From positions 1-64,000 of the forward strand of contig CANQEH010000006.1 in the NCBI GenBank assembly GCA_947594835.1: a stretch of 64,000 nt of DNA, in the 5' to 3' direction. The notes under the pieces were generated by a model. It saw only the letters and a list, made by a program, of their open reading frames with translations, did not search any database and was not told the DNA's origin. This DNA comes from an uncultured Acetatifactor sp. GTDB lineage: Bacteria > Bacillota > Clostridia > Lachnospirales > Lachnospiraceae. Below are positions 1 to 64,000 of the stretch, piece by piece (the first letter of the stretch is position 1; each line of letters starts with the position of its first letter). The position numbers were made by a program, and so were the translations under genes.

Positions 1-2
1 AA

Positions 3-16
3 GGAACAATCGTTCC
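3..16. promoter_or_regulatory. LexA/DinR-type SOS box at left edge
   Basis: The sequence GGAACAATCGTTCC fits the Gram-positive LexA core GAAC-N4-GTTC with one more base pair on each side. Reading the minus strand, a TATAAT (plus coordinates 51-56) lies about 35 bases upstream of the box, so the likely regulated gene lies to the left, outside the window, and is transcribed leftward. That gene is not visible, so the assignment rests on the motif alone. Confidence 0.45.
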
Positions 17-311
17 GCATCATCCTTTTTTACCCGTGTTACTATCACATTATATGACAGATCTGGGATTCTGACATATATTCTTAAGGATGTCTTACAA
101 GTCAGATGCAGGGATTCTTTTGTCTGCCTGCTTGGTCATAGTATTTCAACTAACTTTCACAATTATAATTCAATTTTTTTGGCAATAAATGGAAAAAGTC
201 GTTTGTACTGCCGAAGGCCCTTGCATTTTACCCGGTAATAAGAGATTAGGGTTCCGAAAACGGATTCATCACAACCCTTTTGGTACGGAGCCCGGAAAAT
301 GGAGGCGTGTT

Positions 312-554
312 TTGAATGAGTCTGTAAATGAAGAGCTGGAAGAAGAAATCGAGACTGCCAAGGCGCAGTTTGCAAGGCACCTGACGCAGCTGCGGGAACA
401 GGGGGTAGTCCTCTTTGTAGACGGAAAGAGGGCGCTTCCAGGAGAAGCCGCAGATATGACTGTGCAGGAGGACAGCGTCTATATGGCGGACTATGTGCTG
501 GGAGACGCAGGGAACATCGAACAGGTGCGGTTTGACAAGGTGACCTGCTGTTGA
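312..554 (+). CDS. Small hypothetical protein (80 aa)
   Basis: I do not recognise this protein. I chose the TTG at 312 because GGAGG (301-305) sits six bases upstream; the frame stays open back to an ATG at 189, but that ATG has no ribosome binding site and the extra residues look non-coding. The N-terminal half is acidic and probably helical. The C-terminal half has a run MADYVLGD followed by a strand-like stretch. It precedes the GH18 gene on the same strand, but a separate promoter lies between them, so they need not be co-transcribed. It could be a small cytoplasmic protein of the family; no function can be assigned. Confidence 0.5.
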   Translation: MNESVNEELEEEIETAKAQFARHLTQLREQGVVLFVDGKRALPGEAADMTVQEDSVYMADYVLGDAGNIEQVRFDKVTCC

Positions 555-639
555 CCAAAGCTGCATCCTGCCGTTTTGGCGCTTCCGCAGACGAAAACGG
601 GCTGCCTCTCGTGCCGGAAACGGCGGCGCAAAAATGGTA

Positions 640-668
640 ATGACGCAGCAAAACTTTTGTGGTATGAT
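640..668 (+). promoter_or_regulatory. Sigma-A-type promoter for the GH18 gene
   Basis: ATGACG (640-645), a 17-base spacer and TATGAT (663-668) form a reasonable vegetative promoter. An 11-bp stem with one wobble pair follows at once (671-681 with 689-699), so the transcript would begin with or close to a hairpin before the start codon at 743. Confidence 0.5.
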
Positions 669-742
669 GTAACTGTCCGCCGCAGCAAGGCGGGCAGTTA
701 CCGCCACATCGGCAAAGTACAGAGGAAGGAATCCGGCAAGCG

Positions 743-2449
743 ATGAAAAAGATCATACCTGTTCTGATAGCGATACTTCTGATCTTAGGGATTGGGGCAG
801 CCTGTTTTGGGAAAACGCTCTGGGAAAAATATTCCTATGGAAAGGAACTGGCAGACCTGGACGAATATTATCAACTCACTGAGGAAGGGAGGCTGGCCAT
901 CATCTTACAGGATGAGATGGTGGAGGAACAGGCGGTTTTAAAGGACGGCGCTGTGTATTTTGACCTGGCTGTGGTGCAAAAGTATCTGAACGAAGGGTTC
1001 TATGTGGATCGAAACGAGCAGAAACTCCTCTACACCTCCGCGGTGGATACCGCGACGGCGCTCTTTGGGGAAAAGGCCTACACCGACGGGGCGGGCGGCG
1101 GACAGACGGAGTATGTCATCTGCTATCTGGAGGGGGACGCCCTCTATATCGCGGCGGATTATGTCAGGAAATTTACCAACTATGATTACATCCGCTATGA
1201 CCGGCATCTGCAGGTCTATACGGAGTGGGGCGTGCGGCAGACCATGGAAGTGGAGCGCGACACGCAGGTTCGCACGCTGGGGGGAATTAAGAGCCCGATT
1301 CTGCGGCAGCTGGAAAAAGGAGAGAAGGTAGAGCTGTTAGAGCAGATGGAGACATGGAGCCTGGTGAAGACCTCCGACTCCGTCATCGGCTATGTGGAGA
1401 ACAAAAGGCTGGGCAATTTAAGCTCGGAGGTGGAAACGCCTGTGACGGACTATGTGGCGCCGGAGTACACCAGCATCTCTATGGAGGGAAAGGTCAGCCT
1501 GGGCTGGCACGCCATCTGGAGCCAGGGCGGGGGCAGCGCCAATCTCGGGGAGGTTCTGGCGGAAGGAAAGGGCATGAATGTGATTGCCCCTACATGGTTC
1601 AGCCTGACGGACAGCATGGGGGGATTCCGCTCCCTGGCGGAAACCGCCTATGTGGAGCGGGCCCATGGAAGCGGCCTTCAGGTCTGGGGCGTGTGGGATA
1701 ATTTTAACTATGCTGCGGATACGCCCGGGGCACAGGTAGATACCTTTGCCGTGCTGTCCCATTCCTCCATCCGCCAGCAGCTGGCCCAGAGTATCGCGGA
1801 CACGTCCCTGCAGTACGGGCTGGACGGCGTGAACATCGACTTTGAGGGGCTGGATGAGAAATGCGGCGTGCACTATATCCAGTTTTTGCGGGAGCTGTCG
1901 GTGCTGTGCCGCAAAAGCGGTCTGGTGCTCTCGGTGGACAACTATGTGCCCTTTGACTTTAACGACTATTACCGGCTGGATATCCAGGGAGAGATTCTGG
2001 ACTATGTGATTATCATGGGGTACGATGAGCACTGGCACGGCAGCCAGAATCCGGGAAGCGTGGCCAGCATCAAATACGTCTCCGACGGCCTGACCCGGAC
2101 GCTGGAAGAGGTGCCCGCCCAAAAGGTGGTCAACGCCCTCCCTTTCTACACGATTCTCTGGAAGACGAAAGGGGCGGAGGTGACAGACGAATACATCACC
2201 TTAAACAACGTGGATGGCTTTTTGGAGCGGCGCGGAATGAATCCCCAGTGGGATGAGACGACCTGCCAGAACTATCTGGAATGGGAGAGCGACGGCACCC
2301 GCTACCAGATCTGGATTGAGGATGTAGAGAGTCTCAGCGTGAAACTGAATGTGATGAACGCGCAGGACATCGGCGGCGTTGCCGTCTGGCGGCTGGGATA
2401 CGGCACGCCGGAAGCCTGGGCCTTGATACAGAATTATGTAAACTTTTAA
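743..2449 (+). CDS. Membrane-anchored GH18 family glycosidase-like protein with SH3 domain
   Basis: The 568-residue protein has an N-terminal membrane segment (about residues 4-23), a copper-amine-oxidase-N-like region (about 40-150), a bacterial SH3-like domain (about 165-225, with the LGGIKSP...GYVENKRLG pattern) and a GH18 TIM barrel (about 245-560). The catalytic strand reads DGVNIDFEG near residues 361-368; the final Glu is the expected acid/base and the Asn in the DxxDxDxE-type motif is usual in the YaaH/SleL-like subgroup. It is therefore probably an extracytoplasmic enzyme acting on peptidoglycan or another GlcNAc polymer. Start: ATG after a purine-rich AGGAAGGA site. It stands alone with its own promoter and terminator. 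A spore-cortex lytic role is possible but not shown. Confidence 0.8.
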   Translation: MKKIIPVLIAILLILGIGAACFGKTLWEKYSYGKELADLDEYYQLTEEGRLAIILQDEMVEEQAVLKDGAVYFDLAVVQKYLNEGFYVDRNEQKLLYTSAVDTATALFGEKAYTDGAGGGQTEYVICYLEGDALYIAADYVRKFTNYDYIRYDRHLQVYTEWGVRQTMEVERDTQVRTLGGIKSPILRQLEKGEKVELLEQMETWSLVKTSDSVIGYVENKRLGNLSSEVETPVTDYVAPEYTSISMEGKVSLGWHAIWSQGGGSANLGEVLAEGKGMNVIAPTWFSLTDSMGGFRSLAETAYVERAHGSGLQVWGVWDNFNYAADTPGAQVDTFAVLSHSSIRQQLAQSIADTSLQYGLDGVNIDFEGLDEKCGVHYIQFLRELSVLCRKSGLVLSVDNYVPFDFNDYYRLDIQGEILDYVIIMGYDEHWHGSQNPGSVASIKYVSDGLTRTLEEVPAQKVVNALPFYTILWKTKGAEVTDEYITLNNVDGFLERRGMNPQWDETTCQNYLEWESDGTRYQIWIEDVESLSVKLNVMNAQDIGGVAVWRLGYGTPEAWALIQNYVNF

Positions 2450-2460
2450 TCGGACAGGCA

Positions 2461-2498
2461 AACGGCACTGCTCCCGCCGGGGAGGCAGTGCCGTTTTT
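2461..2498 (+). terminator. Rho-independent terminator after the GH18 gene
   Basis: AACGGCACTGC pairs with GCAGTGCCGTT (2461-2471 with 2485-2495), an 11-bp stem followed by a T run on the plus strand. It lies between convergent genes; the minus-strand side has no T run. Confidence 0.85.
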
Positions 2499-2517
2499 GT
2501 CTGCCATTTTTTCTGTT

Positions 2518-4782
2518 TTAACGGGGCCTCCTGCAGCCGGATAATACGATGCCGCCACAGGCAAGGAGCGCTGCCAGGGAAACGATTTCTGCCACCCGCC
2601 AGAACCAGGGTTCCTGAAAAGTGATCTTGATATCGTCCTCAAAGCCGGAAGGGAAAGCGACCCGCACCATCCCGTTTTCGCCGGCGCTGACCGGGAGCGC
2701 TTTGTGCCCGGAGGAAGCCGTGCAAATATAGTGTTTGTAATAATTTAACGGGAAATCGATGTAGGCGTCCGGCCCCGCGGCAACATGGGCCTGGATCGTC
2801 AGGCCGCTTTTCTGGTAATCGGATAACTCCGCGTTTGCGGGAAGGATGCGATTGGCCACAATCTGGGCGGGGTCAACAGCCGCAGGCAGGTATTCATAAG
2901 AATACATGGCCATGGTGTCCAGCTCAGCCGTGCTGTATACCCGGTAAGGCTGCTGTGAGAAGCAAAAATCGTACATATACCAGCCGATGTTGATCGTCAA
3001 TAAAACCAGCATACCGGCCAGGGTAAGCGAGGCGGCAGTCCTGTCTATGGAGCGGAACATTTCAGAAACCGCATAACACACCGAAAAGGTTAAAAGCGCA
3101 GTGGCCGGAGCCAGCAGGCGCCATGGAAACTGCAGGGGGCTGAGCAGCGCCTCTGCGGCCTCCCCCAGGGAAGTCAGGGCATCCCAGGGAAAGAAGCAGG
3201 TGCTCATAAACATCAGCAGGCAGCCAAGGCCGGCGCACATACAGGCGGGAATGAAATTTTTGGAAGATTTACATTCCTTCCGATGGAACAGGGTCAGGTA
3301 GCCAAACAGCAGACACCCCGCCAGATAGACGATGCCAATCCCCACGGTAAACTCGCTGCTTACGCCAGCCTGCGTGTTCCATGCCCCGCCGCAGCTGTGC
3401 TGGAACAGGGAAAACAGCTGTATCGGGAAGATCCCGCACGCCTGGAGGCTTCCTGTACGGTTTCCGTTCCAGACATCCGAAGTGATATACAGGTCGCTCT
3501 GGTAATAGTCCAGAAACGGCACCAGAAAATTCAAATTTAACAGCACTGTCAACACAAACGCCAGCGCCAGGGCTTTTAGGATCTGAGGACGAAAAACCTT
3601 GCGGATGCAAAGCAGGCACAGCAAAAGGACGACAAAAGTAGCCATTTCACAGCTGAGCACATGGCTCTGGATCAATCCGGTCAGCCCTGCGGCGGTGAGG
3701 ACGGCATACCGGGGCCAGCTTTTGGACCCTGATTCCATAAAAATCAGGTAAAACCCGCAGAGGGCCAAGGGGAAAAACAGCATGGCCGAATATTCCCCCA
3801 CAGCTGCTCTGGTATAGACGTCGATCAGTCTGTACAGGGAAGCGGAATAGAGCAGACTGCCAAGAAGCCCGGCTTTCCGGCTGGAAAACATCCTTTTGAA
3901 ACAAAAGTAGGAAGAAACCACCGTGGCAAGATTGATACTGGCAAGAAAGATCTTATAGGCGGCCTGGACGGAAAAGCCAAGCAGTCTGAGAACAGCTGGA
4001 AAGTAAAGGAGGATATCTCCGTAGAGCACGCCCACGGCATAGCCATAGCCGTTGGCCCAGAGTGGATGGACTTTTACCGGGAACATACCTGCCCGGAGCC
4101 CTTCCGCGATGCCTTCGATCCGCAAAAGATGAAAGGGAATGTCATGTCCTACGGTGAGATAATCCGTGTACAGCGGATAGCAGACAGCCAGGAAAATTCC
4201 GGCCAGCGCCAGGGTGGTCTTTTGCCCGGCGGTATCTAAACGGAAGAACCGCGCAGCAAGGCCGATAAGGCAGCAGAGGAGCAGGGCATAGAAAATGGCC
4301 CTCTTGTAGTGATCGCTGGCGCCAACCACGAGGATGGAAAAGATGCTTATGGAACCCGCTCCGGAAAAGCTTAAGTCAATCCGGATATCCGATGCCGCGC
4401 GGGAGAGATCCATGGTGAGAACTGCCGAGGAGAGGGCGGGATCCAGGGCCACCGCGCTGCTGCGAAACTCCAGGGTGCTCAGCTGGGAAGTAGAGGCCAA
4501 GAGGCTGCTTCCGCCGCTGTCCGCCGCATAGTTTACCAGCACCTGATAGGTTCCAGGGGCAAGGGACAGGGGCGAGAGGCTGAGGAACACGCCGCCGCTG
4601 CTGGCAGAAGCGTCCACGGAAGCTGTGCCGGAAATCACAGAGGACTGCGGCGCGGCGAGATCTTCTGCGGAAAATTCCTGATAATATGCCTTATCCCGGT
4701 GCACCAGCCAACAGGATACGGCGGCTAAGAGCAACAGGATCTGGGCGAGGGGGATCAAAACCTTTTTGTGATGACGGAGCAT
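2518..4782 (-). CDS. Polytopic membrane protein of the PTPS-related / GT-C-like family
   Basis: This 754-residue protein has an N-terminal membrane helix (about 8-26), a Ser/Ala-rich extracytoplasmic beta domain (about 30-155), then a dozen or so membrane helices and a last helix near 730-745. The segment around residue 213 (HDIPFHLLRIEGI, then LWANGYGYAVGVLYGD) is typical of the 6-pyruvoyl-tetrahydropterin-synthase-related membrane proteins, which resemble GT-C glycosyltransferases using lipid-linked sugars. Its acceptor is unknown. Start: ATG with AGGAGGG upstream. It lies 29 bases downstream of the hybrid kinase gene 4812-7742 on the same strand and may be the last gene of that transcript. 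A cell-envelope glycosylation role is inference. Confidence 0.7.
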   Translation of the reverse strand: MLRHHKKVLIPLAQILLLLAAVSCWLVHRDKAYYQEFSAEDLAAPQSSVISGTASVDASASSGGVFLSLSPLSLAPGTYQVLVNYAADSGGSSLLASTSQLSTLEFRSSAVALDPALSSAVLTMDLSRAASDIRIDLSFSGAGSISIFSILVVGASDHYKRAIFYALLLCCLIGLAARFFRLDTAGQKTTLALAGIFLAVCYPLYTDYLTVGHDIPFHLLRIEGIAEGLRAGMFPVKVHPLWANGYGYAVGVLYGDILLYFPAVLRLLGFSVQAAYKIFLASINLATVVSSYFCFKRMFSSRKAGLLGSLLYSASLYRLIDVYTRAAVGEYSAMLFFPLALCGFYLIFMESGSKSWPRYAVLTAAGLTGLIQSHVLSCEMATFVVLLLCLLCIRKVFRPQILKALALAFVLTVLLNLNFLVPFLDYYQSDLYITSDVWNGNRTGSLQACGIFPIQLFSLFQHSCGGAWNTQAGVSSEFTVGIGIVYLAGCLLFGYLTLFHRKECKSSKNFIPACMCAGLGCLLMFMSTCFFPWDALTSLGEAAEALLSPLQFPWRLLAPATALLTFSVCYAVSEMFRSIDRTAASLTLAGMLVLLTINIGWYMYDFCFSQQPYRVYSTAELDTMAMYSYEYLPAAVDPAQIVANRILPANAELSDYQKSGLTIQAHVAAGPDAYIDFPLNYYKHYICTASSGHKALPVSAGENGMVRVAFPSGFEDDIKITFQEPWFWRVAEIVSLAALLACGGIVLSGCRRPR

Positions 4783-4811
4783 GGGAGCCCTCCTGGTCTG
4801 CTATCTTTCTG

Positions 4812-7742
4812 TCATTGCGTCTGCTCTTGGATCACGCGGCAGATCTCGTCCATATTGATGGGCTTGGCGACGTGGGCATTCATCCCGGCGTTCAGCGCAT
4901 TCTGCACATCTTCGGCAAAGGTGTTTGCCGTCATGGCAATGATGGGAATGGACTCCGCGTTGGGGTGCGGGCACTGGCGGATGGCCCTCGCCGTTTCATA
5001 GCCGTTCATGACAGGCATCTGTACGTCCATCAGGATTGCGTCATAATAACCGGGGGCGGAATTTTCAAACATTTCCAGCGCCCTGCGCCCGTTGTCAGCC
5101 AACTCACACTGTGCGCCCTGAAGGGACAGCACTTCCAGCAAAATCTCCGAGTTGAGTTCATTGTCTTCCGCCGCCAGGAAACGCTTGCCCTGAAGAGGCT
5201 GTGCCTTCTGCAGGTCGGGAGCGGGTTCCTCCTTTGCCGCGGCGGCCTCCATGGACTGCCGGAGGGAGGACAGGAAGAAGGGCTTAAACAGAAACCGGGT
5301 GACGCCGATCTCCCTGGCAGCTTCTTCCGTCTCTTTCCGATTGTACCCGGTGAGCAGATAGATGGGAGCGTCCTGCCCCATGATCTTCTGGATTTCCCTG
5401 GCCGTCTCAATACAGCCCAGACCCTGTATCTTCCAATCCAGCAGGATGATCTGGAAATCCTGGTTTTTGCTGTGGGCGTCTCTCACACATTCCACAGCGG
5501 CCTGGCCGTCAGTGGTGCAGGTGAGCTTTACCTGGGTGTCCTTCAGCGCCTCCTGTATCTCGTCCAGGACGTGCTGGTTGTGGTCGATAGTCAGGATGCG
5601 GGAGATGCCGTGGGACTCCCAGAAGGCCTTGTCTAAGGGCAGTTCAGACACCTCGAAGTCTAACTCCACGGTAAACGTGCTGCCCTGGCCCAGCTGGCTT
5701 TCCACACGGATATCCCCACCCATGATGTCCACAAAATTCTTGGTGATGGACATCCCCAGGCCGGTGCCCTGGATGTTTTTCGTAGCCTCGCTGCATTCCC
5801 GGGCAAAAGGGTCGTAGATCGAAGACAAAAACTCCTGGCTCATGCCCAGGCCGTTGTCCTTTACCGTAAAGCGCAGGCGGGTCTGGCCGGAAGCGGGCTG
5901 CTGTTCGGAGGGCTGCACCGTAAGTTCCATGGCGCCGCCTTCCTGGGTGTACTTCACCGCGTTGGAGAGCAGGTTTAAGAGGATCTGCTCCAGGCGCAGC
6001 CTGTCGCCGAAGAGGTACTCCGGTATTTTCCCGTGGGTCTGGATCTGGAAGCTCTGCTCTTTGGCGGCGGCCTGGGGAGCGATAATGGAATTTAAGTCGT
6101 CTAAAAGCTCCGCCATATTGAACTGGGAAATATTCAGGGAAATTTTCCCGCTCTCAATCTTATTCATGTCGAGCACATCGTTGATCAGGCTGATCAGATG
6201 CTGGCCGGAGGAAATAATCTTGCCGGTATATTGCCGCACTCTCTCCGGCGAGCCCGCGTTTTTCTCCAGCAGGGCGGCAAAGCCCATGATCGCGTTCATC
6301 GGGGTGCGGATGTCGTGGGACACGCTGGAGAGGAAGAAGCTCTTGTTCTGGCTGGTCTGGTTTGCAATCTCAAGCGCCTGGGCAAGGTTCACGTTGGCCC
6401 GGTGTTCCAGGGTGCGGTCGGACAAAACCAGCACAAAATTGTTTGCCTCCTGGGAGGTCATGCGGTAGAGCGCTTCCTGATACCAGCGCAGATCCCCTGT
6501 GTTGTTGTGCCGCAGCTGCCGGTTTGTCTTCCAGGGGGCGCCGCTTGAGGACTGGCCTAAGTGGGCCGTGATCAGGGAGTCTTTTCCGTCCACGGCAGTC
6601 TGGAAGATGCTGCGCACGTCTTTCTTCACGTCTTCCGGGTTTAAGCCCAGAGCCTGGTTTAAGTTGGGGCTGATGTACTCTGCCCGCAGGGTGTCCGGGG
6701 AAAACAGCACATAAATGTCGCTGGAATTGGCGGTGAGCAGGTTAAAGAGCTGTTCCCAGTAGTTCAGCTCCTCTTTGCGCTTGTTCAGCGCCTTGCGGTA
6801 GTCTGACAGCAGGTAGGCGATGTAAACGCCGAAAAAAAACACCAAAAGTCCTTCCAGAAGGAAGTCCCGGTAGTTCTCGGAGTTTGACATACTGGCGGAT
6901 ATGGAGGAAGGGAAGGTCTGGATCAGGTGCCATCCCGTCTCCGGCAGCACGGTCATATACCCCAGGCCCGTGCCGGAAAGGCCCGGGTAGGTAAACTCAT
7001 AATCTGACGTCTTGTCTGTCAGGGCAGCCTGGACGCCCTCCAGCGTGTCCTTTCTGGCGGCCTGCTCCTGCACCATCAGCTGTCCCAGGGTATCGATGAT
7101 GTTCTGCCCGTTGGCCTTTATACTCTCGGAACTTAAGAATACCGTGCCGTCGTCCAGGCAGAGGAAATTCCTGGTGGGCGCGCCCTGAAAGGTGGTGGTG
7201 AGCAGCTCCTGTATTTTAGCGCCCTGATACATCCCCGCCAGCACGCCGATGACCTGGCCCTCATAGTGGACGGGAGCGTAAAAAGCGATCATCAGATCTT
7301 CTGTGGTAAAACGGGAGTCAAAGAGCGCTTCAATGCCGGAGTGGCCTGCAAGGCCCTGGCGGTAATACTCCCGGTCGGATACGTCGCCCGTAGAGCCGTT
7401 GCTGAGAAGGGCATGGCCGTCCAGATCGGCGAATTCCACATAGTCAAAGGCGGCGTTGCCCTTTGCAAGGAACTGCAGATCCTCCACAGGAACCTTTGGC
7501 TCCTCCAGGGTATTTTCGTACAGGTAGGCCGTGGTCTCCAGATTGGTCCTTGCCTTCAGCAGGAAATCGTCGATGTGCTGCGCAACCTGCACAGAGGCAT
7601 ATTCCAGATAGGCGGAATTCTGGGCGATGGTCTCCTGGCGGGTCTGGTATATGGAAATGCCCAGCGTCAGGATGACGACAAGAAGCAGCAGGCACACGGA
7701 CAATGCTTTTTTCGGGAATCGTTTTTGGGACATAGCTGACAT
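4812..7742 (-). CDS. Hybrid sensor histidine kinase with two receiver domains
   Basis: The 976-residue protein has an N-terminal membrane helix, an extracytoplasmic Cache-like sensor (about 40-280), a second membrane helix near 290-310, a PAS-like region (about 335-440), a HisKA domain with the phospho-acceptor motif SHDIRTPMNA (His near 475), an HATPase domain (DNGLGMS and GTGLGMSITKN boxes) and two receivers. The first receiver has LLDWK with Asp near 770; the second has LMDVQMPVMNG with Asp near 905. The architecture is BarA-like. Start: ATG with GAGGAG eight bases upstream. It follows a second hybrid kinase by 22 bases, so the two are probably co-transcribed. No separate DNA-binding regulator is encoded beside them. 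Confidence 0.88.
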   Translation of the reverse strand: MSAMSQKRFPKKALSVCLLLLVVILTLGISIYQTRQETIAQNSAYLEYASVQVAQHIDDFLLKARTNLETTAYLYENTLEEPKVPVEDLQFLAKGNAAFDYVEFADLDGHALLSNGSTGDVSDREYYRQGLAGHSGIEALFDSRFTTEDLMIAFYAPVHYEGQVIGVLAGMYQGAKIQELLTTTFQGAPTRNFLCLDDGTVFLSSESIKANGQNIIDTLGQLMVQEQAARKDTLEGVQAALTDKTSDYEFTYPGLSGTGLGYMTVLPETGWHLIQTFPSSISASMSNSENYRDFLLEGLLVFFFGVYIAYLLSDYRKALNKRKEELNYWEQLFNLLTANSSDIYVLFSPDTLRAEYISPNLNQALGLNPEDVKKDVRSIFQTAVDGKDSLITAHLGQSSSGAPWKTNRQLRHNNTGDLRWYQEALYRMTSQEANNFVLVLSDRTLEHRANVNLAQALEIANQTSQNKSFFLSSVSHDIRTPMNAIMGFAALLEKNAGSPERVRQYTGKIISSGQHLISLINDVLDMNKIESGKISLNISQFNMAELLDDLNSIIAPQAAAKEQSFQIQTHGKIPEYLFGDRLRLEQILLNLLSNAVKYTQEGGAMELTVQPSEQQPASGQTRLRFTVKDNGLGMSQEFLSSIYDPFARECSEATKNIQGTGLGMSITKNFVDIMGGDIRVESQLGQGSTFTVELDFEVSELPLDKAFWESHGISRILTIDHNQHVLDEIQEALKDTQVKLTCTTDGQAAVECVRDAHSKNQDFQIILLDWKIQGLGCIETAREIQKIMGQDAPIYLLTGYNRKETEEAAREIGVTRFLFKPFFLSSLRQSMEAAAAKEEPAPDLQKAQPLQGKRFLAAEDNELNSEILLEVLSLQGAQCELADNGRRALEMFENSAPGYYDAILMDVQMPVMNGYETARAIRQCPHPNAESIPIIAMTANTFAEDVQNALNAGMNAHVAKPINMDEICRVIQEQTQ

Positions 7743-7764
7743 ATAAGGCTCCTCGTTTGTTGTA

Positions 7765-9777
7765 TTATATAAGCCGCTTGATGGTATCCATCACCTGGAC
7801 CACATCCAACGGTTTGGGCAGATGCTCGTTCATGCCGCATTCCAACACCTGCCGCTTGTCTTCCTCGAAGGCATTGGCGGACAGGGCGATGATGGGCACA
7901 TGGGAGAGTTCGTCGTTTGGCAGCTGGCGGATGGCCCGGGCTGCCTGATACCCATCCAGCTTCGGCATCTGCAGATCCATGAGCACGACGGAATATTTTG
8001 AGCCGAAGCGCTTTAACATCTTCAGGGCAGCGTCGCCGTTTTCCGCCTCGTCCACAATCAGGCCGTACTCGGCCAGAAGCTCTTTGGCGATTTCCCGGTT
8101 GAGCTCATTGTCTTCCACCAACAGGACGTGCTTGCCGATCAGGCGGCTGTAATCGTTTCCAGCCGGTTCCTTTTTGGGGGTATCGTCCGTGGGATTGGCG
8201 ATGCGGAAGGGCAGGAGCACGGTAAAGGCGGTGCCGTTTCCGGGCTTGCTGTCCACCTGGATGGTGCCGTTCATCAGATCCACAATGCTCTTGGTGAGGG
8301 ACAGTCCCAGCCCTGTGCCGGAAGTCCTGGAGACTGTGGAAGTCTGCTCCCGCTCAAAGGGGAGGAAGATTTTCGGCAGAAACTCCGGGGAGATGCCGAT
8401 GCCGTTATCCCGGATGACAAACTCATAATTCCCCACCTCATGGCTCAAGGAGGGGGTTTGCCGCACGGTGACGGAAATCCTGCCGCCGGGGCGGGTAAAC
8501 TTGACGGCATTGCCGATCAGGCTGTCCAGCAGCCTCTTTAAGCGGAAAGCGTCGCAGCAGACGTAAACGTTCTGTACCTGGGACGTATCGCAGGTGTAGC
8601 GGAGCCGTTTTTTGAGCAGGAGCGGTTCAAAGCCCTGGCGGCATTGCTCCAGGACGTCCAGCAGGTTGTTTGGCTCTTTCATGATATGGAGCTCTCCGGA
8701 TTCGATGCGGCTCATATCAAGGATATTGTCGATCAGGCCTAAAAGAACGTCGGAGGATTCCTTAATCTTTGTCAGGCAGTCCCGCATTTTTGCAGGATTG
8801 GCGTTTTGGTGAAGTCCCAGCTCCGCAAAGCCGATGATGGCGTTCATCGGGGTGCGGATATCATGGGAGATGTTGGACAAAAAAGAGGTTTTGGCCGCAT
8901 CGGCCTGGGTGACCCGCAGCAGGGCGCTCTCCAGGAGGGATTTTTGCTGCTTCTCCTGTTCCACGTCCCTTTCAATGCTGCGGATGTTCATCACCACGGT
9001 GAGGGGTTCTTCCTCCGCCCGTTCGCCCACGGACAGGGTGACGGAGCACCACTCCCTGGGATGGTCGCCCCATACCCGCTGGTAGCGGTACTCCACGCTG
9101 TCCTGTTCCAGAAGGGCCTCCCGGATATTCTGGGGCTGGAGGAGCAGGGAAAGCCTGCCGTCCGGGTCGTAGATGCTCCCGCTTTTTATCTTCAGGGCCA
9201 GAAATTCCCTGTAATCCTTTGATTCCCCCTGCCACTGCAGATAGGGGTAGAGCATCTGGAAGGTGTCGTCCCTCAGATCAAGGACGTAGACCTCCATATG
9301 GGCGAACGCGGCGTGCTCAAAGGTGCGATGCAGCAGTTCCTGTTTGTCGCGGATATCCCGCAGGGCCTGCTTGCGCTGCAGATCCTGCCAGACCCGCTCG
9401 GTGATATCTGTGATAAAGACATAAAAAACTTCCCCGTAGGTATCGCTGTTTACCAGATGGCCGAAATCTTCGATCCATCTGACGCTGCCGCCCTTGGGGA
9501 TGATGCGGTATTCCACATAGTCGAATTTGCGATGGTTGGATCCGATCTGTTCAATGATGCTCTGTTCCACCTGCTCGAGGTCTTCCGGATGGACCATGCC
9601 GCGGAAAGAGTTGCCCACATATTCCCGGAATTCGTCCATGTCGGCGCAGTTGTACATCCGCAGGACTTCCTGGTTGGCGTAGACCAGCTCCTCATCCCCC
9701 GTGGCATGGTATATGAAGAAACCGCCGGGTATCCCGCTGCAGATTTCTTCTAATTTAAAGTTGTTGATCCCATCCAT
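7765..9777 (-). CDS. PAS-containing hybrid sensor histidine kinase
   Basis: This 670-residue protein lacks evident membrane segments and starts with a PAS domain (about 15-130) plus a second PAS-like region (to about 270). HisKA follows with SHDIRTPMNA (His near 304), then HATPase (RDNGIGIS, GTGLGLSLTKS) and a C-terminal receiver with LMDLQMPKLDG (Asp near 599). It should be a cytoplasmic sensor kinase with an internal phosphorelay. Start: ATG after AGGAGGATTTTGC. The next gene on the strand, 22 bases downstream, is the membrane-bound hybrid kinase; the pair may exchange phosphoryl groups, but no shared phosphotransfer (HPt) protein is visible here. Confidence 0.88.
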   Translation of the reverse strand: MDGINNFKLEEICSGIPGGFFIYHATGDEELVYANQEVLRMYNCADMDEFREYVGNSFRGMVHPEDLEQVEQSIIEQIGSNHRKFDYVEYRIIPKGGSVRWIEDFGHLVNSDTYGEVFYVFITDITERVWQDLQRKQALRDIRDKQELLHRTFEHAAFAHMEVYVLDLRDDTFQMLYPYLQWQGESKDYREFLALKIKSGSIYDPDGRLSLLLQPQNIREALLEQDSVEYRYQRVWGDHPREWCSVTLSVGERAEEEPLTVVMNIRSIERDVEQEKQQKSLLESALLRVTQADAAKTSFLSNISHDIRTPMNAIIGFAELGLHQNANPAKMRDCLTKIKESSDVLLGLIDNILDMSRIESGELHIMKEPNNLLDVLEQCRQGFEPLLLKKRLRYTCDTSQVQNVYVCCDAFRLKRLLDSLIGNAVKFTRPGGRISVTVRQTPSLSHEVGNYEFVIRDNGIGISPEFLPKIFLPFEREQTSTVSRTSGTGLGLSLTKSIVDLMNGTIQVDSKPGNGTAFTVLLPFRIANPTDDTPKKEPAGNDYSRLIGKHVLLVEDNELNREIAKELLAEYGLIVDEAENGDAALKMLKRFGSKYSVVLMDLQMPKLDGYQAARAIRQLPNDELSHVPIIALSANAFEEDKRQVLECGMNEHLPKPLDVVQVMDTIKRLI

Positions 9778-9811
9778 GCAAAATCCTCCTACAATGAAAA
9801 TGGAAACAGGT

Positions 9812-9840
9812 TCCGGGGCGAAGCCAAAGGCCGCCCCGGA
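9812..9840 (-). terminator. GC-rich hairpin after the sortase-substrate gene
   Basis: TCCGGGGCG (9812-9820) pairs with CGCCCCGGA (9832-9840). It lies between the stop of the surface-protein gene and the start of the next kinase gene on the minus strand. The following bases are only modestly T-rich, so it could be an attenuator or a processing/stability stem rather than a full terminator. Confidence 0.5.
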
Positions 9841-9850
9841 GGGCGCAGGG

Positions 9851-10717
9851 TCATCTGCAGCTGCGTTTCACAGCCAGGCTCCCGGCTGCCAGGAAGGCGC
9901 CGGCGCACAAAAGATACCAGGACAGGCTGCTCTGGCCGGTCTTGGGCACATCGTCGTAGGCACTGTCATCTGTAACGGCAGCAGTGGGGGCAGGCGTCGC
10001 CTCCGGCGCTGCCAGGGTGTCTGCAGCCGGTTCCGGTGCGACGGGGGGCACATAGTCGGTAGAGAGGGTGTAGTAATTGTCCGGGGTGATCAAAGCGCCC
10101 TTGGACAGGGAAAATTTATTGCTCGCCACATCATATACGTCGTAAAAAGTGCGGTTCTGCCCGGGAGCATAAAAATGATGCACGGTGCCGGAACAGCCGA
10201 TGGTGGAAGTCGGCCATTCGTCGGTCAGACCGCCCAGAACCAAGGTGTCCACGTCGTTGTTAAAGTTAAACACAGAGGTTTCGTATACATAGGCGTTTCG
10301 GACAGAGCCGTTAAAGGTGCCTGCGGTACCGCCCAGCACATAGAGATCGTCAACCGATGTGGCCTTTACAATCGCCCAGGTGGGGCTGGCATAGGTCAGA
10401 TTGGCCAGATGTACGTCGCCCAGATCCAGCATGGGGATGGTGGAACCATCCGCGGTGCTGTCATTGTGCACCACGATGGTGTCGCCGTCCTTCAGGTAGA
10501 GATTTACCAGATAGTATACGATGGAGGAGGGGATGCTTGAATCAAAACCGCCGCTCTCCTGGGCCTGCTGATAGAGCCAGTTGCCCGAGTTCTCGTCGTA
10601 CTTGACCGCGTAGCTTTTGGGCTCTGCGGCCTGTGCAGTGACAGCGCCGACATGGGAAAACAGCATCAGTCCGGCGACAGCAGCCAGTGTGAAACAGAAG
10701 AATTTGAGTTTTTTCAT
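9851..10717 (-). CDS. Secreted surface protein with a VPKTG sorting signal
   Basis: The 288-residue protein has a clear signal peptide (about 1-30, ending AQAA), a globular or repeat-like beta-rich domain (about 35-200), a Pro/Ala/Thr linker (about 205-245) and a C-terminal sorting signal: VPKTG near 256, a hydrophobic helix and a basic tail (KRSCR). VPKTG departs from LPXTG at the first position. Start: ATG with AAGGAGG. The sortase gene lies directly upstream on the same strand (69 bases away), so this is very probably its dedicated substrate. The central domain resembles nothing I can name; a role in adhesion or matrix formation is guesswork. Confidence 0.75.
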   Translation of the reverse strand: MKKLKFFCFTLAAVAGLMLFSHVGAVTAQAAEPKSYAVKYDENSGNWLYQQAQESGGFDSSIPSSIVYYLVNLYLKDGDTIVVHNDSTADGSTIPMLDLGDVHLANLTYASPTWAIVKATSVDDLYVLGGTAGTFNGSVRNAYVYETSVFNFNNDVDTLVLGGLTDEWPTSTIGCSGTVHHFYAPGQNRTFYDVYDVASNKFSLSKGALITPDNYYTLSTDYVPPVAPEPAADTLAAPEATPAPTAAVTDDSAYDDVPKTGQSSLSWYLLCAGAFLAAGSLAVKRSCR

Positions 10718-10786
10718 GTGAAGCCCTCCTTTTAAGAAATAAACATTTAGGTGTATAGCCGGGGCGTATGCGCCCGTTGGTACCTG

Positions 10787-11656
10787 TTATTGCGCCGCAG
10801 GCCGCTCTATGGGCAGATACGTCTCCTCTGCCTGCGTCTCCCTGGCCACAACGACAAAACGCCCTCTGTCGACGTGGTAGGAGCAGGTGGACAAGGTGAG
10901 GAAGCGGTCTCCGAACTGGGCGGTGACGCCTGTGTCATACAGGGACATCTCTTTGATATTGTTGTAAAAATCGTCAAATTCTTCCTGCGTGTCCGCCTGG
11001 AAAAACTTGTAAAATTTAAAGACGGTATCGGTCTTTTTATACACCTGGGAACGGAAGACGGCGATTACCTCGTATCTGCGCCTGCAGGCAGGCGTATAGA
11101 GATCAATCTCCCTGTGCTCTTTAAAATATTCCTCGCTCTCATACTCCGCCAGGGTGCCGAACATAGCGCCGGACTTCATGTTGTGGCCGTGGATAATCAG
11201 GTTTGTGGTCAGCGGGTCGATACAGCTGTCGGTGTCCAGAATCAGGCAGCCGTTCTGGTTGCTGGAACCGTCAAAATCCCGCCGGAGGTAATAGTTCTCA
11301 TCCCCGGGGGTCCACATGACGGGATAGTCGATAACGGTGCCCGGAATCTGCAGCCAGGCGGCCATGTCGTCGTTGGCCAGAAAGCTGTCCAGATAGGGAT
11401 TCTCAGACAGGGCAGGCTCCGGGGAACCGGAAGGCGCCTGTGTCTGTTCTCCCGCCGGGGAGGGCGCAGGCGTCTGGCTGGGCGCCGGGGTTTCGGGGGC
11501 TGCCGAAGGGGAAACGGCGTCGCGAAGCGCATTGGCAGTTTCCCGGCTGTGCCGGTCATCCGCCTGCTGGCGGAGGATAAACGCACCGGCAGCGAGAAAA
11601 CAAAGCACTGCCAAAACGGCTAAGACAGCGGAAAGGGTTTGCTTGGAATGTTTCAT
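10787..11656 (-). CDS. srtB: Class B sortase
   Basis: The 289-residue protein has an N-terminal membrane anchor (about 8-28), a Pro/Ala/Ser-rich linker (about 45-80) and a sortase domain. Visible active-site elements are IIHGHNM (His near 156), TLSTC (Cys near 257) and an Arg in GRFVVVAR shortly after, the class B arrangement. I chose ATG 11656 because the frame upstream of it overlaps a strong promoter (-10 at 11690-11695), which would put any earlier start in or before the promoter. It should attach the neighbouring VPKTG protein to the cell wall. Confidence 0.88.
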   Translation of the reverse strand: MKHSKQTLSAVLAVLAVLCFLAAGAFILRQQADDRHSRETANALRDAVSPSAAPETPAPSQTPAPSPAGEQTQAPSGSPEPALSENPYLDSFLANDDMAAWLQIPGTVIDYPVMWTPGDENYYLRRDFDGSSNQNGCLILDTDSCIDPLTTNLIIHGHNMKSGAMFGTLAEYESEEYFKEHREIDLYTPACRRRYEVIAVFRSQVYKKTDTVFKFYKFFQADTQEEFDDFYNNIKEMSLYDTGVTAQFGDRFLTLSTCSYHVDRGRFVVVARETQAEETYLPIERPAAQ

Positions 11657-11689
11657 GGGGTTTCTTAAGTCTCCCTTCTGATGTTCTCT

Positions 11690-11719
11690 ATTATAAAACA
11701 TCAGAACGTAGAATTGCAA
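11690..11719 (-). promoter_or_regulatory. Sigma-A-type promoter for the sortase gene
   Basis: On the minus strand TTGCAA (plus coordinates 11714-11719), an 18-base spacer and TATAAT (11690-11695). It lies back to back with the amidase promoter region and fixes the sortase start downstream at 11656. Confidence 0.7.
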
Positions 11720-11752
11720 CCATTTTGCCTGTATTAAGTGAAAAATAATACG

Positions 11753-11760
11753 CATACATT
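11753..11760 (+). promoter_or_regulatory. SigmaE-type -10 element upstream of cwlD
   Basis: CATACATT fits the mother-cell sigmaE -10 consensus CATACAnT exactly and lies 30 bases before the amidase start. The -35 region at 14-17 bases upstream matches poorly, so the call rests on the -10 and on knowledge that cwlD belongs to the sigmaE regulon in Bacillus. Confidence 0.45.
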
Positions 11761-11789
11761 GTTTCAAAGAAAACGGAGGGAAGGCGTCT

Positions 11790-12044
11790 ATGAAGCGGTT
11801 GCCGAAAGGGAGGGATAAGCTGGTGGCGCTGGCGGCAGGGGCCTTGTCTGTGCTCTCTGTGCTGTATGCGGGGCGTGAAGCGGCCTACTATATGACAGGG
11901 GGGAGGGCGGATGCGGCGGACGGCGCGTTCTGTGTGGTGATTGACGCAGGGCACGGCGGCAGCAGATTGCGGAAAAACCAACGGGAGGCGTGCCGACGAG
12001 ACGGCCATGCATTACCGGCCCGGGAAAGGGGGCAGCAGGCATGA
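11790..12044 (+). CDS. cwlD: cwlD-type amidase, 5' segment, interrupted after codon 57
   Basis: Codons 1-57 encode an N-terminal membrane segment or signal (about 10-27) and the start of an Amidase_3 domain, ending at VVIDAGHGG, which holds the first zinc ligand (His55). At 11960 the homology stops and the frame continues 27 sense codons into the inserted element, ending in TGA at 12042-12044. That stop overlaps the next ATG (ATGA). The rest of the amidase is found in phase at 18544-19086. The ribosome binding site GGAGGGAAGG and the sigmaE-like -10 upstream look intact. As it stands this piece cannot fold into an active enzyme. Confidence 0.85.
   Translation: MKRLPKGRDKLVALAAGALSVLSVLYAGREAAYYMTGGRADAADGAFCVVIDAGHGGSRLRKNQREACRRDGHALPARERGQQA
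11952..11960 (+). repeat. Left attachment core (direct repeat)
   Basis: CACGGCGGC, coding His-Gly-Gly of the amidase AGHGG motif. Identical to 18535-18543. The flanking three bases differ on both sides, so 9 bp is the full identity. Confidence 0.85.
11967..11975 (+). repeat. Left-end inverted arm of the element
   Basis: TTGCGGAAA, the exact reverse complement of 18513-18521. In an excised circle the two arms would lie 28 bases apart around the core. Confidence 0.7.
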
Positions 12045-12181
12045 AAAAGCCGGAGGACAAAACGGTATCTTACACCGTGGAGAGGAAATTTCTCGACCAG
12101 CTCCCCACAGAGGAATTTGTCCGCCGCATCATAAGACATTATATTAAGGAATGGAAGAAAAACGGGGACGACGCCGGATGA
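12041..12181 (+). CDS. 46-aa protein, possible recombination directionality factor
   Basis: A short protein of 46 residues, rich in Lys, Arg and Glu, with a probable helix in its second half (VRRIIRHYIKEW). It starts at ATG 12041 behind GGAAAGGGGG (12023-12032) and overlaps the amidase frame before it and the recombinase after it by ATGA at each junction. I do not recognise the family. Its place directly before a serine recombinase and its size suggest either a directionality factor controlling excision or a small DNA-binding regulator. Both are inference. Confidence 0.6.
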   Translation: MKKPEDKTVSYTVERKFLDQLPTEEFVRRIIRHYIKEWKKNGDDAG

Positions 12182-13827
12182 CAGGGAGGGAAACCCATCG
12201 GGAGGCAGAGAGGATATACCGGACGGCTGCATATATCCGGCTGTCCAGGGAGGACGGCGACAAGGCGGAGAGTGACAGCATCGCAAACCAGAGGAAGCTG
12301 CTGGAGGATTACCTGAGAGACAGAGAGGAGTTTGTGCTGTACGATACCTATGTGGACGATGGATTTACGGGGACGCATTTCCGCAGGCCCGGGTTTTTGC
12401 GGATGATGCAGGACATAGAAGAGGGAAAGGTGGACTGTGTCCTGGTGAAAGATTTGTCCCGGTTTGGGCGGGACTATATCGAAACGGGGAAATATCTGGA
12501 GCGCTGTTTTCCGGAGCGGGGCGTCAGGTTTTTGTCTGTGGCGGACAATATCGACAGCGGGAAGGGGGACTATGATATCCTGCTGCCCTTAAAAAATATT
12601 TTTAATGAGCAGTACGCCCGGGATATTTCCCAGAAGGTCCATTCCTCCATGCGGGCCAAGCAGAGGGCGGGAGAATTTATCGGGGCGTTTGCGCCCTACG
12701 GATATCGGAAAAGCCCTGCGGACAAGAACCGGCTGGTCGTAGACGAATATGCCGCAGGAGTGGTCCGCAGAATTTTTGCAATGTACATAAATGGCGCCGG
12801 GAAAAACCGCATTGCGGCAGAATTAAACGGCGAAGGGATCGTCTGTCCCTCCGAGTACAAAAGACAGAATGGAGAGGCATACCAGAACGGCCGCCGCCTG
12901 GAACACACGTCTTATTGGACGTATTCCACCGTCCACCGCCTGCTGCAGAATGAAATGTATACGGGGAGTATGGTGCAGGGGAAAAAGACCCAGCGGATGC
13001 GGGGAAAGCAGCGGGCGGTAGAGAGAAAAAACTGGGTCGTCGTGCCGGGAACCCACGAGCCGGTCATCGACGAAGCCACCTGGGAAAAGGCGCAGGAGCT
13101 TTTGAAACGCCGGGCGCGGGAGCCGGATCTGCAGGCTGGCAGGACGGTTTTTGCAGGCTTTTTAAAGTGCGGGGACTGCGGCAGGGCCCTGGTGAAGAAA
13201 ACCTGCGCTTCTGGCAGGGGGCGGGGCCCTGCGGATTATTACTGCGGGACGTATATGCGCTCCGGCAGGCAGTACTGTACGCCGCACAAGATACCGCACC
13301 TGTTTCTGGAAGAGCTCATCGGAGAGGATCTGAAGACACTGCTGCGGGGCATGGAAGATCTTGGGGGGCTGTTCGTGGAAGCGTGGAAGGCGGAGGAAAG
13401 GGCGGAGCCTGCCAAAAGCCGGGAAAAGGAGCGGCTGCTCATGGAACTGGGAAAAAGCCGGAGACTCAGACAGGGGATTTACGAGGATTACCGGGAAGGG
13501 CTGCTCTCCAGGGAAGAATATCTGGCATACCGGCAGGAGTACAGCAGGAAGGAAGAATGCCTGAGGGAAAGGCTGGAAGGCCTGGGGGAGGAGGCGCCGC
13601 CAAAAGAGGATGCGCAGGCTCTCGCCATGTCCCGGCTGGGCCGTCTGCTGGAGCAGGGCGGGCCGCTTTGCCTGGGGAGGGACATCCTGGCGGAAATGCT
13701 GCAGCAGGTCACTGTTTATGAAGGCCGCCGGGTGGAAATCACCTACCGTTTTTCCAGCGGACAGGAGTTCCGACGTCCAGACAGAGCTTCAGATAACGTT
13801 TCCAGTAGAAAAACTTCTGGGGAATAA
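12178..13827 (+). CDS. Large serine recombinase
   Basis: From ATG 12178 the protein has 549 residues: a resolvase catalytic domain (about 12-160) with the nucleophile in RLSRED (Ser23) and the pattern VKDLSRFGRD, a recombinase domain (about 170-300, GAFAPYGYRKSP...NEMYTGSMVQGK), a zinc ribbon (about 331-385, CGDCG...YYCG) and a C-terminal coiled coil (about 400-485). This is the TnpX/phage-integrase type that performs site-specific integration and excision. I prefer 12178 to the ATG at 12151 because it forms an ATGA overlap with the preceding ORF and the family usually starts shortly before YIRLS. It should recognise the ends of the element it sits in. Confidence 0.92.
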   Translation: MTGRETHREAERIYRTAAYIRLSREDGDKAESDSIANQRKLLEDYLRDREEFVLYDTYVDDGFTGTHFRRPGFLRMMQDIEEGKVDCVLVKDLSRFGRDYIETGKYLERCFPERGVRFLSVADNIDSGKGDYDILLPLKNIFNEQYARDISQKVHSSMRAKQRAGEFIGAFAPYGYRKSPADKNRLVVDEYAAGVVRRIFAMYINGAGKNRIAAELNGEGIVCPSEYKRQNGEAYQNGRRLEHTSYWTYSTVHRLLQNEMYTGSMVQGKKTQRMRGKQRAVERKNWVVVPGTHEPVIDEATWEKAQELLKRRAREPDLQAGRTVFAGFLKCGDCGRALVKKTCASGRGRGPADYYCGTYMRSGRQYCTPHKIPHLFLEELIGEDLKTLLRGMEDLGGLFVEAWKAEERAEPAKSREKERLLMELGKSRRLRQGIYEDYREGLLSREEYLAYRQEYSRKEECLRERLEGLGEEAPPKEDAQALAMSRLGRLLEQGGPLCLGRDILAEMLQQVTVYEGRRVEITYRFSSGQEFRRPDRASDNVSSRKTSGE

Positions 13828-13921
13828 TGGGAAAATAGTTCTATATTTGTATAAATGATACAATTTTATGGGGTAAGATTTTGGAATATACGACAAAAAT
13901 GTGAAGTAATTGAAAAAATAC

Positions 13922-13950
13922 TTGTCAAAAAAATGACGGCGGGCTATAAT
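13922..13950 (+). promoter_or_regulatory. Sigma-A promoter of the sugar-importer operon
   Basis: TTGTCA (13922-13927), 17-base spacer, TATAAT (13945-13950): near-consensus. It drives the substrate-binding protein and permease genes independently of the recombinase. Confidence 0.8.
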
Positions 13951-13966
13951 GAGGGTGTAGCAAGTT

Positions 13967-13978
13967 GGAAACGTTTCC
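13967..13978. promoter_or_regulatory. LacI-family operator
   Basis: GGAAACGTTTCC is a perfect 12-bp palindrome with the central CG typical of LacI/GalR-family operators. It lies about 10 bases downstream of the expected transcription start, a position suited to repression by blocking initiation or elongation. The probable ligand is the LacI-family protein encoded at 17400-18452. Confidence 0.75.
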
Positions 13979-14040
13979 GAAAACTTTTGGAACGGCTTCC
14001 GGCAACATCATGTATTTATCATTTTTGGGAGGAAAACAAA

Positions 14041-15456
14041 ATGAAAAGACGTGAAATGAAGTGGCTGGCACTTGCTCTTGCAGCGGCTCTGCCCGTTGGA
14101 CTGCTGGCAGGCTGCGGCAGCAATGCTGCAGGGGACGGTCAGCAGGGAGCGGCCGCTGACAACACACAGACCGCAGACAATACCGCTGCTGGTACGGATG
14201 CTGCGGACACAAGCGGCGCAGGCACGGACGCAGCAGGGGGGGCAGGCTCCGTGTACTACTTAAACTTTAAGCCCGAGGCAGACGCAGCATGGCAGGCATT
14301 GGCCGCTACCTATACCGAGCAGACCGGCGTGCCCGTAAAGGTGGTTACCGCCGCTTCCGGTACTTACTCCGATACCCTGACCGCAGAGATGGCAAAGAGC
14401 GAAGCGCCTACCCTGTACAACATCGGCAATATGTCCGGCCTGAAGGACTGGAATGATTACGCTCTGGATTTAAGCGGCAGCGCGATTTATGACGAGCGTG
14501 TCAATGACGACTATGTGCTCTTTGACGAGACCGGCGCACCCAAGGCCCTGGGTTACTGCTATGAGTCCTTCGGCATCATCGTCAACAAGGCCCTTTTGTC
14601 CGAGGCGGGCTATTCCCTGGACGACATCAAGGATTTCGACACGCTGAAAGCTGTTGCAGACGACATCCATGCCCGCGCAGGGGAACTTGGCTTTGACGCT
14701 TTCTCCGCTCCCGGCCTGGACGGGTCTTCCAGCTGGCGTTTCTCCGGCCACCTTGCAAACCTTCCTCTGTTCTATGAGTTCAGGGACGACAATGTGACCG
14801 AGCAGCCTGCTACCATTACCGGCGCTTATCTGGATAACTTCCGCAAGATATGGGATCTCTATATCACCGATACCGCTGCAAATGCCACTAATCTGGATTC
14901 CAGCACCGGCGACGAGTCCGAGGCGCAGTTTGGCAACGGCGAGGCAGTCTTCTATCAGAACGGCGACTGGGAGTATGCAAACCTGACTTCCGCTGACAAA
15001 TTCGGCATGAACCCGGACGACCTGGCGATGATCCCCATCTACTGCGGCGTTGCAGGCGAGGAGAAGGCGGGGCTGAACTCCGGCACCGAGAACTGCTGGG
15101 CAGTAAACTCCCAGGCTTCCGCGGAGAACATTCAGGCGACCCTGGACTTCATGTACTGGGTAGTGACTTCCGACGAGGGAACCACCATGCTGGCTGAGCA
15201 GTTCAGCGGTATTCCTTTCAAGCACGCAAAGGCATCCAACAATGTGTTCGGCGCAAATGCAAGCGCATATGCTTCCGCTGGAAACTACACGCTGTCCTGG
15301 GCGTTCAACCACACCCCCAACGTAGACAGCTGGCGTGCCACCGTTGTGACGGCTCTGGCCGCTTACTCTGCCGACCCTTCCGACTCGAACTGGGATAAGG
15401 TCGTCGAGGCTTTCGTGGACGGCTGGGCTTATGAGTACAATGTAGTAAACGGCTGA
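14041..15456 (+). CDS. Sugar ABC transporter substrate-binding lipoprotein
   Basis: From ATG 14041 (GGGAGG upstream) the protein has 471 residues. A type II signal peptide ends in LLAGC with the lipidated Cys25, followed by an Ala/Thr/Asp-rich linker (about 27-70) and a family 1 extracellular solute-binding fold. Sequences such as AGLNSGTENCWAVNSQ and GIPFKHA in the C-terminal lobe are usual in oligosaccharide-binding proteins of Lachnospiraceae. The frame extends upstream past the promoter, which excludes an earlier start. It delivers substrate to the two permeases downstream. The sugar cannot be deduced, since no glycosidase is linked to it. Confidence 0.9.
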   Translation: MKRREMKWLALALAAALPVGLLAGCGSNAAGDGQQGAAADNTQTADNTAAGTDAADTSGAGTDAAGGAGSVYYLNFKPEADAAWQALAATYTEQTGVPVKVVTAASGTYSDTLTAEMAKSEAPTLYNIGNMSGLKDWNDYALDLSGSAIYDERVNDDYVLFDETGAPKALGYCYESFGIIVNKALLSEAGYSLDDIKDFDTLKAVADDIHARAGELGFDAFSAPGLDGSSSWRFSGHLANLPLFYEFRDDNVTEQPATITGAYLDNFRKIWDLYITDTAANATNLDSSTGDESEAQFGNGEAVFYQNGDWEYANLTSADKFGMNPDDLAMIPIYCGVAGEEKAGLNSGTENCWAVNSQASAENIQATLDFMYWVVTSDEGTTMLAEQFSGIPFKHAKASNNVFGANASAYASAGNYTLSWAFNHTPNVDSWRATVVTALAAYSADPSDSNWDKVVEAFVDGWAYEYNVVNG

Positions 15457-15494
15457 GCGAACCGGCCGTGTGACAAATCGTGCAGGAAGATCAG

Positions 15495-15518
15495 GAGGGC
15501 GGCCTAAGAGCCGCCCTC
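15495..15518 (+). other. Intercistronic stem-loop between binding protein and permease genes
   Basis: GAGGGCGGC and GCCGCCCTC form a 9-bp perfect stem with a 6-base loop and no T run. Such stems commonly protect the 3' end of a binding-protein message or reduce downstream permease expression. Confidence 0.6.
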
Positions 15519-15602
15519 GCTATCACAATCGGCCTGCCGCGGTCTGCCGCCGGGTTTTCGGGGATTTCCGCAGGCGGTTCTGTGAAACGGAAAGGAGTGC
15601 GC

Positions 15603-16523
15603 ATGAAGTTGAAGAAAAAGAAAACCAATGACGGGACTGCTGTCAACAGCTGGCTGATCCGACGGCCGATCAAGAGGTGGTTTCCGCTGTTTGTCTTACC
15701 TACGTTCCTCTGCTTTGTCATCGGCTTTATCTGGCCTTTTGCCCAAGGCATCTACTTGTCCTTCTGCAATTTTAACATACCGCGGGACGCCCAGTGGGTG
15801 GGGCTTTCCAACTATGCGAAGGCCTTCGGCGACGCAAGCTTCAGCCATGCTTTCTGGAATACGGCCTCCTTTGCGGTGGTGTCTATCCTTTTGATCAACC
15901 TCTGCGCGTTTGGCATCGCCTATGCGCTGACCCAGAAAATGCTGGGGGCGAACCTGTTCCGCACCGTGTTCTTTATGCCGAACCTGATCGGCGGCGTGGT
16001 GCTGGGTTACATCTGGTCGATGATCTTTGACGCAGTGCTGAAGCACTACAACACCTATCTGACCTCCAATGCCTCCTATGGCTTTTGGGGCTTGGTGATC
16101 CTGGTGGCATGGCAGCAGATCGGATATATGATGATCATCTACATCGCGGGGCTTCAGGCAGTGCCGAGCGATATGCTGGAGGCGGCAAAGATCGACGGGG
16201 CAAACAGCTGGCAGACGCTGACCAGGGTTATCATTCCCAACGTGATGTCCTCCATCACCATCTGCACCTTCCTGACCCTGACCAATTCCTTTAAAATGTT
16301 TGACCAGAACCTGGCTCTCACCGGCGGAGCGCCTTCCGTGATGATGAACGGCGCGAAGGTGAATATGACGGAGCTTCTGGCCCTGAATATTTACAGCACT
16401 TACAATATCAACCGCAACTGGCACGGCGTGGCGCAGGCCAAGGCAGTGATCTTCTTCCTGCTGGTGGCAGTGCTGGCCATCGGGCAGCTGGTGGCGACGC
16501 GGAGCAAGGAGGTGCAGCAGTAA
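15603..16523 (+). CDS. Sugar ABC transporter permease, MalF/UgpA-type
   Basis: From ATG 15603 (AAAGGAG upstream) the protein has 306 residues with about six membrane helices and the cytoplasmic EAA loop EAAKIDGANSWQT, which docks onto the ATPase. The longer upstream frame lacks an RBS and was rejected. Its stop overlaps the next start (TAATG), indicating translational coupling with the partner permease. No ATPase gene is in the element; the importer must borrow a shared MsmK/MsmX-type ATPase encoded elsewhere. Confidence 0.9.
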   Translation: MKLKKKKTNDGTAVNSWLIRRPIKRWFPLFVLPTFLCFVIGFIWPFAQGIYLSFCNFNIPRDAQWVGLSNYAKAFGDASFSHAFWNTASFAVVSILLINLCAFGIAYALTQKMLGANLFRTVFFMPNLIGGVVLGYIWSMIFDAVLKHYNTYLTSNASYGFWGLVILVAWQQIGYMMIIYIAGLQAVPSDMLEAAKIDGANSWQTLTRVIIPNVMSSITICTFLTLTNSFKMFDQNLALTGGAPSVMMNGAKVNMTELLALNIYSTYNINRNWHGVAQAKAVIFFLLVAVLAIGQLVATRSKEVQQ

Positions 16524-17371
16524 TGAAGAAGACGCAATACTCTCTCGGGAGCAGGATACTCACTGTGTTGTTCGCCCTTCTGTGCCTGGTATGGATCTTT
16601 CCTATCTTTGAAGTGCTCATCAACTCTTTTAAGGCAAACGACTATGTGAACACGGCGGCCTTTGCGCTGCCGGACAAAGAATCCTTTGTGGGCTGGGCAA
16701 ATTATGTCAAGGGTGTGACCTTCGGCAATTATCCCTTTGTAAAAGCCCTGGGATACAGCCTGGTCATCACCGTATTGTCCGTGGCCCTGATTCTCTTGTT
16801 TACATCCATGTCTGCCTGGTATATCGCACGGGTCAATTCCCTGTTTGCGAAAATTTTCTATTACCTGTGCCTGTTCTCCATGATCGTGCCTTTCCAGATG
16901 GTCATGTTCACGCTGACCTTTACTGCGGATCAGCTGAAGTTAAACACCCCGTTCACCATCCCGGTGATCTATCTGGGGTTTGGCGCAGGAATGGCCATCT
17001 TCATGTTTGTGGGCTTTATCAAGGGACTGCCTCTGGAGATCGAGGAGGCGGTGGCGATTGACGGCGGCGGGCCCATCTGCACCTTTTTCATGGTGGTGCT
17101 GCCCATGCTCAAACCCACGCTGATCTCCGTGGGCATTCTGGAGGTTATGTGGGTGTTAAACGATTACCTGCTCCCCTATCTGGTGCTGGACCGCACCAAG
17201 TATATGACCATTCCCATTCTGGTGCAGTACTTGAAGGGCAGCTACGGCAGCGTGGATCTGGGCGCGACGATGGCAGTCATCATGCTGAGCATCGTGCCAG
17301 TCATCATTTTGTACATTTTCTGTCAAAAACATATTATAAAAGGTGTTGCAGCCGGTGCTGTAAAGGGATAA
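16523..17371 (+). CDS. Sugar ABC transporter permease, MalG/UgpE-type
   Basis: This 282-residue inner-membrane protein has six predicted helices and the EAA loop EEAVAIDGGGPICTF. It pairs with the preceding permease to form the translocation channel. Its ATG overlaps the previous stop by one base. The next gene, a LacI-family regulator, begins 28 bases downstream and is probably on the same transcript. Confidence 0.9.
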   Translation: MKKTQYSLGSRILTVLFALLCLVWIFPIFEVLINSFKANDYVNTAAFALPDKESFVGWANYVKGVTFGNYPFVKALGYSLVITVLSVALILLFTSMSAWYIARVNSLFAKIFYYLCLFSMIVPFQMVMFTLTFTADQLKLNTPFTIPVIYLGFGAGMAIFMFVGFIKGLPLEIEEAVAIDGGGPICTFFMVVLPMLKPTLISVGILEVMWVLNDYLLPYLVLDRTKYMTIPILVQYLKGSYGSVDLGATMAVIMLSIVPVIILYIFCQKHIIKGVAAGAVKG

Positions 17372-17399
17372 AATAGACGGAGAAAAGGAGGTGTGGCCG

Positions 17400-18452
17400 G
17401 TGACCATCAAAGATGTCGCGCGGCGCTCCGGCTATGCGGTGGGCACGGTATCCCGGGTGCTGAACGGGCATCCGGACGTCAGCGAGGAGGCGCGTGCCCG
17501 GATCCTGGCGGTGGTAGAAGAACTGGGGTTTAAGCCGAACAGCAACGCCCGCAACTTAAAGCAGCGGGAGGGAAGCGGCTTCTGCATCATCGTAAAAGGC
17601 GCCCGCAACCTTTTATTTGCAGACATCGTGGAAAAAATGCAGAACCATATCAAGGACGCGGGGCGGTCTGCCACGGTGGTCTATGTGGATGAGGATGACG
17701 ACGAGGTAGAGACGGCGCTCCAGGCCTACCGGGAGCAGAAGCCCCTGGGCATTTTGTTTCTGGGCGGCAACCGGGACAATTTCCTCCGCAGCTTTGGGCG
17801 TCTCACCTGTCCCTGCGTACTGGTGACCACCCGGGCGGATACTCTGGGGTTTGCGAATCTCTCCAGCGTCTCCACGGACGATGTGGAGGGCGCGGCCCAG
17901 GCCATGGGGCTTTTGCTGGATGCGGGGCACCGCAGGGTGGGCATCATCGGAGGCGACAGCTGTAAGGTCAGCCCTGTTTTGAACTGCAATACCAGCCAGC
18001 TGCGTCTGATCGGCTGCCAGCAGGCCAGCATCCAGAGGGGCGTGCCTTTCGACCCGGAGCAGCAGTCCATCATCTCCCGTTATTCCATGGAGGGCGGCTA
18101 CGAGGCGGCGAAGATACTGTTAGGCCGCTGCCCGGACATAACGGCGATCCTGGCCATGTCCGACGTGATGGCAATCGGCGCGTTGCGGGCCATCCGGGAC
18201 AGCGGGCTCAGGGTGCCGGAGGATATTTCGCTGGTGGGCTACGACGGCATCGAGCAGGTGGACTACTGCGTGCCAAGGCTCTCCACGGTGCGGCAGAATG
18301 TGGAACAGCTGGCCCGGCGGGGGGTGGATATTTTGATCCAGCAGACCGACGGCGGGCAGACGGTTCACGAGATCATACCGTTCCAGCTGATCAAGGGAGA
18401 AAGCGTGCGGGACATAAGGGAACTGGAGGACAGGAAACGGGCCTACGGTTAA
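17400..18452 (+). CDS. LacI-family transcriptional regulator
   Basis: From GTG 17400 the protein has 350 residues. An N-terminal helix-turn-helix and hinge helix (TIKDVARRSGYAVGTVSRVL, residues 2-21) precede a periplasmic-binding-protein-like sensor domain (about 60-340). GTG 17400 is preferred to GTG 17391 because AGGAGG (17386-17391) is eight bases before it and MTIKDVA is the usual family start. It probably represses the importer operon through the palindrome at 13967-13978, with the transported sugar or a derivative as inducer. It is the last gene of the element. Confidence 0.9.
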   Translation: MTIKDVARRSGYAVGTVSRVLNGHPDVSEEARARILAVVEELGFKPNSNARNLKQREGSGFCIIVKGARNLLFADIVEKMQNHIKDAGRSATVVYVDEDDDEVETALQAYREQKPLGILFLGGNRDNFLRSFGRLTCPCVLVTTRADTLGFANLSSVSTDDVEGAAQAMGLLLDAGHRRVGIIGGDSCKVSPVLNCNTSQLRLIGCQQASIQRGVPFDPEQQSIISRYSMEGGYEAAKILLGRCPDITAILAMSDVMAIGALRAIRDSGLRVPEDISLVGYDGIEQVDYCVPRLSTVRQNVEQLARRGVDILIQQTDGGQTVHEIIPFQLIKGESVRDIRELEDRKRAYG

Positions 18453-18457
18453 TCGGG

Positions 18458-18493
18458 AAAAGACAGGCGTCTGGAAACGGACGCCTGTCTTTT
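18458..18493 (+). terminator. Rho-independent terminator at the end of the element cargo
   Basis: AAAAGACAGGCGTC pairs with GACGCCTGTCTTTT (14-bp stem, 8-base loop) with the T run in the stem end. It isolates the importer operon from the 3' amidase segment 50 bases on. Confidence 0.85.
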
Positions 18494-18512
18494 GGCTGTC
18501 TGAGGGCGCGCA

Positions 18513-18521
18513 TTTCCGCAA
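18513..18521 (-). repeat. Right-end inverted arm of the element
   Basis: TTTCCGCAA, exact reverse complement of 11967-11975, 13 bases inside the right core repeat. Confidence 0.7.
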
Positions 18522-18534
18522 CTTACCGCCGCCC

Positions 18535-18543
18535 CACGGCGGC
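18535..18543 (+). repeat. Right attachment core (direct repeat)
   Basis: CACGGCGGC, identical to 11952-11960. It is preceded by element sequence (CCGCC) and followed by the amidase codons GAA GAC CCC. Confidence 0.85.
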
Positions 18544-19086
18544 GAAGACCCCGGGAAGGTAGGGATCAACGGTTCCTATGAAAAGGACGTCAACCTGCAG
18601 ATCGCCCGGCGTGTGAAGCAGTATCTGGAGGCCGCCGGCGTGGAGGTGGTCATGACCCGGGAGACGGATGAAGGTTTGAACGATGCGGATGCCTCCAACA
18701 AAAAGGTGCAGGATATGAAGCGGCGGATCGCGCTGATCGACGGGGCGGCGCCCCAGGCCACGGTCAGCATCCACCAGAACAGCTACCCGGAAGAATATGT
18801 GCACGGGGCCCAGGTTTTTTACTACACGGGCAGTGTCCAGGGGCAGAAGCTGGCAGGCCGGATCCAGGATCAGCTGGTGGAAAAGACGGATCCGGAAAAC
18901 CACCGGGAGATCAAGGCAAACGACAGCTATTATCTCTTAAAAAAGACCGGGATCCCCATTGTCATCGTGGAATGCGGCTTTTTGTCCAATCACGCCGAGG
19001 CGGAGAAGCTCTGCAGCCAGGAGTATCAGGACAGGGTGGCCTGGGCCATCCATCTGGGAATATTGCAATACTTATATGACGGTTAA
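18544..19086 (+). CDS. cwlD: cwlD-type amidase, 3' segment
   Basis: This segment encodes the remaining 180 residues of an Amidase_3 zinc enzyme. Numbered in the rejoined protein it holds Glu70 (GSYEKDVNL), His134 (VSIHQNSY) and the catalytic VECGFLSN box near residue 195, so with His55 from the 5' segment all ligands are present. CwlD cleaves L-alanyl side chains from muramic acid, the first step of muramic-delta-lactam formation in spore cortex. The rejoined length, 237 codons including the stop, fits the family. Within the interrupted locus this part has no promoter or proper start; the first in-frame starts (such as GTG 18613) would omit two zinc ligands. Confidence 0.85.
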   Translation, partial: EDPGKVGINGSYEKDVNLQIARRVKQYLEAAGVEVVMTRETDEGLNDADASNKKVQDMKRRIALIDGAAPQATVSIHQNSYPEEYVHGAQVFYYTGSVQGQKLAGRIQDQLVEKTDPENHREIKANDSYYLLKKTGIPIVIVECGFLSNHAEAEKLCSQEYQDRVAWAIHLGILQYLYDG

Positions 19087-19104
19087 ACATTTTTGGGAAT
19101 AAAA

Positions 19105-19133
19105 ATGACAAATGGGGAAAAGCGTTGTATAAT
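19105..19133 (+). promoter_or_regulatory. Sigma-A promoter of the MMPL/GLUG operon
   Basis: ATGACA (19105-19110), 17-base spacer, TATAAT (19128-19133), starting 18 bases after the amidase stop. It makes the exporter operon independent of the interrupted gene. Confidence 0.75.
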
Positions 19134-19191
19134 GTTGGGGATAAAACATCCAAAAGAGGATTTCGGCGTAAGGCACAAAAGGGGTGGTAAA

Positions 19192-21681
19192 ATGGCTGAT
19201 ACTTCTAAGAACGGCGGCGAAAAAGGCGATTTTATGATGAAAGCCGCCACATTCATCGTCGACAGGCGCAATCTTTTCTTCCTGCTGTTCGGCATCGCAA
19301 TCATCTTTTCCGTGATCTCCATGAACTGGGTGAAGGTGGAAAACGCCCTGTCGGCATACCTTCCGGAGACCACGGAGACCAGGCAGGGGATGGACCTGAT
19401 GGAGGGGCAGTTCATCACTTACGGGACAGCCCAGGTGATGGTGGCCAATATTCCTTATGAGGAGGCGGAGCGGATCGCGGAGGAGCTGGAAGCTCTGGAC
19501 ACGGTGATCATGCTGTCCTTTGACGAGACAAAGGAACACTACAACAATTTCTCGGCGCTCTACGACGTCACCTTCGGCTACGAGGAGACGGACGAGCGGG
19601 CGCTCCAGGCCCTGGAACAGGTGGAGGAAATGCTGTCCGGCTACGATGTGTATGTGTCCACCGGCATGGGGGACGCCTCCGCGGAGCAGATCGCAAGCGA
19701 GATGCAGGTCATCAGCCTGCTGGTGGCAGTGGTGGTGGTGACGGTGCTGCTTCTGACCTCCCAGACCTGGGCGGAGGTGCCGGTGCTGCTTCTGACCTTT
19801 GTGGCGGCGGCGCTCATCACCAAAGGGACAAACTTCTGTATGGGGACGATCTCGTTCGTGTCCAATTCCGTGACCATTGTGCTGCAGCTGGCCCTGTCCA
19901 TCGACTATGCCGTGATTTTCTGCAACCGCTATAAAGAGGAGCATCAGACGCTTTCCATCCGGGAGGCGGATATCGTGGCGCTTTCCAAGGCGATTCCGGA
20001 GATCTCCTCCAGTTCCCTGACCACCATAGGCGGACTGGTGGCCATGATGTTCATGCAGTTCGGGATCGGCAGGGATATGGCGCTGTGCCTGATCCGGGGG
20101 ATTTTCTTAAGCCTTCTCTCGGTCTTTCTGCTGATGCCGGGGCTGATCATGCTGTTTGGCAAAGCCATGGACCGGACCCGCCACAAGAGCTTTATCCCCA
20201 AAATTCCCTTTGTGGGGAAATTTGCCTACCGCACCAGATATGTGATGCCGCCCCTGTTTGTGGCGCTGATTGTGGGGGCCTATCTGATTTCCTCCAAATG
20301 CCCTTATGTCTACGGCTACTCCGAGCTGGAAACCCCGGTGAAAAGCGACGCCATGGTGGTGGACGAGATGATAGAGGAGAGCTTCGGCGCATCCAATATG
20401 GTGGCGCTGGTCGTGCCCGCCGGAAACTATGAGAAGGAGAAACAGCTGTTAAAGGAGCTGGACGCCAGGCCAGAGGTGGATTACACCATGGGACTGGCCA
20501 ATACGGAGGCCATGGACGGGTATATGCTCACAGACAAGCTCACCGCCCGGGAGTTCTCGGAGCTTTTGGAGCTGGACTACGAGGTGGCGGAAGTTTTGTA
20601 CATGGCCTATGCGGTGAATGACGAAAACTACGCGAAGATCATCAACGGGCTGTCTACTTACAGCGTGCCCCTCATTGATATCTTCATGTTCCTCTACGAC
20701 GAGGTACAGGAGGGGTATGTGACCCTGGAGGACGACATGATGGAGACCCTGGAGGACGCCCATTCCCAGATGCAGATCGCCCTGGATCAGCTTCAGGGTG
20801 AGGAATACAGCCGTATGCTGGTGTATCTGAACCTGCCGGAGGAGGGGGACGAGACCTTCGGCTTTTTGGAGGAAATGCACAAAATCGCCGGGAAGTACTA
20901 TGAGGGGAGCATTCTGATCCCCGGGGAGGCCACCAGCCAGTACGACCTGTACAAGACCTTCCAGACGGACAATACGGTGGTCAATGTGGTGTCCATTCTG
21001 GCGGTGCTGGTGGTGCTTTTGTTTACCTTTATGTCGGCGGGGATGCCGGTGCTTTTGATTCTGATCATCCAGGGGGCGATCTGGGTCAACTTTTCCTTCC
21101 CGGCCCTCCAGCAGAAGAACCTGTTTTTCATGAGCTACCTGATCGTCAGTTCCATCCAGATGGGCGCCAACATCGACTATGCCATCGTTATTTCAGGGCG
21201 TTTCATGGAGTTAAAGGATAAGATGTCCAAGCGGGACGCCATCATAGAGACCATGAACTTTGCGTTTCCCACCATCGTCACCTCCGGCTCCATGCTGGCG
21301 CTGGCCGGTATCTTCATCGGCAGAATGTCCTCCGACGGCGCTATCTGCGGCATTGGACAGTGCCTGGGCAGGGGGACGATCATTTCCATTGTCATCGTCA
21401 TGTTTGTGCTGCCCCAGATCCTGCTTCTGGGGGAGAAGATCATCGACAAGACCTCTTTTGCGGTGTCCATTCCGTTAAAGCTGGAGCGCACGTCTGGGCT
21501 CATGCGGGTGGACGGCCTTGTGCAGGGCCAGATTAACGGCGCCATCATCGGCGAGCTGCACGGATTTGTGCGCGGGGATGCCAGTTTGTTTGTCAATATG
21601 GGCAGGCTGGAGCAGAGAGAGGATGACGGCGGCGACTTAGAGACGATCCAGAAACGGGAAGAAGAGAAGGTGACGCAATGA
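19192..21681 (+). CDS. MMPL/RND-family transporter
   Basis: From ATG 19192 (GGGGTGG upstream) the protein has 829 residues in two similar halves, each with one helix, a large extracytoplasmic loop and a bundle of membrane helices (second-half start near 615). Typical transmembrane patterns are LALSIDYAVIFCNRY in the first half and QMGANIDYAIVISGR in the second. It probably exports a lipid or hydrophobic compound using the proton or sodium gradient. The frame extends upstream to 19093 but there overlaps the promoter. Its stop overlaps the start of the GLUG protein (ATGA), so the two act together. Confidence 0.88.
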   Translation: MADTSKNGGEKGDFMMKAATFIVDRRNLFFLLFGIAIIFSVISMNWVKVENALSAYLPETTETRQGMDLMEGQFITYGTAQVMVANIPYEEAERIAEELEALDTVIMLSFDETKEHYNNFSALYDVTFGYEETDERALQALEQVEEMLSGYDVYVSTGMGDASAEQIASEMQVISLLVAVVVVTVLLLTSQTWAEVPVLLLTFVAAALITKGTNFCMGTISFVSNSVTIVLQLALSIDYAVIFCNRYKEEHQTLSIREADIVALSKAIPEISSSSLTTIGGLVAMMFMQFGIGRDMALCLIRGIFLSLLSVFLLMPGLIMLFGKAMDRTRHKSFIPKIPFVGKFAYRTRYVMPPLFVALIVGAYLISSKCPYVYGYSELETPVKSDAMVVDEMIEESFGASNMVALVVPAGNYEKEKQLLKELDARPEVDYTMGLANTEAMDGYMLTDKLTAREFSELLELDYEVAEVLYMAYAVNDENYAKIINGLSTYSVPLIDIFMFLYDEVQEGYVTLEDDMMETLEDAHSQMQIALDQLQGEEYSRMLVYLNLPEEGDETFGFLEEMHKIAGKYYEGSILIPGEATSQYDLYKTFQTDNTVVNVVSILAVLVVLLFTFMSAGMPVLLILIIQGAIWVNFSFPALQQKNLFFMSYLIVSSIQMGANIDYAIVISGRFMELKDKMSKRDAIIETMNFAFPTIVTSGSMLALAGIFIGRMSSDGAICGIGQCLGRGTIISIVIVMFVLPQILLLGEKIIDKTSFAVSIPLKLERTSGLMRVDGLVQGQINGAIIGELHGFVRGDASLFVNMGRLEQREDDGGDLETIQKREEEKVTQ

Positions 21682-24600
21682 GGACGAGAATACGGAAAGG
21701 GATAACCCTGGCGGCTGTGACGGCGCTGTTGTGCGGCCTGCTTCCCGGCCAGGGAGTGCAGGCTGCGCCCGGCGCAGGGACGGCGGATGGCGGGCAGAGA
21801 TGGCAGACCATCCGCATCCGCACGACGGAAGACTTCTGCGAGTTTGCAAGGCAGTGCTATCTGGACGCCTGGTCGGCGCAGAAGTGGGTGGAGCTGGAGG
21901 CGGATATCGACCTTGCGGATTCGGATTTCCAGATGATTCCCGTCTTTGCCGGTACCTTTGACGGGGGCGGGCATACCATTTCCGGCTTTCACGACGTGGG
22001 GGACGGCTATGTGGGCGGCCTGTTTAGATACATCGAGCAGAGCGGCGTGGTGAAAAACCTGAACCTGAAAGGCAGCGTGGAGGGCACGGAGGAGAAAGAG
22101 TGCATCGGCAGCATCTGCGGGGTCAACTACGGCACCATCCAGAACTGCAGCTTTGAGGGGACGATCCGCGGCAGGGACACGGTAGGCGGCATCGCGGGGA
22201 TCAATGAATTTTCCGGCCTGATCACAGACTGCTCCATCCGGGGCCACGTGGCGGGATACTATACGACGGGGGGCATTGTGGGCTTAAACCACGGCTCCAT
22301 GACCCAATGCCGCAGCCATGCAGGCGTCAACGACGACACCCAGTGGGTAGAACAGGACGACGAGATGGGCGGCGGTCTGCTTTTGGGCATAAGCGGAGAC
22401 ACGGATGTGGAGCTGTTCAGCGGAGTGGACACCGGGGGCATTGCCGGTTACTCCGACGGAACCATTTCCAGATGTACCAATTACGGCAGGGTGGGCTATG
22501 AGCACACCGGCTACAACATCGGCGGTATCGCAGGCCGCCAGGCGGGCGCGTTGTCCTTTTCGGTCAATGAGGGTCAGGTGTACGGCAGGAAGGACGTGGG
22601 CGGCATTGTGGGGCAGATGGAGCCCAACATCGAGGTGGACGAGGCGGCCTCCCTGCGAAACGCGGTGAACAAGCTCCACGATCTGATCGAGAAGACGTTA
22701 AACGATATGCAGGCGGGCAAGAACGTCTTAAAGGCCGACGTGGACAGCCTGACTGCCTATGGGGACGCAGCCCTGGATTCCGGGCTCTCGCTGGCGGACA
22801 GGGTGAGCCAGTTTACGGACGCCAATATGGGACAGGCAGAGGCCCTTGTCACCCGCATGGAGTATGTGACGGATCAGCTTCCCGGGGTGACGGGAGAGAT
22901 ACAGGCGGCGCAGAATGCGTACACGCTGTTTGACAGCTGTATGAACCAGCTGTGGAAGGACTGGGACGCGGAAGTCCAGGCGGGAAGGGAGACCGGGATT
23001 CTGGCGGAAAGGGAACCGCTGGCGTCTTCCGTCCTCTCGCTGCAGCAGGAGACGGCGGGTCTTTTTGGCACGGGGGCCAGCATCGGCGAAGCCCTCTATG
23101 CCGCCGACGGCTCCCCCCTGGAGTGGCGCGGGATGTCCCAGCCCCAGCAGCAGAGCCTGACGATGCAGCTGGCCAGCCTGCCGAAGGAGACAAGATCCGG
23201 CGCGGACGATGTGGAGGAGCTTCTGAACGAGCTGCGCAGGCTGAGCAATGCGGCGCAGTCGGAGATTGTCAGACAGGATCTGGAAGCGGCCACGGATGCG
23301 CTGGAAAAGATGTCGGCGTCCCTTCAGAATGCCGCTGTCGGCGCCCGGAACATTGCAGCTTACGTAAACGGCCAGCCGGACGTGCATTTTTCGTCCCTGG
23401 GAGAGGGCGCCCGGGAAGACCGCCTGGCCCTGACCGGGCAGTTACAGGGCGTCATGGACAGCCTGAAGCGCCTCAGCCAGAGCACCTCGGACTATTCCGA
23501 CCTGGTCAACGAGGATTTAAAAGCCGTGAACGACCAGCTGAATGTGGTGTTTAACCTGCTGGCGGATCATCTGTCCGGCTCCGAGACGCTCAGCGTGGAA
23601 GAACTCTACGAGGAGGTGTCGGATGAGGAGATCGATTCGGTCACTTCCGGGCGGGCGGACGCCTGCACCAACAAAGGCATTGTAAAAGGAGATATCAACA
23701 TCGGCGGGATTGCCGGGTCAATGGCAATCGACGAGGAGGACCCGGAGGACAACGCGGCCGGCAGCATCGACTATGAGATCGGCCAGCACTTCGTCCTGCA
23801 GTGTATTCTGGCGGACTGCGTCAATGAGGGATACATCACGGCAAAAAAGGACGGGGCAGGCGGTATCGTGGGCTATATGGCCCATGGGGCCGTGGTGGGC
23901 TCCGAAGGGTACGGCAGCGTGGAGAGCACGGAGGGCGGCTATGTGGGCGGTATCTGCGGCCAGTCCTTGACGGTGATCCGCTCCTGCTATGCCCTCTGCG
24001 ATGTGAGCGGCGGGCGGAATGTAGGCGGGATCGCCGGGTATGCAGACACCCTGAAGGACTGCCGCGCCATTGTGAACGTGGAGGCTTCTGACGGCAGGAA
24101 GGGCGCCATTGCCGGGCAGATCGCCGGGCAGCAGGGAGAGGCAGGCGGCGGGGCCGAGGCCAACGTCAGCGGAAACTTTTATGTGGACGATACGCTTTAC
24201 GGCATTGACAACATCAGCTATGTGGGAGTGGCGGAGCCCATCGGCTATCAGGAGCTTCTGGAGACAGAGGGGCTTCCGGCGGCCTTCAGGCATCTGAAGG
24301 TGATCTACCGGGTGGAAGACGAGTATCTGGGCTCGGAGGAAGTGGCTTTCGGCGCTGCCCTGACAGGGCTGCACTACCCGGAGTTTCCGGAGAAGGAGGG
24401 CTGCTACGGCGTATGGCCCGATTACTCCGGCAAAGTGATGACCGGCAATCTGGTGGTGCGCGGCGAGTACCACGACAATGTGCCAGTGGTGGAGAGCGGC
24501 GGGGACGGACAGGAAAAGCCTTATGGGCTGGCGGAGCAGATCTTTACGGAGGACACGGTCTTAACTGTGACCCCTGGCAGCCAGACGCCGCCCCCGGAAG

Positions 24601-24944
24601 CGGAGGGAAAGGCGTATGTGGTGTACGACGTATCCCTGGAAAACAGCGGTCTTTCCTCCGATGATACCTTTGCCTTGCGTCTTTTGAACCCTTATGAGGA
24701 CGCGCAGGTCTTCCGGCTCTCGGAGGGGGTCTGGGTTCCTCTGGAGAGCAAGGCAAGAGGGACATATCTTCAGGTGGAGATGACGGGAGAACAGGCAAGC
24801 TTCTGTATTGTGGAAACGGGGACTGACTGGGCGCCCATCGCCGCGGCGGCGGGCGCGGCGGCTGCCGCAGTCCTTCTTGTGGCCGCGGCCGGGCGCTGGA
24901 GGAAGAAAAAGTCCGCCGCAAAAAGGCCGAAAGAGGGAGAGTAA
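21678..24944 (+). CDS. Large GLUG-repeat surface protein with coiled-coil insert
   Basis: The 1,088-residue protein has a signal peptide (about 1-30), a first block of GLUG-type repeats (about 60-315, with recurrent GGIAG and GGIVG), a long helical, probably coiled-coil insert (about 320-640), a second GLUG block (about 670-830), an Ig-like or beta region (about 870-1050) and a C-terminal membrane helix with a basic tail (about 1054-1088). It is anchored in the membrane with most of its mass outside. It starts inside the stop codon of the MMPL gene. A fused coiled coil between GLUG blocks resembles proteins partnering MMPL exporters, such as YhgE/Pip-like helices, but that link is inference. 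Confidence 0.75.
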   Translation: MRTRIRKGITLAAVTALLCGLLPGQGVQAAPGAGTADGGQRWQTIRIRTTEDFCEFARQCYLDAWSAQKWVELEADIDLADSDFQMIPVFAGTFDGGGHTISGFHDVGDGYVGGLFRYIEQSGVVKNLNLKGSVEGTEEKECIGSICGVNYGTIQNCSFEGTIRGRDTVGGIAGINEFSGLITDCSIRGHVAGYYTTGGIVGLNHGSMTQCRSHAGVNDDTQWVEQDDEMGGGLLLGISGDTDVELFSGVDTGGIAGYSDGTISRCTNYGRVGYEHTGYNIGGIAGRQAGALSFSVNEGQVYGRKDVGGIVGQMEPNIEVDEAASLRNAVNKLHDLIEKTLNDMQAGKNVLKADVDSLTAYGDAALDSGLSLADRVSQFTDANMGQAEALVTRMEYVTDQLPGVTGEIQAAQNAYTLFDSCMNQLWKDWDAEVQAGRETGILAEREPLASSVLSLQQETAGLFGTGASIGEALYAADGSPLEWRGMSQPQQQSLTMQLASLPKETRSGADDVEELLNELRRLSNAAQSEIVRQDLEAATDALEKMSASLQNAAVGARNIAAYVNGQPDVHFSSLGEGAREDRLALTGQLQGVMDSLKRLSQSTSDYSDLVNEDLKAVNDQLNVVFNLLADHLSGSETLSVEELYEEVSDEEIDSVTSGRADACTNKGIVKGDINIGGIAGSMAIDEEDPEDNAAGSIDYEIGQHFVLQCILADCVNEGYITAKKDGAGGIVGYMAHGAVVGSEGYGSVESTEGGYVGGICGQSLTVIRSCYALCDVSGGRNVGGIAGYADTLKDCRAIVNVEASDGRKGAIAGQIAGQQGEAGGGAEANVSGNFYVDDTLYGIDNISYVGVAEPIGYQELLETEGLPAAFRHLKVIYRVEDEYLGSEEVAFGAALTGLHYPEFPEKEGCYGVWPDYSGKVMTGNLVVRGEYHDNVPVVESGGDGQEKPYGLAEQIFTEDTVLTVTPGSQTPPPEAEGKAYVVYDVSLENSGLSSDDTFALRLLNPYEDAQVFRLSEGVWVPLESKARGTYLQVEMTGEQASFCIVETGTDWAPIAAAAGAAAAAVLLVAAAGRWRKKKSAAKRPKEGE

Positions 24945-25039
24945 GGCTTTCCCTTTTGAGAGAAGTATGGTAAAATGACCTTATTCACGGCAGAAAATGG
25001 CCGGAGGGCCGTAAAGGCGGGGAAGTGTAAAGAGACAGT

Positions 25040-26107
25040 ATGGATACGAAGATAGAAAAGCTGACGGCGGGGACGGAGGCGTTCTCCCAGAGAGAGGAGG
25101 AGGTTCTGCGCCGCGCGGGAAGCATCATAAAAGAAGGCGGCCTGGTGGCATTTCCCACGGAGACCGTGTACGGGCTGGGGGGAGACGCGCTGAACCGGGA
25201 GTCTGCCCGGCGCATCTACGCGGCCAAGGGCAGGCCTTCGGACAATCCCCTGATCGTGCATATCTGCCAGTTTGAACAGATCCATGCAATCGTGTCTGAA
25301 CTCCCCCGGGATGCCCGCCGTCTGGCGGAGGCGTTCTGGCCGGGGCCGCTGACCATGATTCTGCCCAAGTCCCCCTGCGTCCCGGATGAGACCACGGGGG
25401 GATTGGACACGGTTGCCATCCGGCTGCCCTCCAACCCAATCGCCAGAAAGCTGATCGCATACAGCGGCGGCTATGTGGCGGCGCCCAGCGCCAATCTCTC
25501 CGGCAGGCCAAGCCCCACTGCGCCCGATGCGGTGGCGGAGGATCTGGGAGGCCGCATTGAGATGATACTGGACGGGGGGGATGTGGGCATCGGGCTGGAA
25601 TCCACCATTGTGGATCTTACGGTGAGCCCGCCCCAGATCCTTCGGCCCGGCTATGTGACCCAGGAAATGCTGCGGCAGGTGCTGGAAAAAGTTGACACAG
25701 ATGTCACAATTTTGGCCGGGGACACCGGGCAGGCGCCCAGGGCTCCCGGCATGAAATACCGTCATTACGCGCCGAAGGGGGAGCTTGTGATCGTAAAGGG
25801 CGAGCCGGATAAGGTGGCGGCGTACATGAACAGCCAGGCGGCCCTGGACAGCGAAAGGGGAGAGCGTACCGGCATCATCGGCACGAAAAGATGGCTGTCC
25901 CTGTACCGGGCGGACGTGGTAAAATGCCTGGGGGAGAGCGGCGATGTGGAGAGCGCTGCCAGAAATCTGTATGCAGTTCTCCGGCAGATGGATCAGGAAC
26001 AGGTGGGGCGGATCTATTCGGAGAGCTTTGCGGAGCAGGGGCTTGGAGAGGCCATCATGAACCGGCTCTTAAAGGCTGCGGGTTTCCGGGTGGTGGAAGT
26101 ATCGTAG
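25040..26107 (+). CDS. tsaC: L-threonylcarbamoyladenylate synthase (Sua5/YwlC type)
   Basis: The 355-residue protein makes threonylcarbamoyl-AMP from threonine, bicarbonate and ATP for tRNA t6A37 modification. The YrdC domain covers about 15-205 (FPTETVYGLGGDA, KGRPSDNPLIVHI, SANLSGRPSPT) and the C-terminal Sua5 domain about 235-350, joined by the linker with PGMKYRHYAPKGE. This is the long two-domain form. It precedes rpiB by 29 bases, the same neighbourhood as ywlC in Bacillus. Start: ATG 25040, with a weak ribosome binding site. Confidence 0.93.
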   Translation: MDTKIEKLTAGTEAFSQREEEVLRRAGSIIKEGGLVAFPTETVYGLGGDALNRESARRIYAAKGRPSDNPLIVHICQFEQIHAIVSELPRDARRLAEAFWPGPLTMILPKSPCVPDETTGGLDTVAIRLPSNPIARKLIAYSGGYVAAPSANLSGRPSPTAPDAVAEDLGGRIEMILDGGDVGIGLESTIVDLTVSPPQILRPGYVTQEMLRQVLEKVDTDVTILAGDTGQAPRAPGMKYRHYAPKGELVIVKGEPDKVAAYMNSQAALDSERGERTGIIGTKRWLSLYRADVVKCLGESGDVESAARNLYAVLRQMDQEQVGRIYSESFAEQGLGEAIMNRLLKAAGFRVVEVS

Positions 26108-26136
26108 AGCCCGGGGAAGAAAAGGAGACAGAGCGT

Positions 26137-26562
26137 ATGATAGCGATTGGAAGCGACCACGGCGGGTATGACTTGAAGCAGAGCATCCTCCGCCATCTGG
26201 AAGAGCGGCAGATCCCCTATGAGGATTTCGGCTGCTATGAAAAGAAAAGCTGCGACTATCCGGTTTATGGCCGGGCGGTGGCGGAGGCGGTGGCAGAGGG
26301 CCGCTGCGGGAAGGGGATTGTCATCTGCACCACCGGGATCGGCATCAGCATTACCGCCAACAAGGTAAAGGGAGTGCGCTGTGCGCTGTGCACGGATCCC
26401 TTCACGGCAAAGATGACCCGCCTTCACAATGACGCGAACGTGCTGGCTTTGGGCGGCGGAATCCTGGGGGAGAACCTGGCTCTGGAAATCGTGGATACCT
26501 TTCTGGACACGGCTTTTTCGGAGGAAGAAAAGCACTGCCGCAGGATCGGCATGATCGAGTGA
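26137..26562 (+). CDS. rpiB: Ribose-5-phosphate isomerase B
   Basis: From ATG 26137 (AAAAGGAGA upstream) the protein has 141 residues of the RpiB/LacAB fold: GSDHGGYDLK at the N-terminus, the active-site Cys in ICTTGIGIS (near 66) and RLHNDANVLALGGG in the C-terminal half. It interconverts ribose-5-phosphate and ribulose-5-phosphate, here between tsaC and upp. A longer frame from 25891 overlaps tsaC in another phase and is not real. Confidence 0.92.
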   Translation: MIAIGSDHGGYDLKQSILRHLEERQIPYEDFGCYEKKSCDYPVYGRAVAEAVAEGRCGKGIVICTTGIGISITANKVKGVRCALCTDPFTAKMTRLHNDANVLALGGGILGENLALEIVDTFLDTAFSEEEKHCRRIGMIE

Positions 26563-26595
26563 CGAAAGACAGGAAGGGCTGAGGGAGGATAACAA

Positions 26596-27225
26596 ATGTC
26601 GAAGGTTGTGATCATGGATCATCCGCTGATCCAGCACAAAATCGGGATGATCCGGAGGAAAGAGACGGGGACGAAGGATTTCAGGCAGGCCATCAGCGAG
26701 ATCGCCATGCTGATCTGTTATGAGGCCACCAGGAATCTGCCCCTGGAGGAAGTGGAGATCGAGACGCCCATCTGCAGGGCAAAGGCCAAGGCGCTGAGCG
26801 GCAAAAAACTGGCGGTGGTTCCCATCCTGCGGGCCGGGCTTGGAATGGTGGACGGTATGCTGCAGCTGATCCCCAACGCCAAGGTGGGGCATATCGGGCT
26901 GTACCGGGATCCGGACAGCCTAAAGCCTGTGGAGTATTACTGCAAGCTGCCGGCAGACTGCGCACAGCGTCAGGTGTTTGTGGTAGATCCCATGCTGGCC
27001 ACGGGGGGCTCCTCTGTGGCGGCGATCCAGATGCTGAAGGACAGGGGCTGCCGCCAGATCCATTTCCTGTGCATCATCGCTGCGCCGGAAGGGCTGAGAG
27101 CCATGGAGGAGGCGCATCCCGACGTGGATCTCTATGTGGGGGCGCTGGACGAGAGACTGAATGAACATGGCTATATTGTGCCGGGCCTGGGAGACGCCGG
27201 AGACAGGATCTTCGGGACAAGGTAG
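26596..27225 (+). CDS. upp: Uracil phosphoribosyltransferase
   Basis: The 209-residue enzyme converts uracil and PRPP to UMP. The PRPP loop reads [11 protein letters not shown] near residues 131-141, and the C-terminal uracil-binding segment [12 protein letters not shown] is complete. Length is normal for the family. Start: ATG after GAGGGAGG. It lies downstream of rpiB and a few kilobases before the ATP synthase operon, as in Bacillus (upp - atpI). Confidence 0.95.
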
Positions 27226-27249
27226 CTGGCAGGGTGCACAGGGATAGGT

Positions 27250-28449
27250 GTGACGGTGTATTACGGAAGAAAGCGTTGGAAGCGGCGTGCAAGGACGGTA
27301 TGGATATTGGTATTGGCCCTTGGGGCGGGGACTCTTCCCTGCGCCCCCGGGCCTTCTTTTGTCTCCGCGGCGCCGGGCGATACCCAGCAGCAGATCAACG
27401 AGGCGCGCCAGCAGCGGGAAAATCTGGAAAATCAACAGGAGGAGAACGAAGACCGCCTGGAGGGCTTAAAGGGCGTACAGAGCAGCCTGCGGCAGGATCT
27501 GGAGGGCTTAAACAGCGCCATGACCCAGGTGGTGGATCATCTGGAGCAGCTGGAACAGCAGATCCGGGACAAAGAGGAGGAGATCGTCCAGGCCCAGGCA
27601 GCGCTGGAACAGGCAAGGGAAACGGAGGCGTGGCAGTACAGCTGCATGGTGGCCAGAGCCCGGGCCATGTATGAGTACAGGGCGGAGGACTATCTGGCGG
27701 AGCTTCTCTCTGCGGGGAATCTGTCTTCTGTCTTAAACGCCGCCGATTACATCGAGCGGATCGCCGCCAGCGACAGGAAGCTGATGGACGATTATCAGGA
27801 AAACCGGGAACTGATCGAGGAGCAGGAGGCACGCCTCCAGCGGGAGAAGGTGGAGTTAGACAACCTGAAGGCAGATGCGGAGGAAGAAAAGAACAAGGTG
27901 GCCGGACTGATCAGCCAGACATCTAACAGTATTAACGCCACGGCGGAGCAGATTGCGGAGGCGGAGCAGCGGGCGAAGCAATACGAGGAGGAGATTAAGC
28001 GGGCGGATGAAAATCTGGAAGCGCTCTACAAGAAGCTGGCAGAGGAACTGGCGCTCTCCCAGGCGGCGGCCAATGCGGCATGGCGCGATATTTCCGAGGT
28101 AACCTTTGCGGACGGAGACAGGAAGGTTTTGGCAAACCTGATCTACTGCGAAGCGGGCGGAGAGCCCTACGAGGGGAAACTGGCGGTGGGCGCCGTGGTG
28201 ATCAACCGGGTGCTGAGCTCGAAATTCCCGGATTCCGTGGTGGGCGTCATCTATCAGAACAGGCAGTTTTCGCCGGTGGCCAGCGGCCGCCTGGATCTCT
28301 ACCTGTCCATTGACAAAGCAAACGCCGACTGCTACAGGGCGGCTGACGAAGCCATGTCGGGCGCAACCAACGTGGGAACCTGCCTGTTTTTCCGCACCCC
28401 GATCCCGGGGCTGACGGGAATCAACATCGGCGGCCATGTGTTTTACTGA
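27250..28449 (+). CDS. Secreted coiled-coil protein with SleB/CwlJ-type cell wall hydrolase domain
   Basis: The 399-residue protein has a signal peptide (about 10-40), a long coiled coil (about 45-270) like those of PcsB/CwlO N-termini, and a C-terminal Hydrolase_2 domain (about 285-399) with YCEAGGEPYEGKLAV, whose Glu is the expected catalytic residue. It should act on peptidoglycan glycan strands outside the membrane. The combination of PcsB-like coiled coil and SleB-like catalytic domain suggests a role in cell separation or in the spore cortex. GTG 27250 is the likely start, but GTG 27256 is possible and the ribosome binding site is weak. Confidence 0.8.
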   Translation: MTVYYGRKRWKRRARTVWILVLALGAGTLPCAPGPSFVSAAPGDTQQQINEARQQRENLENQQEENEDRLEGLKGVQSSLRQDLEGLNSAMTQVVDHLEQLEQQIRDKEEEIVQAQAALEQARETEAWQYSCMVARARAMYEYRAEDYLAELLSAGNLSSVLNAADYIERIAASDRKLMDDYQENRELIEEQEARLQREKVELDNLKADAEEEKNKVAGLISQTSNSINATAEQIAEAEQRAKQYEEEIKRADENLEALYKKLAEELALSQAAANAAWRDISEVTFADGDRKVLANLIYCEAGGEPYEGKLAVGAVVINRVLSSKFPDSVVGVIYQNRQFSPVASGRLDLYLSIDKANADCYRAADEAMSGATNVGTCLFFRTPIPGLTGINIGGHVFY

Positions 28450-28458
28450 GAGGACGTC

Positions 28459-28932
28459 TCAAAGGCCCAGGCGGTTTAACGGCGCCTGCAGGCGTTCAAA
28501 CTGACCTCCATAGAGAAGGGTGAGCAGATGGTTCAGACTGCGCAGGCAGGCGGCCATCTGTTCCTGCGTGATGAGGTTTTGCTCCAGGGCGTCTGCCAGC
28601 TCGTCCAGATCCACCACCTGGATCCTGCCGTCCGGATAGATGACCACATCTGCCAGAAGATCGGTAAAGGTGAGGGACTCTCCCTCGAAAGCGTATTCCA
28701 CGATGTCGATGTACCAGTACAGGAGGGAGCCGTCCTGGCGGTAGAACTTGCTGACCTTGAAGCCCTCGTCCAGAAAATAGCAGGAGCTGCCGTGGGAAAA
28801 CTCGGCCTTGGGCCTCAGCGTATGCCATGTGGTGATCACAGTCCCTGCATCCTGGGCGACGATGACGTCATCCTTTAACAGGATGTGTCCGGCGGGGATG
28901 ATCTTTTTGCGGTATAGCCGGGATATGTTCAT
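28459..28932 (-). CDS. DUF402-family protein
   Basis: The 157-residue protein resembles the DUF402/FomD-like family (YWYIDIVEYAFEGESLTFTDLLADVVIYPDG), members of which include nucleoside di- and triphosphate hydrolases. The acidic cluster DLLADVVIYPDGR...DLDEL fits a metal-binding site. ATG 28932 is chosen since AAGGAG lies six bases before it; the ATG at 28950 is upstream of that site. It converges with the hydrolase gene on the other strand. Substrate is unknown. Confidence 0.7.
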   Translation of the reverse strand: MNISRLYRKKIIPAGHILLKDDVIVAQDAGTVITTWHTLRPKAEFSHGSSCYFLDEGFKVSKFYRQDGSLLYWYIDIVEYAFEGESLTFTDLLADVVIYPDGRIQVVDLDELADALEQNLITQEQMAACLRSLNHLLTLLYGGQFERLQAPLNRLGL

Positions 28933-28965
28933 GGGTACTCCTTTCCGCATCCGGGGATGAGGGCG

Positions 28966-29505
28966 TTACTGGCTGACGGCCGGGAAGGGGATAAAGGGTT
29001 CCGGCGGCGCCGCGTAGGGGCAGAGCTGTTTCTCCATCCAGATGATGTCGTGCCACTGTCCCAGCTTGAAGCCGGCATGGTGGAAGTGGGCGACTTCCCG
29101 GTATCCCATCTTCTGATGAAAGGCGACGCTGTCGGGATTGGGATAGGTGATGCAGGCGTAAAGGTTGCAGATGTGCTGCTTTTGCAGATAGGTTTCCAGA
29201 ACTTCGTAGAGGCAGCGGCCGATTCCCCTGTGAAGCTCGTCCTGGCTCACATAGATAGAGGTCTCCACCGACCAGTCATATGCGGCGCACTCCTTGTATG
29301 CGGAGACGTAAGTGTAACCGAGGATCCTGCCGTTTTCCTCTGCCACCAGAAAAGGGTATTTCCGCTTGGTGATGCGGATGAGCACTGCAAAATCCTCTGC
29401 GGTGGGGACGCGGTAGGCAAAGGTTATGGGAGTGTCTGTTACATAGGGCGCATGGAGTCTTGCAATCTCCGGCGCGTCCTCCATCAGGGCGGGTCTGATT
29501 TTCAT
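28966..29505 (-). CDS. GNAT N-acetyltransferase, phosphinothricin-acetyltransferase-like
   Basis: The 179-residue protein has the GNAT fold of the Pat/MddA subgroup: SIYVSQDELHRGIGRCLYEVLE supplies the acetyl-CoA pyrophosphate loop (HRGIG) and YPNPDSVAFHQKMGYREVAHFHHAGFKLGQWHDIIWMEK is characteristic of the C-terminal half. It probably acetylates a small amine such as an amino acid analogue or methionine sulfoximine. Start: ATG with AAGGAGG. It lies just upstream of the DUF402 gene on the same strand (33 bases), possibly a two-gene unit. Confidence 0.82.
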   Translation of the reverse strand: MKIRPALMEDAPEIARLHAPYVTDTPITFAYRVPTAEDFAVLIRITKRKYPFLVAEENGRILGYTYVSAYKECAAYDWSVETSIYVSQDELHRGIGRCLYEVLETYLQKQHICNLYACITYPNPDSVAFHQKMGYREVAHFHHAGFKLGQWHDIIWMEKQLCPYAAPPEPFIPFPAVSQ

Positions 29506-29639
29506 GGCGGGAACCTCCTTCTAAAAACGGCCTAAACGAATATGCACAAATCTTCTCTTACTAAAATACTACTGCGCGGAAGGCATTTCGTCAATGCTGT
29601 TTCCCGCGATTTTCGACCCAGCTTTTCAGAATGACATAC

Positions 29640-29668
29640 TGGACATTCCGGGCGAATTTATGTATAAT
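29640..29668 (+). promoter_or_regulatory. Promoter of the ATP synthase operon
   Basis: TGGACA (29640-29645), 17-base spacer, TATAAT (29663-29668), 43 bases before the first gene. Confidence 0.75.
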
Positions 29669-29711
29669 GTAGCGTGACGGAGAGACGACACGGCGGAAGG
29701 CGCAAAGCAGG

Positions 29712-29996
29712 ATGGCAAAACGCAGACAATCCCAAAACAGAACGACCTTTCGGGCGCTTGCCCTGGTGACGCAGCTGGGGATCACCATGATCGTGTCCAT
29801 CGGCCTGCCCTGCCTGCTCGGCGTCTGGCTGGACAGGCGCTTTGGCACTGTGTGGATCACGGCGGTCATGTTCGTGCTGGGGGCGGCGGCGGGCGTTCAG
29901 AGCGTCTACCGCATGATACAGGGAATTTACAAGGAAGAGGGCAAGGAGAGCGGTTCACCCGGTGAAGATTGTGGAAGCGATAAAAAGGGCAGATAG
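29712..29996 (+). CDS. atpZ: AtpZ/AtpI-type small membrane protein
   Basis: The 94-residue protein has two membrane helices (about 20-42 and 47-68) with the pattern GIPCLLG-like GLPCLLGVWLDRRFGT of the AtpZ family. These proteins help insert or assemble the c ring and may carry magnesium or calcium. It begins the operon and its end overlaps the next start by 35 bases. Confidence 0.8.
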   Translation: MAKRRQSQNRTTFRALALVTQLGITMIVSIGLPCLLGVWLDRRFGTVWITAVMFVLGAAAGVQSVYRMIQGIYKEEGKESGSPGEDCGSDKKGR

Positions 29997-30465
29997 AATC
30001 CTTCTGGAAATGCACCTGGGAATGGTGTGTTTCGGCGTGGTCTGCCAGCTGGCGGGGGCCTTTTTTGCGCGGCAGCAGGGCTGGTATGCCGCAAGCCTCT
30101 GGCTGGGTATTGCTTTTGCCGTGGCTGCAAGCATCCATATGGCCCGCACCCTGGACAGGGCGCTGCAGGCGGGGGAGGCGGCGGCAAAGCTGATCCGCAG
30201 GGGGTATCTGATCCGCTACGCGGCCATTGTGCTGGCGCTGGCCCTGGCGGCGCTGACCGGGCGCTTAAATCCCCTGGTGATGTTTCTGGGTTACCTCAGC
30301 TTGAAAGTAACGGCGTATCTTCAGCCGCTTACCCATAGAGTCTTAAACAGGCTGTTTCACGAGACGGATCCCGTCCCGGCGCAGGAAGCCGAAGACCTGC
30401 CCGGTGAGCAGGCTGCGGCTGACGCGGACAGTCTGACGAAACATGAGAAGGAGGTGAGAGTATGA
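29962..30465 (+). CDS. atpI: ATP synthase protein I
   Basis: The 167-residue protein has four predicted membrane helices and a charged C-terminal tail, the layout of AtpI. It assists c-ring assembly. GTG 29962 lies 13 bases after AAGGAG; a later start near residue 18 (MHLGMV) cannot be excluded. The stop overlaps the atpB start. Confidence 0.7.
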   Translation: MKIVEAIKRADRILLEMHLGMVCFGVVCQLAGAFFARQQGWYAASLWLGIAFAVAASIHMARTLDRALQAGEAAAKLIRRGYLIRYAAIVLALALAALTGRLNPLVMFLGYLSLKVTAYLQPLTHRVLNRLFHETDPVPAQEAEDLPGEQAAADADSLTKHEKEVRV

Positions 30466-31199
30466 TGCAAGGAATCCTTTTGTCTGAGTCCAATGTGGAC
30501 TTTATGATCCACGGTATTTTCCAGTATTCCTTTTTTGGGCATACCGTGTGGATCACAACCACCCATGTGTGTATCCTGATTGTGATGTTGATTCTGACGG
30601 GGTTTGCCATCGCGGCCAGCCGCGCCATGAAGAAGGGCGGGGAAGTGCCGGGAGGCTTCCAGAATGTGGTGGAGCTGATCGTGGAAAAGCTGGACGGCAT
30701 GGTGGACGTCTCCATGGGAAAAGCGGCTCCCAGGTTTTACAACTACATAGGAACCGTCTTTATCTTTATCTTATTCAGCAACATATCGGGGCTTCTGGGG
30801 CTCAGACCCCCGACCGCAGACTACGGCGTGACGCTGCCCCTGGCCCTCATTACGTTTGCCATGATCCGCTACAACAAGTGGAAGTACCAGAGGCCCATGA
30901 CCATCTGGGAGGATCTGTGCTCGCCGCTGCCCAAGTGGCTGCCCATCTGGATGCCGATCAACCTGATCAGCACGATGGCGGTGCCCGTGTCCCTTTCCCT
31001 GCGTCTGTTTGCAAACGTCTTGTCGGGGACGGCCATGATGGCGCTGATATACGGCCTGCTGGGATGGATTGCAACGGCCTGGCCCGCCGCGCTGCACGTT
31101 TATTTCGATCTGTTCTCAGGCGCAATCCAGACCTATGTGTTCTGTATGCTGACCATGACCTATATCTCCAACGAGATCGGCGACGGGGTGCGCCGTTAG
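30462..31199 (+). CDS. atpB: ATP synthase subunit a
   Basis: The 245-residue subunit a forms the ion half-channels of Fo. The essential Arg is in SLSLRLFANVLSG (near 181), with the C-terminal helices following. Start: ATG with GAAGGAGGTGAG. It overlaps atpI by four bases. Confidence 0.93.
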   Translation: MMQGILLSESNVDFMIHGIFQYSFFGHTVWITTTHVCILIVMLILTGFAIAASRAMKKGGEVPGGFQNVVELIVEKLDGMVDVSMGKAAPRFYNYIGTVFIFILFSNISGLLGLRPPTADYGVTLPLALITFAMIRYNKWKYQRPMTIWEDLCSPLPKWLPIWMPINLISTMAVPVSLSLRLFANVLSGTAMMALIYGLLGWIATAWPAALHVYFDLFSGAIQTYVFCMLTMTYISNEIGDGVRR

Positions 31200-31249
31200 C
31201 CCTGGGCGCTGCCGGAGGCTGAGGGCGTCCGGCGCATGATGTAAAGTGA

Positions 31250-31543
<294 letters not shown>

Positions 31544-31597
31544 CCGTCAGAACGATAAAAACTGCACCATTTTTGGGAGGCAGAACGGAGGTTTAGG

Positions 31598-32121
31598 ATG
31601 ATACTTTTGACAAGTGAGTTATCGAGGCTGTTCGATCTGGACTGGCAGCTGGTGGCAGACGCCTGCCTGATGATCATCGCCATTTTTGTCCTGTTTCTGG
31701 TGATGAGCTATTTCCTGTTCAATCCGGCCAGAAAGATGCTGGAAGGCCGCCGGGAAAAGATTAAGGGCGAGCTGGAGACAGCCCAGAAGGAGATGGAGGA
31801 AGCTGGGCTTTTAAGGCAGGAATACGAGGCGAAGCTAAAAGATGTAGACAAGGAAGCGGAAGCCATTTTAAGCCAGGCCCGCAAAAAGGCCCTGGAGAAT
31901 GAGGCGCAGATCGTAGCCCAGGCAAAGGAGGAAGCGGCCAGGATCCTGGAGAGGGCGCGTGTGGAAGCACAGCTGGAGAAGCAGAAGGTGTCCGATGAGG
32001 TGAAGCGCGAGATCATCACGGTGGCTTCGCTGATGGCTGGCAAGATGGTGGCTTCTTCCATTGACACTGCTGTCCAGAACCGGCTGATCGACGAGACCTT
32101 AAAGGAAATGGGTGATAAGAC

Positions 32122-32134
<13 letters not shown>
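31598..32134 (+). CDS. atpF: ATP synthase subunit b
   Basis: The 178-residue subunit has an N-terminal membrane helix (about 20-42) and a long charged coiled coil, the peripheral stalk. RBS GGAGGTTTAGG. Its end overlaps atpH by 13 bases. Confidence 0.93.
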
Positions 32135-34216
<2,082 letters not shown>

Positions 34217-34244
34217 GATTTTTACGGAGAAGTGAGGATAGGAT

Positions 34245-35105
34245 ATGGCATCGATGCGTGACATAAAGCGCCGCAGGAGCAGTATCCAGGGGACACAGCA
34301 GATCACGAAGGCCATGAAGCTGGTGTCCACGGTGAAGCTGCAGCGCGCCAGGGCAAACGCAGAGCGCTCCAAAGAGTATTTCACCTGTATGTACGACACG
34401 GTGAACAGCATTTTGAAGCGCGTGGGGCATATAGAGCACAGGTATCTGGCGCCGGGCGCCTCCCGGAAGAAGGCCGTCGTGGTCATCACTTCCAACCGGG
34501 GACTGGCCGGGGGCTATAATTCCAATGTGATAAAACTCGTCACCAGACATCCTGAGTGGGACAAAGAGGATGTGGTGGTCTACGCTCTGGGAAACAAGGG
34601 GCGCGAGGCGTTCAGGCGGTACGGCTACCAGGTGCGGGAGTGCGAAAAGGATATCGTGGAAAGCCCTGTGTATGCGGACGCGATGGCGCTGTCAAAGGAG
34701 CTTTTGCGGGCATTTACGGCGGACGAAGTGGGGGAAATCTATCTGGCATACACTGCCTTTAAAAATACAGTGAGCCATATACCGACCCTGCTGAAGCTTC
34801 TGCCGGTAGACTGTACGGTTCAGGAAGGGGAACGCCCCCAGAAGGCGGAGGCGGTCATGGGCTTCGAGCCGGAGGATACAGAGGCCTTGGATCTGCTCCT
34901 TCCCAAGTATATGACCAGCCTGATCTATGGGGCCCTGATGGAGGCGGCTGCCAGCGAAAACGGCGCCCGGATGCAGGCCATGGACAGCGCTACCAGCAAT
35001 GCGGAGGAGATGATCGAGGATCTTTCCCTGAAGTATAACAGGGCGCGTCAGGGCTCCATCACACAGGAGCTGACGGAGATTATCGCCGGTGCGGAAGCGC
35101 TGTAA
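34245..35105 (+). CDS. atpG: ATP synthase subunit gamma
   Basis: The 286-residue rotor shaft has the conserved N-terminal helix (RDIKRRRSSIQGTQQITKAM) and the C-terminal helix RARQGSITQELTEIIAGAEAL. Start: ATG with GGAG upstream. Confidence 0.95.
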   Translation: MASMRDIKRRRSSIQGTQQITKAMKLVSTVKLQRARANAERSKEYFTCMYDTVNSILKRVGHIEHRYLAPGASRKKAVVVITSNRGLAGGYNSNVIKLVTRHPEWDKEDVVVYALGNKGREAFRRYGYQVRECEKDIVESPVYADAMALSKELLRAFTADEVGEIYLAYTAFKNTVSHIPTLLKLLPVDCTVQEGERPQKAEAVMGFEPEDTEALDLLLPKYMTSLIYGALMEAAASENGARMQAMDSATSNAEEMIEDLSLKYNRARQGSITQELTEIIAGAEAL

Positions 35106-36560
<1,455 letters not shown>

Positions 36561-36573
36561 GGAGGCATGGCTT

Positions 36574-36978
36574 ATGGCAGAACAGAAGACCTTTCTGCTG
36601 CGCATTATCACGCCGGACAGGATCTTTTACGAGGGCCAGGCGGAGATGGTGGAGTTTAACACCACCGAGGGGGAGATTGGCGTACTGCCCGGTCACATCC
36701 CTCTTACGGTCATTGTAAAGCCGGGGATTTTGTGTATCTATGAGCCGGAAGGGGAAAAGAAGGCCGCGCTCCACGCGGGCTTCGCGGAGATCCTGCAGGA
36801 TCGGGTCACCATTCTGGCGGAAATCATAGAGTGGCCCTCTGAAATTGACATGGGGAGGGCCGAAGCGGCGAAGAGCAGGGCGGAGGAACGGCTGCGCAGC
36901 AGGACGCCGGAGACAGATATCGCACGGGCGGAGACGGCGCTTTTGAGAGCGGCAGCCCGTATCGAGGCGCTTAAGTAG
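36574..36978 (+). CDS. atpC: ATP synthase subunit epsilon
   Basis: The 134-residue subunit has the N-terminal beta sandwich (EGEIGVLPGHIPL) and two C-terminal helices. It is the last gene of the ATP synthase operon, 13 bases after atpD. I see no strong terminator before the next gene, so read-through into 37070 is possible. Confidence 0.93.
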   Translation: MAEQKTFLLRIITPDRIFYEGQAEMVEFNTTEGEIGVLPGHIPLTVIVKPGILCIYEPEGEKKAALHAGFAEILQDRVTILAEIIEWPSEIDMGRAEAAKSRAEERLRSRTPETDIARAETALLRAAARIEALK

Positions 36979-37069
36979 CGTTACAAAGGAAAAGGGTTTG
37001 GCCGTCAGGGGCAGTGTCAAGCGGGAGAAAAACTGCATATGCTGTATCAAAGAATCGTAAGGTGCACAT

Positions 37070-37468
37070 ATGGAAATTTACTCTCAATGGACACAGCCGC
37101 TGCCGGGCGACAAGGCAAGGGGCTGGAATGGGCCCCTTCCTTTTTATATGGCATATCCGGGGATGCTGACGCCAAGACAGGAAGCGGCGGTTTTACAGGA
37201 TCTGGAATATCTGCAGCAGCTCTATCCGGACGACGTGAAGCGTTACAGACGCAGGATCGCCCAGATCCTGGATAAAACGGATTACGAGGGAAGCATGATC
37301 TACGACGAGTATCCGGACAGGTACAGCCTGCGGCAGCTGGCCGACAGCATCTGCCGCGTGCTGGAGAAAGAGGAGGAGAAGGCGCCGGGAGAAGAGCTCA
37401 TCCAGGTGCTTTTGTTTACAGAGGTGTATAAGCGCCGGCACGGCGGGCCCCGGGCGGCCATTTTTTGA
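37070..37468 (+). CDS. Conserved hypothetical protein (132 aa)
   Basis: I do not recognise a named domain. The protein is soluble, rich in Tyr, Arg and Glu, with a Pro/Trp-rich start (PLPGDKARGWNGPLPFYMAYPG) and helical remainder. It begins 91 bases after atpC behind AAGGTG and ends ten bases before a methyltransferase gene. Its position suggests co-transcription with that gene; function unknown. Confidence 0.7.
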   Translation: MEIYSQWTQPLPGDKARGWNGPLPFYMAYPGMLTPRQEAAVLQDLEYLQQLYPDDVKRYRRRIAQILDKTDYEGSMIYDEYPDRYSLRQLADSICRVLEKEEEKAPGEELIQVLLFTEVYKRRHGGPRAAIF

Positions 37469-37478
37469 AAGGGATTCC

Positions 37479-38624
37479 ATGGATCAGTTAGAGATTCTGT
37501 TTCAGGAGAGTACAGACAGCAATTTGATACAGATGACGCTCAGCAACACCACAGATCCGGGCAGGGCGGAGAAAGTAAAAGTCCGCCCCGTCCTGCTGCG
37601 GGACGGGCTGTATTTTCAGGAGACCCTTTACCGCGGCGCCCAGGTATTTCATGAAAATCTCACGGCGTCGGAAATGCGGCGGCGTCTGGCGGGCTATATG
37701 GACGGGCTGTTCCGGCAGGCGCAGATTGTCTGCACCGATTGGGAGGCAACGGCCCTGGTCAGCAAAAAGGGCAGGGTGACGGTAAAGCGGAGGCAGAAAA
37801 CTGCCCCGTCTGCGGGGAAGGGCGGGGCCGCGCTTTCCCATGACAGATCCAGGCAATACCTCTTAAAGGAGGGGGAGCCTGTGGACTTTCTGGTGGAGCT
37901 GGGGGTGCAGACTGCGGACGGCCGGGTGGTGAAGCGGCGGTACGACAAGTTCCGCCAGATCAACCGATATCTTGAGATGATCGACGACGTCTGGGACAGG
38001 CTGCCCGCAGAAGGGACGCTGCACATCGTGGACTTTGGCTGCGGGAAATCCTACCTGACGTTTGCCATGTATTATTATCTCCACACCTTGAAAGGGCGCA
38101 CGCTGCGGGTGACGGGGCTGGATTTAAAGGAAGATGTGATCCGGCATTGCAGCGAGCTGGCGCGGAAGCTGGGCTATGAAGGGCTTTCCTTTGAGCAGGG
38201 CGACATCAGGGGATTTGAGGGGACGGATCCTGTGGACATGGTGATTTCCCTGCACGCCTGTGACAAGGCCACGGATTACTGTCTGGAAAAAGCGGTAAAA
38301 TGGGGGGCGTCGGTGATTCTGGCGGTTCCCTGCTGCCAGCATGAGTTAAACGGGCAGATACAGTGCGACATCTTACAGCCCATTTTAAAGTACGGGGTGA
38401 TTAAGGAGCGGATGGCCGCGCTCATTACGGACGCCCTGCGGGCCGACCTTCTGGAGCAGCAGGGGTACGACGTGCAGATACTGGAGTTTATTGATCTGGA
38501 GCACACGCCCAAAAACCTGATGATCCGGGCGGTGCGGCGCAGGGGGATCTGCCCGAAAAAAGCCCCGCTGGAGCCGGTGATGGAATTTTTACAGGTAAAC
38601 CCTGCGCTGAAGGAGCTTTTATGA
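37479..38624 (+). CDS. SAM-dependent methyltransferase (RNA-methyltransferase-like)
   Basis: The 381-residue protein has an N-terminal domain of about 170 residues and a Rossmann methyltransferase domain with motif I VDFGCGKSYLT (near 187) and a later motif SLHACDKATDYCLEKAV and AVPCCQHELN. The PCCQHE-type motif is usual in the Methyltransf_32/TrmO-like group that modifies RNA or protein. Substrate unknown. Its last four bases overlap the next gene (ATGA). Confidence 0.8.
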   Translation: MDQLEILFQESTDSNLIQMTLSNTTDPGRAEKVKVRPVLLRDGLYFQETLYRGAQVFHENLTASEMRRRLAGYMDGLFRQAQIVCTDWEATALVSKKGRVTVKRRQKTAPSAGKGGAALSHDRSRQYLLKEGEPVDFLVELGVQTADGRVVKRRYDKFRQINRYLEMIDDVWDRLPAEGTLHIVDFGCGKSYLTFAMYYYLHTLKGRTLRVTGLDLKEDVIRHCSELARKLGYEGLSFEQGDIRGFEGTDPVDMVISLHACDKATDYCLEKAVKWGASVILAVPCCQHELNGQIQCDILQPILKYGVIKERMAALITDALRADLLEQQGYDVQILEFIDLEHTPKNLMIRAVRRRGICPKKAPLEPVMEFLQVNPALKELL

Positions 38625-41149
38625 AAAGAACCATCATAAAGCTGCTGGTGTTTGCCGCCACGTTTGTGCTGGCGGTGATCCTGATTGGCAGTGTGATGAA
38701 TAAAGGACATGACAATCTGACCATGGAGATGGCGGAGGCTTCTTTCCCGCTGGTGACCATGGAGCTGGACGGCGTGGCATACAATCAGCTCCACGGCTAC
38801 AACAGCCCCATGGAGGCGGCCATGCAGCGCGATACGGTGACTGTGCTGGGAGAGGATCGCGACACCGGCTTTGTGGTGGACACCTTCGGCCGCAGCGTGA
38901 CGGGCATTTCCATCGAAGTGCGAAGCGCCGACGGTTCCAGGCTGATAGAAAATACGGAGCTGACAGACTACCAGATCCAGGGAAACCGCATCCAGGGAAG
39001 CATCGCGCTCAAAGACCTCATCGACAGGGACACAGAGTATTCCCTTGCCATTTTATTGGAGCTTGGCGGCAGCAGCACGGTTTATTATTATACCCGGGTG
39101 GTGTGGAGCGACGGCCTGTACGCCAAGGAGAAGATGGAGTACGCGCTGGATTTCCACAGCCGCCTCTACAACCGGGATGCGGCCAGGGAGCTGACAAAAT
39201 ATCTGGAGACCAACTCCCAGCTGGAGGACAACAGTTCTTTCCACAAAGTCAACATCCACAGCAGCTTCCGGCAGATCACCTGGGGGGATATGGAGGTAGA
39301 GGAGGCGGGAGATCCCGTGCTTCGGCTGACGGAAATCGCCAGCCAGACAGCCTCCCTGCTGATCGATTATGTGGTGGAAAGCCAGGGGGAGGGCGGGCGG
39401 CCTACCTACTATATGGTAAAGGATCACTTCCGGGTCAGATATACGCCGGAGCGGATGTACCTGTTAAACTATGAGCGCACCATGACCCAGATCCCGGACA
39501 CGGAGGAAATGTACGCCAACGACAAGATCCTTCTGGGCATCACGGGCACGGATATCCCCATGATGGAGAGCGAAGACGGGAACACGGTGGTGTTTGTGGC
39601 GGCCAACCAGCTGTTCAGCTACAATGTGACCGCCAACAAGCTGACGGTGATCTTCAGTTTTTACGATGAGGAGAACGCGGACTGGCGGACGCTGTACGAC
39701 CAGCACGCTGTGAAGATCCTGGATGTGGACGAGAGCGGCAGCGTGCGGTTTGCCCTGTACGGCTATATGAACCGGGGGCGGCATGAAGGCGAAGTGGGAA
39801 CCCAGCTGTACACCTACAACAGTTCCCTCAATACCATCGAAGAACTGCTGTACATCCCCTGCCAAAAGCCGTATACGGTGCTGGCCGCCGAGATGGAAAG
39901 GCTGCTGTATCTCAACAGGGATCAGAAGCTGTATCTGGAACAGGACGGCGTCGTGTATGAGATCGACCTGGATGGGCGGGTGTGTACCCCGCTGTTGGAG
40001 CTTTCCCAGGACGGCGGTATCCAGGTGTCGGAAAGCCACAAGATTTTAGTCTGGCCCCAGGGGGAGGATATTTACCGCAGCCAGGAGCTGGTCATCCAGA
40101 ACCTGGGCACGGGGACGAAGAACAGCCTGACGGTGGGCAGGGATGAGGCGATCCGCCCGCTGGGTTTCATGGAGGAGGATATCATCTTCGGCGTGGCCAG
40201 GCAGGCGGACATCCGGGAGGAGGAGTCCGGGCGCGTGTTCTTCCCCATGTACAAAGTCTGCATCAGCAGCCCTGCCGGGGAGCTGTTAAAAGAGTATGAG
40301 CAGGAAAACCTGTATGTGGACGATGTAGAGATTGCGGGGAACCAGATCACACTGCACCGCCTGAGCCGCGGGGAAGACGGGGCGTATCAGGAGGCGCAGA
40401 CCGACCAGATCATGAACAACACAGAGGAGGGGACGGGAAAGAATCAGGTGGTGGCGGCGGACATTGACGTGTACGAGCGCTATGTGCAGATTCAGACGAA
40501 AAGCGCCATTGACGCAAAGACCATCAAGATCTTAAACCCCAAGGAAGTCGTGTTTGAGGGGGGCAGGGAGTTAACGCTGCCGGACAGGGCGCCGAAGCGG
40601 TACTATGTGTATGGGCCCTACGGGGTGAGCGGCATTTACACTGCGCCTGCGGCGGCGGTCACCCAGGCCTATGCCGACTCGGGAACGGTGGTAGACGAGA
40701 AGGGAAACTGCGTGTGGATGAGAGGGAACCGGGCGGCCCGCAGCCAGATTGCGGCCCTGCGGGAGATGGCGCAGGAGGAAGAACAGGGCAGCCTGGCGGC
40801 GTGTCTGGACGCGATCTTCGCCTATGAGGGGACGGCGCGCAATGCCGTTAATCTGTTGAACCGGGGGAAGTCTGTGCAGGGGATACTGGAAGAAAACTTA
40901 GAAGACGCCAAGGTTTTGAATCTGACGGGATGCAGCCTGGACGCGGTTTTGTACTATGTCAACCGGGACATCCCTGTGCTTGCCCTTTTGCAGGACGGGG
41001 AAGCGGTTTTGATCACAGGCTTTGACGAATTTAACACCATTCTCCTGGATCCCAAAGAGGGGAAGCCCTACCGCAAGGGGATGAATGATTCGACAAAGTG
41101 GTTTGCAGAGAACGGGAACTGTTTTTTCACCTATGTAAGGCGGCCATAA
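38621..41149 (+). CDS. Membrane-anchored extracellular protein with degenerate C39-like domain
   Basis: The 842-residue protein has an N-terminal membrane helix (about 7-28), a long beta-rich extracellular part that may be a propeller (about 60-640) and a C-terminal region (about 730-842) resembling papain-like C39 domains: TGCSLDAVLYYVNRDIPVLALL and VLITGFDEFNTILLDP. The position where C39 peptidases have their catalytic His (before the VLITG strand) is occupied by Glu-Ala, so peptidase activity is doubtful. It starts inside the stop codon of the methyltransferase. I do not recognise the family as a whole. Confidence 0.65.
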   Translation: MKRTIIKLLVFAATFVLAVILIGSVMNKGHDNLTMEMAEASFPLVTMELDGVAYNQLHGYNSPMEAAMQRDTVTVLGEDRDTGFVVDTFGRSVTGISIEVRSADGSRLIENTELTDYQIQGNRIQGSIALKDLIDRDTEYSLAILLELGGSSTVYYYTRVVWSDGLYAKEKMEYALDFHSRLYNRDAARELTKYLETNSQLEDNSSFHKVNIHSSFRQITWGDMEVEEAGDPVLRLTEIASQTASLLIDYVVESQGEGGRPTYYMVKDHFRVRYTPERMYLLNYERTMTQIPDTEEMYANDKILLGITGTDIPMMESEDGNTVVFVAANQLFSYNVTANKLTVIFSFYDEENADWRTLYDQHAVKILDVDESGSVRFALYGYMNRGRHEGEVGTQLYTYNSSLNTIEELLYIPCQKPYTVLAAEMERLLYLNRDQKLYLEQDGVVYEIDLDGRVCTPLLELSQDGGIQVSESHKILVWPQGEDIYRSQELVIQNLGTGTKNSLTVGRDEAIRPLGFMEEDIIFGVARQADIREEESGRVFFPMYKVCISSPAGELLKEYEQENLYVDDVEIAGNQITLHRLSRGEDGAYQEAQTDQIMNNTEEGTGKNQVVAADIDVYERYVQIQTKSAIDAKTIKILNPKEVVFEGGRELTLPDRAPKRYYVYGPYGVSGIYTAPAAAVTQAYADSGTVVDEKGNCVWMRGNRAARSQIAALREMAQEEEQGSLAACLDAIFAYEGTARNAVNLLNRGKSVQGILEENLEDAKVLNLTGCSLDAVLYYVNRDIPVLALLQDGEAVLITGFDEFNTILLDPKEGKPYRKGMNDSTKWFAENGNCFFTYVRRP

Positions 41150-41153
41150 AAGA

Positions 41154-41178
41154 GCGGATGCCTGCAGGAGGCATCCGC
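41154..41178 (-). terminator. Terminator hairpin between convergent genes
   Basis: GCGGATGCC (41154-41162) pairs with GGCATCCGC (41170-41178). The T-rich side (TCTTTT) lies on the minus strand, so it mainly ends queT; the plus-strand gene may share the stem. Confidence 0.7.
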
Positions 41179-41188
41179 CTGGAAAAAT

Positions 41189-41704
41189 TTATGCCGGATT
41201 TTCCGAAAAGAGCTGACGGCGGTAACGCTCCAGCACGTTGAGAAGGAGCAGCCCCAGCACGCCGCAGGAGATCACCTCGCCGATCCCCACGGTCAGCATA
41301 AAGTAGGGAATGGTACCATCAAGCTGATAAACGAAGCGCAGGACGAAGGGGACGATCACGGTGTTGGCCGCAATGGGAGGCAGGGGGCAAAGCCACTTCA
41401 GCCAGGGCTTTTGGCTGGCGGCGCGTCCCAGAAAATAAGTGCCAAGTGCGCCAAGCAGGGTGGCGATGCTGCCAAACAGGACGTCCAGGACGGCGCAGCC
41501 GGTCAGAAGGTTTGCCAGGAGGCATCCCACGAACAGTCCCGGTATGGCGGCAGACGTGAAGAATGGCAGGATGGTGAGGGCTTCCGAAAATCGGATCTGG
41601 ATGGGGTTGTTTGCCAGGCCAAGAAAGGCGGCAATTTCCGTCAGGACGACGTAGAGAGCAGCGATGATCGCTGCCTGAGTGATGGAACGTACTTTCTGAT
41701 TCAT
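41189..41704 (-). CDS. queT: Queuosine precursor transporter QueT (ECF S component)
   Basis: The 171-residue membrane protein has five or six helices and the QueT-family signature NPIQIRFSEALTILPFF plus GSIATLLGALGTY. It imports a queuosine precursor (preQ1, preQ0 or queuine) with a shared ECF energising module encoded elsewhere. Start: ATG with AAAGGAG. The 5' leader holds a preQ1-I riboswitch, which supports the substrate. Confidence 0.9.
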   Translation of the reverse strand: MNQKVRSITQAAIIAALYVVLTEIAAFLGLANNPIQIRFSEALTILPFFTSAAIPGLFVGCLLANLLTGCAVLDVLFGSIATLLGALGTYFLGRAASQKPWLKWLCPLPPIAANTVIVPFVLRFVYQLDGTIPYFMLTVGIGEVISCGVLGLLLLNVLERYRRQLFSENPA

Positions 41705-41712
41705 TTTTTTCT

Positions 41713-41755
41713 CTCCTTTAGTTTTGTTTTAGGTGAGGAAGGTTTCGAACTCACC
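41713..41755 (-). promoter_or_regulatory. preQ1-I riboswitch in the queT leader
   Basis: On the minus strand GGTGAG pairs with CTCACC (plus coordinates 41750-41755 and 41732-41737). The loop holds ACCTTC, and the A-rich tail TAAAACAAAACTAAAGGAG ends in the ribosome binding site. Pairing of the loop CCTT with AAGG would form the H-type pseudoknot and hide the Shine-Dalgarno when preQ1 binds. This matches the preQ1-I plan and the usual place before queT. Confidence 0.8.
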
Positions 41756-41854
41756 GATTTGGATGCGATAAACGCAACGCCATAGAAGACATTACCACAA
41801 ACTGATGAAAAAGGCAAGGCCGGATACAGCGGGCGAGGGCCGCGGGGAGGCGCT

Positions 41855-43840
41855 ATGGGATTCCTTTACGGAAAACAGGACTGGAAAACGTTTGAGCGGG
41901 GGGAGGAGAACTGCTGGCTGATGACAAACGGCCTGGGGGGCTTTTCCTCCCTTACGGTGCTGGGCTCCATGAGCAGGAATGACCATGCGGTGCTGATGAG
42001 CTGCCAGCGGGAGGAAGCCCCCAACCGCCGCTATAACATGATCCACGGGCTGGAGGAGACGCTGACGGTGGGCGGGCGGCGGATCTTTCTCTCCAGCCAG
42101 GAGTTTGCGGGCACGGGAAAGCGGCAGGAGGGATACCGCTTTTTAAGCCGCTTTTCCTATGAGGACTATCCCCGGTGGAATTACCTGGCGGAGGGCGTAG
42201 AGGTGGAAAAGAAGATCCTGCTCTTGCCAGGCGGCAATACGGTGGGGATCGCCTACCGCATCGCAAACCGCTCCGGGGAGACGGCTGTTTTTGAGGTAAA
42301 GCCGCTTTTACAGTTTGTGCCAAAGGGGCGGCAGCCGCAGGCGGGCCAGGTCTTTGTGACGGATACCCAAAAGCGCTGTATCTGTTCGGAAGGCAAATTT
42401 TTGTACTATCAGACTGACGGCGTCTTCCAGGCGCTGCCCGCCAGACCCTGCCGGGAGCTGTACTATGCCTATGACGCCTGCGACGGCAGAGGGCAGACCG
42501 GCTGGGCCTGGGTAAACCACAGCGTAAGCTTTTCCGTAGAGGCGGGGGAGGTCTTAACCGGGGAACTCGTCTACAGCACGGACGGCCCGGTGGAGGCGAC
42601 CGCCGCCCAGATACAGGAGAGGCTGACGGCGTACAGACAGGAGCTGACGCGGCAGGCGGGCTTTGCCGGGGAGACGCCCAGGGCCCTGGTCAAGGCGGCA
42701 GACCAGTTTGTGGCCTACCGCGCCTCCACCGGGAAGCAGACGATCCTGGCCGGGTTTCCCTTCTTTGAGGACTGGGGACGGGACACCATGATCGCGGTGG
42801 CGGGGTGCTGCCTTTCCACGGGGCAGTATGAACGGGGCAGAGAGATCCTGGGGACGTTCATGCAGTATGTCCGCAGGGGGCTGATGCCAAACCTGTTCCC
42901 GGAGGGCGGCAGGGAGCCGCAGTACAATACGGCGGACGCTTCGCTTCTGTTTCTCCTGGCCGTATACGGCTATTTCCGGCGCACCGGGGATCTGGACTTT
43001 GCGCGGGAGTGTTATCCCGTGATGACGGACATTGTGGACTGGTACAGGCGGGGGACGGATTTTGGCATTCGGATGGATGAAGACGGGCTGCTTCTGGCGG
43101 GACAGGGGCTGGATCAGGTGACCTGGATGGACGTGCGGGTGGGAGACATCCTCCCCACGCCCAGGCACGGAAAGCCGGTGGAGATCAACGCATACTGGTA
43201 CAACGCCCTGCGGATTCTGGAGGAATGGCAGGAGCGCTTCGGGGCTCCCGCAGGGGGAGAGGGGACAGACTACGGGAAGCTGGCAGACCAGGTGCGGGAG
43301 AGCTTCCGGGAAAAATTCTGGAATGAGAAGGAAAACTGCTTAAAGGACGTGGTCTCCGGGGAAGCGTCGGACTTCCAGGTGCGCTGCAACCAGATCTGGG
43401 CGGTGGCCCAGCCCTTTTCCCTGCTGGAGGAGCCTAAGGAGCGGGCGGTGGTGGAGACGGTGTTCAGGCGGCTGTATACGCCTTTGGGCCTGCGGACGCT
43501 GGACCCGGCGGATCCGCAGTTCCACCCGGTGTATGGGGGGGAGCTTGTCAAACGGGACCTGGCCTATCACCAGGGCACGGTCTGGATGTATCCCCTGGGG
43601 GGATATTATCTGGCGTATCTGAAGGTAAACGGCTTTTGCGCGGAAGCGGCGGCGTGGGTGAAGGAGCAGCTGGAATCTGTGACGGCAGCCCTGCGGGAGG
43701 GCTGCGTGGGGCAGCTTCCGGAGATTTACGACGGCTTAGAGCCGGTCTCCTCCAGGGGCTGTTTTGCCCAGGCATGGAGCGTGGGAGAGCTGCTGCGGGT
43801 GTATGAGGCCCTGGAGCGTGGGACGGAGGCTGTGGGATGA
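41855..43840 (+). CDS. Glycogen debranching enzyme (amylo-alpha-1,6-glucosidase)
   Basis: The 661-residue protein has the N-terminal GDE_N domain (NCWLMTNGLGGFSSLTVLG...RRYNMIHGL) and the C-terminal GDE_C (alpha/alpha)6 barrel with PFFEDWGRDTMIA (near 308) and ALRILEEWQE. It removes alpha-1,6 branch stubs in glycogen or limit dextrins. GH31 alpha-glucosidase follows two genes on, making a small glucan-degradation cluster; glgC and glgD for synthesis lie 14 kb away. RBS GGGGAGG. Confidence 0.92.
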   Translation: MGFLYGKQDWKTFERGEENCWLMTNGLGGFSSLTVLGSMSRNDHAVLMSCQREEAPNRRYNMIHGLEETLTVGGRRIFLSSQEFAGTGKRQEGYRFLSRFSYEDYPRWNYLAEGVEVEKKILLLPGGNTVGIAYRIANRSGETAVFEVKPLLQFVPKGRQPQAGQVFVTDTQKRCICSEGKFLYYQTDGVFQALPARPCRELYYAYDACDGRGQTGWAWVNHSVSFSVEAGEVLTGELVYSTDGPVEATAAQIQERLTAYRQELTRQAGFAGETPRALVKAADQFVAYRASTGKQTILAGFPFFEDWGRDTMIAVAGCCLSTGQYERGREILGTFMQYVRRGLMPNLFPEGGREPQYNTADASLLFLLAVYGYFRRTGDLDFARECYPVMTDIVDWYRRGTDFGIRMDEDGLLLAGQGLDQVTWMDVRVGDILPTPRHGKPVEINAYWYNALRILEEWQERFGAPAGGEGTDYGKLADQVRESFREKFWNEKENCLKDVVSGEASDFQVRCNQIWAVAQPFSLLEEPKERAVVETVFRRLYTPLGLRTLDPADPQFHPVYGGELVKRDLAYHQGTVWMYPLGGYYLAYLKVNGFCAEAAAWVKEQLESVTAALREGCVGQLPEIYDGLEPVSSRGCFAQAWSVGELLRVYEALERGTEAVG

Positions 43841-44640
43841 CGGGAAAGCGATATCGGAATTTTGTCTTTGACCTGTACGGCACGCTGGTGGACATCCGCA
43901 CGGATGAGGAGTCGTCCTGTGTGTGGAAGACGATGAGCGGGCTTTACGCTTCCCTGGGCGCCCATTACAGCCCGGCCCGGCTGAAGGAGCGGTATGCCAG
44001 CCTGGGGCGGGAGGCCGCCCTGCGCCTGCAGGAGGAAGGGGAAAAGCGCTTCGGAAAAGAATTTTTGGCGGAAATCGACCTGACGGAGGTATTCGCCGGA
44101 TTGTATCTGGAAAAGGGCGTGCCCTGCAGCGGGGAGCGGGCGGCCATGACGGCTCATTTTTTCCGGGCTCTTTCCAGGCGCAAGTGTAAGGCATATCCCG
44201 GGGTGAAGGAAACGCTGGGACAGCTCAGGGACAGCGGCAGAGGCGTCTATCTGCTTTCCAACGCCCAGCGGGATTTCACCAGGCCGGATCTGGAGCTGAC
44301 AGGGCTGACGCACTGTTTTGACGGGATTTTGCTCTCCTCGGAAGAGGGCTGTAAAAAACCCTCCCCGGTCTTTTTTGAAAGATTGCTGGAGCGGTACGGC
44401 CTGAGAGCGGAGGAGTGCCTGATGGTTGGAAACGACGAGGGAGCGGATATCCGGGGGGCGGCGTCTGTGGGAATGGACGCGCTGTACCTGCACACAGAGA
44501 CTTCGCCTGCCCTGACGGGGGAAAGCCGGGCGGCTTACCGGGTCATGGATGGGGACTGGAGGCGTGCGGCAAAGCTCTTGCGTTTTCTCGGGGAAGCGGG
44601 GAAAGAGCCGGAAGGGGAACCGGGCAGGACACGGCTTTGA
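43837..44640 (+). CDS. HAD-family phosphatase
   Basis: The 267-residue protein shows HAD motif I FDLYGTLVD (near 10-18), motif II LLSNAQ, motif III Lys in KKPSPVFFE and motif IV VGNDEGADIRGA. It is a haloacid-dehalogenase-type phosphatase, probably on a sugar phosphate or nucleotide. It overlaps the debranching gene by ATGA and so is translationally coupled to it. Confidence 0.85.
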   Translation: MTGKRYRNFVFDLYGTLVDIRTDEESSCVWKTMSGLYASLGAHYSPARLKERYASLGREAALRLQEEGEKRFGKEFLAEIDLTEVFAGLYLEKGVPCSGERAAMTAHFFRALSRRKCKAYPGVKETLGQLRDSGRGVYLLSNAQRDFTRPDLELTGLTHCFDGILLSSEEGCKKPSPVFFERLLERYGLRAEECLMVGNDEGADIRGAASVGMDALYLHTETSPALTGESRAAYRVMDGDWRRAAKLLRFLGEAGKEPEGEPGRTRL

Positions 44641-44702
44641 GGGAAGCAGGGTATCAGGATGGTTTTGACGCGCAAAAAGGCGGCGCGGAAAGGGAGGGGC
44701 GT

Positions 44703-46973
44703 ATGAAATTTGGAAAATTGACGGGGTATCAGACGACAGGCAGACAGGTGTCCCTGGATTTCGAGGGGCAGCGGGCCGTAATCACCGCTGTAACGCCGGA
44801 GATCATCCGCGTTTTCTGCGGCTGGGAGGAGGCGGGGAGCCGCTCCCACGCCATCGAGGGAGACAAGGAAAAGCCGGTGGCGCTGGAGGTAAAACAGCGG
44901 GGGAAAGGACTCTTTCTCTCCACAGGGAAGGTTCAGGTCACAGTGGAGGATGGCTTCGCTGTGGACTTTTTTGATGAGACGGGACGCCCTGTGTGTCAGG
45001 AATACCGGGGAGAGCGGCGGCCTCTGCAGCGGGTCAGCGGCCAGCAGCAGCGCCTTTTGGAGGAGGAAGGCCACGAGGGGGCCAGGCAGGAGACGATGGC
45101 CTTTGAAGTGGTAAAGAGGCTTACGGGGAGGGAGCATTTTTACGGACTGGGGGACAAGACGGGATTTCTGGATAAACGGCATTACGCTTATACCATGTGG
45201 AATACGGACGACCCCAGCCCGCAAGTGGACTGTTTTCAGGCGCTGTACAAGTCGATCCCCTTTTTTATCACCCTGACCGACACCCATGTCTATGGGATTT
45301 TTCTGGACAATTCCTACAAAAGCTTCTTTAATATGGGCCAGGAGTCGGAGGAGTATTATTATTTCGGCGCGGCAGGGGGGAATCTGGATTATTATTATCT
45401 GGCGGGGGATTCCCTGCCGCAGGTGCTGGCCCGGTATATGTACCTTACGGGCACCTGTCCCCTGCCCCAGAAATGGACGCTGGGATATCATCAGTCCCGC
45501 TGGGGCTATACGGTTCAGGAGGATATGGAGGAAGTGGCGCGCACCATGCGGGAGAAGGACATCCCCTGCGACGCGCTGCACTTTGACATCGACTATATGC
45601 AGGACTTCAAAGTCTTCACCTGGAACGAAGAGCGGTATCACGGGGACAGCGCCGCCTATCTGGAAAGCCTTGCCAGACGGGGGTTTAAAGCCGTCGCTAT
45701 CAGCGACCCGGGGGTGAAAAAGGAGAAGGGGTATCCCGTCTATGAGGAGGGTGTGGAAAAGGGCTTTTTTGCCAAAACGCCCCAGGGGGAGGTCTATATC
45801 AACGCAGTGTGGCCCGGAGACGCCGCCTTTCCGGATTTTGGCAGCCCGAAAGTGCGGGACTGGTGGGGAGAAAAACAGAAATTTCTTCTGGACAAAGGGG
45901 TGCGGGGCGTCTGGAACGATATGAATGAGCCCGCCAGCTTTCACGGTCCGCTGCCGGACGACGTGGTCTTCACGGACGAGGACAGGCCTGCGCCGCATCA
46001 GAGGATGCACAACCTGTACGGCCACCTGATGGCCCAGGCGGCTTACTCCGGGCTGAAGCGGCTGGATGGACGGCGGCCTTTCGTGATCACCAGGGCCTGC
46101 TATGCGGGCAGCCAGAAATATGCCACCTGCTGGACCGGGGACAACCACAGCATCTGGGCCCATCTGCAGATGGCCATCCCGCAGCTTGTGAACCTGGGTC
46201 TGTCCGGGATGCCGTTTGCAGGCACCGACGTGGGCGGGTTTGGGTCGGACACAACGGAAGAACTGCTGCTGCGCTGGGTGCAGGTGGGATGCTTTTCCCC
46301 GCTGTTCCGCAACCATTCCGCAATGGGCACCAGGCGGCAGGAGCCCTGGCAGTTTGGGGACAGGGCGGTGGAGATCTATCGGAAGTATGTCAAGCTGCGC
46401 TATCACTGGATCCCCTACCTGTATGATCTGTTCTGGGAGGAGGAGAGGACAGGAGCGCCCATTTTGCGGCCGTTAGTGTACCACTATGAAAAGGACGAGA
46501 CGGCCAAAACCTGCAACGACGAATTTCTGTTTGGGGACAGAATTCTTGTGGCGCCGGTGGTGGAACAGGGGAAGGACAAGCGGCTGGTGTATCTGCCGGA
46601 GGGCGAGTGGTATGATTATTGGAGCAGGGAAAAGCAGACGGGCCCCTGCGCAGTGATAAAGGATGCGCCCATAGAGGTGTGCCCCATCTACGTCAAGGCG
46701 GGCAGCGTGCTCCCGACGATGGAGGAGATGGCGTATGTGGGGGAGAAAGAGCCGGAGACGCTGACCCTGGAGGTATTTCCGGGAGAAGGGGAGTGGGAAC
46801 ACTACCTGGACAATGGGGAAGACTTTGCTTACCGGGAAGGGCGGTATCACCAATATCGTTTTACCGTGGACAAGACAGGCGCCGTGCAGGTTGAGATCCT
46901 GCACGGCGGCTATGAAAAACCGTATCGGCACATTTATGCGGACTGCATGGGAGAAAAGACAGAAATCCTCTGA
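44703..46973 (+). CDS. GH31 alpha-glucosidase
   Basis: From ATG 44703 (AAAGGGAGGGG upstream) the protein has 756 residues with an N-terminal beta-sandwich, the catalytic barrel (about 255-600) and C-terminal beta domains. The nucleophile Asp is in WNDMNEPASF (near 405) and the acid/base region is CWTGDNHSIW. It hydrolyses alpha-glucosides from non-reducing ends. The last 40 bases overlap the end of bioY on the other strand. A longer frame starting at 44415 runs inside the HAD gene and is spurious. Confidence 0.93.
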   Translation: MKFGKLTGYQTTGRQVSLDFEGQRAVITAVTPEIIRVFCGWEEAGSRSHAIEGDKEKPVALEVKQRGKGLFLSTGKVQVTVEDGFAVDFFDETGRPVCQEYRGERRPLQRVSGQQQRLLEEEGHEGARQETMAFEVVKRLTGREHFYGLGDKTGFLDKRHYAYTMWNTDDPSPQVDCFQALYKSIPFFITLTDTHVYGIFLDNSYKSFFNMGQESEEYYYFGAAGGNLDYYYLAGDSLPQVLARYMYLTGTCPLPQKWTLGYHQSRWGYTVQEDMEEVARTMREKDIPCDALHFDIDYMQDFKVFTWNEERYHGDSAAYLESLARRGFKAVAISDPGVKKEKGYPVYEEGVEKGFFAKTPQGEVYINAVWPGDAAFPDFGSPKVRDWWGEKQKFLLDKGVRGVWNDMNEPASFHGPLPDDVVFTDEDRPAPHQRMHNLYGHLMAQAAYSGLKRLDGRRPFVITRACYAGSQKYATCWTGDNHSIWAHLQMAIPQLVNLGLSGMPFAGTDVGGFGSDTTEELLLRWVQVGCFSPLFRNHSAMGTRRQEPWQFGDRAVEIYRKYVKLRYHWIPYLYDLFWEEERTGAPILRPLVYHYEKDETAKTCNDEFLFGDRILVAPVVEQGKDKRLVYLPEGEWYDYWSREKQTGPCAVIKDAPIEVCPIYVKAGSVLPTMEEMAYVGEKEPETLTLEVFPGEGEWEHYLDNGEDFAYREGRYHQYRFTVDKTGAVQVEILHGGYEKPYRHIYADCMGEKTEIL

Positions 46974-47497
46974 AGACGCCTGCGCACCTGGCGGCCCACC
47001 GTCAGGGCAACCGCCATCTTGACGGCATCGCCGGGGAGAAAGGGGACGACGGCGGCAAAAAAAGCCTGGGGCAGCGTGTAGGAGGCCTGATGGGCAAGCC
47101 AGAACGTCCCCAGCAGATACAGGGCTGCCGTGCCTAAGAGGATTCCCGCAATGCTGGGGAGAAGCCTGTCGTTCCAGTGATCCACAAAGAAGCCGCTGAT
47201 CAGCGCCAGCAGAAGGTAGCCGATGAGGTATCCGCCCGTGGGGCCGAACAGCACGCCGGGGCCTGCGGCAAAGCCTGCGAAGACGGGAAGCCCCGCCAGG
47301 CCCAGCAGGAGATAGAGGAAGACGCTGAGCGTTCCCAATTTGCAGCCCGCCACCACGACGACAAAATAGGCAGCTAAGGTGCCCAGGGAGATCGGGACGG
47401 GGCTGAAGGGAAGGTGCAGGGACCAGGGAGCCAGGACGCAGATGACGGCGGCCATGACCCCGGTAAAAGCCAGTTGTTTCACAGAGATTGGTTTCAT
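46934..47497 (-). CDS. bioY: Biotin transporter BioY
   Basis: The 187-residue ECF S component has six membrane helices and the BioY signature FSPVPISLGTLAAYF and GPTGGYLIGYLLLA. It imports biotin, alone or with the shared ECF module. Start: ATG with GGAGG. Its 3' end overlaps the GH31 gene. Two BirA-type palindromes flank its promoter. Confidence 0.92.
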   Translation of the reverse strand: MKPISVKQLAFTGVMAAVICVLAPWSLHLPFSPVPISLGTLAAYFVVVVAGCKLGTLSVFLYLLLGLAGLPVFAGFAAGPGVLFGPTGGYLIGYLLLALISGFFVDHWNDRLLPSIAGILLGTAALYLLGTFWLAHQASYTLPQAFFAAVVPFLPGDAVKMAVALTVGRQVRRRLQRISVFSPMQSA

Positions 47498-47511
47498 GGG
47501 AGTCCTCCAAA

Positions 47512-47539
47512 TGTAAACTTTAATTTAAAACGGGTAACA
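47512..47539. promoter_or_regulatory. BirA-type operator, start-proximal copy
   Basis: TGTAAACT (47512-47519) and GGGTAACA (47532-47539) form an imperfect TGTnAACn-N12-nGTTnACA palindrome between the bioY -10 and its start. Confidence 0.45.
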
Positions 47540-47544
47540 ATCAG

Positions 47545-47573
47545 AGTATAAAATATCGAAGAGAAAATGTCAA
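47545..47573 (-). promoter_or_regulatory. bioY promoter
   Basis: On the minus strand TTGACA (plus coordinates 47568-47573), 17-base spacer, TATACT (47545-47550). The -35 lies inside the upstream BirA-type palindrome. Confidence 0.8.
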
Positions 47574-47595
47574 CTAAATATTAAAAAGGTTTACA
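47568..47595. promoter_or_regulatory. BirA-type operator overlapping the bioY -35
   Basis: TGTCAACT (47568-47575) and GGTTTACA (47588-47595), again with 12 bases between arms. BirA is the biotin ligase/repressor; with two copies at -35 and after the start, repression when biotin is ample is likely. Exact spacing in this family should be compared, since other BirA sites have slightly longer spacers. Confidence 0.55.
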
Positions 47596-47776
47596 AAAAG
47601 CGTGACAGCCAGTCGTGCCAAAATGGGAATCTGGAGAAAAGGCTATAACAGAGATGTTGCAGCCTTTTTTGTTTGGACTATGCGCCGGCAGAAGATGCAG
47701 ACAGTCAATTCGGATGGTAACAGTCGGACATTTTTCTAAAAACTTAACCCCTCATTTCTGTTTTTTGGGAAATTTT

Positions 47777-47811
47777 ATGTCCAGTTGCGCCATAAAAATG
47801 TCCAGTCGCGC
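47777..47811. promoter_or_regulatory. Tandem direct repeats, probable LytTR binding site
   Basis: ATGTCCAGTTGCGC (47777-47790) and ATGTCCAGTCGCGC (47798-47811) are 13 of 14 identical and lie exactly 21 bases apart, two helical turns. LytTR regulators bind such pairs. They precede the LytTR regulator gene by about 60 bases, suggesting autoregulation. The rest of the 375-base gap holds the bioY control region and nothing else I can identify. Confidence 0.6.
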
Positions 47812-47872
47812 AATCCCTGTCAAAGATAAGCCAAATTTTCCCGATATATAAAGCAAAGAAAGGGAGTACAGC

Positions 47873-48610
47873 ATGATTGATGTTGCGGTATGCGATGACG
47901 AGAAGAATATCCGGGCGTACATTGGCAACCTGATCCGGAAGCAGGGAACAGCGTGCAGGATTGCAGAGTATGCTTCCTCCGATGAATATTTGGCAGCAGG
48001 CATGGAGCACGACCTGTTGTTTCTGGATATTGAAATGAAGTCAGGCGGAGAGGAAGGGGAAAACGGTATGTGGCTTGCCGGGCAGCTCCGCAGCATGGAG
48101 CTTGCGAGACAGCCCGTGATCATCTTTGTGACGGGATATGAGAAGTATGTGTATGACGCCTTTGACGTAGGGGCGTTTCAATACCTGTTAAAGCCAATTG
48201 ATGAAGAAAAATTTTCACAGGTCTTTGAGCGCGCCGTCAGGCAGATTGGGGCGGCGCGGGAAAAACAGGAAGCGGCTGACAGGCAGGTGCTGATCGTGCC
48301 GCAGGGGAGCGAAAAAAGAGCCATACCGTTTGAGGACATCTATTATCTGGAGAGCCAGAGCCATAAGATTCTTCTTGCCCTGAAAGCGGAAAAGCTGGAG
48401 TATTACGCAAAGATTGGGGAATTGGAGAAGGAGCTCCTTGGACAGTTTTACCGCATTCACAAGGGATATCTGATCAACCTCTCCCATGTGGAAGGGTATA
48501 ACAGGTCGGAGGTCACGATGGCCAACGGCGACAGGCTGCCGATCTCAAAGTACAAATACGATGATTTCAGGAAAGCATATATGGAATATATTTCGGAGGG
48601 GTGGCATTGA
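47873..48610 (+). CDS. LytTR-family response regulator (AgrA/VirR-like)
   Basis: The 245-residue protein has a receiver domain (about 1-120; phospho-acceptor in LLFLDIEMKSG, Asp near 51) and a C-terminal LytTR DNA-binding domain (about 140-240; IYYLESQSHKILL, YRIHKGYLINLSHVE). Start: ATG with AAGGGAG. The sensor kinase gene overlaps its stop. Together they resemble AgrA/AgrC or BlpR/BlpH peptide-sensing pairs. Confidence 0.92.
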   Translation: MIDVAVCDDEKNIRAYIGNLIRKQGTACRIAEYASSDEYLAAGMEHDLLFLDIEMKSGGEEGENGMWLAGQLRSMELARQPVIIFVTGYEKYVYDAFDVGAFQYLLKPIDEEKFSQVFERAVRQIGAAREKQEAADRQVLIVPQGSEKRAIPFEDIYYLESQSHKILLALKAEKLEYYAKIGELEKELLGQFYRIHKGYLINLSHVEGYNRSEVTMANGDRLPISKYKYDDFRKAYMEYISEGWH

Positions 48611-50016
48611 CGCAGGCGGAGTATGACATATTTTGTAAACTCATGGAAGTTTATATCGTTCTGGTTCAGACTGCCCTTTTTCTGATGCTGTGGAGAGCTG
48701 TTTTTCACACAAAGCGGGAAAGGAGCGCCATGATTGCCGCGGCATTATTCCTTGGGGTAAACCTCATGACAAAGCTGCCGTTTTCTGCGGCATGGATCCG
48801 CTATCTTGCGGTCTTTGTCTTTGCAATGGGATACTGCCTGCTGCGGTATAGACGATATTATGAAAAGGCGATTTTTGTACTGCTGCTTTTTTATAATTTC
48901 CACTCGCTCAGCACTCTGATCTCCAACAGCCTGCGTCTGAAAGCACACAATATACTGATGTCCGATATGGATATGATGCAGAGCGGTTACCTGTATCAAT
49001 TCAATCAAAAAATGGCGATCAGCGCTCTGATTTTGCTGTTTTTATATACAGCCCTGATGCTGTTTATGCTGTTTTTATCCATCCGGGTATTGAAAAATGC
49101 GGAGATGGACAGGCGGGACGCCCTGTTGTTTTCTGCGTACAGTTTTTCCGGCGGAGTTTTGGCGGGCATCGTGATGGATCTGTATGCGGTCAAGGTGGGT
49201 GATGCGGTTTTCTATCTGTACGACGCCAAAAAAGAGATGTTCTGGAAGATACCGCTGATGGCGGGGTGTATCTTTGTAGGAGAGCTCTTGCTGATTTATT
49301 TCTGGAAGAATTACAGGATGCTCCTAGAGGAACGGCAGAAGCGTTTCATAGAAGAAAAACAGGTACAGGCAATGAAACAGCGGCTGGAAGAAGCGGAGGA
49401 TTTTTATGGAAATGTCCGCAAGATACGGCATGAGATGAAAAATCATCTGACAAACATCAAGGGTCTTGCGGCGGGGGAGCAATACGGAGAGATCGCAGAT
49501 TACATTTCAAAGATGGATGAAACCATGCAGGAACTGGAATGTCGGTATACAACGGGCAATGCCCTTACCGATGTGATTGTCAATGACAGGTGGCGCAGGG
49601 CGGAAAAACTGGGAGTTGATTTTGAGGTGGAGTTTTGTCCTGTGGAGGGCATATCGGTTTTTGATCTGGGAATGATTCTCGGCAATCTTTTGGACAATGC
49701 CATCGAAGCCTGCGAAAAAGATCGGAAGGAAAAGCGTTTTATCCGTCTGCGGGTAAAGCAGAAAAAGCAGTTTTGCCTGATCGATGTGGAAAACAGCTTT
49801 GACGGCAGACTGCACTGGCAGGAGGGCAGCCAGTTTCCCCTGTCCACAAAAGAGAGGGGGGATTTGCCGCTTATGATGGAGCATGGAATCGGATTAAAAA
49901 ATGTGTCTGACATCGCCGAACGGTATTACGGCGGAGTCAGTATCAAGGTAAGAGAGCAGGTCTTCCATGTGACGGTGATGCTGCAGCGGGAACAAAAGTC
50001 AAAGCAAACTCAATGA
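48607..50016 (+). CDS. AgrC-like sensor histidine kinase (GHKL ATPase)
   Basis: From TTG 48607 the protein has 469 residues: six or seven membrane helices (about 10-230), a coiled linker, the dimerisation His in KIRHEMKNHLTNI (near 275) and a GHKL ATPase (NLLDNAIEAC near 365, HGIGLKN near 430). TTG 48607 is seven bases after GGAGG and overlaps the previous stop; GTG 48601 is the alternative but abuts the ribosome binding site. The ligand is probably a peptide. No AgrB-type protease is encoded nearby. Confidence 0.88.
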   Translation: MTQAEYDIFCKLMEVYIVLVQTALFLMLWRAVFHTKRERSAMIAAALFLGVNLMTKLPFSAAWIRYLAVFVFAMGYCLLRYRRYYEKAIFVLLLFYNFHSLSTLISNSLRLKAHNILMSDMDMMQSGYLYQFNQKMAISALILLFLYTALMLFMLFLSIRVLKNAEMDRRDALLFSAYSFSGGVLAGIVMDLYAVKVGDAVFYLYDAKKEMFWKIPLMAGCIFVGELLLIYFWKNYRMLLEERQKRFIEEKQVQAMKQRLEEAEDFYGNVRKIRHEMKNHLTNIKGLAAGEQYGEIADYISKMDETMQELECRYTTGNALTDVIVNDRWRRAEKLGVDFEVEFCPVEGISVFDLGMILGNLLDNAIEACEKDRKEKRFIRLRVKQKKQFCLIDVENSFDGRLHWQEGSQFPLSTKERGDLPLMMEHGIGLKNVSDIAERYYGGVSIKVREQVFHVTVMLQREQKSKQTQ

Positions 50017-50032
50017 AACGGAGGAATTTGTG

Positions 50033-50128
50033 ATGGCAGTCACAGGAATTGAAAGAAACTACAACGCATACGAAAGCGCGTACGCTGCACAGAAAACTGA
50101 AACGGCAGGGCTTGATCTGAAGGTTTAA
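50033..50128 (+). CDS. 31-aa ORF after the sensor kinase
   Basis: ATG 50033 has a strong site (GGAGG at 50020-50024). The frame encodes 31 residues, beginning MAVTGIERNYNAYESAYAAQ. This start resembles N-termini of a Lachnospiraceae surface-protein group with Tyr/Asn-rich leaders, so it may be the remnant of a longer gene. A signalling peptide for the adjacent kinase is the alternative; it lacks a Cys and an AgrD-like amphipathic plan. Neither is shown. Confidence 0.4.
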   Translation: MAVTGIERNYNAYESAYAAQKTETAGLDLKV

Positions 50129-50179
50129 AGTAGTTTTGGAAACGGATTTCAGGTTGTGAAGCACAAGGAGGGAAAAACG

Positions 50180-51010
50180 ATGAGGCTCAATGGTAATTTC
50201 TTTAACTTTATGAACAGCAGTTTCTTTAATCGTTCTTCTATGGTTTCAAGACTGCTTGGAAGCAGGAACGCCGGGAGTGTGAATGTGCCGGACAAAAACC
50301 GTGTCGATAAGCATTCCCAAACTTATATGAAGGACGGCGTTCTTTATCAAAAAGGAAACCGTAGAGAATCGAAACTTTACACAAGGCGGGGAACCTGGGC
50401 AGACGCAAGACCGAAACAGGATCCGAACCGGAGAAACGCATTTCGTCCGCTTCGTGAAGACCTGAAAAAAGTGCATTATGACGTTGCGTCGGGAATCATC
50501 CAGCCCAAGGAGATGTCCGTGAAGGACAACGAGGTGCGCTTTGACGACAACTCCTGTTATCAATTTACGGGGAAAGACGGGAAGCTGCATACGGTGCTTT
50601 CGGCCAGCGGCCTTCTAAGCGCGGATGTTTTTGGAAGAAAAGGACCCATTGACGAGGAAGCGGCGGAGTATGCTGATTTTTGGGAGAGACTGGCGCATAC
50701 CGTTGGCCCTCATGCAAAGTACAGTCAGGCTGAAATCAGGGCTAAACTGGCGGAAGCGGGCATACAAAACGGGTTTTTCACGGTGTCGGTGGGCAATTTT
50801 TCCCATACCTATTTCCTTTCCCAAGAGGAAGATGCAGTTGCGGTTCGTTCAAAGGAAGCATATGACAAACGGTACAACGCACTGGTCAGCGGAGAGGCAT
50901 TTGAGTCTGGTACCTTCCAGCCGGGGCAGACTGTGTCCGTCGGCGGCAAGGAGTATGTCCTGAATGAAAACAAAGGAATTGACATCGAGTACGGGGCAGA
51001 AATTTATTAA
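50180..51010 (+). CDS. Hypothetical protein (276 aa)
   Basis: From ATG 50180 (AAGGAGGG upstream) the protein has 276 residues, basic in the first third (many Arg/Lys/Asn/Ser) and acidic later. It has no signal peptide or membrane helix that I can see. The middle (VRFDDNSCYQFTGKDGKLHTVLSA) and the end (PGQTVSVGGKEYVLNENKG) look beta-rich. I recognise no domain. It follows the two-component pair and the 31-codon ORF, and may belong to the regulated set. Confidence 0.65.
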   Translation: MRLNGNFFNFMNSSFFNRSSMVSRLLGSRNAGSVNVPDKNRVDKHSQTYMKDGVLYQKGNRRESKLYTRRGTWADARPKQDPNRRNAFRPLREDLKKVHYDVASGIIQPKEMSVKDNEVRFDDNSCYQFTGKDGKLHTVLSASGLLSADVFGRKGPIDEEAAEYADFWERLAHTVGPHAKYSQAEIRAKLAEAGIQNGFFTVSVGNFSHTYFLSQEEDAVAVRSKEAYDKRYNALVSGEAFESGTFQPGQTVSVGGKEYVLNENKGIDIEYGAEIY

Positions 51011-51135
51011 GTACTTTTATGAACAGAGGAGAGCCAGACTTGGTCAGTGATTCCAAGCACAGGAAAAAGCAATAAATCAGACACCGAATTTATCAGTGAA
51101 ATTAAGGTAAGATATATAAAATTCACAAAAATTTA

Positions 51136-51164
51136 TTGCAAAAACGGCGGGGACACCATAAAAT
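51136..51164 (+). promoter_or_regulatory. Promoter of the toxin-antitoxin-like gene pair
   Basis: TTGCAA (51136-51141), 17-base spacer, TAAAAT (51159-51164), in the otherwise gene-free 51011-51299 gap. Confidence 0.6.
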
Positions 51165-51246
51165 ATAGTTAGAGAAGTATGAGTAAGCAGAGAATAACTA
51201 TGTAAATTACCGTTATGCAGGCATAATGATAATTGGAATGAGACAT

Positions 51247-51272
51247 ATTATGATTTACAGGCAAATCATAAT
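51247..51272. promoter_or_regulatory. 10-bp inverted repeat before the antitoxin-like gene
   Basis: ATTATGATTT and AAATCATAAT are perfect complements around a 6-base loop, ending 28 bases before the start codon. It may be an operator for autoregulation or a leader hairpin. Confidence 0.5.
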
Positions 51273-51299
51273 CATATATTGAAAAGGGGGTGTTTTCTT

Positions 51300-51494
51300 A
51301 TGGCAACTTCAAGCATCACGAAAAATTTTGTCATTTCCGGCAAGAAACAGGTAGAGATGTTCGTCAATGCGATTGAAGAATCTGCCAAAAACCGTCCTAT
51401 TCATATACCCGTAGCTGCAAGAGAAATAACGGATGAAGCGGAATTAGTAGAATTTATGGAAAGGTGGGAGATGGCAAATGTTGGAAACAAATAA
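51300..51494 (+). CDS. Small antitoxin-like protein (64 aa)
   Basis: From ATG 51300 (AAAGGGGG upstream) the protein has 64 residues. Its place, with its 3' end overlapping a GNAT-type gene by 17 bases, is that of the small partner in GNAT toxin-antitoxin-like pairs. No DNA-binding fold is obvious. Its frame is intact while the partner is broken. Confidence 0.6.
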   Translation: MATSSITKNFVISGKKQVEMFVNAIEESAKNRPIHIPVAAREITDEAELVEFMERWEMANVGNK

Positions 51495-52089
51495 ATATTC
51501 GGTTATCAACATTCGCCGTTACCTCAATAGTGAGAATCCAAAACTCGGAGAGAACAGGCTTCTTTAAGTTCTCTCCGAATTTTCTTGTCCGGGCAATCCA
51601 GATGTGGAACGGTTTTTGAAAAAGAATTCAATAGAATTTACTAGAAAAAATCAGTCCGTTACTTATCTTGTGTTTGATATAAGCAGTATGAAAATGGTAG
51701 GATATTTTACTCTTGCGTTGAAACCTTTGACAGTAAGGGGAAAAACGGTAAGTAATACTGTAAAAAGGAAGCTGCTGCGTGTCAGTGAGTTGGATGAAAA
51801 GTCAGATACATATACTATGTCGGCATACTTAATTGCACAAATCGGGAAAAACTTTACTGGAAATGCAGATAAGCAGATTACTGGCAGTGAGTTACTTGAA
51901 CTGGCATGGGATAAGATTAAGGAAATGCAATATTTGTGTGGTGGCATGGTGACATTCTTAGAAGCAGAAAATGAAGAAAAGCTGCTGTCTTTTTATCGGG
52001 ACAACCGCTTTTCACAGTTTGATACCAGACCAACTACATCAAGTAAAGATGAATCGCATGAGCTTGTGCAGCTGCTGAGATTGATTTAA
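51478..52089 (+). pseudogene. GNAT-type acetyltransferase (toxin-like) interrupted by one TAA stop
   Basis: The frame starts at ATG 51478 inside the preceding gene, runs 29 codons (MLETNKYSVINIRRYLNSEN...GENRLL), meets TAA at 51565-51567, and continues in the same frame as VLSEFSCPGNPDVERFLKKNSIEF to a stop at 52089. The part after the stop has the C-GNPDVERFL motif, GYFTLALKPL, AYLIAQIGKNF and FLEAENEEKLLSFYRDNRF of GNAT toxin-like proteins. GTG 51604 might allow a truncated product of 161 residues. A CAA-to-TAA change would explain it. Confidence 0.75.
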
Positions 52090-52112
52090 GTAAAATTTAA
52101 TCGTGACGAAAG

Positions 52113-52154
52113 GTGCATGGAGAGCAAATATTATTGACCGCCCATGCGCTTTTT
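52113..52154 (+). terminator. Terminator after the GNAT gene
   Basis: GTGCATGG (52113-52120) pairs with CCATGCGC (52142-52149) with one wobble, followed by TTTTT. The loop is long at 21 bases. Confidence 0.55.
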
Positions 52155-52230
52155 ATTTCGGGTAATGTCATCTTGCAGCAGGAAAATTGTAGCGTTGCTT
52201 GCCTTTCTCCAGAAGAGAAAGAAAGAGCAC

Positions 52231-52334
52231 AAAAAATAAGCCCCTCTGTCGGCCAACAGAGGGGCGGTGTCCGTAAGGGCACTTAACTGAACCTTGCGAG
52301 GCATCCACTTTTGGAGTGGGTGCTTTCCTTTTCT
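52231..52334 (-). ncRNA. Probable stand-alone structured small RNA (about 100 nt)
   Basis: On the minus strand a promoter is followed by three successive hairpins: 52301-52309 with 52315-52323 (9 bp, one wobble), 52267-52272 with 52277-52282 (short, one mismatch), and a 10-bp perfect stem 52240-52249 with 52256-52265 that ends in TTATTTTTT on the minus strand. No convincing RBS or gene lies downstream. I do not recognise the RNA family. The 52090-52423 gap holds only this unit and the GNAT terminator. Confidence 0.55.
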
Positions 52335-52340
52335 GATAAT

Positions 52341-52369
52341 ACTATACCACACTTTCCACATACATTCAA
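52341..52369 (-). promoter_or_regulatory. Promoter of the small RNA
   Basis: On the minus strand TTGAAT (plus coordinates 52364-52369), 17-base spacer, TATAGT (52341-52346). Confidence 0.6.
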
Positions 52370-52423
52370 TAAAAACTTTTCTGACCTATTACAGGTTAAA
52401 AGGCAAGAACAATTCCCCGGGAC

Positions 52424-53608
52424 TTACAGTTCCCCTTTTTTGTATCTTGCCACAATCTGCTGGATCCGTTCGTTGGGGTTCAACAGGTCGCTGATGGAGG
52501 AGTCGTGGTTTAAGGTGTCGATGATATAGGCGATGTATTTGCTCATATCGCAGTCGATGTACCACTCCCGCTCCAACAGAAGGGGCGGCTGGTAGACCAG
52601 GTTGGTGGTCAGAACACGATCCAGCGTGCCGTTGGCATAGGCCTCGTCAAACTTGTCCAGCCCGTTGGTGAACAGGCCGAAGGTGGAGAAGACAAATACT
52701 CTCCTGGCCTTGCGCTCTTTTAACAGCGCGGCTACTTCCAGTACGCTTTCCCCGGAGGAGATCATATCGTCGATGATGATCATGTCCTTGCCCTCTACGC
52801 TGGTTCCCAGAAATTCATGGGCAACGATGGGGTTGCGGCCGTTTTCGATCCGGGTGTAGTCCCGCCTTTTGTAGAACATTCCCATATCCAGCCCCAGCAC
52901 ATTGGCGATATAGATCGCCCGGCTCATACCTCCCTCGTCGGGGCTGATGATCATCATGTGTTCTGCATCCAGCTGCAAATCCTTTACATTGCAGAGCAGG
53001 CCCTTGATAAACTGGTAAGCGGGCTGTACCGTTTCAAACCCGTGGAGCGGGATGGCGTTCTGCACCCTCGGGTCGTGGGCGTCGAAGGTGATGATATTGT
53101 CCACGCCCATCTGCACCAGTTCCTGCAGCGCCAGGGCGCAGTCCAGGGATTCCCTGGCGGTGCGCTTGTGCTGGCGGCTCTCGTATAAGAAGGGCATGAT
53201 GACGGTGATGCGCCGGGCCTTTCCGCCCACAGCCGCAATAATGCGCTTTAAATCCTGATAGTGGTCATCGGGGGACATATGGTTTTCATGGCCGCAGAGA
53301 GAGTAGGTCAGGGAGTAATTGCACACGTCCACCAGAAGATACAGATCGTCCCCGCGGACAGACTCCATCACGATTCCCTTGGCCTCGCCGGAGCCAAAGC
53401 GGGGGACGCGGGCCTTTAAGAGATAAGAATCCCTCTGATAGCCGGAGAAGGCTAAGGATTCCTTGTGTTCGCTCTCCCGTTCTGCCCTCCATTTCACAAG
53501 ATATCGGTCTACTTTTTCGCTGAGGGGCTTGCAGCCCTCCAGTGCGATGATCCCCAGAGAACCGACAGGAATCGTCTCAAGATTTCTTTTTTCTTCGCGG
53601 TTGCCCAT
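52424..53608 (-). CDS. prs: Ribose-phosphate pyrophosphokinase, long form
   Basis: From ATG 53608 (AAAGGA upstream) the protein has 394 residues, about 80 longer than the usual 310-320. The catalytic core is present: FLYESRQHKRTARE-type region, FDAHDPRVQNAI, SPDEGGMSRA and the PRPP loop IIIDDMISSGES. It makes PRPP from ribose-5-phosphate and ATP. The extra length is mainly N-terminal (before about residue 75) plus changes in the flexible loop. It is a divergent class common in clostridia, as far as I recall. The same-strand loader gene lies directly upstream (34 bases). Confidence 0.88.
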   Translation of the reverse strand: MGNREEKRNLETIPVGSLGIIALEGCKPLSEKVDRYLVKWRAERESEHKESLAFSGYQRDSYLLKARVPRFGSGEAKGIVMESVRGDDLYLLVDVCNYSLTYSLCGHENHMSPDDHYQDLKRIIAAVGGKARRITVIMPFLYESRQHKRTARESLDCALALQELVQMGVDNIITFDAHDPRVQNAIPLHGFETVQPAYQFIKGLLCNVKDLQLDAEHMMIISPDEGGMSRAIYIANVLGLDMGMFYKRRDYTRIENGRNPIVAHEFLGTSVEGKDMIIIDDMISSGESVLEVAALLKERKARRVFVFSTFGLFTNGLDKFDEAYANGTLDRVLTTNLVYQPPLLLEREWYIDCDMSKYIAYIIDTLNHDSSISDLLNPNERIQQIVARYKKGEL

Positions 53609-53642
53609 TATTGCTTGTCCTTTCTGATGGTAAAGCCGGTTT

Positions 53643-54668
53643 TCAGCCTGAAACTTCGGAAACGCTTCCCGTGTCTGGCGCTGCGCCTGCATTGGCGCGC
53701 CGCTTTTTGTAAATGCGGATATCCGGCCCGGTGAGCTTACAGAGGGAAAAACTGCTTGTTATCCGGGAAAAAACCCGGTCGGAATAGCGGTCCCGCAGCT
53801 CCTCCAGGCTCAAATTGGTGGAAATGATGGTGGCCCTGCGGCCCATCCACCGCTCGTTTAAGCAGGTAAAAAGCTGGGAAACCACAAACTGGTTGGTGAT
53901 CTCCGTTCCCAGGTCGTCAATGATCAGCAGGTCGCAGCCGTAGAGATCCCCGCAGAGATCGTGGAGCATATTTTTTTCTTTTTCCCCAAAAGTGTAGCGC
54001 GCCAGCCGTTCAAATAAGACCGATGCGCTAAAGTAGATGACGGAATATCCGGCCCGGAGCAGTTCCTCTGCGACGCACCCCGATAAAAAGCTCTTTCCAG
54101 TTCCTACTGTACCATAAAAGAAAAGATTTTGATAGTCTTGTTTGAAGTTTTTTGTAAATTCCCTGCTGAGCGAAACGGCGGCCTTGAAATGCTTCAGATC
54201 CTCTCCCTGATAGTATTCGTAGGAGAGGGTGGAAAAATTTTCCCGGCTCAGCATCTCCTGGATATTGGACTGGGCATACCGAATGGTCAGCTCCCGCTGG
54301 CGGAAGCAGCGGCATTTTTCCCGCAGGCCGTTTTCCACAGAGACATAGCCGGTGTCCTGGCAGAGGGCACAGGTGTACACAGGATTCAGATAGTCGGCAG
54401 GATACCCGGCGCCCGTCAAAAGGGCGGCCCGCCTGCGGGAGATGTCCGCCAGCTGGGCCTGCAGTGTGGTTACAGCGGAATCGTCCCCGGCAAGCATCAG
54501 CCTGGCGGCGGCGGTGGAAAGGCGTCCCACGGACTCATCCAGCTCCCGGCAGCCGGGAAGTTCCCGGTAGATCTGCTCCCTGCGGCTCTCCAAAAGCCTG
54601 CGGTTATCGTCCCGGGCCCGTTCGTATTCCCTTATGATTTCTTCGTATTGTGTGTTGCTGAGTGACAC
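53643..54668 (-). CDS. DnaC/IstB-type ATP-binding protein (helicase loader-like)
   Basis: The 341-residue protein has a helical N-terminal region, a Cys cluster (CALCQDTGYV...KCRC, near 98-118) that may bind zinc, and an AAA+ domain with Walker A YGTVGTGKS (near 185), Walker B LLIIDDLGTE and sensor ISTNLS. This matches DnaI/DnaC-like replicative helicase loaders. The DnaD-like gene lies 28 bases upstream on the same strand, giving a replication-initiation pair. Confidence 0.88.
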   Translation of the reverse strand: MSLSNTQYEEIIREYERARDDNRRLLESRREQIYRELPGCRELDESVGRLSTAAARLMLAGDDSAVTTLQAQLADISRRRAALLTGAGYPADYLNPVYTCALCQDTGYVSVENGLREKCRCFRQRELTIRYAQSNIQEMLSRENFSTLSYEYYQGEDLKHFKAAVSLSREFTKNFKQDYQNLFFYGTVGTGKSFLSGCVAEELLRAGYSVIYFSASVLFERLARYTFGEKEKNMLHDLCGDLYGCDLLIIDDLGTEITNQFVVSQLFTCLNERWMGRRATIISTNLSLEELRDRYSDRVFSRITSSFSLCKLTGPDIRIYKKRRANAGAAPDTGSVSEVSG

Positions 54669-54696
54669 GCCTGTCCTCCTCTGCCCCCAAGCGGCG

Positions 54697-55806
54697 TCAG
54701 TTGCTCAAGAGCTCTTTTTCCAGGGACTCAAAGTCATAGTTGTTCTGGGTAAACTGATGAAAGCGTTTCCCTGACTGCTGGGAGCGTTCCGCAGGCTCTG
54801 TGCCCTGCCTGCGCTGCCGGTGCAGGTCGTCTATCCTGCGGATGTCGGACTTTGAATGGACATTCTGGTTTTTCCAGCTACTCAGAATCCCTTCCGCATA
54901 CTCGAAGCGGTGCCTGTCGGTGGCCATCACCGTCCGCTGGCAGGCCTCGAAGATGACGTCTGTCCCAAAGCAGTATTCCTTGAGCCAGCGGTTGATATAT
55001 TCCAGCTCTTTGCCGGTGGGGGAAGTGTTTTTCCCCAGCTCGTTCATAATGGCATAGACGTCCTTGTCGTAGCGGGAGGAGACTTTCTGCGCCTGCTTTG
55101 GCGTGGTGATGCCTTCCTGCGCCCAATTCACCGCCACCTTTTCGATGTACTTAAAATCCTTTTTGCCCCGGTCAACGCAGTACTGGAGCAGATAGTCGAT
55201 CAGATCGTCGGAAAAGTGCAAAACGTCCGTAAAGTACAGGATGGTCTTCATCTCCGCCGGGGTCAGGGGCCTGCCGATATAGGACTCCGCGATAAAGAGA
55301 AGCTGCGCGGTCTCCTCCTGATTTTTGAAAGCCCTCAGCTGGTCTGCGGAATAGGCGGGTTTTTCATACCCGGAGGGACTTTCCGCTGCGGCCTGGGCGG
55401 CGGGGTGTGCGATCACGGCGTCCCTCTCCTGGAATCTGCCGGATGCAGGGGCGCAGGCCGGCAGGGGTACAAAGGTGGAAGGGGACGGCCTTCTGCTGCT
55501 TTGGGAGAGGTTGTCCAGATCCCGGATATGGATGCCGACCAGGGTCTTGTTCTCGTCAAAATCCAGATCCAGCAGATGCTGCTTCTCCCAGTATTTCAAA
55601 GCCCGGATGACGTCTTTTTCCGTGTGGTTAAACTTGTCCGCGATATCGGCGACACTGGTAGCCTGCTTGGCGCCCATCATGCGGAGCAGATACAGATAGA
55701 CCTTGATCTGCGCGTCGTTTGCCTCTTTCATATATTCGTCGATAAAGAGATTGGAAACTGCGGTGGAATCCGCAGCCTCATCCCTGTAAACCTTCAGTCC
55801 GGCCAT
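54697..55806 (-). CDS. DnaD-domain replication protein
   Basis: From ATG 55806 the protein has 369 residues: a winged-helix N-terminal domain (about 20-110, with AQIKVYLYLLRMMGAKQATSVADIADKFNHTEKDVIRALKYWEK), a Pro/Ala-rich linker (about 120-175) and a C-terminal DnaB_2/DnaD domain (about 185-270 and beyond). Primosomal DnaD helps remodel the origin and recruit the helicase loader encoded next to it. GTG 55815 is an alternative start. It lies downstream of a run of DnaA-box-like 9-mers. Confidence 0.85.
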   Translation of the reverse strand: MAGLKVYRDEAADSTAVSNLFIDEYMKEANDAQIKVYLYLLRMMGAKQATSVADIADKFNHTEKDVIRALKYWEKQHLLDLDFDENKTLVGIHIRDLDNLSQSSRRPSPSTFVPLPACAPASGRFQERDAVIAHPAAQAAAESPSGYEKPAYSADQLRAFKNQEETAQLLFIAESYIGRPLTPAEMKTILYFTDVLHFSDDLIDYLLQYCVDRGKKDFKYIEKVAVNWAQEGITTPKQAQKVSSRYDKDVYAIMNELGKNTSPTGKELEYINRWLKEYCFGTDVIFEACQRTVMATDRHRFEYAEGILSSWKNQNVHSKSDIRRIDDLHRQRRQGTEPAERSQQSGKRFHQFTQNNYDFESLEKELLSN

Positions 55807-55934
55807 TGGAAACACATCCCTCTCATAACAGAATCTGCCTGTGGAAATCACAGTAGCCAAAGTATAGCACAAGGGATTTGAAAAGGAAATAGGCATTTTT
55901 CCGAAAGAAAACCGGGCCCAAAAATCCGAAAAAA

Positions 55935-56099
55935 TGTGGACAATGTGGATCGTGTGGAAAAGATTCTGCCCGACGGACAGGCATTAGAAAATGGCGGCTT
56001 CCCACACCTGCGAACGGGGAAAGTTTGCACAAGAATACACAAAATATCCACAGGTTTGGAAAAGCATCCGCCTCCCTCCCCTGTGGATAATGTGGAAAA
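55935..56099. promoter_or_regulatory. Cluster of DnaA-box-like 9-mers
   Basis: TGTGGACAA (55935-55943), TGTGGATCG (55944-55952) and TGTGGAAAA (55953-55961) are three abutting 9-mers. ATATCCACA (56044-56052) is followed by the exact DnaA box TGTGGATAA (56082-56090) and an abutting TGTGGAAAA (56091-56099). One further TGTGGAAAT lies at 55840-55848. They fill the 293-base gap between the DnaD-like gene and murC, which holds no gene. Probably DnaA controls the replication genes here or uses the site as a titration cluster. Confidence 0.65.
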
Positions 56100-57476
56100 T
56101 CAGATTCCTAAAAGGTTTTCGCCGATTTTATGCACGTCGCCCGCTCCCATAGTTATCAACAAGTCGCCGTTTATGCAATTTTCCAGAAGGAAATTTTCAA
56201 TTTCATCAAACGTAGGAAAATAGGCACAATCCCGTCCCAGGGCCTGGATTTCCTCCTGCAGGGTCAGAGAGCTGACGCCCAGGGTGTCCGTCTCCCTGGC
56301 GGCATAAATATCGGCCAAAACCACCCGGTCCGCCAGCGCCAGCGCCTTTGCAAAGTCCTTTAAGAAGGCTTTTGTGCGGGAATAGGTGTGGGGCTGGAAC
56401 ACGCACCAGAGGGTTTTGTGGGGATAGTCCGCCGCCGCCTTTAAGGTAGCGGCGATTTCGGTGGGATGGTGGGCATAATCGTCGATCACGGTGACGCCCC
56501 CGATGGTGCCCTTGTATTCAAAGCGCCGGTCAGCGCCGGTGTAGGACAAGAGGGCCGCGGCCGCAGTTTCCCGGGGGATGGAGAGCAGGTCGGAGAGGGC
56601 GATAGCCGCTGTGGCGTTGGAGGCGTTGTGGACGCCGGGCACCTGGAGGGAAATCTGCTGCTGGCCGGAGGGGCTGTGCAGGGTAAAGGAGGTATGCCCT
56701 TTTTCGTCGCAGGAATAGCCGTCAAAGTAATAGTCCGCCCCAGGCTTGGAATCGTAGGTGACCACCCGGCAGGGCAGCCCCTGGAGGAACTCCTCCGCCC
56801 GGGGGATGGAGCGGTTGAAGATCAGGCAGCCATCTGCGGGCAGCAGGAGTGCAAAACGGCGGAAGGAGCGGCGGATGTCTTCCAGATCCTTGAAAAAGTC
56901 CATGTGGTCTTCTTCTATATTTAATATGATCCCAATTCTGGGGGCAAAGCTCAAAAAGCTGTTGGTGTATTCGCAGGCCTCCGTGACGAAATAATGCTTG
57001 CCCCCCACCCGGATATTGCCCCCGATGGTCTTTAAGATGCCGCCGATGGACAGGGTGGGATCTGTGTCCGCCCTGAGCAGGATCTCGCTGATCATGGAGG
57101 TAGTGGTGGTCTTGCCGTGGGTGCCGCTGACGGCGATGGGGATATCGTAGTTTTTCATCAGCTGTCCCAGAAGCTGTGCCCGGGTGAGGCTGGGGATGTT
57201 CTTTTCCTGTACGGCGATATACTCGGGGTTATCCTGGCGGATGGCGCTGGTAAAGACGGCGCAGTCGATATCCTCTGTAATATTTTCCGCCCTTTGTCCA
57301 TACAATACGTTGATGCCTTTCTGCTCCAGGGCCTCGGTGAGCGGGCTGCGCTGGCGGTCGGAGCCGGAAACGGTAAAACCGGCGTCCGCCAGGATTTCTG
57401 CCAGGCCGCTCATGCTGATACCGCCGATCCCTACAAAATAGACGGAACCGGGGTGGCGAAAATCAATCTGATACAT
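56100..57476 (-). CDS. murC: UDP-N-acetylmuramate-L-alanine ligase
   Basis: The 458-residue enzyme adds L-alanine to UDP-MurNAc in peptidoglycan synthesis. The N-terminal Rossmann domain has VGIGGISMSGLAEIL, the ATP loop is GTHGKTTTTSMI (near 115), and the central and C-terminal Mur-ligase domains follow (NIEEDHMDFF, DDYAHHPTEIAATL). Start: ATG with GAGGAGA. It is a single gene with a promoter in the 57477-57785 gap. Confidence 0.95.
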   Translation of the reverse strand: MYQIDFRHPGSVYFVGIGGISMSGLAEILADAGFTVSGSDRQRSPLTEALEQKGINVLYGQRAENITEDIDCAVFTSAIRQDNPEYIAVQEKNIPSLTRAQLLGQLMKNYDIPIAVSGTHGKTTTTSMISEILLRADTDPTLSIGGILKTIGGNIRVGGKHYFVTEACEYTNSFLSFAPRIGIILNIEEDHMDFFKDLEDIRRSFRRFALLLPADGCLIFNRSIPRAEEFLQGLPCRVVTYDSKPGADYYFDGYSCDEKGHTSFTLHSPSGQQQISLQVPGVHNASNATAAIALSDLLSIPRETAAAALLSYTGADRRFEYKGTIGGVTVIDDYAHHPTEIAATLKAAADYPHKTLWCVFQPHTYSRTKAFLKDFAKALALADRVVLADIYAARETDTLGVSSLTLQEEIQALGRDCAYFPTFDEIENFLLENCINGDLLITMGAGDVHKIGENLLGI

Positions 57477-57531
57477 ATCTCCTCACATTCTGCCGCCGCA
57501 GGCGGCCTGACTGCCTCTGCAATCTCTTACT

Positions 57532-57537
57532 ATTATA
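57532..57537 (-). promoter_or_regulatory. -10 element of the murC promoter
   Basis: TATAAT on the minus strand, 56 bases before murC; the TTGTTT 17 bases further upstream is a weak -35. A GCCGCC/GGCGGC stem (57492-57506) lies in the leader. Confidence 0.45.
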
Positions 57538-57712
57538 TACGGGCGGGAGTCAAAAAACAAATAAAATCTAAAATAGGAAAAAATACCTATGGAGGGCGGA
57601 AAACAGGGGAGATAGAAAGAAATATTACACAAAAACAAAGTGATATTTTTGAAATATATATTTATTATTGATACAAAATTCCGAAAAAAATAATTTTTTT
57701 TAACAATTTATA

Positions 57713-57741
57713 TTCACTTTACCAATATGATGTGATATAAT
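57713..57741 (+). promoter_or_regulatory. Promoter of glgC-glgD
   Basis: TTCACT (57713-57718), 17-base spacer, TATAAT (57736-57741). The 57477-57785 gap holds this promoter, the murC promoter and AT-rich sequence without a gene. Confidence 0.7.
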
Positions 57742-57785
57742 TTCCATACCAGTAAATGGCAAACTAGCTAAACCGAGGTGAAGAT

Positions 57786-59054
57786 ATGATAAAAAAGGAA
57801 ATGATTGCCATGTTGTTGGCAGGAGGGCAGGGCAGTCGTCTGGGCGTTCTCACGTCCAGGGTAGCAAAGCCTGCTGTGGCTTTTGGGGGAAAATACCGAA
57901 TCATTGACTTCCCGCTGTCAAACTGCATCAATTCAGGTGTGGACACGGTAGGCGTGCTGACCCAGTACCGCCCGCTGCGGCTAAACGCCCACATCGGGAT
58001 CGGGATTCCATGGGATCTGGATCGCAACATCGGCGGCGTGACGGTACTGCCGCCCTATGAAAAAAGCAGCAACAGCGAGTGGTACACCGGTACAGCCAAC
58101 GCCATTTACCAGAATCTGGAGTACATGGAGAGCTTCAACCCCGAGTATGTGCTGATCCTCTCCGGCGACCATATCTATAAGATGGACTATGAGGTCATGC
58201 TGGACTTTCACAAGGCCAACGGCGCGGAGGTGACCATTGCGGTGATGCCGGTGCCTCTGGAGGAAGCCAGCCGGTTTGGCATCATGATCGCTGACGAGAA
58301 CCGCCGGATCACTGAATTTGAGGAGAAGCCGGAGCATCCCAGGAGCAACCTGGCCAGCATGGGAATTTATATCTTCAACTGGAAGACACTGCGGGAGGCG
58401 CTGATCGCCATGGCGGACCGCCCGGCGTTAGACTTTGGCAAGCACGTGATTCCCTACTGCCATGAGAAGGGGGCCCCGCTGTACGCCTATGAGTTTACGG
58501 GGTATTGGAAGGACGTTGGAACCTTAAGCTCCTACTGGGAGGCCAATATGGAGCTGATCGATGTTGTGCCCGACTTCAACCTGTACGAGGAATACTGGAA
58601 GATCTATACCAGAAGCGAGATCCAGCCGCCCCAGTATCTGTCAAACGACAGCGTGGTGGAAAAGTGCATTATCGGCGAGGGGACGGATATCTACGGCGAG
58701 GTTTACAATTCCGTGATCGGCTGCGGCGTTACCATTGGAAAGGGGACGGTGGTACGGGATTCGATCATCATGAACCAGACCAGCATTGGCAGCGGATGCG
58801 TCATCAACAAAGCCATTGTGGCGGAGGATGTGTCCATCGGTGACAACGTCACGCTGGGAGAGGGCGAGGAGGCGCCCAACGAAACGGCGCCCCATATCTA
58901 CAACCACGGGCTGGTCACCATCGGGGAGAAGAGTGTGATCCCCACGGGCGTTTCCATCGGCAAGAATACGGTTGTGTTTGGCGAAACAGAGGACTCGGAT
59001 TACGAAAATGCCCGGCTGGCCAGCGGCAAATCTTTGATTAAGGCAGGTGAATAG
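57786..59054 (+). CDS. glgC: Glucose-1-phosphate adenylyltransferase, catalytic subunit
   Basis: The 422-residue enzyme makes ADP-glucose for glycogen synthesis. The pyrophosphorylase loop is [11 protein letters not shown] (near 11-21), the sugar-phosphate Lys is in [18 protein letters not shown] binds glucose-1-phosphate and metal, and a left-handed beta-helix of hexapeptides (about 290-400) ends the chain. Start: ATG with GAGGTGA. glgD follows two bases later. Confidence 0.95.
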
Positions 59055-59056
59055 CA

Positions 59057-60181
59057 GTGAGAGCGATCGGAATCGTATTAGCGGGCGGCAACAACAACAG
59101 GATGAAGGCCCTGTCGCAGAAAAGAGCCATCTGTGCCATGCCTATCGCAGGAAGTTACCGCAGCATAGATTTTACATTGAGCAATATGTCCAATTCCCAT
59201 ATCCAGAGGGTGGCGGTGTTCACGCAGTACAATGCGAAAAGCCTGAACGAACACTTAAGTTCCTCCAAGTGGTGGGATTTTGGGCGAAAGCAGGGCGGGC
59301 TGTACGTGCTGACCCCGGCGGTGACGGCGGAGAACAGCAACTGGTACAGGGGGACGGCGGACGCCATCTACCAGAACCTGTCTTTTCTGAAAAACAGCCA
59401 TGAGCCCTATGTGGTGATCGCTTCCGGCGACGGCGTGTATAAGATGGATTACAACAAAGTCCTGGAATACCATATCGAGAAAAAGGCGGACATCACGGTG
59501 GTATGCCGGGACATGGAACCCGGCACGAACGTAGAGCGGTTTGGCACGGTGCGCATGAACGAGGAGTTCCGCATCGAGGAGTTTGAGGAGAAGCCGCTTC
59601 AGGCCAAGACCAATACCATTTCCTGCGGTATCTATGTCCTGCGCCGCCGCCAGCTGATCGAGATGATCGAGAAATGTGCGGAGGAAGACAGATATGATTT
59701 TGTGCGGGATATCCTGATCCGGTACAAGGACGTAAAGCGGATCTTTGGGTATAAGATGAAAGATTACTGGCGCAATATCGCCTCGGTGGAGGACTATTTC
59801 GGCGCCAACATGGATTTTTTGAGAGCGGATGTAAGAGACTATTTCTTTAAGCAGTACCCGGATATCTATTCCAAGGTGGACGACCTTCCGCCTGCGAAGT
59901 ACAATCCGGGGGCCTGCGTGAAGAACAGCCTGGTCTCCAGCGGCTGTATCGTAAACGGCACGTTGGAAGATTCGGTGGTCTTTAAAAAGAGCTATATCGG
60001 CAACAACTGTGTCATTAAGAATTCCATTATCCTGAACGATGTTTACATCGGGGATAATTCATACATTGAGAACTGCATCGTAGAAAGTCGTGACACCATC
60101 CGGGCTAACTCCCGTTATGTAGGGGATGACGGTAAAATCCGGATTGTTGTAGAAAGGAATGAGAGGTACACAATGAGCTGA
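59057..60181 (+). CDS. glgD: GlgD, ADP-glucose pyrophosphorylase regulatory subunit
   Basis: The 374-residue homologue of GlgC has a degenerate nucleotide loop (LAGGNNNRMKAL instead of GGxGxRL) while keeping the overall fold and the C-terminal beta-helix. GlgD in Firmicutes forms a heterotetramer with GlgC and raises its activity; alone it is poorly or not active. GTG 59057 is the start, overlapping no gene and lying within the glgC-glgD operon. Confidence 0.92.
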   Translation: MRAIGIVLAGGNNNRMKALSQKRAICAMPIAGSYRSIDFTLSNMSNSHIQRVAVFTQYNAKSLNEHLSSSKWWDFGRKQGGLYVLTPAVTAENSNWYRGTADAIYQNLSFLKNSHEPYVVIASGDGVYKMDYNKVLEYHIEKKADITVVCRDMEPGTNVERFGTVRMNEEFRIEEFEEKPLQAKTNTISCGIYVLRRRQLIEMIEKCAEEDRYDFVRDILIRYKDVKRIFGYKMKDYWRNIASVEDYFGANMDFLRADVRDYFFKQYPDIYSKVDDLPPAKYNPGACVKNSLVSSGCIVNGTLEDSVVFKKSYIGNNCVIKNSIILNDVYIGDNSYIENCIVESRDTIRANSRYVGDDGKIRIVVERNERYTMS

Positions 60182-60233
60182 CGTGACGGAGGGGAGCCGT
60201 CTGTCAGCCGCAAAAAGAAAGGGGTAAATGAAT

Positions 60234-60515
60234 ATGGAAGTTACTGATGTACGTGTGCGCAAAATTGCCAATGCGGGCAAGATGAGGGCAGTCGTGTCCA
60301 TCACGCTGGACAGCGTGTTCGTGGTACATGACATTAAGGTCATCGAAGGCGACAAGGGACTGTTCATCGCCATGCCGAGCAAGAAGGCCACAGATGGGAA
60401 ATACCGGGATATCGCCCATCCCATCAACTCAGAGACCAGGGAGGAGATCCAGGAGATCGTCCTTCAGGAGTATGAGCAGGCGCCGGAAGAGGAAATGTTT
60501 GCAGTCGCAGAGTAA
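60234..60515 (+). CDS. spoVG: Septation/sporulation regulator SpoVG
   Basis: From ATG 60234 the protein has 93 residues. The N-terminus [11 protein letters not shown] and the helix-rich core ([33 protein letters not shown]) are diagnostic. It binds RNA or DNA and affects capsule, septation and sporulation genes. ATG 60228 two codons earlier is possible, but MEVTDVR is the usual start. Confidence 0.95.
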
Positions 60516-60527
60516 CAACATGGGAAG

Positions 60528-60556
60528 CCGCAGGGGACAACCTCCTGCGGTTTTTT
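60528..60556 (+). terminator. Terminator after spoVG
   Basis: CCGCAGG (60528-60534) pairs with CCTGCGG (60544-60550), followed by six Ts. Confidence 0.85.
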
Positions 60557-60648
60557 GTGCAATCTTTTCTCTTGTTTTTTCGGGGGAAAAATGAGACAAT
60601 AAAAAGCAGCTTACAAGGAAACGGCGCGGTGCGCGGAATGGATGCGGG

Positions 60649-61218
60649 ATGTATATTATCGTAGGGCTGGGAAACCCCGGCAGGCAATATGAAAACACGA
60701 GACATAACATAGGCTTTGACGCAGTGGACAGGCTGGCGAAAAAGGCGGGGATCGGCCTGACGGAAAAAAAGCACGGTGCGGTTGTGGGAAAGGGCCTGAT
60801 CGCAGGGCAGAAGTGTATTCTGGCCAAGCCCCAGACCTACATGAATCTCAGTGGCCAAAGCGTGCGCCAGCTTCTGGATTTTTACAAGGTGGACGAAACC
60901 GCAGAGCTGATTGTGATTTCCGACGATGTGAGCCTGGCTGTGGGGCAGCTGCGCATCCGAAAGAAGGGCAGCGCCGGCGGGCACAACGGGCTGAAGGATA
61001 TTATCGCCCATCTCGGGCACGATACTTTCCTGCGCGTCAGGATGGGCGTGGGGGAGAAGCCTGCAGGTTATGACCTGGCGGACTATGTGCTGGGGCATTT
61101 CTCAAAAGAGGAGCGCACGGCAATGGACGACGCCGCTGAGCGGGCGGCAGAGGCGGTGGAGGTCATCCTGACCCGGGGGGCGGACGCCGCCATGAACGAG
61201 TTTAACCAGAAAATGTGA
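60649..61218 (+). CDS. pth: Peptidyl-tRNA hydrolase
   Basis: The 189-residue enzyme recycles peptidyl-tRNA. Visible motifs are GLGNPGRQYENTRHNIGFD (catalytic His near 20), KPQTYMNLSG, and SAGGHNGLKDI. Start: ATG 60649. mfd follows 36 bases on, the common spoVG - pth - mfd order of Firmicutes. Confidence 0.95.
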   Translation: MYIIVGLGNPGRQYENTRHNIGFDAVDRLAKKAGIGLTEKKHGAVVGKGLIAGQKCILAKPQTYMNLSGQSVRQLLDFYKVDETAELIVISDDVSLAVGQLRIRKKGSAGGHNGLKDIIAHLGHDTFLRVRMGVGEKPAGYDLADYVLGHFSKEERTAMDDAAERAAEAVEVILTRGADAAMNEFNQKM

Positions 61219-61254
61219 CGTTCCGCGATCGGAAGATTGCGGGAAAGGGGAGAT

Positions 61255-64000
61255 ATGCAGGCATTGCTTTCGCCGCTGGAGGAACTGGCGGAGTATAAGC
61301 CCATCCGGGAACAACTGCAAAAAGGCAAGGCGCCCGTGGCCCTGTCCGGGTGCGTAGACTCTCAGAAGCTGCACCTGATCTACGGCCTTGGCCAGAGCTT
61401 CCACATGAAGGTCATTGTGACATACAGCGATTTAAAGGCCAGGGAGATTTTCGACGAGTACCAATTTTATGACAGAAATGTCATGTTATATCCGGCCAAG
61501 GACCTGATCTTTTTCCAGGCCGATATCCACGGCAACCAGCTGGTAAAGCAGCGGGTGAAAGTGCTGCGGCGCCTGATGGAGCACAAGCCGGTGACCATCG
61601 TCACCACCTATGCGGCCCTGATGACGCCCCAGGCGCTCTGGGACAGGGAGCGGGCGGTGATCGAGATCAGCCGGGGGGAAAGCCTTCAGGAGAGCGCTTT
61701 TCTGGAGCGGCTGGTGTCGCTGGGGTATGAGCGCACCTATCAGGTAGAGGGGCCCGGGCAGTTCTGTGTCCGCGGCGGCATTATCGACGTGTTCGATTTG
61801 ACGGAGGAAAATCCTTACCGCATCGAGCTGTGGGGGGACGAGGTGGAGTCCATCCGCAGCTTTGACATCTTAAGCCAGCGCTCGATTGAAAAGCTGGAAA
61901 GCGTTTCCATCTATCCCGCCATGGAGTTTCTGCTAAGTGACACAGACGTCAGAAATGGGCTGGAAAAGCTGGAGAAGGAGGCGGCGAAGCAGGAGGCGTA
62001 TTTCCGGGAGGCCCACCGGCCGGAGGAGGCCCACCGCATTGCCTCCCAGGTGAAGGAGCTGAGGGAACAGCTCTTAGAGTTAAAAAGCCAGGCAAACCTG
62101 GAGGGATATATCAAATATTTTTGCCGGGATATGGTGACGATGCCGGAGCTTCTGGCGCATCTGGCCAGGCAGGGGGAAAAGCCTGCGTTTTTCCTGGATG
62201 AGCCTGTCCGCCTGAAGGAACAGGCGGAGGCGGTGGAACAGGAATTCAGGGAGAGCATGGCAAACCGGGTGGAAAAGGGATATATCCTGCCCTCCCAGAT
62301 GGATATCTTATACAGCGGCGAGCAGGTGGCGGCCAGATTGCTGCAGTGCAGCGTGGCCACTCTTTCCACCATGGAGGGCAAGGGATATTTTAAGACGGAA
62401 CACCGCATGGATGTGTCCGCCAGAAATGTTGCGCCTTACAACAACAGTTTTGAGCAGCTGGTGAAAGACTTAAAGCAGTTCCGCAAGGGCGGTTACCGCG
62501 TGCTGCTTTTGTCCGGCTCCCGCACCAGGGCAAAGCGCCTGGCGGAGGATTTAAGGGATCGGGAACTGGCAGCCGTCTACACGCAGGATCCTTCCCGCAC
62601 TGTGCAGCCCGGGGAAGTGGTCACCTATTACGGCCATGTCAACCGGGGATTTGAGTACCCGCTGATTAAATTTGTGGTGTTGTCCGAGACGGACATCTTT
62701 GGTGCGGAAAAGAAAAAGAAAAAGTCCAGGAAGCTCTACCAGGGGCAGAAGATCAAGGATTTTGACGAGCTGAAGGTGGGGGACTATGTGGTGCATGAAA
62801 GCCACGGCCTGGGCATCTACCGGGGCATCGAGCAGGTGGAGATGGAGAATGTAGTCAAGGACTACATCAAGATAGAGTACCGGGACGGGGGGAACCTCTA
62901 TGTGCTGGCCACCGGGCTGGATGTGATCCAGAAGTACGCCTCCTCCGAGGCAAAGAAGCCGAAGCTCAATAAGCTGGGCAGCAAGGAGTGGGAGAAGACC
63001 AAATCAAAAGTCCGGAGCGCAGTGGACGAGGTGGCCAGGGATCTGGTGGAGCTGTACGCCCTGCGCAGGCAAAGCGCCGGATATCAATTTCAAAAGGACA
63101 CCGTGTGGCAGCGGGAGTTTGAGGAGATGTTTCCCTTTGAGGAGACGGAGGATCAGCTGGCGGCCATCGCGGACACCAAGGCGGATATGGAGAGCCCCCG
63201 GATCATGGACCGGCTGATCTGCGGGGATGTGGGCTACGGTAAGACGGAGATTGCCATCCGTGCCGCCTTCAAGGCGGTGCAGGAGAACAAGCAGGTGGTG
63301 TATCTGGTGCCCACCACCATCCTGGCCCAGCAGCATTACAACACGTTTGTACAGCGGATGAAGGACTTTCCCATCCGGGTGGATCTGCTGAGCCGCTTCC
63401 GGACACCCGCCGAGATCAGAAAGACCTTGAAGGATCTGGAAAAGGGGCTGGTGGACATTGTGATCGGCACCCACAGGGTTTTGTCCGACGACGTGAAGTT
63501 CAAAGACCTGGGGCTTTTGGTGATCGACGAGGAGCAGCGCTTTGGCGTGGCCCACAAGGAAAAGATCAAAAAGCTGAAAGGGAATGTGGACGTGCTGACC
63601 CTGACGGCTACCCCCATCCCCCGGACGCTGCACATGAGCCTGGTGGGCATACGGGACATGAGCGTGCTGGAGGAGGCGCCGGAGGACAGGCTGCCGATCC
63701 AGACCTTTGTGTGCGAGTACAATGAGGAGATGGTGCGGGAGGCAGTCTCCAGGGAGCTGGCACGGGGCGGACAGGTGTACTATGTTTACAACCGCGTCAA
63801 CACAATTGCGGATGTGGCCGCCCGGCTCCAGGCGCTGGTTCCGGAGGCGTCGGTGGCCTTCGCCCATGGCCAGATGAAGGAGAGCGAACTGGAGCGGATC
63901 ATGTATGATTTCGTGGGCGGAGAGATTGACGTTCTGGTGTCCACCACCATCATTGAAACCGGGCTGGACATCTCCAATGTGAACACCATGATTATCCATG
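61255..64000 (+). CDS. mfd: Transcription-repair coupling factor, 3'-truncated by the window
   Basis: About 915 codons are present from ATG 61255 (GGGAAAGGGGAG upstream); no stop occurs before the right edge. The UvrB-like module (about 1-320), the RNA-polymerase-interacting domain (about 500-570, [19 protein letters not shown]) and the RecG-like helicase (Walker [14 protein letters not shown] near 660, [27 protein letters not shown]) are visible. Mfd removes stalled RNA polymerase and recruits UvrA. The remaining C-terminal part lies outside the window. Confidence 0.95.

Follow-up and report, generated by a model that had tools for sequence, protein, structure and literature searches.

A recombinase element splitting the sporulation gene cwlD in an uncultured Acetatifactor, with an excision operon that may be read from the promoter of the broken gene

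The window, by which I mean the whole stretch of 64,000 nucleotides analyzed here, comes from the draft genome (47 contigs) of an uncultured Acetatifactor sp. and contains an element of 6,583 bp (6.58 kb) with a gene for a large serine recombinase (LSR). The element interrupts a gene that, judging from its sequence, is cwlD, encoding the sporulation amidase CwlD, and breaks it in frame within the motif DAGHGG. All features of the window described here lie on the forward strand. The 5' half of the gene (11790–11960), recognized from the sequence and its reading frame, extends from the N-terminal anchor to DAGHGG. The 3' half was found within the window by a search of the whole genome for the missing part of the amidase (PF01520 match at 18529–19065), and it is because this second half sits at 18535–19086 (best model TIGR02883, spore_cwlD, 188 bits) that the element can be said to split cwlD. 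Joined at a common 9-bp core, the halves score 208.5 bits against TIGR02883 (positions 3–189), similar to the intact copies of the genus; the cut-off set by NCBI for this model, 221.55 bits, is reached in only 2 of 138 genomes of the same genus. The genome search found no better match to CwlD elsewhere in the source genome.

The core, CACGGCGGC, occurs as a direct repeat at the left end of the element (attL; 11952–11960) and at the right end (attR; 18535–18543). The element is bounded by 21-bp inverted half-sites, GGCGGCAGCAGATTGCGGAAA on the left (11955–11975) and TTTCCGCAACTTACCGCCGCC on the right (18513–18533), with 81% identity between them. The left arm is seen again in relatives, where it is read as '..LRK' in the frame of the amidase.

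At the left end the amidase frame (11790–12044) reads ...VVIDAGHGG up to 11960, then continues for 27 sense codons into the element (11961–12044) and stops at a TGA (12042–12044) that overlaps, in an ATGA at 12041–12044, the start of a 46-codon ORF (12041–12181). The TGA of that ORF (12179–12181) overlaps in the same way the ATG of the recombinase gene (12178–12180), giving a second ATGA at 12178–12181. An earlier, sequence-only reading of this DNA had drawn attention to both overlaps, and both are exact. The second exceeds what chance would give, NTGA being found at the junction of ORF and recombinase in 30 of 69 non-redundant relatives; in many of the others a gap of about 70–120 bp separates the two. 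The recombinase (549 aa; 12178–13827) starts 217 bp from the core and carries, in order, the Resolvase, Recombinase, and zinc-ribbon domains (PF00239, PF07508, PF13408), all over cut-off. A start at 12151 was also considered and is less likely, since the recombinases of relatives start at the NTGA overlap.

Behind the recombinase lies a cargo operon (13922–18493) for a sugar-type ABC transporter and its LacI regulator, which has a strong sigma-A-like promoter of its own (TTGTCA-17-TATAAT, 13922–13950; 11 of 12). It comprises an extracellular solute-binding protein (14041–15456; PF13416), two ABC permeases (15600–16523, the start approximate, and 16523–17371; both PF00528), and a LacI-family regulator (17391–18452; PF00356, PF13377), and is closed by a terminator-like hairpin (18458–18493) made of a 14-bp perfect inverted repeat with an 8-nt loop. 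Excision would remove this operon from mother cells only. Three other possibilities were considered and set aside: a regulatory RNA at the left end or anywhere else in the window (no Rfam match; fold z-score −0.47), integration associated with a tRNA (the window contains none), and a plasmid origin (just two weak matches, to recombinase genes).

Almost every close relative has a homologue of the 46-aa ORF immediately before its recombinase, with the shared pattern YTVERxFLxxISxEELxxRIIxSH. The ORF has no match in Pfam or NCBIfam, and an AlphaFold2 model gives it two helices (pLDDT 78). That a small conserved protein adjoins an LSR suggests that it is a candidate recombination directionality factor. 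Its identification as TnpW (PF14202) was rejected, there being no Pfam match up to an E-value of 10 and a probability of 1.9% in an hhalign profile comparison. ORFs of the TnpW family do stand just before certain other serine recombinases in one genome of the same genus.

Upstream of cwlD lies a probable promoter of the sigma-E type (11731–11760), consisting of a −35-like GTATTA (11731–11736) and a −10 sequence, CATACATT (11753–11760). Together with the identification of the gene as CwlD, this agrees with the sequence-only reading, which had supposed the interrupted amidase to be a sporulation gene. CATAYANT is present upstream of 21 of 38 copies of cwlD, mostly from the same genus and some from related ones, against 1.2 expected.

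The element's relatives commonly carry a promoter-like sequence inside the element. A motif, GCATATT-GGAYAAGC-CnTnnnn-CATATGTTG, precedes the 46-aa ORF with a score above 12 in 57 of 105 family members. Those members score from about 12 to 45, as against −15.7 for the window copy, in which 80 bp separate the core from the ORF. On the strength of its sequence, this motif is a conserved sigma-E-like promoter, the one that elements of the family usually possess for themselves, and the window copy has lost it. Within it, GGACAAG resembles the SpoIIID box. SpoIIID sites that overlap the polymerase site usually repress in B. subtilis (PMC517825), and SpoIIID control of the family motif may therefore have either sign. 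The spacing ATA-N17-CATA fits a sigma-E promoter; the spoIIID promoter of C. difficile reads ATA-N16-CATATATA (PMC3789822).

About 100 relatives were compared in all, the motif being scored on 105 members and the junctions counted on the 69 that are non-redundant. A close relative of the recombinase is present in 12 of the 138 genomes of the genus, and cwlD is cut right after DAGHGG in about 13, a figure that includes one genome (G072) with a different recombinase nearby and three (G005, G012, G042) in which the locus is ended by a contig end or has no recombinase. The G072 locus (L204; G072:C163:60299-63420) combines a 5' truncation of cwlD with a distant recombinase (about 35% identity) some 1 kb off, possibly a second lineage at cwlD. 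A wider scan yielded 80 named recombinase loci, mostly from Lachnospiraceae. About 40 of them have the 3' part of an Amidase_3 gene nearby, often beginning 40–200 bp past the recombinase stop, a count that may be low, as two of the five query halves (G022, G099) were out of frame; some of the matches, with identities near 30%, are not CwlD but other amidases. The Amidase_3 gene next to four of the loci (L088, L107, L111, L113) is of another kind, short at the N-terminus (M..IMLDAGHGG) and, by eye, similar to CwlC/CwlH. The cwlD element L037, in G022, measures only about 2.7 kb; besides the small ORF and the recombinase it has a single gene, of unknown function, which is also found behind the recombinase in G037 and G027.

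The arrangement seen in the window recurs among these loci. In L105, L107, and L111 as well, the truncated amidase frame ends in an ATGA at the start of the small ORF, with only 26 bp available in L105 for an internal promoter. In L091 the amidase frame stays open across a sequence weakly homologous to the 46-aa ORF. In L117 (9917–11509, from a Robinsoniella sp. MAG) the start of the amidase and the recombinase form a single ORF, both intergenic DNA and the small ORF being absent, and the 3' part of the amidase directly follows the recombinase stop. Placed on a recombinase tree, a quick one with several long branches, the four ATGA-coupled cases cannot be explained with fewer than three separate changes, each of them imposed by well-supported branches; the fusions in L091 and L117 require two more. 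L118 was rejected as a case of read-through, since it has the full motif of an own promoter and since high G+C content probably accounts for the open frame of its amidase.

The probability that an ATGA between amidase and ORF arises by chance is 0.31 in L105, 0.05 in L111, and 0.04 in L107, and about 0.19 in the window (shuffling its 80 bp), all rough values in that each comes from shuffling one single stretch. The first ATGA of the window is thus not significant by itself and was dropped as evidence in its own right. Given these values, the weight of the case is carried by the recurrence and by the loss of the promoter, and by no single overlap. With the window copy having lost its own promoter, the ATGA having recurred at least three times independently, and a fusion of amidase and recombinase in existence, it is well supported from these comparisons that wiring to the host promoter is a recurrent variant. 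It is evidently not the rule, as most relatives appear to use the internal sigma-E-like promoter. Comparing the left ends of other insertions, as had been proposed, shows that the operon lies behind the amidase frame, overlaps it, or is fused to it in L105, L107/L111, L091, and L117; most others do not seem to depend on the host promoter.

The interpretation I favor, and think probable though well short of secure, is that this is an LSR element of the general kind of skin, gin, and vfbin in which transcription of cwlD drives the excision operon and with it the gene's own repair. In the mother cell, RNA polymerase with sigma-E would start at the cwlD promoter and read across attL into the excision operon, 46-aa ORF first and recombinase second. 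The small protein would serve as the directionality factor, the recombinase coming in part from a weak sigma-A promoter, and the two proteins would join attL with attR, deleting the element and restoring cwlD. The same event would part the operon from the cwlD promoter, and as a result its expression would stop.

The sequence-only reading had found no separate sigma-A promoter before the recombinase. There is a candidate, TTGTCC-17-TATATT (12117–12145), the −10 of which ends 32 nt before the recombinase ATG, with a P of 0.007 by shuffling, a value that is somewhat flattering because the distance window of 24–39 nt was picked after a first look at the data. At that distance from the recombinase start, 27 of 69 relatives also have a sigma-A-like promoter, where 1.6 would be expected. 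The recombinase might then be constitutive, the overlaps with the amidase incidental, and excision timed otherwise, for example by a factor outside the operon. The chance level of the first ATGA is in keeping with this, and constitutive recombinases are known from the skin element of C. difficile and from SPbeta (PMC5025042, PMC5595907). I nonetheless consider it unlikely, roughly the order of a one-in-several prospect, for it leaves three things unexplained: the almost constant position of the 46-aa ORF just before the recombinase, the sigma-E-like promoter that relatives keep in front of that ORF, and the recurrence of the ATGA arrangement in unrelated lineages.

What the candidate promoter does alter is the reach of host drive: if it functions, dependence on cwlD transcription would be chiefly that of the 46-aa ORF. 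The earlier proposal that the amidase promoter drives the recombinase is supported in part, by the missing internal promoter and by the recurrence of the wiring, and has to be narrowed in this respect. Translational coupling to the amidase fares similarly; the overlaps are real, and coupling is apparently not necessary, given that the 46-aa ORF has a Shine-Dalgarno sequence of its own (a 5-of-6 match) and that the first ATGA could be fortuitous. Both of these points count against drive by the host, as do the sigma-A candidate, the independence of most relatives, the weak −35 of the cwlD promoter (ATT instead of ATA), and the state of a second sporulation gene.

That gene is spoIIID, split in the source genome by a different element of 3.7 kb outside the window (G000:C6:106536-110477; L198:8537-12478), and for this reason the strain may have lost sporulation. 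One could accordingly suppose a plain mobile island that has inactivated cwlD permanently in a lineage losing sporulation, with left-end overlaps of no regulatory meaning; its cargo, a sugar transporter, has no sporulation function. This seems to me improbable, and more so than a constitutive recombinase. Both halves of cwlD, the core, the half-sites, and the recombinase are all intact in the window copy, and Spo0A and SpoIVA are present in the source genome. Moreover, in four related species with an element at the same codon, dN/dS is 0.025–0.15 for the 3' half of the split cwlD, where dS reaches 1.8, and 0.07–0.34 for the 5' half, which offers few sites. Such strong purifying selection on split genes in the relatives favors excision over decay. 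In three of the four species recombinase and host gene are much alike in synonymous divergence, consistent with vertical inheritance since the split. Least probable is an internal promoter without conserved motif, in 11961–12040 for instance, that the scans failed to recognize: the operon does have its own promoter in most relatives, but these 80 bp score far below the family motif and gave no sigma-70-type match in the promoter scan, and L105 and L117 have little or no room for one.

The genes of the spoIIID element, named by eye from their translations, are one for a serine recombinase of 504 aa, two that look like a nucleotidyltransferase/HEPN-like pair, and a NERD-like one. About 21 of the 138 genomes of the genus have SpoIIID in two parts (profile positions about 1–42 and 34–81) and no full-length copy. 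A literature search that covered few subscription papers found no published report of a split cwlD or spoIIID.

Returning to cwlD transcription as the trigger, a broader and more tentative account, to which I give somewhat less than even chances, is that the element gave up a developmental promoter of its own and has its directionality factor and recombinase made from the mother-cell promoter of cwlD; transcribing the broken gene would then set off the repair, and the repair would shut off the operon. This wiring would have evolved several times, up to the fusion of amidase and recombinase. With spoIIID also split in the source genome, a promoter that needs SpoIIID would have to await a first excision; the cwlD element may thereby have shed that dependence. 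If so, repair would be tied to need, and such elements would tend toward vertical inheritance only, a free circle being left without the promoter. The list of genes split by such elements is extended by cwlD and, within the genus, by spoIIID, and natural variants become available for studying how the expression of a directionality factor sets the timing of excision.

Among known systems, Tn4451 and Tn5397, with TnpX and the small TnpW, resemble the cwlD element in that TnpX (2mhc) is the solved chain nearest to its recombinase. They differ in that homology of TnpW to the 46-aa family is unsupported, and TnpX elements are not known to be tied to sporulation genes. In the skin element of B. subtilis (sigK), a serine recombinase likewise restores a mother-cell gene, as predicted for cwlD, but there the recombinase gene, spoIVCA, is read from a promoter of its own that sigma-E and SpoIIID control (PMC517825), and no directionality factor had been identified (PMC5025042). 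In Bacillus cereus, gerE is split by gin, an element of 28.6 kb that has three serine recombinases, with GirC as recombinase and GirX as directionality factor; it too is a non-phage gene-intervening element with a 9-bp common core within a sporulation gene. The gene is a different one, and the available part of its description does not place the gin recombinase behind the interrupted gene (PMC5595907). In the skin element of C. difficile, the recombinase CD1231 depends on sigma-A and the directionality factor CD1234 is under sigma-E/SpoIIID (PMC5025042). There, as here, an LSR element splits a mother-cell sporulation gene (sigK), the recombinase has a sigma-A promoter (a candidate in the present case), and sporulation control acts, or in the present case would act, through a small partner protein. 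The cwlD element differs in the gene that it splits, in having no phage genes, and in the place of that control, which for CD1234 lies inside the element, whereas the small ORF here stands directly behind the promoter of the interrupted gene. Well-studied gene-intervening elements time their excision by promoters of their own; the loci compared here suggest that in this family the control genes have repeatedly come to be placed behind the promoter of the interrupted gene.
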